From: Curvibacter sp.
GTDB lineage: Bacteria; Pseudomonadota; Gammaproteobacteria; Burkholderiales; Burkholderiaceae_C
Length of the DNA stretch: 32,920 bases
Direction: 5' to 3'
NCBI GenBank assembly: GCA_020248905.1
Contig: JADCGR010000060.1
Span: 1 to 32,920, forward strand
A program made the translations under genes and the position numbers. Position 1 is the first letter of the stretch; each line of letters begins with the position of its first letter. Shown here one piece after another: positions 1-32,920 of the stretch. The notes under the pieces are model-generated. The model saw only the letters and a program-made list of their open reading frames with translations, did no database searches and was not told where the DNA came from.

Positions 1-2
1 AG

Positions 3-173
3 CGCTTGCACATGCGAGAATGGGCGCCAGAACAAGTCAAAACCGAAGCGGAGGCAGCCAATGCGGCGACAGCGTCAATCCAACTTCAATGCAGCTCCTC
101 TTGCCTTCGGCGAGGGGGTTTTTGCACAGTCTCGTTAGGCCTCATGGAGGTGCCCGATGCTCGTTACGTCTGA
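3..173 (+). CDS. Possible 3' end of an upstream cassette gene (partial)
   Basis: One frame is open from the window edge to a TGA at 171-173. Its first 30 or so residues look protein-like, with an acidic, alanine-rich helical stretch (EAEAANAATA). The frame then runs through the candidate attC site at 78-140, where the residues look less like protein. Cassette genes sometimes end inside or beyond their attC, so this could be the tail of the preceding cassette's gene. The start lies outside the window and no family is recognisable. It could equally be non-coding cassette sequence; confidence is low. Confidence 0.25.
   Translation, partial: RLHMREWAPEQVKTEAEAANAATASIQLQCSSSCLRRGGFCTVSLGLMEVPDARYV
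78..140 (+). other. Probable integron attC recombination site
   Basis: An outer core pair fits the attC consensus: ATCCAAC (RYYYAAC) at 78-84 and GTTAGGC (GTTRRRY) at 134-140, 63 bp end to end. Between them are shorter complementary blocks, a TGCA/TGCA pair and an inner CTCCTC/GAGGGG-like arm pair. These would fold the bottom strand into an imperfect hairpin. The next gene starts 16 bp after the GTTAGGC core, as expected for a cassette. The stem is weaker than that of the site at 1104-1169, hence the lower confidence. Confidence 0.6.
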
Positions 174-570
174 CAATAGAGACTGCACGCTTGAAATGTT
201 TCGCACCCCCAATGACCAATATCACTGCACCGTGCGACTGACACTCGGCAGGCATAGTCTAGAAAACGACTATATCTACCTCGACAATGCTGTCGCTTTC
301 ATCTTGTCCCTCAGGGACCTTGGTAAGTCCAGAACAGGAAAGGCAGTGTTGAGTGGATCGGAAGACTTCGAGATTTCGTTTGGGGCGGACGGAGGTTCGG
401 GCGCGATCGCAATCAATGCCGCGCTCACCAGGAATTTCCCAGCATCATCGTCACGCACTGGCCACACTAGAATGGGAAAGGCTTCGCTGCAAGGGACTTT
501 CACAGTGTCCGGTGAATTTGTGCCAGAAATGGTAAGAGAATTTGAAGAGCTATTGGCCGGTGAGGCCTAA
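157..570 (+). CDS. Cassette-encoded hypothetical protein, 137 aa
   Basis: The ATG at 157 follows a good GGAGGT ribosome-binding site at 146-151. The gene is entirely contained between two attC-type core sites. The TAA stop (568-570) lies inside the GCCTAAC core at 565-571, a very typical cassette arrangement. The protein has no signal peptide or membrane segment. It reads as a compact alternating beta-rich domain with a charged C-terminal helix (EMVREFEELL). I do not recognise the family; small immunity-like domains of unknown function have a similar size and look, but this is only a guess. Base composition is visibly more AT-rich than the photosynthesis genes to the right, consistent with acquisition as a mobile cassette. 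Confidence 0.75.
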   Translation: MLVTSDNRDCTLEMFRTPNDQYHCTVRLTLGRHSLENDYIYLDNAVAFILSLRDLGKSRTGKAVLSGSEDFEISFGADGGSGAIAINAALTRNFPASSSRTGHTRMGKASLQGTFTVSGEFVPEMVREFEELLAGEA

Positions 571-584
571 CCCCAACGTTGGGC
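565..584 (+). other. Collapsed attC-like site
   Basis: GCCTAAC (565-571) and GTTGGGC (578-584) match the RYYYAAC and GTTRRRY attC cores but are only 6 bp apart, so the normal central arms are missing. The inner 12 bp CCCAACGTTGGG form a perfect palindrome. The site sits exactly where an attC is expected, on the stop codon of the upstream cassette gene and 41 bp before the next start codon. It is best read as a deletion derivative or fusion of attC ends; chance occurrence is possible. Confidence 0.5.
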
Positions 585-625
585 GTCTTGATCCTGACAT
601 GTTCGCTGACCGAAGGAGATAACAC

Positions 626-1096
626 ATGCTAAGAACGGTACTCGCTGGCCTCGCGGGTGGAATGGCAATGAACATCGCTATGTTGCTCACTTTCCGCCTG
701 CTTGGCTTTGGTTGGAGTGGCGACGGCATCCTGCTCTCTTCTCCCATCCAGAGCCAGAAGCTCATTGCCGTTTGGACTCAGCTTGAGCCTTTACCTCTCG
801 TCGTTGCGAATCCGGCCCCTATCATTATCGGAATGGTGCTCTTCGGTATTGGACACGCCTTCATTTACCGGTCAGTGTCTGCCGCTTGGCCGACGGGTAT
901 CTTCCCAAGGGCAATGCGTTTCGGCGGTCTGCTGTTCTTCATGACCTTTCTGTTTTGGGAATTTTTTACCCCATTCAACCAGTTCGGGGAGCCGTTACCA
1001 CTCGTCGCCCTTGAACTAACCTTCTGGGCAATCATTGCCATCGCGGAGGCGTTTTCCATCGTGGCTATTATCGAACGCAAAGCGAATGGCGTGTGA
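626..1096 (+). CDS. Cassette-encoded small integral membrane protein, 156 aa
   Basis: The ATG at 626 is preceded by a strong AAGGAGAT ribosome-binding site. The protein is hydrophobic throughout, with about four membrane segments: near residues 4-26 (glycine/alanine-rich, AGLAGGMAMNIAML), about 62-82, about 92-112 and about 125-150. Short polar loops separate them and the tail ends in ERKANGV. No catalytic motif is visible. The function is unknown. Small four-helix membrane proteins of this kind are common cargo of integron cassettes. It sits between the collapsed attC at 565-584 and the well-formed attC at 1104-1169, so it is a single-gene cassette. It has no evident link with photosynthesis. 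Confidence 0.8.
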   Translation: MLRTVLAGLAGGMAMNIAMLLTFRLLGFGWSGDGILLSSPIQSQKLIAVWTQLEPLPLVVANPAPIIIGMVLFGIGHAFIYRSVSAAWPTGIFPRAMRFGGLLFFMTFLFWEFFTPFNQFGEPLPLVALELTFWAIIAIAEAFSIVAIIERKANGV

Positions 1097-1103
1097 GCCA
1101 GAC

Positions 1104-1169
1104 GCCCAACCCGGCAGTCGAGCGGACCTGCGCAAAAAGCCGCGCAGGCCGCTCACTTCTACGTTAGGC
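1104..1169 (+). other. Integron attC recombination site (well-formed)
   Basis: The cores GCCCAAC (1104-1110) and GTTAGGC (1163-1169) flank a near-perfect stem. AGCGGACCTGCGC at 1121-1133 pairs with GCGCAGGCCGCT at 1142-1153 around an 8-nt loop. The A at 1126 has no partner. A bulged extrahelical base in the arm is the hallmark that lets IntI recognise the folded bottom strand. The 66-bp length is typical. It begins 7 bp after the upstream stop codon, and the next gene starts 39 bp after its right core. Confidence 0.9.
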
Positions 1170-1208
1170 CGCAACAAAGTCCCCTGTTCACCAACCTTCG
1201 GAGCCCAA

Positions 1209-1595
1209 ATGATTGATCACACTGGGGTCGTTGTCAGCGACTTCTCGAGAAGCAAATCCTTTTATTCCTCAGTGCTCGCCCCCATAGGTTACGCGCTTCT
1301 CGCTGACATCCCAGCATCCATAACTGGGCACACAGACGTAGCTGGGTTCGGCGAGCCGCCGAAGCCCGATTTTTGGATTAGCTACGGCACCCCGAACAGG
1401 CCCCCCATTCACGTGGCTTTTCGTGTACCAAGCCGGGCCATCGTGGATGCCTTCTACAGTGCAGCAATTGCAGCAGGTGGCAGAGACAATGGCCCACCAG
1501 GATTGCGGCCCCATTACCATCCGAACTACTATGGTGCGTTTGTCATCGACCCAGACGGCCACAATATCGAGGCCGTTTGCCACTCACCAGAGTAG
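1209..1595 (+). CDS. VOC-family (glyoxalase/dioxygenase-like) protein, 128 aa
   Basis: The protein belongs to the vicinal-oxygen-chelate superfamily. It starts MIDHTGVVVSD and ends with the typical YGAFVIDPDGHNIEAV strand. Three likely metal ligands are in the usual places: His4, His68 (PPIHVAF) and Glu121 (HNIEAV). The length matches single-domain VOC proteins, which include glyoxalases, dioxygenases and antibiotic-binding proteins; the exact substrate cannot be told. I chose the ATG at 1209 because it begins at the conserved first strand. The open frame extends upstream only through the attC. It is the third cassette gene in the row. No clear attC follows it: only a degenerate GCCTACC is found at 1606-1612, so the array seems to end here in a scarred form. 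Confidence 0.85.
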   Translation: MIDHTGVVVSDFSRSKSFYSSVLAPIGYALLADIPASITGHTDVAGFGEPPKPDFWISYGTPNRPPIHVAFRVPSRAIVDAFYSAAIAAGGRDNGPPGLRPHYHPNYYGAFVIDPDGHNIEAVCHSPE

Positions 1596-1817
1596 ATTAT
1601 TTGCGGCCTACCCCATCGGTCGAGGCGCTGCCAAAGCTCTACCCACCCGGGAATCTAGAGGGAAACCCGGTAAGCGGTACGCGGTAACGAATCGGATCAG
1701 TGCTTGAGGTGCTTCAGCAGAAAGACGCCAGCCACGCTTTGTCATGCACCACGTCTTCGCGCCAAACGCACGCCGTTTGCTACAGCCTGAGCCCCGCGTG
1801 TTCCCGCTTCGTCGCTT
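1596..1817. other. Gene-free junction between cassette array and photosynthesis cluster
   Basis: These 222 bp contain no convincing gene. A degenerate attC-like core GCCTACC lies at 1606-1612, with no matching right core. A perfect inverted repeat CAAACG-N5-CGTTTG lies at 1763-1779, about 40 bp past the crtB stop. It is the only candidate terminator for the leftward superoperon but lacks a T-run. The remainder shows nothing recognisable and may be scar sequence. Confidence 0.5.
1763..1779 (-). terminator. Weak terminator-like hairpin after crtB
   Basis: A perfect 6-bp stem (CAAACG/CGTTTG) with a 5-nt loop lies 38 bp beyond the crtB stop on the minus strand. It has no downstream T-tract, so Rho-independent termination is doubtful. 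Confidence 0.3.
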
Positions 1818-2894
1818 TCAGGCCGACTGCGAATGCATCATCGGCCGGCTTCTTTGTCGGCGTGCGTTTTCCCGCCGCTCCAGCAGGTCGATCACCCAGG
1901 CCACGCGCTGGGGCATGGCGCGGTTGGGGAAGTAGGTGCCTGCCTGCGGCGGCTGCACCTGTGCCTGCCGGCAGCCCTGCACCAGATAGTCAATCGCGGC
2001 CAGAGGCGCAGGTTCCTGCTCGGCCGTACGGACCCAGGGCGCCTGCGTCCAGGCGGCTGCCAGCAAAACCAGCTTGCGCGGGGTGCTGACCACGGTTCGC
2101 TGCGTGACCGAGTCCAAGCCCTCGTGGCGCAACTGCTTGCCGATTTCCCAGTAGATCAGGCTGGCCGAGAGGATGGCCGCGCGGCAATCGGGCGGCAGGG
2201 CGGCAATGCCGGACTGCGACTGTTTATAGAGCCTGTCGGCCTCGTCCAGCAGGCGCGCAACCACGCTCTGCAAGGCGGGTGTGCAATCGGGTTGCTGCAG
2301 CCAGGCCTGCGGGTCGATACCGGCGGCGCGCAGCCAGTCGCGCGGCAGGTAGATGCGGCCCAGCGTAGCATCGGCACCCACATCACGCGCGATGTTGGTC
2401 AGCTGCATGGCCACGCCAAGCTCGCAGGCGCGCGCCAGCGTGTCCACGCTTTGCGGCCCCATGATCCAGCACATCATGGCCCCCACACTGCCGGCCACGC
2501 GCGCGGCGTAGTCGTGCACATCCTGCAGGCTGTCGTAGGTGCGGCCCTGCGCGTCCCAGGCGAAGCCCTCGATGAGTGCGTCGAGCAGGTGCCGCGGCAG
2601 CTGGAATTGCTGCACCACCATGCTCAGCGCATGGTCCTCCACGTAGTCTTGCGGCGTGCCAGCGTAGATCTGGTCCAGTCGCAAACGCAGGGTGTCCAGC
2701 GGGGCCTCGCCCGGGGCCGCCTCGTCCACCAGATCATCGGCCACACGACAGAAGGCGTATAGCGCGATCGAGGCCTTGCGGATGCGCAGCGGCAGCAGGC
2801 GGCTGGCGGCAAAGAAGGTCTTGGAGCCGCCCTGCATCATGGTGACGCAGGCCTGCAGGCTGTCGCTGCTCTGGGAGATTTCAGGCATGGACAT
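1818..2894 (-). CDS. crtB: Phytoene synthase CrtB
   Basis: CrtB condenses two geranylgeranyl diphosphates head to head into 15-cis-phytoene, the first committed carotenoid step. The 358-aa protein shows both aspartate-rich, magnesium/diphosphate-binding motifs of the squalene/phytoene synthase fold: DDLVD at residues 53-57 and DVGAD at 171-175, the latter in the context QLTNIARDVGAD. The N-terminal SKTFFAASRLLP segment is also typical. The start at 2894 overlaps the end of crtI by 14 bp; a second ATG at 2888 is equally possible. It is the last gene of the long leftward superoperon and lies directly beside the integron cassettes. In related betaproteobacteria crtI and crtB are also paired, but usually among other crt genes, none of which follow here. 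Confidence 0.95.
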   Translation of the reverse strand: MSMPEISQSSDSLQACVTMMQGGSKTFFAASRLLPLRIRKASIALYAFCRVADDLVDEAAPGEAPLDTLRLRLDQIYAGTPQDYVEDHALSMVVQQFQLPRHLLDALIEGFAWDAQGRTYDSLQDVHDYAARVAGSVGAMMCWIMGPQSVDTLARACELGVAMQLTNIARDVGADATLGRIYLPRDWLRAAGIDPQAWLQQPDCTPALQSVVARLLDEADRLYKQSQSGIAALPPDCRAAILSASLIYWEIGKQLRHEGLDSVTQRTVVSTPRKLVLLAAAWTQAPWVRTAEQEPAPLAAIDYLVQGCRQAQVQPPQAGTYFPNRAMPQRVAWVIDLLERRENARRQRSRPMMHSQSA

Positions 2895-4440
2895 GGGGAA
2901 TCACCGAATCGAGAGCCTTAGCAGACATGAGCACACCGGGCACGCCCGCACCGGGGTGGGTGCCCGCGCCCACCATGTAGAGGCCCGGCACATCCTCGCT
3001 GCGGTTGTGCGGGCGGAACCAGGCGCTTTGCACCATCACGGGCTCCAGGCCAAAGCCTGCCCCCTTGAAGGACCAGAGCCGGTCATGGAAATCCTGTGGC
3101 GTGGTGACCTTGGAGGTCACGATCGATGCCCGCAGGCCGGGCAGCACGCTGCGCTCGAGCAACTCGGCGATCGCGGCGCGATAGGTTTCGGCGTAGGCTG
3201 GCCAGTCGGTGCCGCTGTCGAGATTGGGCACAGGCACGAGTGCGTAGAACGTATCGCAACCTGCCGGCGCCAGCGAGGGATCGGTGGCCGTGGGCCGGTG
3301 CAGGTAGAGGCTGAAGTCTTCGGCCAGCTTGTGGCGCTTGAAGATATCGGTCAGCAGGGCCTCGTAGCGCGGGCCCAGCACCATCATGTGATGCGGCACA
3401 TCCGGGTACTGGCGTGAGGTGCCGAAGTACCAGACGAAGAGGCCCATGGAATACTTGCCGCGAGCGATGCGCGCATCGGTCCAGTGGCGGCGATGTTCGC
3501 GGGCCACCAGGTTCTTGTAGGTCCAGGCCGTGTCGGCATTGCTGACCACGATGTCCGCCGCGATGAACTCGCCGCCCTCCAGCTCGACGCCACAGGCGTG
3601 GCCCTTCTCGATGCAGATCTTCGTGACGGGCGCATTGCAGCGCAGCTGGATGCCGCGCGCCTGGAGCAGACCCACCAGGCCACGCACGATGGCGCCGGTG
3701 CCACCCATGGCCGAATGCACACCCCAGGTGCGCTCGAGGGAGTTGATGAGGGCGTAGGCGGACGTTACCGAGAACGGATTACCACCGATCAGCAGCGGGT
3801 GAAAGCTCATCACCACGCGCAGCTTCTCGTTCTTCATGTACTTGGCCACCAGGCTGTGGATGCTGCGCCAGGCTTTCATCTTCACGAAGAAGGGGATGGC
3901 CTTGAGCAGGTCGGTGGGCTTGTCAAAGGCCTTGGAGCCCAGGGCGTGGAAGCCCAGATCTCGGCAGAGATCGGCATCTTTCACGAACTTGCGGTAGCCC
4001 GCCACATCGGCCGGCGAGAAACGCGCCACCTCGGCTTCCATCCGCGCATCGTCACCGCTGTAATCGAACCAGCTGCCGTCGTGAAAGCGGATGCGGTAGA
4101 ACGGGTCCATGGGCACCAGGGTGACGTCATCAGCAAAGCGGCGGCCGCACAGCGCCCACAGCTCCTCCAGCAAAAAGGGGGCGGTGATGATGGTTGGGCC
4201 GGCGTCGAAGGTGAAGCCGTCCTGATGGTGCACATACGCACGGCCACCGGGTGCGTCGAGTTTCTCCAGGACCTTGACCTGATAGCCCTTGACGCTCAGT
4301 CGGATAGCTGCCGCGAGACCGCCAAAGCCGCTGCCAATGACGACCGCGACGGGGCGCGACGGCGCCGGCGCGGCGCGGCCACCGCTACTACCCCCCAGCA
4401 TGCCGGGGCTGCCGAAGCCGTCAGAATTGAATGCGTTCAT
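2881..4440 (-). CDS. crtI: Phytoene desaturase CrtI
   Basis: CrtI introduces successive double bonds into phytoene to give neurosporene or lycopene, using FAD at the membrane surface. The 519-aa protein has the dinucleotide-binding motif GSGFGG at residues 36-41, followed by LEKLDAPGGRA. It also carries the C-terminal CrtI signature (YMVGAGTHPGAGVPGVLMSA). The length is normal for the bacterial CrtI family. It has a glycine/serine-rich N-terminal extension of about 30 residues before the FAD strand. Its start overlaps the puhE stop by 20 bp and its end overlaps crtB, implying translational coupling. Whether it performs three or four desaturations, and so which carotenoid is made, cannot be read from the sequence by eye. 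Confidence 0.96.
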   Translation of the reverse strand: MNAFNSDGFGSPGMLGGSSGGRAAPAPSRPVAVVIGSGFGGLAAAIRLSVKGYQVKVLEKLDAPGGRAYVHHQDGFTFDAGPTIITAPFLLEELWALCGRRFADDVTLVPMDPFYRIRFHDGSWFDYSGDDARMEAEVARFSPADVAGYRKFVKDADLCRDLGFHALGSKAFDKPTDLLKAIPFFVKMKAWRSIHSLVAKYMKNEKLRVVMSFHPLLIGGNPFSVTSAYALINSLERTWGVHSAMGGTGAIVRGLVGLLQARGIQLRCNAPVTKICIEKGHACGVELEGGEFIAADIVVSNADTAWTYKNLVAREHRRHWTDARIARGKYSMGLFVWYFGTSRQYPDVPHHMMVLGPRYEALLTDIFKRHKLAEDFSLYLHRPTATDPSLAPAGCDTFYALVPVPNLDSGTDWPAYAETYRAAIAELLERSVLPGLRASIVTSKVTTPQDFHDRLWSFKGAGFGLEPVMVQSAWFRPHNRSEDVPGLYMVGAGTHPGAGVPGVLMSAKALDSVIPHVHA

Positions 4441-5236
4441 GGTGGACGTCCGGAGCCGGTGGGGCCAGGGGCGGCGGCACCAGAGGCTGGGTCATGGCCC
4501 AGCCCCAGAGGCGCTCCAGCGGCCAGGGAAAGATCATGATCACATGCTCGACGATGGCCAGACCCAGCAGGGTGGCCAGCATGACCCAGCCCGTGGTGAT
4601 CTCGACCGCACCCTGCCCGGCCAGCCACACGAGCCAGACCCAGGTGCCGATGGCCAAGCTCATGGACAGGACGAACCAGGGCGTGAGCCGGCGCCGGCGG
4701 AAATAGCTGCCCAGATACGTCAGATGAGGCGGCAGGTACTGCGCGCCGGTCTGCGGCACGCCGAAAAAGAGATTGAGCTTGGCCGACAGGCGCATGCACC
4801 ACAACAGCGCGTAGGTGCAGATCGCCACATGGTTGGGCTGGTCCGACTGCATCCACCACAACACGGCAAAGTTCAGGATCAGGGCCAGCTCGTGGTACAG
4901 CACGACCTGGATCGACTCCAGCAGTCGCGGCCAGCCCGCCGCACCGGGCGTCAGCGCCGTCTTGCGCGGGCCGGTGATCCAGCCGGTGAGGAAGGCCAGC
5001 TCATGCCAGCCCCACATCACGATCACGCAGCCGAAAGCCAGGTAGGCGCGGACCACGCTGACCTCACGCATGCTCCAGGCCACACCGGCAAAGCTCAGCA
5101 CCATCAGCACGGTCCAGCACGCCAGGCTCAGGCGGAAGCTCTGAGGTGGACGGCGATCCAGCCACAGGATCAGGCCCGTGCCGAACCACCAGCAAAGCGC
5201 CGTGAAGAGGCAGGCCCAGAGAACTTCTGTTACCAC
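4421..5236 (-). CDS. puhE: Photosynthetic complex assembly protein PuhE
   Basis: PuhE is a membrane protein that modulates reaction-centre/LH1 assembly or bacteriochlorophyll supply in purple bacteria. The 271-aa product has about seven hydrophobic helices and family-like segments such as [18 protein letters not shown] and [15 protein letters not shown]. The second half contains [12 protein letters not shown] and the tail is proline-rich. The open frame extends further upstream inside acsF, but I chose the GTG at 5236. It has GGAG five bases before it, gives VTEVLW as the N-terminus, and starts a hydrophobic helix at once. This start overlaps the acsF stop codon by 7 bp. The position after puhABC-acsF is standard for betaproteobacterial clusters. 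Confidence 0.9.
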
Positions 5237-6312
5237 GCGGGCTCCATGCGCACCTGCGGCGAGATGTCCTGGCGGATCACAGGCAGAAAGTAGAGGCCCG
5301 CAAAGGTGCCCAGGGCCTGAACGGCACACAGGCCCTGCTGCAGCCGGCCGATCACGCCTCCGCGGGCCTTGGCCTTTTCCATGGCCTGGGAGATGGCAAA
5401 CAGGCGCTCCAGGCCGCGGCGGAACCTGGGGTTGTCCGTGTCCAGGGCCAGCGGGAAGACCTGCCGGGTGATGGCGGTCGTGATGCGGAACACTTCGTAG
5501 TCGTAATCGCTGGACTCCAGGCCCATGGCCTCATGCAGCATGGGGCGCGCATGGTCGCGCACATACATGGTGGCGTACACCGCGAGCAAGAAGAAGCGAA
5601 TCCACAGCGTGTTGACGCCACGCAAGAGGTGGGGGTTGGCCCGCATGATCAGGGCGAAGGATTCGCCATGCCGGAACTCGTCATTGCACCAGCGTTCGAA
5701 CCAGCGGAAGATGGGATGGAAGCGCTTCTCGGGATGGCGCTCGAGCTGGCGGAAGATGGTGATGTAGCGCGCGTAGCCGATCTTCTCTGACAGATAGGTG
5801 GCGTAGTAGATGTACTTGGGCTTGAAGAAGGTCACCTTCTTGCTGCGCTTGAGGTTGCCCAGGTCGATGCCGAGGTCGAAATCGCGCAGCGACATGTTGA
5901 TGAAGCTCGCATGGCGCGACTCATCGCGCGCCAGATAGGTCATGAGCTGCTTAATGTCGGGATTGCTGACGTTTTTTCGGATCTCGTTGTAGAGCACGCA
6001 GCCCGAGAACTCGGAGGTCAGCGAGCTGACGAGGAAGTCCAGGAATTCCTGGCGCATCTCGGGAGACAGCCCGGCCATGCCCTCGCTCACTTCAGCGGCG
6101 AAAGCCTCGTCGCGCTGGAAGTGGTCGTGGTTGTTGTCACCCTGGTACTCCGCCATCATCTTGTCCCACTCGGCACGCACCGGCTCGACGCTGAGGCGAT
6201 TCATGGCGTCGAAATCCGTGGTGTAGAAGCGCGGGCTGATCATGTCGCTGTGGATCGCCTTGCGGTTGGCGTCCTCGGCGCTATGGATCTCAAGGGTCGT
6301 GGTGGCATTCAT
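5230..6312 (-). CDS. acsF: Aerobic Mg-protoporphyrin IX monomethyl ester cyclase AcsF
   Basis: AcsF is the di-iron, oxygen-dependent cyclase that closes the fifth (E) ring to give divinyl protochlorophyllide. The 360-aa protein has the ferritin-like di-iron ligand sets: a glutamate near residue 101 (SEFSG), ARDESRH at 128-134 and NDEFRH at 210-215. The length is normal for proteobacterial AcsF. Its ATG overlaps the puhC stop (ATGA, 4 bp). No bchE, the oxygen-independent radical-SAM cyclase, is found in this window. Within what is visible, ring closure would therefore need oxygen, although bchE could lie elsewhere. Confidence 0.97.
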
Positions 6313-6797
6313 GGTGTGCTCCTGGGCATCAACGGGTAGAGGTGGGTTCCAGCCTGGCGCAGGCCGGCAAACACGGCCGCATTGCTCGGGCCGAAGGCCT
6401 CGAGATCGATGCGCTGGCCGGTGGCGGGATCGAGCAGGGTCAGGCGGCCATCGCTGCGGCCGATCAGTTGCACGGGCGCCTGCGCGCCTATGCCTTCGCG
6501 CTTGCGCTCACGCACCAGGGCCCGCAGAGTGCTGCGCAGAAAACCTTGCTCACCCTGGAAGCTGGCGACGGTGGCGCCGGTGTGCGCGTCCAGCACCAGT
6601 ACCTCGCCGGCGGGACCGTCGCGGAAATTGAGCTCGCGCTGCCACAGCGTTGCGGCATCCGGCTGGCGCGTGCTGACGCCCTGCCACCGCGCCCAGGCCA
6701 CCAGCAACAGCACCATGAGCAGTAGGCTGCCCAGTAGCCGGACGGCGGCTGGCAGGGTCTGCACCGGTGCGGCGCGGGGGGCGGTGCGGGTGTTCAT
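6309..6797 (-). CDS. puhC: Photosynthetic complex assembly protein PuhC
   Basis: PuhC supports formation and organisation of the reaction-centre/LH1 core complex. The 162-aa protein has one N-terminal membrane anchor (about residues 20-38, [15 protein letters not shown]) and then a periplasmic domain. The latter contains the family pattern [21 protein letters not shown] and [19 protein letters not shown]. Its start overlaps the puhB stop by 4 bp (ATGA) and its stop overlaps the acsF start by 4 bp. The order puhA-puhB-puhC is the conserved one, which supports the name as much as the sequence does. Confidence 0.93.
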
Positions 6798-7468
6798 GCC
6801 GGCACGCCCTTGGCGTTGGTGGGCATGCGCGCGTCTTGCGCGTCACCCGTCACGATGGTCTCGCCCTGGTGGCTTTCACGCCAAACCTTGAGTAGCAGCT
6901 CCCCCACGGCCTGGCCATCCGGCAGGCAGCGCAGCGTGGGCTGCGGATGCCTGACGTGCCAGGCGCGCTGGTGTGGCCAAAGATGGAACCAGCCGATGTG
7001 GTCGTCGGGATAAAGCTGCAGGGCAATGTCGCTGCTGTTTTTGCCGTACTGGCGGCAGGAGGCGCCCGCGATCCGGCGCAGCGGAAGGTTGAAGGTCACC
7101 GTCAGCACGATGCCGATGCGCATGATGACGCGCTTGTTCGTCACGCTGTAAAGCGTGGTGCGGGCAGCAAACCACGCACAAAGTGTGAGCAGGCCCATCG
7201 CCAGCGCCGCGAGCGAAGCGCTCACCACCATGGGGCGCCAGACCTCCTCGCCCGTGAGCCCGCCGCCCATGAGTTGCGCCAGCTGCAGCAGCAGCATGAG
7301 CGCAAAGTAGGCTGCAATCTTGCGCAGGTGAAAGGCTTGCAGGGCCAGCTGGCGCCAATCCGGTGAGCCCTGCCACAGCAACTTCTCGCCAGCAGGCAAG
7401 GCTGCAGGCAGGCCGGGTGCGGCCTCCCATTCGTGCTCGTGGGTGGGCAAGACGGTCACGGCTTTCAC
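6794..7468 (-). CDS. puhB: Photosynthetic complex assembly protein PuhB
   Basis: PuhB is a membrane protein that acts as a reaction-centre assembly factor. The 224-aa protein begins with a soluble segment containing LPAGEKLLWQGSPDW, the start of a bacterial PH-like domain. Two hydrophobic helices follow (about residues 51-67 and 82-103), then TTLYSVTNKRVIMRIG, the conserved core of this domain family. Translation must start at a GTG at 7468, which overlaps the puhA stop as GTGA. No closer ATG is available, so coupling to puhA translation probably compensates for the weak codon. The C-terminus overlaps puhC. Confidence 0.92.
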   Translation of the reverse strand: MKAVTVLPTHEHEWEAAPGLPAALPAGEKLLWQGSPDWRQLALQAFHLRKIAAYFALMLLLQLAQLMGGGLTGEEVWRPMVVSASLAALAMGLLTLCAWFAARTTLYSVTNKRVIMRIGIVLTVTFNLPLRRIAGASCRQYGKNSSDIALQLYPDDHIGWFHLWPHQRAWHVRHPQPTLRCLPDGQAVGELLLKVWRESHQGETIVTGDAQDARMPTNAKGVPA

Positions 7469-8229
7469 AGCAGCGGCTCCTGGCGGTCGGGCGTGGCGTA
7501 AAGGGTGCCCGCGCCGTAGTAGGCAGTGATCTTTTCTTCTTCAAGCAGCGTGACCTGCTCGGGCGACTTCGTCCTGGGCACATCGGCAAACTGCGCACCC
7601 AGCAGGGCCTGGACATGGACGCCGTCGCGCTTGATACGCGCGAAGGTCATGGGCACCAGCACCCGACGGCCCGAGCCGGCCAGTTCAAGCTCGGCGTAGC
7701 GGAACAGCATTTCCATGCGGTCGATCCACAGGTCCACCACCTTGCCGGCCACTTCGCCATCGGCGCCAACCACAGGCAGACCCCGCGGATCCACGTCCTT
7801 GGCCGCCACACCATGCTCTGGCGAGGCACGCAGCGGCACGATCTTGGCGTGGCCATGCAGATCGGCGTCGGGCACATCGGCGCGCGCCGCCCAGGCGCCG
7901 GGACCGACCCCGGCCAGCAGCGGATTGCCCACCGGCTCAAGCGGCGCCCCATTCCAGCCGTGGGCTGGCGTGCCCCGGTAATCACCGTCGCGACGGTCGG
8001 GATCAGGAGAAAGGTGCACGTGGCCGTCCAAGGTCTTGAAGGTGGCCGGCGTCGGCACGGGCGGCCAGCCCTCCACTTTGGGGCCGTCTGGTCGGCCCGG
8101 ATCCATGGGGTAGCCCTCGCGGTGGTTCTCGCGCAAGAGGTAGTAGATCAGGCCCGCGAAGAACGCCCAGAATAAGTACAAGACGATTTGTGCCACGTCC
8201 ACATACTGGGTGATAGCTCCTGTTTCCAT
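7465..8229 (-). CDS. puhA: Photosynthetic reaction centre H subunit PuhA
   Basis: The H subunit caps the cytoplasmic face of the reaction centre and guides proton delivery to the secondary quinone. The 254-aa protein has one membrane helix near the N-terminus (residues about 13-31, VLYLFWAFFAGLIYYLL). A REGYPMD-type motif follows, then a beta-rich cytoplasmic domain with GKVVDLWIDRMEML, all typical of PuhA. An AAGGAG ribosome-binding site lies 6-7 bases before the ATG. There is a 31-bp gap after lhaA, one of the wider junctions in the operon. The partner L and M subunits (pufL, pufM) are not in this window. Confidence 0.97.
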   Translation of the reverse strand: METGAITQYVDVAQIVLYLFWAFFAGLIYYLLRENHREGYPMDPGRPDGPKVEGWPPVPTPATFKTLDGHVHLSPDPDRRDGDYRGTPAHGWNGAPLEPVGNPLLAGVGPGAWAARADVPDADLHGHAKIVPLRASPEHGVAAKDVDPRGLPVVGADGEVAGKVVDLWIDRMEMLFRYAELELAGSGRRVLVPMTFARIKRDGVHVQALLGAQFADVPRTKSPEQVTLLEEEKITAYYGAGTLYATPDRQEPLL

Positions 8230-8260
8230 AGGTCAGCTCCTTGGTAAATCATCCAACCGG

Positions 8261-9685
8261 TCAACCGGGCAGCTCGGCCAGTCCGAGCTTCAACATGGGC
8301 TGGGGCCGCTCAGCGCGACTGCTGCGCAGCAGCGGACCCAGGGCGATCAGGACCACAAAGAGGAGATAGACCTCCAAGTGGTAGACAAAGCTGTAGCCGG
8401 TGACCGGCGTCTGCAGCACCTCGCCGAGACGGCCCGACAGGGCCAGTCCAGACACGGCGTCACGCAGGGCGCCGCCCAGCGCCATGGCCACGCCCGCAGA
8501 GGTCGCCTGCACGGCGCCCCATGCGCCCAGCACGAGGCCGCTGAGGCGGGCATTGGAAAAGGACATGGCAGTCACCAGCATGCCCACCGAGAACAGGCCC
8601 GAACCGAAGCCGATCAGCAGCACGCCCGTGCGAAACAAGGCAACAGAGGCCAGCGGGGCGGCAAAGATGACCATGGCAAACGCGGGCAGACCCAGCAGCA
8701 CGCCCAGGGCGGCGAGACGGCAGGCATGCCAGCCCGAAGCCAGCCAGCGCGAGGACAGCACGAAGGCCAGCATGGAGCCGCCGGCACCCAGCGCCGTCAG
8801 GCCGCTGGTGGCGCCCACGTCCAGCCCCAGGATCTCGGCGCCATAGGGCTCGAGCACGATGTCCTGCATGCTGAAGGCCAGCGAGCCCAAGGCCACTGTC
8901 CACAAGAAGCGGCGCATGCGCGGCACGCCCATGAGTTCCCTCCAGCTGGTGCTGAAGCCGCCAGCTTCGCGCGCACCGCGCTTGCCTTGCCGCGCCTCCT
9001 GCTTCCACATCGAGACCAGATTGACCACGGCCACGAAGACCGCGGCGCCCTGCACCACCTGGACCAGGCGCTGGGGCGTGAAATCGGCCAGCAGCCAGCC
9101 GAAGACCAGGCTGCTGCCGATCATGCCCAGCAGCAGCATGCCGTAGAGCAGCGCCACCACGCGGGGCCGCTTTTCCTCTGTGGCCAGGTCGTTGGCCAGC
9201 GCGATGCCCGCAGTCTGCGTGACCTGCAGGCCCGCGCCGATGAGCACGAAGGCCAGGCCCGCACCCAGCTGGCCTGCCCACAGCGTGGGATCGGCCGCTT
9301 CGGACAGCAGCAGCAGGGCAAAGGGCATCATGGCCAGCCCGCCGAACAGCAGGATCGTGCCGGTCCAGAGATAGGGGATACGGCGCAGACCGAGCGCCGA
9401 GGGATGGGTGTCGCTGCGATAGCCAATCAGGGCGCGCAAGGGCGCAAACACCATGGGAATGGCCACCGCCAGCGCTACCCACCAGGTTGGCACCTGCAGC
9501 TCCACGATCATGACTCGGTTGAGCGTACCCACCATGAGCGCCACCACCATGCCGATCACCACCTGGAACAGCGAGAGGCGCAGCAGGCGGCCCATGGGCA
9601 GTTCGGGCGAGGCCGCGTCGGCGAACGGCATGAAGCGTGTGCCATAGGCCGTGAGCCAGCGGGGCATGGGCAGGCGCAGTTTCAT
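8261..9685 (-). CDS. lhaA: LH1 assembly protein LhaA (PucC/BCD family)
   Basis: LhaA is a major-facilitator-type membrane protein that helps insert bacteriochlorophyll into, or assemble, the LH1 antenna. The 474-aa product has about twelve hydrophobic helices and PucC-family blocks such as LNRVMIVELQVPTWW, RALIGYRSDTHPS and QDIVLEPYGAEILGL. The open frame runs some 300 bp further upstream inside bchM. The sequence there is low-complexity shadow, however, and the ATG at 9685 overlaps the bchM stop by 4 bp (ATGA), so I start the gene there. A second family member lies at 22022-23380. Confidence 0.95.
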   Translation of the reverse strand: MKLRLPMPRWLTAYGTRFMPFADAASPELPMGRLLRLSLFQVVIGMVVALMVGTLNRVMIVELQVPTWWVALAVAIPMVFAPLRALIGYRSDTHPSALGLRRIPYLWTGTILLFGGLAMMPFALLLLSEAADPTLWAGQLGAGLAFVLIGAGLQVTQTAGIALANDLATEEKRPRVVALLYGMLLLGMIGSSLVFGWLLADFTPQRLVQVVQGAAVFVAVVNLVSMWKQEARQGKRGAREAGGFSTSWRELMGVPRMRRFLWTVALGSLAFSMQDIVLEPYGAEILGLDVGATSGLTALGAGGSMLAFVLSSRWLASGWHACRLAALGVLLGLPAFAMVIFAAPLASVALFRTGVLLIGFGSGLFSVGMLVTAMSFSNARLSGLVLGAWGAVQATSAGVAMALGGALRDAVSGLALSGRLGEVLQTPVTGYSFVYHLEVYLLFVVLIALGPLLRSSRAERPQPMLKLGLAELPG

Positions 9686-10389
9686 GATCGTGTCCACTCC
9701 CAGGCCTGGGAGGTGTAGAAGCCGCTGGCCACGCGCTGCATGCGTGCGTCCTGCCAGCCTTGCAAGCCCGGGTGGCTGACCAGCCGCTGCTGCAAGGCGG
9801 TGTGGGCCACAGGCGAGAGCGAGGGCGAGCGGTCGCTGCGCGGGAAAAGGCGCCCCACGCCGTGCATCAGGGCCAGCAACGGCGTACGCGGTGCGAAGGT
9901 GAAGACCATGGAGCGGCGCACCCGCGACGCCAGGCCGGCCAGGGCGTCGGCTATCTGCTCGCAGTCGTAGTGGATCAGGGAGTCCATGCACACGACATGG
10001 TCGAAGGGCCCGAGGTCCGGGCTAAGCATGTCACCCGAGAGGAAGGTGACCGAGCCCGGCAGGCGCGGATGGTCCTGCGCCATGCGCTCGGCCGCAAGCT
10101 TGACGAGGGTGGGCGACAGGTCGATGGCCACCACCTCGGCACCCCGCAGCGCCGCCTGCAGCGCCAGCGCGCCCGTGCCACAGCCGGCATCGAGCAGGCG
10201 CAGGCCCCGCATGTCCGCAGGCAGCCAGGACAGCAGGGTGCTGCGCATGGCGTCGCGCCCGGCGCGCACGGTGGCGCGGATGCGGCCCACCGGCTCGTTG
10301 GAGGTCAGGCGCGCCCAGGCGTCGGCCGCCGTGCGATCGAAGTATTGCTCGATCTGGCTGCGTCGCTGTTCGTAGGCGGTGGTGTTCAT
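9682..10389 (-). CDS. bchM: Mg-protoporphyrin IX O-methyltransferase BchM
   Basis: BchM transfers a methyl group from S-adenosylmethionine to the ring-C propionate of Mg-protoporphyrin IX, giving the monomethyl ester used by AcsF. The 235-aa protein shows the SAM-binding loop LLDAGCGTG at residues 65-73, the acidic end of strand 2 (VVAIDLSP) and the FDHVVCMDSLIHY segment. The C-terminus FYTSQAWEW is typical of BchM. It follows bchL after a 12-bp gap and overlaps lhaA. Length and context agree with the family. Confidence 0.96.
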   Translation of the reverse strand: MNTTAYEQRRSQIEQYFDRTAADAWARLTSNEPVGRIRATVRAGRDAMRSTLLSWLPADMRGLRLLDAGCGTGALALQAALRGAEVVAIDLSPTLVKLAAERMAQDHPRLPGSVTFLSGDMLSPDLGPFDHVVCMDSLIHYDCEQIADALAGLASRVRRSMVFTFAPRTPLLALMHGVGRLFPRSDRSPSLSPVAHTALQQRLVSHPGLQGWQDARMQRVASGFYTSQAWEWTRS

Positions 10390-10401
10390 GGCGTGGTTCT
10401 C

Positions 10402-15053
<4,652 letters not shown>

Positions 15054-15078
15054 GCGCGGTGCGGCGGAGCGGTCCTGC

Positions 15079-16632
15079 TTAGCGGCTGAAGTGGGCCTTG
15101 GCATCGTAGAGGGTCTCCACAGTGATGGTTGGCACGCCCTGATCCAGCGCGTAGCGCTCGGTGTTGCGGCGGGCCTTGCCGCGCACGAAGAAGGGAATCT
15201 TGCCGAGCTCCTTCTCGGCCTCCGGGCTCCAGACCGCCGCTGTCGGCACGGTGATGGGTGTGGCGGCTGCGGGCATGGCCGGCGTCTCGGCGGGCGCGGC
15301 GGCTGCCGGCCGCGTGCTGCCCAGGTGCGAGGGCGCTGCCCCGGCATGGAATTCGAAGTCCTGCCGGAACATGCCGAGCAGATGCTCCTCCAGCCCCATC
15401 ATCAGCGGATGGACCCAGGTGTCGAAGAGCACGTTCGCTCCCTCGTAGCCCATCTGCGGCGCATAGCGGGCCGGGTAGTCCTGCACATGAACCGGCGCCG
15501 AGATCACGGCGCAGGGGATGCCGTGCCGCTTGGCGATGTGGCGCTCCATCTGCGTGCCCAGAATAAGCTCAGGCTGCAGGGCGGTGATCTGGTTTTCGAC
15601 TTCAAGGTAGTCGTCGGTGATCAAGGCTTCGACGCCATGACGCTTGGCACAGTCGCGCACCTCTCGAGCGAACTCGCGGCTGTAGGTGCCTAGGCCCACG
15701 ACCTCGAAGCCCATCTCTTCGCTCGCGATACGCGCGGCTGCCACCACATGAGTCGCGTCACCGAAGAGGAAAACGCGCTTGCCGGTGAGATAGGTCGAGT
15801 CGACTGATCGCGCATACCAGCGCGCCCGTGCGGTGGCCTCATCTTCCGCCGGGGCGCTCAGGCCGGTAAGCGCGCAGACTTCGGCGAGGAAGTCTCGAGT
15901 GGCATTGAGCCCCAGCGGGACGGTCCTGGTGTAGGGCTGGCCGAACTGGCGTTGCAGCCATTGCGCCGCAGCGAGGCCGATTTCGGGGTAGAGCACCACG
16001 TTGAAGTCGGCCTCAGCCAGCCGGCGGATGTCGGACGCGCTGGCGTCCAGCGGTGCGACCACCGACACATCGACGCCGATCTGCGCGAGCAGCCGGGTGA
16101 CCTCCCGCACATCGTCACGGTGACGGAATCCCAGGGCGGTGGGGCCGAGCAGATTGCAACGCGGCCGCGGCTGCGGCGTCTTCTGCGCGGGCCTGGCCAC
16201 GAGGTGGCGACACAGCTGGTAGAAGGTTTCGCTCGCGCCCCAGTTTTCCTTGCGCTGGTACGAGGGCAGCTCCAGGGCCACGACCGGGATCGGCAGGCAC
16301 AGGGCCTGCGCCAGCCCGCCGGGATCGTCCTGGATGAGCTCGGCCGTACACGAAGAGCCGACCAGCAGCGCGGCTGGCTGGTGGCGCTGCACGGCCTCTC
16401 GGGCCGCGTTCTTGAAAAGCTCGGCGGTATCGCCACCGAGGTCGCGCGCCTGGAACGTGGTGTAGGTCACGGGCGGACGCTGCGCGCGGCGTTCGATCAT
16501 GGTGAACAGCAGATCGGCGTAGGTGTCGCCCTGCGGTGCATGCAGCACGTAGTGCAGGTCGCGCATGGCGGTGGCGATGCGCATGGCGCCCACATGCGGG
16601 GGGCCTTCGTAAGTCCAGAGGGTGAGCTGCAT
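15079..16632 (-). CDS. bchB: Dark protochlorophyllide reductase subunit BchB
   Basis: BchB and BchN form the catalytic NB component that reduces ring D of protochlorophyllide. The 517-aa protein starts [15 protein letters not shown], the conserved N-terminus. It has Asp36 (QGDTYAD), the aspartate that takes the place of a cysteine ligand on the shared NB cluster. The C-terminal domain holds an alanine/proline-rich linker and the protochlorophyllide-binding region ([13 protein letters not shown]). An upstream in-frame extension inside bchN is rejected because GAGGA lies 7 bases before the ATG at 16632. It follows bchN after 19 bp. Confidence 0.97.
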
Positions 16633-16651
16633 GGTCGCGTCCTCAGTCGGC

Positions 16652-18441
<1,790 letters not shown>

Positions 18442-18474
18442 GGGAACCTTGTTCGGCTGCTCGCTTCTGGATTC

Positions 18475-18503
18475 ACTGTAGGCCCCGAACTCCGATGTGT
18501 CAA
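18475..18503 (-). promoter_or_regulatory. Predicted sigma70-type promoter of bchF superoperon
   Basis: Read on the minus strand: a perfect -35 TTGACA (complement of 18498-18503), a 17-bp spacer and a -10 TACAGT (complement of 18475-18480). The predicted transcript would start about 25 nt before the bchF ATG. The -35 element coincides with one half of the PpsR box, so bound repressor would block RNA polymerase. Confidence 0.7.
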
Positions 18504-18515
18504 CCTGAATTGACA
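18498..18515. promoter_or_regulatory. PpsR/CrtJ box between bchF and aerR
   Basis: TGTCAACCTGAATTGACA fits the established PpsR/CrtJ operator TGT-N12-ACA. It has perfect 6-bp inverted arms TGTCAA/TTGACA around CCTGAA. It lies in the divergent region between bchF and the aerR-ppsR block and could act on both. On the right a second small dyad, TAAAC-TAGG-GTTTA (18525-18538), follows. I see no good -10 element for a rightward promoter here. Confidence 0.8.
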
Positions 18516-18682
18516 ATAAGTGATTAAACTAGGGTTTACACCTATCGCAATCCAGATCGATCAAATCACACTGGATATGTGACTGGTTGGGGTCTTACGA
18601 CAAGAGACCGACCAGACCGATGGGTTGCGACGAGCGCGCCGATGGGTTGGAACTTGCCGCTTGTGTATTCCACTGAGGACGG

Positions 18683-19483
18683 GTGCCTGTCATGCCGCAA
18701 TTCCAGTTCGACCATCCTTTCTTCCAACCCCCCGAGGTCCGGGAACCGGACCAGGCTGCCGCAACGTCACGCCTGCAGGCGGGGCCGCGCCTCGTCGGCG
18801 GCACCAGCTACGAGAGCCGCGCAGACCTTGACGCCCATCAGGTACAGACGCTTGCACGGGCAAGCCTTGTAGGTCTGGAAGCCGCGCGCCGGGTGATCTT
18901 TGGCTGGCAGCGCCAAGGCCTGTCGCTGGCGCTGATCTACACCCGGGGTATCGCCCCTTGTGCGCGTCTGCTGGGGCAGTGGTGGTATGCCGATGACATC
19001 AACTTCGCCCAGACAACGCTAGCTAGCACACACTTGCATCGGCTGCTCCACGAGTTCAGCGCCGAGTTCGTGCGCGAGGAGCCCTGCGCTACCCAGAACC
19101 TGAGCCTGCTGCTGCTCACCGAGCCTGGCGCGCAGCACAGCCTGGGGCTGTTCATGCTGGGCGAGTTCTTCCGCCGCGCGGGCTGGAGCGTGACGCTGGG
19201 CATCCCGCCGGACGTGGGTGAGTTCGAGCGCATGTTCCGCGCCGAATGGTTTGACGCCATCGGCGTGAGCGTGAGCACCGACCGGCATCTGGACACGCTC
19301 GAAAAGCTGCTGCCCCAACTGAAAGCCACGTCCGTCAATCTGGACATGCACATCTTCGTTGGCGGGCCCATGGCCCAGCTCGAGCCGCAGCGTCTGCGCT
19401 GGCATTGCGCCGAACTGATGGCCGAGGACGCCCCGGGGACCGTCCGACGGGTAAGCGAGAGTCTCGCCAGCCGGGTGGTTTGA
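18683..19483 (+). CDS. aerR: AerR/PpaA-type cobalamin-binding regulator
   Basis: AerR/PpaA proteins bind vitamin B12 in a light-dependent way and modulate PpsR/CrtJ. This 266-aa protein (or 263 aa from the ATG at 18692; both starts follow the same GAGGA) has a helical region with GQWWYADDINFAQTTLAS. A Rossmann-like B12-binding domain follows. The lower-ligand histidine is probably His152 in PGAQHSLGL, and a GGP loop (IFVGGPM) lies near residue 229. The usual Asp of the DxHxxG motif is replaced, as known for this family. It sits directly before ppsR, the conserved arrangement. No DNA-binding helix-turn-helix is visible. A paralogue lies at 26312-27151. Confidence 0.9.
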   Translation: MPVMPQFQFDHPFFQPPEVREPDQAAATSRLQAGPRLVGGTSYESRADLDAHQVQTLARASLVGLEAARRVIFGWQRQGLSLALIYTRGIAPCARLLGQWWYADDINFAQTTLASTHLHRLLHEFSAEFVREEPCATQNLSLLLLTEPGAQHSLGLFMLGEFFRRAGWSVTLGIPPDVGEFERMFRAEWFDAIGVSVSTDRHLDTLEKLLPQLKATSVNLDMHIFVGGPMAQLEPQRLRWHCAELMAEDAPGTVRRVSESLASRVV

Positions 19484-19590
19484 GCGCTTCGATCCCGCCC
19501 AGGGCAGCCCTGCGATGACCCCGATCCGGCTCTCCCGTCCTGCTTACCCCCCGGGGTTCGACATGGAATCGGCGGGGACACGTCAATCTA

Positions 19591-19628
19591 GACAATGATT
19601 ACTGTCAGAATATCCATGAATTTTCATG
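19591..19628. promoter_or_regulatory. Two dyads upstream of ppsR
   Basis: An imperfect 16-bp dyad, GACAATGATTACTGTC (19591-19606), is followed by CATGAA-TT-TTCATG (19615-19628), ending 13 bp before the ppsR ATG. Neither matches TGT-N12-ACA exactly. They could be operator sites controlling ppsR; no clear promoter hexamers or ribosome-binding site were found in this 158-bp gap. Confidence 0.35.
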
Positions 19629-19641
19629 TCTGATTTACAGT

Positions 19642-21030
19642 ATGCGGCTCCCTACGCTTGACTCTTCCACCCTGGCACAGCTCGTGGGCCTGGTTTCGGA
19701 CCTGAGTCTGGTCATGGATGCCTCGGGGGTGATCGAGGATGTGTCAACTGGACACACCACCCTTGCCGCGTCGGGCTGTCAGTCCTGGATAGGCCGCCAC
19801 TGGGCCGAAACGGTCACCACCGAAAGCAGGAACAAGATCCAGGAGCTGCTGGGCGACGCTGGCAAGGCCGATGCCATGCGCTGGCGGCAGGTCAACCACC
19901 CCTCCCCGTTGGGCAATGACATCGCGGTGCAGTACGTCGTCGTGCCGCTGGGCAACGGCAAGCTGCTGGGCCTGGGACGCGACCTCGAAGCGCTGGCCGA
20001 ACTGCAGCGTCGTCTGGTGGAGACCCAGCAATCCATGGAGCGCGACTACCTGCGCCTGCGCCAGATCGAGGCGCGCTACCGCGTGCTCTTCGACACCTCC
20101 TCCGAGGCGGTGCTGCTCATTGACGCCAATTCGCAGCGGGTGCTGGAGGCCAATGTCGGCGCGCAGTCCCTGCTCAAGGATGCCGGCAAGCGCCTGGTTG
20201 GCCGCGAGCTGCGCGAGTGGCTGGAGGAATCCAGCCAGACGGAAGTGCAGTCCCTGCTGCGGACGGCCATGGCCAGCGGCCGCATCGAGATGTGCGCCGC
20301 GCGCGTGGCGGGCATTGCGGCGCCGCTGACGCTTTCGGCGACCGTGTTCCGGCAGGAAGGGGGCGCGCAATTCCTCGTGCGACTGGTCAGCCGCGAGGCC
20401 GCGTCGGAAGCCCATCACGACAACGGCACGACGCTGGCCATGGTGGAAGCCATGGCGCGTTTCCCTGACGGCTGGCTGCTCACCGATACCGCCGGCATCG
20501 TCAAGAACGTCAACGAGGAAAGCATGGCCCTCATGGGCCTGACCTCGGCCACCCAGATCGCGGGGCAGAGCGTCGAGCGCTGGCTGCAGCGCGGCGCGGT
20601 CGATTGGGGCGTGCTGCACACCAGCCTGCGCCAGCAGCTGCCTGTGCGCCATTTCGCCACCGAGGTCCGCACCCTCTCCGGACTGACCGTGCCCGTCGAG
20701 ATCTCGGCGGTCTATCTGGCCCGTCCGCAGCCCGCCTACGCCTTCTTCCTGCGCGACCTCAAGCGCCGCACGACCGGTGCCTCCGCGCAGGCAGCCGGCC
20801 AGCCCCATCCCTTCGCGGAGCTCTCGCAGCTGGTTGGGCGCCGCCCCATCAAGGACATCGTGGGCGAAACGGTCGACACCATTGAGCGCATGTGCATCGA
20901 ATCGGCGCTGGAACTGACCCATAACAACCGCGCCTCGGCTGCGGAAATGCTTGGGCTCTCGCGCCAGAGCCTGTACGTCAAACTGCGACGCTTTGGCATC
21001 GTGGCCGAGTCCGATACTGAGACCACCTGA
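19642..21030 (+). CDS. ppsR: Photosynthesis repressor/regulator PpsR (CrtJ)
   Basis: PpsR/CrtJ binds TGT-N12-ACA sites and controls bch, crt and antenna genes in response to oxygen and light. The 462-aa protein has an N-terminal PAS-like segment, a Q-linker helix (about residues 112-147), two further PAS domains (about 148-258 and 265-375) and a Fis-type helix-turn-helix at the C-terminus (about 425-455, RASAAEMLGLSRQSLYVKLRRFG). Cysteines are at 46, 218 and 418. The last lies just before the DNA-binding domain, where redox-active Cys420 is placed in the characterised Rhodobacter protein. No good Shine-Dalgarno precedes the ATG, which may keep its level low. Related proteins can also activate some genes. 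Confidence 0.95.
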   Translation: MRLPTLDSSTLAQLVGLVSDLSLVMDASGVIEDVSTGHTTLAASGCQSWIGRHWAETVTTESRNKIQELLGDAGKADAMRWRQVNHPSPLGNDIAVQYVVVPLGNGKLLGLGRDLEALAELQRRLVETQQSMERDYLRLRQIEARYRVLFDTSSEAVLLIDANSQRVLEANVGAQSLLKDAGKRLVGRELREWLEESSQTEVQSLLRTAMASGRIEMCAARVAGIAAPLTLSATVFRQEGGAQFLVRLVSREAASEAHHDNGTTLAMVEAMARFPDGWLLTDTAGIVKNVNEESMALMGLTSATQIAGQSVERWLQRGAVDWGVLHTSLRQQLPVRHFATEVRTLSGLTVPVEISAVYLARPQPAYAFFLRDLKRRTTGASAQAAGQPHPFAELSQLVGRRPIKDIVGETVDTIERMCIESALELTHNNRASAAEMLGLSRQSLYVKLRRFGIVAESDTETT

Positions 21031-21044
21031 GGCCGCCTGAAAAG

Positions 21045-21073
21045 TTGACACCGAGTGTCAATTTGGATTGACA
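21045..21073. promoter_or_regulatory. PpsR box with a third half-site upstream of bchG
   Basis: TGTCAATTTGGATTGACA (21056-21073) is an exact TGT-N12-ACA site with TGTCAA/TTGACA arms. A further TTGACA at 21045-21050 forms a second dyad with the same TGTCAA (TTGACAC-CGA-GTGTCAA, 21045-21061). Three alternating half-sites are thus packed into 29 bp between the ppsR stop and bchG. Confidence 0.75.
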
Positions 21074-21095
21074 TTTCAAAATCTGTCTCCACAAT
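21068..21095 (+). promoter_or_regulatory. Predicted bchG promoter
   Basis: A perfect -35 TTGACA (21068-21073), a 16-bp spacer and a -10-like CACAAT (21090-21095). The -35 is the right half of the PpsR box. The -10 ends only 6 bp before the bchG ATG, so a transcript from here would have almost no leader. Confidence 0.5.
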
Positions 21096-21101
21096 GGAGA
21101 C

Positions 21102-22025
21102 ATGAACAGCCAGCGCCTCACCCTGACCACTCCTCTGCAGCGGCCATCGCTGCGCACGGTGGCCGAGCTGCTCAAACCCATCACCTGGTTTCCGCCCATG
21201 TGGGCCTTCGCCTGCGGGGTGGTGGCCTCGGGCGAGGCCATGGGCGAGCGATGGACGCTCATCGTGCTGGGTCTGGCCCTCACCGGCCCGCTGGTGTGCG
21301 CGAGCAGCCAGGCCGTGAACGACTGGTTCGACCGCCATGTGGACGCCATCAACGAGCCCAAACGTCCCATCCCGTCGGGTCGCATGCCCGGTCGCTGGGG
21401 ACTGGGCATCGCTGTAGCCTGGAGCCTGCTTTCCCTGGTCTGGGCGACCCTGATGGGCCCTTGGGGATTCGCGGCCTGCGCCCTGGCTGTTGCCCTTTCC
21501 TGGGCCTACAGCGCGCCGCCGGTGCGCCTCAAGAACAAGGGCTGGTGGGGCAACTCGGCCTGTGCGCTGAGCTACGAGGGCCTGGCCTGGATCACCGGCG
21601 GGGCCGTCATGCTGGGCGGGGCCTGGCCGGGGGCGCAGTCTGTCGCACTCGCGCTGCTGTTCAGCGTCGGCGCGCACGGGATCATGACGCTCAACGACTT
21701 CAAGGCGATCGAGGGCGACCGGCGCATGGGCGTGGCCTCGCTGCCGGTGCAGCTTGGCGCCGGCAAGGCGGCCCGGGTAGCCTGCCTGTTCATGGGCTTG
21801 CCGCAGCTGACCGTGAGCGCGCTGCTGCTGGCCTGGCAGCTGCCCTGGCACGCCGCCGGCGTGCTGCTGCTGACCCTCTTGCAATGGCCTTTGATGCGGC
21901 GCTTCATGCAGCAGCCGGTGGAACGGGCGCTGAGCGTCAGCGCCTTTGGCGTGCCGCTCTATGTGAGCGGCATGATGGTCAGCGCCTGGGGCCTGCGCCA
22001 GCTCCAGCTGGGAGCTGGCGCATGA
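21102..22025 (+). CDS. bchG: Bacteriochlorophyll synthase BchG
   Basis: BchG attaches geranylgeranyl (or phytyl) diphosphate to bacteriochlorophyllide a in the membrane. The 307-aa protein is a UbiA-family prenyltransferase with both signature motifs, NDWFDRHVD at residues 73-81 and NDFKAIEGD at 198-206. About eight to nine membrane helices are visible, and the N-terminal LLKPITWFPPMWAF block is typical of BchG. The ATG at 21102 has GGAG only two bases upstream, too close for normal ribosome binding. Leaderless translation or a later GTG start (Val20) are alternatives. It overlaps the next gene by 4 bp (ATGA). Confidence 0.96.
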   Translation: MNSQRLTLTTPLQRPSLRTVAELLKPITWFPPMWAFACGVVASGEAMGERWTLIVLGLALTGPLVCASSQAVNDWFDRHVDAINEPKRPIPSGRMPGRWGLGIAVAWSLLSLVWATLMGPWGFAACALAVALSWAYSAPPVRLKNKGWWGNSACALSYEGLAWITGGAVMLGGAWPGAQSVALALLFSVGAHGIMTLNDFKAIEGDRRMGVASLPVQLGAGKAARVACLFMGLPQLTVSALLLAWQLPWHAAGVLLLTLLQWPLMRRFMQQPVERALSVSAFGVPLYVSGMMVSAWGLRQLQLGAGA

Positions 22026-23380
22026 GCGCGACGCGCTTTGGCTGGCTGGAGATCATCCGGCTGGGCCTGGTACAGGCCTGCCTGGGCGCGGTCGTGGTGG
22101 TGACCACCTCCACGCTCAATCGCATCATGGTGGTGGAGCTGGCCCTGCCCGCACTGCTACCCGGTTTTCTGGTGGCCTGGCACTATGCCGTGCAACTGGT
22201 GCGACCGCGCATGGGCTTCGGCGCCGACAAGGGCCGGCGCTGCACGCCCTGGATGATGGGCGGCATGCTGGTGCTGGGCTTGGGCGGTGTGCTGGCCGCA
22301 GCCGCCGTGGTCTGGATGGAGACCGAACGACTCTACGGCGCCACCCTTGCCTGGCTGGCCTTCAGCCTGATCGGGTTGGGGGTCAGCGCCTGCGGCACCT
22401 CGCTGCTCGCATTGATGGCCAAACAGGTGCCTGAGGACCGCCGCGCACCCGCTGCGACCACCGTCTGGATCATGATGATCATGGGCTTCGCCATCACCGC
22501 AGGCGTGGTGGGCAAGCTGATTGATCCCTACAGCCCCGAGGTGCTGCTGCGGGTCTCCGCCGGCCTGAGCCTGAGCACGGCGATGCTCACGGCGGCGTGC
22601 CTGTGGGGTCTGGAAAAGCGCCCGGTGACCAACAGCGCGACAAGCGCAGAAGAGGCGCTCAGCGCCCCGCCGCAAAAGCAGTCTTTCGGCAAAGCATTGC
22701 GCGAAGCCTGGGCAGACCCCCGGGCGCAGACGTTCACCGTCTTTGTCTTCCTGTCCATGCTGGCCTACAACGCACAGGACCTCATCCTTGAGCCTTTTGC
22801 CGGCTCCGTACATGGGCTGAGCCCGGGGCAGACAACACAGCTGTCCGGCTGGCATCACCTGGGCGTGCTGGTCGGCATGCTCGCGGTGGCCACTGCGGGC
22901 TCGCGCTGGGCGCGCGGACGCTGGGGCTCGGTACAGGCCTGGATGGTGGGCGGCTGCCTGGCCTCGGCCCTGGCCACTGTGGGGCTGTGCAGCGCTGCCA
23001 TGGCCAGCCAGTGGCCGCTGCAGGCCAATGTGGTGCTGCTGGGCATGGCCAACGGTGCCTTCTCCATCGCCGCCATCGCCACCATGATGCGTCTGGCCGG
23101 GGAGGGCGGTGCCGGGCGCGAAGGTACGCGCATGGGACTGTGGGGTGCAGCGCAGGCCATGGCCTTTGGCCTGGGCGGTCTGCTGGGCACCGCCGCCAGC
23201 GATCTCGCGCATGTGCTGCTGGGCGAACAACGCATGGCCTACGCGGCCGTGTTCGGCCTACAGGCCGTCATGTTTGCGGCTTCTGCCGCCGTTGCCTTGC
23301 GACTACGCACGCCGGCGGCCAGCGCATTCAGCCGACGCTACGACACATCCTCTTTCCTGAAAGGCGGGTCGACCTCATGA
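22022..23380 (+). CDS. PucC/Bch2-family membrane protein in bchG-bchP operon
   Basis: The product is a 452-aa major-facilitator-type protein with about twelve membrane helices, of the same family as LhaA (shared blocks STLNRIMVVELALPALLPG and QDLILEPFAGSVHGLSPG). The gene between bchG and bchP is known as bch2 or orf428 in other purple bacteria. Its exact role is not settled; bacteriochlorophyll delivery or transport is the usual suggestion. The ATG at 22022 overlaps the bchG stop as ATGA; the frame stays open upstream but that part is a shadow of bchG. The stop overlaps the bchP start, again as ATGA, so bchG-bch2-bchP is one translationally coupled unit. Confidence 0.92.
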   Translation: MSATRFGWLEIIRLGLVQACLGAVVVVTTSTLNRIMVVELALPALLPGFLVAWHYAVQLVRPRMGFGADKGRRCTPWMMGGMLVLGLGGVLAAAAVVWMETERLYGATLAWLAFSLIGLGVSACGTSLLALMAKQVPEDRRAPAATTVWIMMIMGFAITAGVVGKLIDPYSPEVLLRVSAGLSLSTAMLTAACLWGLEKRPVTNSATSAEEALSAPPQKQSFGKALREAWADPRAQTFTVFVFLSMLAYNAQDLILEPFAGSVHGLSPGQTTQLSGWHHLGVLVGMLAVATAGSRWARGRWGSVQAWMVGGCLASALATVGLCSAAMASQWPLQANVVLLGMANGAFSIAAIATMMRLAGEGGAGREGTRMGLWGAAQAMAFGLGGLLGTAASDLAHVLLGEQRMAYAAVFGLQAVMFAASAAVALRLRTPAASAFSRRYDTSSFLKGGSTS

Positions 23381-24585
23381 ATCAGACAGACTACGATTTC
23401 GTCGTCGTCGGCGGGGGGCCCTCTGGCGCAACCGCCGCCCACGACCTCGCGCGACAGGGCTGGCGCGTGCTGCTGCTGGACCGTCAGGGCCGCACCAAGC
23501 CCTGCGGCGGCGCGATCCCGCCGCGACTGATCCGCGACTTCGAGATTCCCGACGAGCTGCTGGTGGCCAAGGTGCGTTGCGCGCGCATGATCTCGCCCAC
23601 CAACAACCGCGTCGACATCCCGATCGACGACGGCTTCGTCGGCATGGTAGACCGCGACGTCTTCGATGAGTTCCTGCGCGAACGCGCTGCCCGCAGTGGC
23701 GCCGTGCGCTGCCAGGCCATCTTCGACAAGGTGGAGCATGACGCCAGCGGAACCCTCTGGGTGCATTACACCCCGGTCACACCGCGCGAACACGCGGCCG
23801 CCCAGCATGCGCAGCCCGCCAGGGTGAGCGCGCGCATGGTCGTGGGGGCCGATGGCGCGCGTTCAGAAGTGGCCCGGCAGCAGATCCCCAAGTCGGACCG
23901 CACCAAATATGTGTTTGCCTACCACGAGATCATCGAGGCGCCGGTACGTCAGCCGGGGCACGACGGCGCGCGCTGCGACGTGTACTACCAGGGCGAGGTA
24001 TCGCCCGACTTTTACGGCTGGGTCTTTCCGCACGGCAAGACCATGAGCGTTGGCACAGGCAGTGCGGACAAGGGCTTTTCGCTGCGCAGCGCCACAGCCC
24101 ACCTGCGCAAGATCGCCGGGCTCAGCGATGAGGCGACCTTTCGCCGCGAAGGCGCGCCCATCCCGCTCAAGCCGCTGCCGCAATGGGACAACGGGCGCGA
24201 TGTGGTCGTCGTCGGAGACGCGGCAGGCGTGGTCGCACCGTCCTCGGGCGAGGGCATCTATTACGCGATGGACTGTGCACGCACGGTGGCACAGGCCGCG
24301 CACGAGGCTCTGAGCACAGGCGATCCGGCCTGCCTCAAGCGCGGACGCCAGCGCTTCATGAAACGGCATGGCCGCGTGTTCTGGATCCTCGGTGTGATGC
24401 AGTACTTCTGGTACCAGAACGACCGCCGGCGCGAGAAGTTCGTCAAGATTTGCGAAGACCGTGACGTGCAGCGCCTCACTTTCGAGTCCTATATGAACAA
24501 GGAACTCGCCCGGCGGGACCCCTTGGCCCACGTGCGTATCTTCTTCAAGGATATGGCGCACCTGCTGGGTCTGGCCAGGACATGA
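23377..24585 (+). CDS. bchP: Geranylgeranyl reductase BchP
   Basis: BchP saturates three double bonds of the geranylgeranyl tail to make phytylated bacteriochlorophyll a. The 402-aa flavoprotein has the FAD-binding GGGPSG motif at residues 12-17, the family segment KPCGGAIPPRL and the second FAD motif VVVGDAAGVVAPSSGEGIYYAM. The C-terminal FWYQNDRRREKFVKICEDRDVQ stretch is characteristic. I chose the ATG at 23377, which overlaps the previous stop by 4 bp. In many alphaproteobacteria idi follows bchP; here tspO follows after 31 bp. Confidence 0.96.
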   Translation: MNQTDYDFVVVGGGPSGATAAHDLARQGWRVLLLDRQGRTKPCGGAIPPRLIRDFEIPDELLVAKVRCARMISPTNNRVDIPIDDGFVGMVDRDVFDEFLRERAARSGAVRCQAIFDKVEHDASGTLWVHYTPVTPREHAAAQHAQPARVSARMVVGADGARSEVARQQIPKSDRTKYVFAYHEIIEAPVRQPGHDGARCDVYYQGEVSPDFYGWVFPHGKTMSVGTGSADKGFSLRSATAHLRKIAGLSDEATFRREGAPIPLKPLPQWDNGRDVVVVGDAAGVVAPSSGEGIYYAMDCARTVAQAAHEALSTGDPACLKRGRQRFMKRHGRVFWILGVMQYFWYQNDRRREKFVKICEDRDVQRLTFESYMNKELARRDPLAHVRIFFKDMAHLLGLART

Positions 24586-24616
24586 ACGCCCGGGTTTCAG
24601 GGCAACCCGCCAGGCC

Positions 24617-25099
24617 ATGAACAAGCCATCGCTGATACGCCTGGTCACCGCGTTCGCCCTCAGCTTCGCCACGGCTGGCATCGGACGCGTCCTGACCGAG
24701 CTGGGCCCCTGGTACGCGGCGCTGCAGTTCCCGCCATGGAAGCCACCCGACGCAGCCTTCGGCGTCATCTGGTCGCTCCTGTTCACGCTGGGCGCCATCA
24801 GCGGCTGGCTGGCCTGGGAGGCTGCGGGGACTGCCGCCCTCCAGCGGCGCGTGCTCGGCCTCTTCGCCGCCAATGCCCTGCTGAACATCCTCTGGAGTGC
24901 GTTGTACTTCAAATTGCAACGGCCAGACTGGGCGCTCTACGAAGTCGGCCTGCTATGGCTCTCCATCCTTGCGCTCATCGTTGGTCTGTGGCGTATCTCG
25001 CGCTGGGCCAGCCTGCTGCTGCTGCCCTACGCTGTATGGGTGGCCATCGCTGCGGCGCTCAACCTCGCCACGGTCCGCCTGAACGGACCTTTTGTCTGA
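24617..25099 (+). CDS. tspO: TspO/MBR family tryptophan-rich sensory protein
   Basis: TspO is a five-helix outer- or inner-membrane protein that binds tetrapyrroles and, in Rhodobacter sphaeroides, tunes photosynthesis-gene expression in response to oxygen. The 160-aa protein has the family motifs WYAALQFPPWKPPDAAFGVIW and LNILWSALYFKLQRPDWAL. Aromatic residues are frequent and five hydrophobic helices are visible. The length is the normal one. A start at 24617 gives MNKPSLIRLV; the upstream site is weak (CAGG). The position behind bchP and the overlap of 8 bp with the hydrolase gene suggest joint transcription with bchG-bch2-bchP. A role in exporting or sensing porphyrin intermediates is inference. 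Confidence 0.93.
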   Translation: MNKPSLIRLVTAFALSFATAGIGRVLTELGPWYAALQFPPWKPPDAAFGVIWSLLFTLGAISGWLAWEAAGTAALQRRVLGLFAANALLNILWSALYFKLQRPDWALYEVGLLWLSILALIVGLWRISRWASLLLLPYAVWVAIAAALNLATVRLNGPFV

Positions 25100-26084
25100 A
25101 GCGCCGCCCCGCCCTGCGCCACGGGGCGCGCGACGGTCAACGCGCAAGACCCGAAGAGCCGCGTCCATGCTGAGCGCACTGGCCGCCCTCACCGCCTTGT
25201 CGCTCTGGCTCTGGACGCCAGACCTGTCACGCGAGCAACTTGAGGAAAAGTACCTGGCCGCACCCGCTGACATGATGGAGCTGGGGCCCTGGCGTCTGCA
25301 CGTGCGCGATAGCGGCGTACCTGCCAACAGCCGGTTAGCGACACCCGTGCTCATGTTGCACGGCTTCGGCGCCAGCCTGCATAGCTGGGAAACATGGGCC
25401 CAAGGGCTCGTCCCCCAGCGGCGCGTGATCCGGCTGGATCTGCCGGGCAGTGGACTGAGTCCGCCCGACCCCGCCACGGATTACCGCGACGCGCGTGCGA
25501 TTGACATGATCCTGGCCCTGATGGACCACCTGGGCGTGGAGCGCGTGACTGTCGTGGGCCACTCGATGGGTGGACGCATCGCCTGGACCTTTGCGGCGCA
25601 GCACCCGCAGCGCGTGCACAAGCTCGTGCTGGTCGCACCCGACGGCTACGCCAGCCCGCGTTTCGGCTACGGCAAGCAGGTGGAGGCACCTGCAATGCTG
25701 GGCGTGATGCGCCACGTGCTGCCCCGGCCGCTGCTGCATGCGAATCTGGAAAAGGCCTACGCCCAGGCGGACGCGCTCAACGAAAGCACGGTGAGCCGCT
25801 ATCACGACCTCATCCGCGCACCGGGCGCACGCCAAGCCATGCTGGACCGACTGCGGCAGACGGTGCTGATCCCGCCCGAGTCCGCGCTGCGCCAGATCCG
25901 GGCGCCCACGCTCCTGCTTTGGGGCGAGAGCGACGCGATGATCCCGCTCGCCAACGCCCACGATTTTCTGCAGGCCATTCCCGGCAGTCGCTTGGCCACG
26001 CTACCCGCCGTCGGACACCTCCCGCAGGAGGAGGCGCCCGGGGCATCGCTGCGGCTGGTGCTGGCATTCCTAGGCGACGACTGA
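25092..26084 (+). CDS. Membrane-anchored alpha/beta hydrolase, function unknown
   Basis: The 330-aa protein starts with a basic stretch (RRSTRKTRR), then a hydrophobic anchor (about residues 26-41), then a classical alpha/beta-hydrolase domain. The oxyanion segment LMLHGFGASLHSW is present. The nucleophile Ser158 lies in VGHSMGG, the probable acid Asp in WGESDAMIP and the histidine in AVGHLPQEE. The start is a TTG at 25092 overlapping the tspO stop; an ATG at 25167, directly before the hydrophobic segment, is the alternative. It is distinct from BchO at 27160-28044. The substrate is unknown. Its place behind bchP and tspO suggests a pigment ester or tail-related reaction, for example pigment turnover, but this is inference only. 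Confidence 0.85.
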   Translation: MSEAPPRPAPRGARRSTRKTRRAASMLSALAALTALSLWLWTPDLSREQLEEKYLAAPADMMELGPWRLHVRDSGVPANSRLATPVLMLHGFGASLHSWETWAQGLVPQRRVIRLDLPGSGLSPPDPATDYRDARAIDMILALMDHLGVERVTVVGHSMGGRIAWTFAAQHPQRVHKLVLVAPDGYASPRFGYGKQVEAPAMLGVMRHVLPRPLLHANLEKAYAQADALNESTVSRYHDLIRAPGARQAMLDRLRQTVLIPPESALRQIRAPTLLLWGESDAMIPLANAHDFLQAIPGSRLATLPAVGHLPQEEAPGASLRLVLAFLGDD

Positions 26085-26266
26085 GCGCAGGGCGGGTCCG
26101 ACGCACGATCTGATAACAGCTGGCGTCATTAAGTGCTATCTTTCGCCGCTTCGCCTTATGCATTGAGGGTTTGTCAGAATAGGTTGCGCCCCCGCCGCAC
26201 TGGTTAAGATGAAATCGCATCTGCCGACCGGCAAGCCATACCGCTGGCCCTCCATAGCCCCGGTCT

Positions 26267-26286
26267 TCGTCCCCGTACGGGGACGA
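26267..26286. promoter_or_regulatory. Perfect 20-bp palindrome before second B12-regulator gene
   Basis: TCGTCCCCGTACGGGGACGA is perfectly self-complementary and ends 25 bp before the ATG at 26312. It could be an operator for a dimeric regulator, or fold as a hairpin in the 5' leader. The rest of the 227-bp gap holds no gene; a weak -10-like TAAGAT lies at 26205-26210. Confidence 0.55.
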
Positions 26287-26311
26287 CGTGCGGATGCCGC
26301 AAGGAGTAGGC

Positions 26312-27151
26312 ATGCCTGAGTTGAACCGTCTGTCCGGGACATGGCGGAGCGTGAGCTCCGGCGATGCACAGGGCGACGACTGCCGGGCGACGCTGCTGGA
26401 GGTGATCCAGGAACAGATCATCCCCCGGCTGATTCATTCCCAGCCCCTGCCGGGTGCGCCCCGCGAGGCTGCTGGCTACCTGGGGCCACTGGACCTTGAC
26501 GCAGAGGTGCTGTCTTTTGCCGACCACTGCATGCAACGCGAGGAGGATGAAGCCTTTGCGCTGGTGGAAAGACTCATGGCCCAGGGCTTGAAGTCCGACC
26601 GGATCTTTCTGGAGTTGATCACGCCGGCCGCCCGGCACCTAGGCGAGCTGTGGGAGCAGGACCGCTGCGACTTCACCCAGGTCACCTGTGGTCTAGCGCA
26701 GATGCACCGGGTCACCTATCGCATCGGCTATGAATTCCACGACGGGCCGCATCTGCAGGGCGAGAGAGCGCGCGTCATGCTGGCCTGCGCGCCAGGATCG
26801 CAGCACTTTCTGGGTCTGACCATCGTCGCGGACTTCTTCCGCAAGACGGGCGCGGATGTCGTGCTGGAGGTGTCATCCAGCGAGAGCGAGCTGATGCACG
26901 CCGTGGCCAATGAGTGGTTTGATGTGATCGGCCTGTCCGTGGCCATCGAGAGCCAGCTTGCCGCACTGCCGGAGTTGATCCGGCAGCTGCGTGCGACCTC
27001 CGGCAACCCGAACGTGCGGGTCATGCTGGGAGGCCCGATTTTCCTGATCCGCACCGACCTGCGCGCCGACGTGCTGGGCGTCGATGCCATCTCCACGGAT
27101 GCGCGCGAGGCCGTGGAGCTGATCAGGCAGCTCGTCCGCCCCCCCGCCTGA
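26312..27151 (+). CDS. Second cobalamin/SCHIC-domain regulator (AerR/PpaA paralogue)
   Basis: The 279-aa protein has an N-terminal region of about 60 residues, a helical domain (about 60-140) and a Rossmann-like B12-binding domain. It aligns by eye with AerR at 18683-19483. GELWEQDRCDFTQVTCGLAQMHR matches GQWWYADDINFAQTTLASTHLHR closely. PGSQHFLGL (His165) matches PGAQHSLGL, and EWFDVIGLSV and LGGP are shared. It is probably a light- or tetrapyrrole-sensing regulator of the PpaA/AerR kind, binding cobalamin or possibly heme as in SCHIC domains. AAGGAG at 26301-26306 fixes the start at 26312. No DNA-binding motif is visible. The gene meets bchO tail to tail with an 8-bp gap. Confidence 0.85.
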   Translation: MPELNRLSGTWRSVSSGDAQGDDCRATLLEVIQEQIIPRLIHSQPLPGAPREAAGYLGPLDLDAEVLSFADHCMQREEDEAFALVERLMAQGLKSDRIFLELITPAARHLGELWEQDRCDFTQVTCGLAQMHRVTYRIGYEFHDGPHLQGERARVMLACAPGSQHFLGLTIVADFFRKTGADVVLEVSSSESELMHAVANEWFDVIGLSVAIESQLAALPELIRQLRATSGNPNVRVMLGGPIFLIRTDLRADVLGVDAISTDAREAVELIRQLVRPPA

Positions 27152-27163
27152 GCGCCGGCTCAG
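27148..27163. terminator. Small hairpin across two convergent stop codons
   Basis: CTGAGC-GCCG-GCTCAG forms a 6-bp stem that contains the TGA of the B12-regulator gene and the TGA of bchO. There is no T-run. It is the only structure in the 8-bp gap between the convergent genes and may act weakly in both directions. Confidence 0.35.
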
Positions 27164-28044
27164 ACCGGGCTCCATTGCAGGATCTGCTGCACGGTCCCCT
27201 GCGGGTCTTCCTCATGCGCCAGATGCCCGAGGCCCTCGCGCCGTCGCACCACAGCCTGTGGCATGCGCCGGCAAGCCTCGTCGGCAAGCGAGGGTGGCAC
27301 GGCCTGATCGCGCGCGCCCACGTCGATGAACACCGGATTGCGCAGGCGCTGCAGTGCGTCCGACAGTGGCGACAGACGCCATTGCGCCATCATCGTCAGC
27401 ACCCCGTGCAGATGGCCCGGGTCGCTCAACACCCGGGCGTAGAGATCAAGCCCCCGGGCGTCGAGCGTGGAGCCCGTGCTGGCGATCAGCTGGCTCACTG
27501 CCCCCGGCCTCGCGGCCAGCCTCGCGCAGACCCAGGCCGACAGGGGATTGAGCGCCGCCAGCTTGGCCGCCGGACCGAAAAGCCAGGCTGCCGCGCCGGT
27601 CGGTGGTAACCACGCGGGGTTGAGGCCGATCAGCACCGCGCGGGCCAGGGTGGCATCTTGCAGCACCATCTGCGCGGCGACGGCTGCGCCCGCAGAATGG
27701 CCAACCAGCACCCGCGGCTGCAGTTCCATCTGCTGCATGAGCTGGCACAGGCCCTCGGCCATGCCGCGCAGCGAGAGGCTGTCCCGCCCTCCTCGGCTGG
27801 TGTACACGTGGCCGGGCAGATCCGGCGCGACCACTGTGTAACGCTGTGCCAGTGACGGCAGCAAATCGCGCCACGAGAAGTTGCCCGAGCCAGTCCCATG
27901 CAAGAGCAGCATGCACGGCCCGTCCCCCAGGCACTGCACGTGCCAGGCGATGCCCCCCGCCTCGATGATGCGGCTGTGCTGCGCCAGCGGCCAATCCGGC
28001 GGGCGCTGGGCCCACGACATGCCAGGGTAAAACTGTTCGAACAC
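27160..28044 (-). CDS. bchO: BchO, alpha/beta hydrolase of the Mg-chelatase operon
   Basis: BchO is a conserved alpha/beta-fold protein of the bchIDO operon whose enzymatic role is unproven. The 294-aa protein has LLLHGTGSGNFSWRDLLP, the nucleophile elbow VGHSAGAA (Ser117) and a late histidine in LGHLAHEE. The start is a GTG at 28044, 6 bp after the bchD stop; an ATG at 28020 is possible and would remove only eight residues. Order (bchI-bchD-bchO), length and the tryptophan-rich N-terminus (WPLAQHSRIIEAGGIAWHVQ) agree with BchO. Confidence 0.93.
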   Translation of the reverse strand: MFEQFYPGMSWAQRPPDWPLAQHSRIIEAGGIAWHVQCLGDGPCMLLLHGTGSGNFSWRDLLPSLAQRYTVVAPDLPGHVYTSRGGRDSLSLRGMAEGLCQLMQQMELQPRVLVGHSAGAAVAAQMVLQDATLARAVLIGLNPAWLPPTGAAAWLFGPAAKLAALNPLSAWVCARLAARPGAVSQLIASTGSTLDARGLDLYARVLSDPGHLHGVLTMMAQWRLSPLSDALQRLRNPVFIDVGARDQAVPPSLADEACRRMPQAVVRRREGLGHLAHEEDPQGTVQQILQWSPV

Positions 28045-28050
28045 GGGAGT

Positions 28051-29889
28051 TCAGGCCGGCGCTGCGCGCAGGCCCTGCACGGCATGCGCCACACGCTGGG
28101 CCTGCACCTGGGGCATGGGCAGATAGCTGGCCGCCATGCTGGCCGCCAGGGCCTGGGCCTGAGGATCGGGCTGGGCGGAGGTATCGATCCACAGCGCCCG
28201 ATGGCCGCCGAGACGCCAGGCACGGGCACACGTGAGCGCATCGGCCTGGGCCTGGGCACGGCCACCGATGCCTTGCAGGCTCACATTGGCGCGGCCGTCA
28301 CTCAGGACGACGAGCAGCGGCGTGATGCCCTGGCGTTGCATGAGCGCGGCTTGCTCCTGCGCAAGCTGCAGGGCCATGGCCAGGGGCGTACCGCCCCCGC
28401 CGGGCAGGCCGATCATGGCCCGCCGCGCACGCACGAGCGAGCGCGTCATGGGCAGCAGCAGCTGGGCCTGCGCGCCGCGGAAGGCCACGATGCACACGCT
28501 GTCGCGCCGAGCGTAGGACTGCTGGAGCAGGAGTTCGACGGCGCCTTTGGCCTCGGCCAGCCGCTGCAGCGCGGCCGAGCCCGAAGCGTCCAGCGCCAGG
28601 ATCACGCATGTCGATGCACGCTGCTGATAGCGATGCACATGAAAGTCCTCGGCGCGAATGGCCACCCGCTGGCGCGGGTCCGCGCGATGGCGCAGGCGCT
28701 GCCTTGGTGCAGCGGCGCGCAGCGTGGCCAGCACGTGCAGCCGCGCCTGCCCGCCGGGGCGACCAGGCCGCGGCGGCAGCGGTCGTCCCCGTAACTGCCC
28801 AGCGCGTGTCTGGCCGCTACGACCTGCCGTCTTGCCACAGGCGGCTGCCTGCCGGGTCATCAGGGCATCAAGCATATGCGCTGGCAGGCTGGCCAGGGCC
28901 GCTGCCACCAGCAGTTCTTGCAGCTCTTGGACACTGGGTTCGCTGGCGGGGGAATCCGCCTCTGGCGGGCAATCCTCGAACGGCGGAGGCGCTTCCTCGC
29001 TCTGAGGCGGCGCAGGGCTGTCGTCGCCGCTGTCCTGCTCGGCGGGGGCATCCGGGGAATCGGCTGGCCATTGGGTGGCCCGCGGCGCCAGCACGCAACG
29101 GGCTGCAAACCCCAGGTCCTCCTCCTCCAGCGCGGTTCGGTCCATGAGCGCCGCATGGGCGCCGGCCACTTGCAGCGCCAGACTGGGCACGCGCAGCGAC
29201 GTGATGCCCAAGGCCAGCGCCGCCGAACACAGGGCGTGCAGCTGAGCATCGCTCGACTGCATCTGCGCCAGGCGCGCACGCGCAGCCTCACGGTCCGCTG
29301 ACTCCAGCGCTGCGGCTTGCGGGGCAGTGTCGGCACCCGGCTGAACGCCGGTACTGGCATGGCGCTGAAGGTCCTCCAGATCGGAGGGCGCCAGCGCATG
29401 CAGGTCCAGCCATATGCCCAGGCGCTCGCGCAGCGATGCGTGGACGCCGGGCTCGTCCGGCAGCGATTCGTCGAGCGCCACCACGCCGAAGCGCGCGGCG
29501 GCGGGCAGGGCCTGGGCCGCCTGCACCTGCCGCGTCTCCATCACCTGCACCAGCGGGGCGACGAGGGCGGGCGCAAAGCGCTCGGCCATGGGCAGGCAGA
29601 CCAGACCCCGGTCGGCCTGCTGCAGCAGGCCCGCCTGCCAGTGCAGTCGCCCGGTCTGCAGGGTCAGCGAGAGATCGATACCGCCGAGCAGGCGCTCAGA
29701 GTCGACTGAGCCCGGCACCTTGACCAGCGGCAGCCCCAGGCCGCCGAGTTCGGCCAGCCAGCGCTCACGCACCGGGCCGTGCGGTGCGTGCAGACAGATG
29801 CCACCAACCTCCTGCGGCGCCACTTGCAGCACCTGCAAGGCAACGAGCGCGTCGTTCCAGGTCTGCAGGGTTTCGGGCTCCAGGGCCAT
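28051..29889 (-). CDS. bchD: Magnesium chelatase subunit D BchD
   Basis: BchD forms a double ring with BchI and couples ATP hydrolysis to magnesium insertion by BchH. The 612-aa protein has a degenerate AAA-like N-terminal domain without a good P-loop. A long acidic, proline-rich linker follows (about residues 275-325, rich in DS, PP and EE). The C-terminal von Willebrand A domain has the metal-ion site DASGS at 434-438, GGGTPL and LSDGRAN. The length is typical. It starts 12 bp after the bchI stop. The low-complexity linker is normal for the family. Confidence 0.96.
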   Translation of the reverse strand: MALEPETLQTWNDALVALQVLQVAPQEVGGICLHAPHGPVRERWLAELGGLGLPLVKVPGSVDSERLLGGIDLSLTLQTGRLHWQAGLLQQADRGLVCLPMAERFAPALVAPLVQVMETRQVQAAQALPAAARFGVVALDESLPDEPGVHASLRERLGIWLDLHALAPSDLEDLQRHASTGVQPGADTAPQAAALESADREAARARLAQMQSSDAQLHALCSAALALGITSLRVPSLALQVAGAHAALMDRTALEEEDLGFAARCVLAPRATQWPADSPDAPAEQDSGDDSPAPPQSEEAPPPFEDCPPEADSPASEPSVQELQELLVAAALASLPAHMLDALMTRQAAACGKTAGRSGQTRAGQLRGRPLPPRPGRPGGQARLHVLATLRAAAPRQRLRHRADPRQRVAIRAEDFHVHRYQQRASTCVILALDASGSAALQRLAEAKGAVELLLQQSYARRDSVCIVAFRGAQAQLLLPMTRSLVRARRAMIGLPGGGGTPLAMALQLAQEQAALMQRQGITPLLVVLSDGRANVSLQGIGGRAQAQADALTCARAWRLGGHRALWIDTSAQPDPQAQALAASMAASYLPMPQVQAQRVAHAVQGLRAAPA

Positions 29890-29901
29890 GGTGAGGCGCG
29901 G

Positions 29902-30921
29902 TCAGCCGGACAGTACGTCCTGTAGGGCGCGCTGCACCCGGGTGCCGGCGTCGGTGTCGTCCAGCGGATTGCGGCGCAGGCGATGGCGCAGAGCCAGAGG
30001 AGCGATGGTGCGCAGGTGCTCGGGCGTGACGCTCTTGCTGCCCTGCATGGCGGCCAGGGCGCGGGTGGCGCGCAGCAACGTGAGTTCGGCCCGCAGGCCA
30101 TCGGTCCCGAGCTGCTGGCACAGGCGCGCGCACAGGGTCAGCATGGCGTCGCTCACCACCATGTGGTCGATCAGCTTGCGCGCCTTGAGGATGCGCTTTT
30201 GCAGCTTGTCGTTGTCGGGCTGCCACTGGGTTCGGAAGGCCGCCGGGTCTTTTTCGAAAGCGTCGCGTCGCTTGACGACTTCGACGCGCAGCGCCAGGTC
30301 CTGGGGGGTCTGTACCTGCACGCACAACCCGAAGCGGTCCAGCAGCTGGGGGCGCAGTTCGCCTTCTTCGGGGTTGCCACTGCCGACGAGCACAAAGCGC
30401 GCCGGATGACGGATGCTCAGTCCTTCGCGCTCGACGAGGTTTTCGCCGGAAGCCGCCACATCGATCAGCAGATCGACCAGATGGTCATCCAGCAGGTTGA
30501 CTTCGTCGATGTAGAGAAAGCCACGGTGCGCCTGCGCCAGCAGGCCCGGTGCAAACTTCTTCAACCCTTGCGAAAGCGCCTGCTCAAGATCCAGCGCGCC
30601 AACGACGCGATCCTCAGTGGCGCCAAGCGGCAGGTCGACAACGGCAACCGGGCGCGTCTCGGCGCTCAGGCGTTTGTGACCGGGGGCGCACATGGCGCAG
30701 GCACCGGCCGGGCGCTCGGGGTCACAGCGATACGCACAGTTTTTTACCACCCGGATCGGCGGCAGCAGGTCTGCCAGGGCGCGCACCGCCGTGGACTTGC
30801 CGGTGCCGCGATCGCCCAGCACCAGCACGCCACCGATGGTGGGATCGATGGCCAAGACCTGGATGGCCAGGGTCATGTCGTCCTGACCAACGATGGCTGA
30901 AAAAGGGAAAGTCAATGCCAT
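29902..30921 (-). CDS. bchI: Magnesium chelatase ATPase subunit BchI
   Basis: BchI is the AAA+ ATPase of magnesium chelatase. The 339-aa protein has Walker A GDRGTGKS at residues 36-43 and Walker B FLYIDEVN at 135-142. The sensor region VGSGNPEEGELRPQLLDRFG is also present. It includes a cysteine-rich insert (CAYRCDPERPAGACAMC) between Walker A and B, as in other BchI proteins. The ATG at 30921 follows a 71-bp gap that contains its own promoter and a PpsR box, so bchIDO can be transcribed apart from bciB. Confidence 0.97.
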   Translation of the reverse strand: MALTFPFSAIVGQDDMTLAIQVLAIDPTIGGVLVLGDRGTGKSTAVRALADLLPPIRVVKNCAYRCDPERPAGACAMCAPGHKRLSAETRPVAVVDLPLGATEDRVVGALDLEQALSQGLKKFAPGLLAQAHRGFLYIDEVNLLDDHLVDLLIDVAASGENLVEREGLSIRHPARFVLVGSGNPEEGELRPQLLDRFGLCVQVQTPQDLALRVEVVKRRDAFEKDPAAFRTQWQPDNDKLQKRILKARKLIDHMVVSDAMLTLCARLCQQLGTDGLRAELTLLRATRALAAMQGSKSVTPEHLRTIAPLALRHRLRRNPLDDTDAGTRVQRALQDVLSG

Positions 30922-30956
30922 GTTTAGCGCCTGATCAAATCGAGCTGTTGCGACCC

Positions 30957-30985
30957 ATCTTCTGGGCCTGCCATGAAACTGTCAA
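30957..30985 (-). promoter_or_regulatory. Predicted bchI promoter
   Basis: Minus strand: perfect -35 TTGACA (complement of 30980-30985), 17-bp spacer, -10-like GAAGAT (complement of 30957-30962), about 35 bp before the bchI ATG. The layout is the same as at bchF, with the -35 inside the PpsR box. Confidence 0.55.
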
Positions 30986-30997
30986 TACAAGATTACA
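30980..30997. promoter_or_regulatory. PpsR box at the bciB stop / bchI promoter
   Basis: TGTCAATACAAGATTACA matches TGT-N12-ACA; the left arm TGTCAA is perfect and the right arm is ATTACA instead of TTGACA. It includes the TAA stop codon of bciB (30993-30995) and covers the bchI -35 element. Confidence 0.7.
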
Positions 30998-32210
30998 CCC
31001 GACCAGAGTCTGTCCTTGTTTCGGCCTTGATCCCGTAGCGCTGGACCAGCGCCCAGACGTGGTCGGGCACCATGCTCTTCATGCGGGCCGGCGCTTCACG
31101 CCGCAGATGCAGCACGGTCTCGATGGCTTTCATCTCGACCCGGGCGCGCGCAAACTCGAGGCCGCGCGGACCGATGCGCGGCATCAGCCAGTTCACCAGA
31201 GGCCGCAACCAGCCCGGCATGCGACGCAGTGGCAGGCCGCCGGCGGCGCGCTCGGTGTTGGCCATGAAGCCGCGCACGGCGCCCTCGCGCCGGCCGCTGC
31301 TGCGGGGGATGCACGCCAGGACCTCGTCACCCAGCGCGTCCAGCAGCGCACGGCCGCGCGCATTGCGCACCAGCAGCCACTGCTGCCCCTGGCCACCCAT
31401 GTATCCCACGGTGATGTCGGCCAGCACATTGGTGTAGTCGACGCAGGTGCGGCAGGTCAGCGGGAAAAAGTCCGGCCGCAAGCGCGACAGCGGCAGGTTG
31501 AGAAACGGAATCAGGCGATGCTCTCCCTGGTCTGTACGGATTTCCACCTTGTAGTCGGCCCGAAACTCCAGGTAGCCGATGTCCTGTGGCCGGTCGGAGA
31601 GCAGGCCGAGGAACTCGTGGAAGTTCTCGGTCGTGGTGTTGTCGGAACAGGGCGTCCCGATGACCCACAGGCTCTGCAGACCTTGCTCCTGCTCGAGTTG
31701 GGGCTGGATGGCGCGCAGGGCGTAGACCTGGCAGGGGATGCCGATCACGGCGAGGCGCTTGTAGCCTTGCGCCAGCGCCGGCTCCACCAGTTCGAGCAGC
31801 GGGGCATAGCCCATGCGCATGCCTCTGCAGCGCGCCATGTCCTCGGGCCGGGTGACCAGCACGGGCATCGGACGCCAGCGGTCCTGGGGGTGCGGCGCCA
31901 TCGCAATCACAGCGTCCACCTGCCCCTGCTCAAGCAGACGCTCGGCGATACGAGTGGTGATACCCGTCCACTGCGCACCCGCCAGTGGCGGTCGCAGGCG
32001 AGCGCTGAGCATCTGCTGATAGGGGCCGAAAAAAAGCTCATCTTCGCCAGCGCTTGGGCCTTCGCCGCGGGCACGCCCCTGGACCCGGCGCTCCAGCCCC
32101 GGATAATCGGGCCGGATGAACTGACAGGCCTGTCCGCAGCGCTGGGGCTGGGCGGTGCGGGAGAGGCCGCAATCGGTGCACAAACGACGATGCGGTGCGT
32201 TCAGGCTCAT
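30993..32210 (-). CDS. bciB: 8-vinyl reductase BciB (F420-hydrogenase beta-like)
   Basis: BciB is a flavin- and Fe-S-dependent divinyl (proto)chlorophyllide 8-vinyl reductase that takes electrons from ferredoxin. The 405-aa protein has the N-terminal cysteines 11, 14, 25 and 29 (CTDCG, CGQAC), ferredoxin-like ligands. Further cysteine blocks are IGIPCQVYALRAI, GTPCSDNTTTENF and LTCRTCVDYTNVLADITVG. These are hallmarks of the F420-reducing hydrogenase beta family to which BciB belongs. I chose the ATG at 32210; an in-frame GTG at 32231 is possible and neither has a strong ribosome-binding site. The position beside bchI supports the pathway assignment, in place of the unrelated BciA or the BchJ accessory protein. 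Confidence 0.9.
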   Translation of the reverse strand: MSLNAPHRRLCTDCGLSRTAQPQRCGQACQFIRPDYPGLERRVQGRARGEGPSAGEDELFFGPYQQMLSARLRPPLAGAQWTGITTRIAERLLEQGQVDAVIAMAPHPQDRWRPMPVLVTRPEDMARCRGMRMGYAPLLELVEPALAQGYKRLAVIGIPCQVYALRAIQPQLEQEQGLQSLWVIGTPCSDNTTTENFHEFLGLLSDRPQDIGYLEFRADYKVEIRTDQGEHRLIPFLNLPLSRLRPDFFPLTCRTCVDYTNVLADITVGYMGGQGQQWLLVRNARGRALLDALGDEVLACIPRSSGRREGAVRGFMANTERAAGGLPLRRMPGWLRPLVNWLMPRIGPRGLEFARARVEMKAIETVLHLRREAPARMKSMVPDHVWALVQRYGIKAETRTDSGRV

Positions 32211-32246
32211 GGGCGTTCGCGCTGCCAGCACACGCGCCCGACGCGG

Positions 32247-32274
32247 CGGGTGGGCACCCGGACATTCTTGTCCG
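32247..32274. promoter_or_regulatory. Dyads in the bciB-HiPIP divergent region
   Basis: CGGGTG-GG-CACCCG (32247-32260) is directly followed by CGGACA-TTCT-TGTCCG (32259-32274), which has perfect 6-bp arms. They lie in the 162-bp gap between two divergent genes, where operators are expected. A -35-like TTGACG at 32294-32299 lacks a convincing -10. Confidence 0.4.
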
Positions 32275-32372
32275 AAACAGTCGGGTATCGCATTTGACGG
32301 GACAGCGCGCGTGCTCTGCCTGAAAATGAGGGCCCCAGTATCTTCTGGATGTGCCCCGCAAAGGAGTTTTTC

Positions 32373-32702
32373 ATGTCAGTCGTTTCCAAAGCCTGGATGT
32401 CCAACCGCCGCGTTTTCATGATCCAGGCCGTGTCGGCCACGGGCGTGGCTCTGTTGGCGAGCGAAGCCACAGCCCAGGCCATGGTGGCCGAGACCGATCC
32501 CCAGGCCGTTTCCCTGGGCTACAAGGCCGACGCGTCCAAGGTGGACAAGGCCAAGTTCCCGAAGTTCGCGGCCAGCCAGAACTGCGGCAACTGCGCGCTG
32601 TACCAGGGCAAGGCTGGCTCGGCCGCAGGCGCCTGCGGCATCTTCCCGGGCAAGCAGGTGGCTGCCAAGGGCTGGTGCTCGGCCTGGGCAAAGAAGGCCT
32701 GA
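32373..32702 (+). CDS. hip: High-potential iron-sulfur protein (HiPIP), Tat-exported
   Basis: HiPIP is a small periplasmic 4Fe-4S electron carrier that, in Rubrivivax-like bacteria, can re-reduce the reaction-centre cytochrome. The 109-aa precursor begins with a twin-arginine signal (SNRRVFM at about residues 10-16, then a hydrophobic stretch, and AQA before the likely cut after residue 36). The mature part, about 73 aa, has the four cluster cysteines 71, 74, 88 and 102 (CGNC, ACGIF, GWCSAW). AAGGAG at 32361-32366 fixes the ATG at 32373. It is divergent from bciB. The gene abbreviation follows common usage. Confidence 0.95.
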   Translation: MSVVSKAWMSNRRVFMIQAVSATGVALLASEATAQAMVAETDPQAVSLGYKADASKVDKAKFPKFAASQNCGNCALYQGKAGSAAGACGIFPGKQVAAKGWCSAWAKKA

Positions 32703-32710
32703 TGCAGTTT

Positions 32711-32737
32711 GACCGGACCGGCGGGGCTGGTCCGGTC
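32711..32737. terminator. Strong hairpin between HiPIP gene and hemE
   Basis: GACCGGACC and GGTCCGGTC form a perfect 9-bp GC-rich stem with a 9-nt loop, 8 bp after the HiPIP stop. There is no T-run on either strand, but between two convergent genes it most likely serves as a bidirectional terminator. Confidence 0.6.
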
Positions 32738-32766
32738 GCAGCCCAGACGCGGTCCTGGGCCTCATC

Positions 32767-32920
32767 TCAGGCGGTCGCCCGCAGTCGCCGAGAGTGCCCG
32801 TGCACCGCCTCCACCAGCGCGGCCACATGGTCTGGCGGGGTGTACTGGCTGATGCCGTGGCCCAGGTTGAAGATGTGCGTGGGGCCGCTGCGTGTCTTGT
32901 CGGTATGCGGCCTGCCAAAG
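32767..32920 (-). CDS. hemE: Uroporphyrinogen decarboxylase HemE (C-terminal end, partial)
   Basis: Only the last 50 or so residues are in the window; the 5' part lies beyond the right edge. The translation contains [19 protein letters not shown], the highly conserved C-terminal signature of HemE, and ends RRLRATA. HemE makes coproporphyrinogen III, upstream of both heme and bacteriochlorophyll. It is a housekeeping gene and probably marks the right boundary of the photosynthesis cluster here. Confidence 0.9.

Follow-up and report, generated by a model that had tools for sequence, protein, structure and literature searches.

A Curvibacter cassette array most likely inside a photosynthesis gene cluster, and an IS1182-family clade found at attC sites

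Introduction

The closest described systems are insertion sequences (ISs) that target attC sites and cassettes that lie outside integrons. Elements of the IS1111-attC group reportedly insert at one end of attC, as Tetu and Holmes in 2008 and Post and Hall in 2009 are said to have described, and Loot et al. in 2024 are said to have dealt with attG insertions and CALINs, that is, cassettes outside integrons. A Xanthomonas integron paper, in the part available, cites both IS1111 papers for attC targeting, describes CALINs and attG insertions of cassettes, and gives a CALIN as two or more attC sites with no integrase close by, which is the default of IntegronFinder (PMC12444791). IS1111 elements are described, in the accessible portion of another paper, as having subterminal repeats and a DEDD transposase and as choosing their targets under RNA guidance (PMC11187229). 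In the IS1182 family, IS1272 is reported to recognize inverted-repeat or stem-loop targets and some members are said to target palindromes; as far as the available text of that paper goes, IS1272 replaces its stem-loop target without a duplication and without a common target sequence (PMC5678879).

The attC-targeting ISs that we found in print are IS1111-type. A literature search, with ISfinder and most subscription papers lying outside it, found no report of IS1182-type elements targeting attC; in the accessible parts of papers naming both attC and IS1182, the latter appears only in a table of elements, and nothing on the topic was seen by title for IS1182 combined with integrons or target sites. 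The same search found no paper that joins attC with a photosynthesis gene cluster, and by title none on integrons together with such a cluster.

Here we describe a locus at the start of a stretch of 32,920 nucleotides from Curvibacter sp. (GenBank assembly GCA_020248905.1, contig JADCGR010000060.1), hereafter the window, which is contig C57 of the 65 contigs in the assembly. As in CALINs and attG insertions, cassettes here are away from the integrase and scattered over the chromosome; the difference is that the array most likely lies within a photosynthesis gene cluster and that the window retains a single complete attC. The IS beside them belongs to a clade that, like the IS1111-attC group, appears to target one end of attC, but its transposases are DDE enzymes of the IS1182 family, its ends are terminal repeats, and its insertions usually duplicate 3 bp, GTT. 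IS1272 has a transposase of the same family, whereas insertions of the clade lie at the 3′ foot of attC, with the stem kept on one side and GTT usually duplicated. Because IS1272 is reported to recognize stem-loops, hairpin recognition is plausible for the clade. We regard the IS1182 clade found at attC as the lasting result.

Cassette genes and attC sites in the window

The features at the start of the window are listed below; the attC covariance model was trained on 12 attC sites from other genomes.

1–133, plus strand: right end of an IS1182-family element, with the terminal repeat GGGGGTTTTTGCACAGTCTC at 114–133; the contig starts within the IS
134–140, plus strand: R′ half of an attC, GTTAGGC; the attC is split by the IS
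157–570, plus strand: cassette gene 1, 137 aa; weak WapI-like (immunity protein) match, below cut-off
565–584, plus strand: attC remnant of 20 bp without the stem, R″ GCCTAAC nearly touching R′ GTTGGGC
626–1096, plus strand: cassette gene 2, 156 aa, hydrophobic, by eye membrane-like
1104–1169, plus strand: complete attC; 55.1 bits, E 7.1e-9, the top model match of the genome among the 150 of 4018 candidates scored
1209–1595, plus strand: cassette gene 3, 128 aa, glyoxalase/VOC superfamily, PF00903 E 1.6e-9; the ORF list gives a TTG start at 1035, and the ATG at 1209 was adopted
1818–2894, minus strand: crtB (phytoene synthase), PF00494 E 3.8e-68; native flank of the insertion

The initial annotation had noticed three small same-strand genes of non-photosynthetic type, about 220 bp from crtB, and both points hold. 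The three plus-strand ORFs lie in a segment (134–1600) of 54.5% GC, against 67.0% over 2895–32920, where the minimum among 143 windows of equal length is 62.1%; this low GC makes the small genes look foreign. The distance from the end of cassette gene 3 (1595) to the crtB stop (1818) was measured as 222 bp. Cassette genes 1 and 2 each had zero matches at E≤1e-5 among the sequences of a plasmid collection, and for gene 2 Pfam gave no match up to E 1 and NCBIfam one chance-level match.

Three attC-type sites had also been proposed, one of them as a textbook site with an extrahelical A at 1126. That site, at 1104–1169, is borne out by the covariance model and by its fold: the bottom strand reaches −21.0 kcal/mol (z −4.07, equalled by none of 200 shuffles), C1119 is extrahelical in addition to A1126, and its simple stem score of 14.0 is reached by shuffled DNA at 1.7 per Mb. 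The other two had no model match at E≤1. The site at 78–140 is the right end of the IS plus an R′ half and folds with z +0.97, 172 of 200 shuffles folding equally well; the one at 565–584 is a collapsed remnant that folds no better than shuffles. The window therefore holds one complete attC, one collapsed remnant and one R′ half, and 3′ of cassette gene 3 there was neither an exact R″/R′ motif nor a model match. Because at least one attC is real, these three genes are integron cassettes; three co-oriented ORFs accompany the complete site, as attC-flanked genes of the same orientation.

The integron integrase

The proposed integron origin stands as regards the attC, a full intI on contig C59 and the additional attC sites that C9 and C34 carry; an intI in the window itself, beside the cassettes, is absent. 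The search beyond the window located an intact intI at C59:37218-38162 (TIGR02249 452 bits; NF011946 476.5 bits), the only one above cut-off in the genome. Its match ends 215 bp (the open frame, 146 bp) from the right end of C59 and reads away from that end. Among the 26 genomes of the genus, this one included, intI above cut-off occurs in two, the other being G007, where a different gene follows intI. On C59 an error-prone DNA polymerase gene (PRK05672, 1479 bits) lies a few bases 3′ of intI on the same strand (13993–18232 of locus L011, which is C59:20000-38377), so that one transcript may carry two SOS-type functions. A LexA-like box with one mismatch overlaps the intI start, and such boxes are not above chance frequency in the locus. 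Fragments of intI with in-frame stops, at G008:C36:36829-37098 and G003:C1:3181633-3181749, may indicate that the genus once had an older integron, since lost.

Position of the array relative to crtC and crtB

An integron edge forming the left boundary of the photosynthesis cluster had been suggested. The crtB flank in relatives speaks against this. Seven other genomes of the genus have crtB at E≤1e-60, and in four of them crtC is convergent to the neighboring crtB. The gap measures 864 bp in G021 and 56 bp in G018, and does not exceed about 54 bp in G010 or about 104–105 bp in G025. For the other three genomes, crtC is outside the retrieved stretch (G005, where the contig ends just past crtB, G006 and G009). 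The crtB genes of G021 and G018 are 81–83% identical to that of the window, and homology on the crtB side ends at window position 1818 (G021) or 1855 (G018). Both relatives have crtC and reaction-centre genes in the stretch before crtB. The block in G021 was confirmed by PF00124, found twice, PF02276 and a crtD match above cut-off (NF045637, 686.8 bits); its crtC scores 228.9 bits with NF045922, below the cut-off of 400.

In the Curvibacter genome under study, the crtC/reaction-centre block is at C25:67452-79803, on a contig 80675 long, and homology ends 872 bp before its right end. This crtC likewise falls below the NF045922 cut-off of 400 (E 7e-72, 242 bits); a PDB sequence search with it was empty, and Pfam gave a weak lipocalin match only. 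The gene lies 763 bp from a left end of the IS found in the window; the left repeat GAGACTGTGCAAAAACCCCC, the reverse complement of GGGGGTTTTTGCACAGTCTC, begins at C25:80564, 112 bp before the right end of C25. The 20-bp terminal repeat at C25:80564 thus recurs, inverted, at window 114–133, and we infer that the two mark the ends of one IS. In the flank of the IS on C25 the attC shows its R′ side only, R″ being absent (attC score 0), so the small gene between crtC and the IS (L074:14057-14428, with a weak BamE match below cut-off) is a cassette by position only.

Because relatives join crtC to crtB and crtC on C25 lies near the same IS, the array is most likely inside the cluster, interrupting it between crtC and crtB rather than standing at its edge. 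The join from C25 through the IS to C57 would span a contig gap. In the simplest reading, about 4 kb in all, made up of cassette DNA and the IS, lies between crtC and crtB, with an IS size of 1.6–1.8 kb taken from relatives. Formally, C25 could be joined to C9 instead, because C9 opens with the identical 141 bases; compared with relatives, C9 gives a good match only from about C9:9890, a gene read as htpG, and is not placed by its flank. The neighborhood would then be stranger than the initial annotation claimed, lying inside the cluster.

The spacers between crtC and crtB in G000, G021 and G018 have no significant mutual similarity, so the ancestral insertion site is not mappable. By eye the C25 spacer resembled that of G021, which was not significant on testing. 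G021 has a lone gene between crtC and crtB (L062 12729-13199) with a T6SS Tdi1-C immunity domain (PF08906). It was not counted as a cassette: a homologue on C17 stands amid ordinary-looking genes, and the locus has no attC model match. Two species seem to have acquired different DNA between crtC and crtB.

An IS1182-family clade at attC cores

Three right ends of the IS were found in the genome, on C57, C9 and C6, and all adjoin GTTAGGCC. Window positions 1–141 are identical to C9:1-141, after which the sequences diverge, and C6 carries the end of a degenerate copy that is 87% identical to the window's IS end. GTT stands beside the IS on both C25 and C57: on C25 the flank runs ...CGAACGTT (...AACGTT) up to the IS, and on C57 the IS is followed directly by GTTAGGCC. 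The interior of the window's own copy is outside the contigs seen. After GAGACTGTGCAAAAACCCCC on C25, a reading frame opens with MARYKLVDR and resembles the clade transposases. The C6 transposase fragment, 213 aa, scores 65.1 bits with NF033551 over residues 6–178; with the same model (cut-off 270), the transposase of locus L101 is above at 292.4 bits and that of L084 below at 257.2. The DDE domain PF01609 is present in the C6 fragment, and PF13751 and PF01609 in L084, in place of the DEDD (IS110-type) transposase of the IS1111-attC group.

Loci of the clade came from three sources. GTDB genome contigs scanned with the C6 fragment yielded 8 loci; the L084 transposase, compared with 399 order-level genomes at E≤1e-70, gave at least 18 matches in 15 genomes, up to three candidates being scored per genome; and two Pseudoalteromonas plasmid records were the best 2 of 71 with a match, of which 12 were retrieved. 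L085 (a repeat of L100), L086 (a repeat of L107) and L087 (34% identity, an outgroup) were left out, giving 25 distinct loci, no two of which have near-identical flanks. In the tree (26 rows), 16 clade loci and this genome's fragment are split from nine other IS1182 transposases by a branch with 100/100 support, and the fragment groups with L101 (88/68); the clade loci outside the tree are L080, L081, L082, L089, L103, L104, L105, L106 and L109.

All 25 distinct loci have at least one IS end at a GTT/AAC core. The 3-bp GTT duplication is present in 17 of the 20 two-ended insertions (the exceptions are L088, L100 and L107) and the stem stays on one side at most junctions, in place of the stem-loop replacement of IS1272. 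The attC score has a median of 10.0 over the 21 scorable junctions and of 6.25 over 166 CGTTRRR sites used as controls (Mann-Whitney p 4.7e-9), and 71% of junctions reach at least 9, compared with 7% of the control sites. Six junctions fall below 9, namely L094 (0), L098 (6), L092 (7), L104 (8), L081 (8.75) and L107 (8.75). The nine outgroup IS1182 elements have no GTT/AAC attC core at their junctions, with L087 lacking its right flank and the ends of L114 being unsure. Two further outgroups, L090 (short transposase; attC core absent at first look) and L121 (transposase unannotated), were left out of the junction check and the tree.

The attC box hit is R′ alike in insertions where the transposase reads with the site ('co') and against it ('anti'), the attC strand, and with it R′ or R″, being set by resemblance to the attC consensus and not by cassette genes. 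The 'anti' insertions were at one point read as R″ insertions, which was dropped: the site, reversed, shows R′. Because the 'anti' label needs just two changes on the tree, orientation is for the most part a matter of descent. The window's IS is a member of this clade, whose copies are found at R′ of attC. For the wider proposal, that an undescribed IS1182-family DDE clade of betaproteobacteria and Pseudoalteromonas recognizes attC, perhaps folded, lands in the GTT core used by IntI with an orientation that goes with subclade, and locks cassettes, including an array inside a photosynthesis cluster, we see slightly less than an even chance.

Alternative explanations

The window could instead be the distal end of the genome's own integron, running from intI on C59 through attI and cassettes across a gap to C57, and so forming the edge of the photosynthesis cluster. 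The place and direction of intI suit this, since attI and the array would leave the right end of C59 oriented like the window cassettes; however, the terminal 229 bases of C59 had no match at E≤0.001 on any other contig, crtC lies near the end of C25 beside a left end of the same IS, and in relatives it directly adjoins crtB, so that we judge this reading improbable. Still less credit goes to an assembly artefact, whether a false join of cassettes to crtB or a mixture of contigs from several strains. The assembly is fragmented, and the common first 141 bases of C57 and C9 fit a de Bruijn fork at k=141 (the assembler being inferred), but the fork sits at the IS/attC boundary, completeness is 99.87 and contamination 0.08. 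Furthermore, 145–1700 is unmatched elsewhere in the genome, save that 1106–1169 resembles two attC-like stretches, so there is no long repeat to cause a false join to crtB.

A third alternative leaves the position of the array untouched and concerns the target: the clade might favor a short core such as CGTTRGG, attC being struck for carrying it. A core is common to nearly all targets, and L094 has the GTT duplication with no visible hairpin. Against this, the hairpin scores at junctions far exceed those of the 166 control sites, L099 pairs a divergent core, GTGTTCGG, with the strongest hairpin of all (score 16), and wherever the site could be oriented it was R′, not R″, that was struck. We hold a preference for the core as such to be rather unlikely, though less so than the two readings above.

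Proposed history and significance

The explanation that we favor, and consider probable as a whole, combines cassettes in the crtC–crtB gap with insertion of an attC-seeking IS1182-family element. The IS end, the attC, the location of the clade at attC cores and the gene order in relatives are directly observed. A few integron cassettes would have entered the short convergent gap, on another contig than intI, probably by IntI-mediated recombination between attC and a genomic site of the attG type. An IS1182-family element would then have transposed into the R′ box of one cassette attC, between GTT and RRRY, duplicating GTT; since clade copies lie in attC sites, the IS would home to cassette arrays. 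The split R′ would leave that attC unusable for IntI.

If this is true, a DDE-transposase clade has arrived at integron finding independently of IS1111 guide RNAs, and it makes testable whether attC is recognized by sequence or by hairpin. Insertions of this kind would hold cassettes in place and leave arrays fragmented in assemblies, a point of relevance to integron annotation. Finding cassettes within a conserved photosynthesis cluster would show that clusters of this sort can admit foreign cassettes at a convergent, low-cost gap.

Further attC sites and insertion sequences in the genome

With 150 of 4018 first-look candidates scored, the genome-wide attC model search found at least four sites: C57:1104-1169, C34:149375-149440 and two on C9. 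On 20 stretches the model gave ten matches, which are these four, three from the integron of the relative G007 (the positive control), another C9 site and a pair of weak C11 sites (E 0.11 and 0.26). The C34 site (L060 8376-8441) stands alone mid-contig at 41.5 bits, flanked by ORFs of 529 and 219 aa, and is 89% like the window attC over 64 bases. C9 (L017, C9:1-12000) has a second cassette array at 1–3300, which opens with an IS right end identical to the window's, contains three attC model matches, and carries one gene that resembles molybdopterin oxidoreductases (PF00174) and another with a weak likeness to hydrolases. On C6 (L059), 6700–8110 holds the degenerate IS1182 copy, then a DUF2306 gene and, by eye, an inverted partial copy of the IS end. 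Ends on C11 (L061 1-1475) and C9 (L017 1840-2040), beside attC-like sites, resemble those of an IS110/IS1111-type element (start MHATTVAVDLAKSVFQL), and two unrelated IS types may thus have attacked arrays within one genome.
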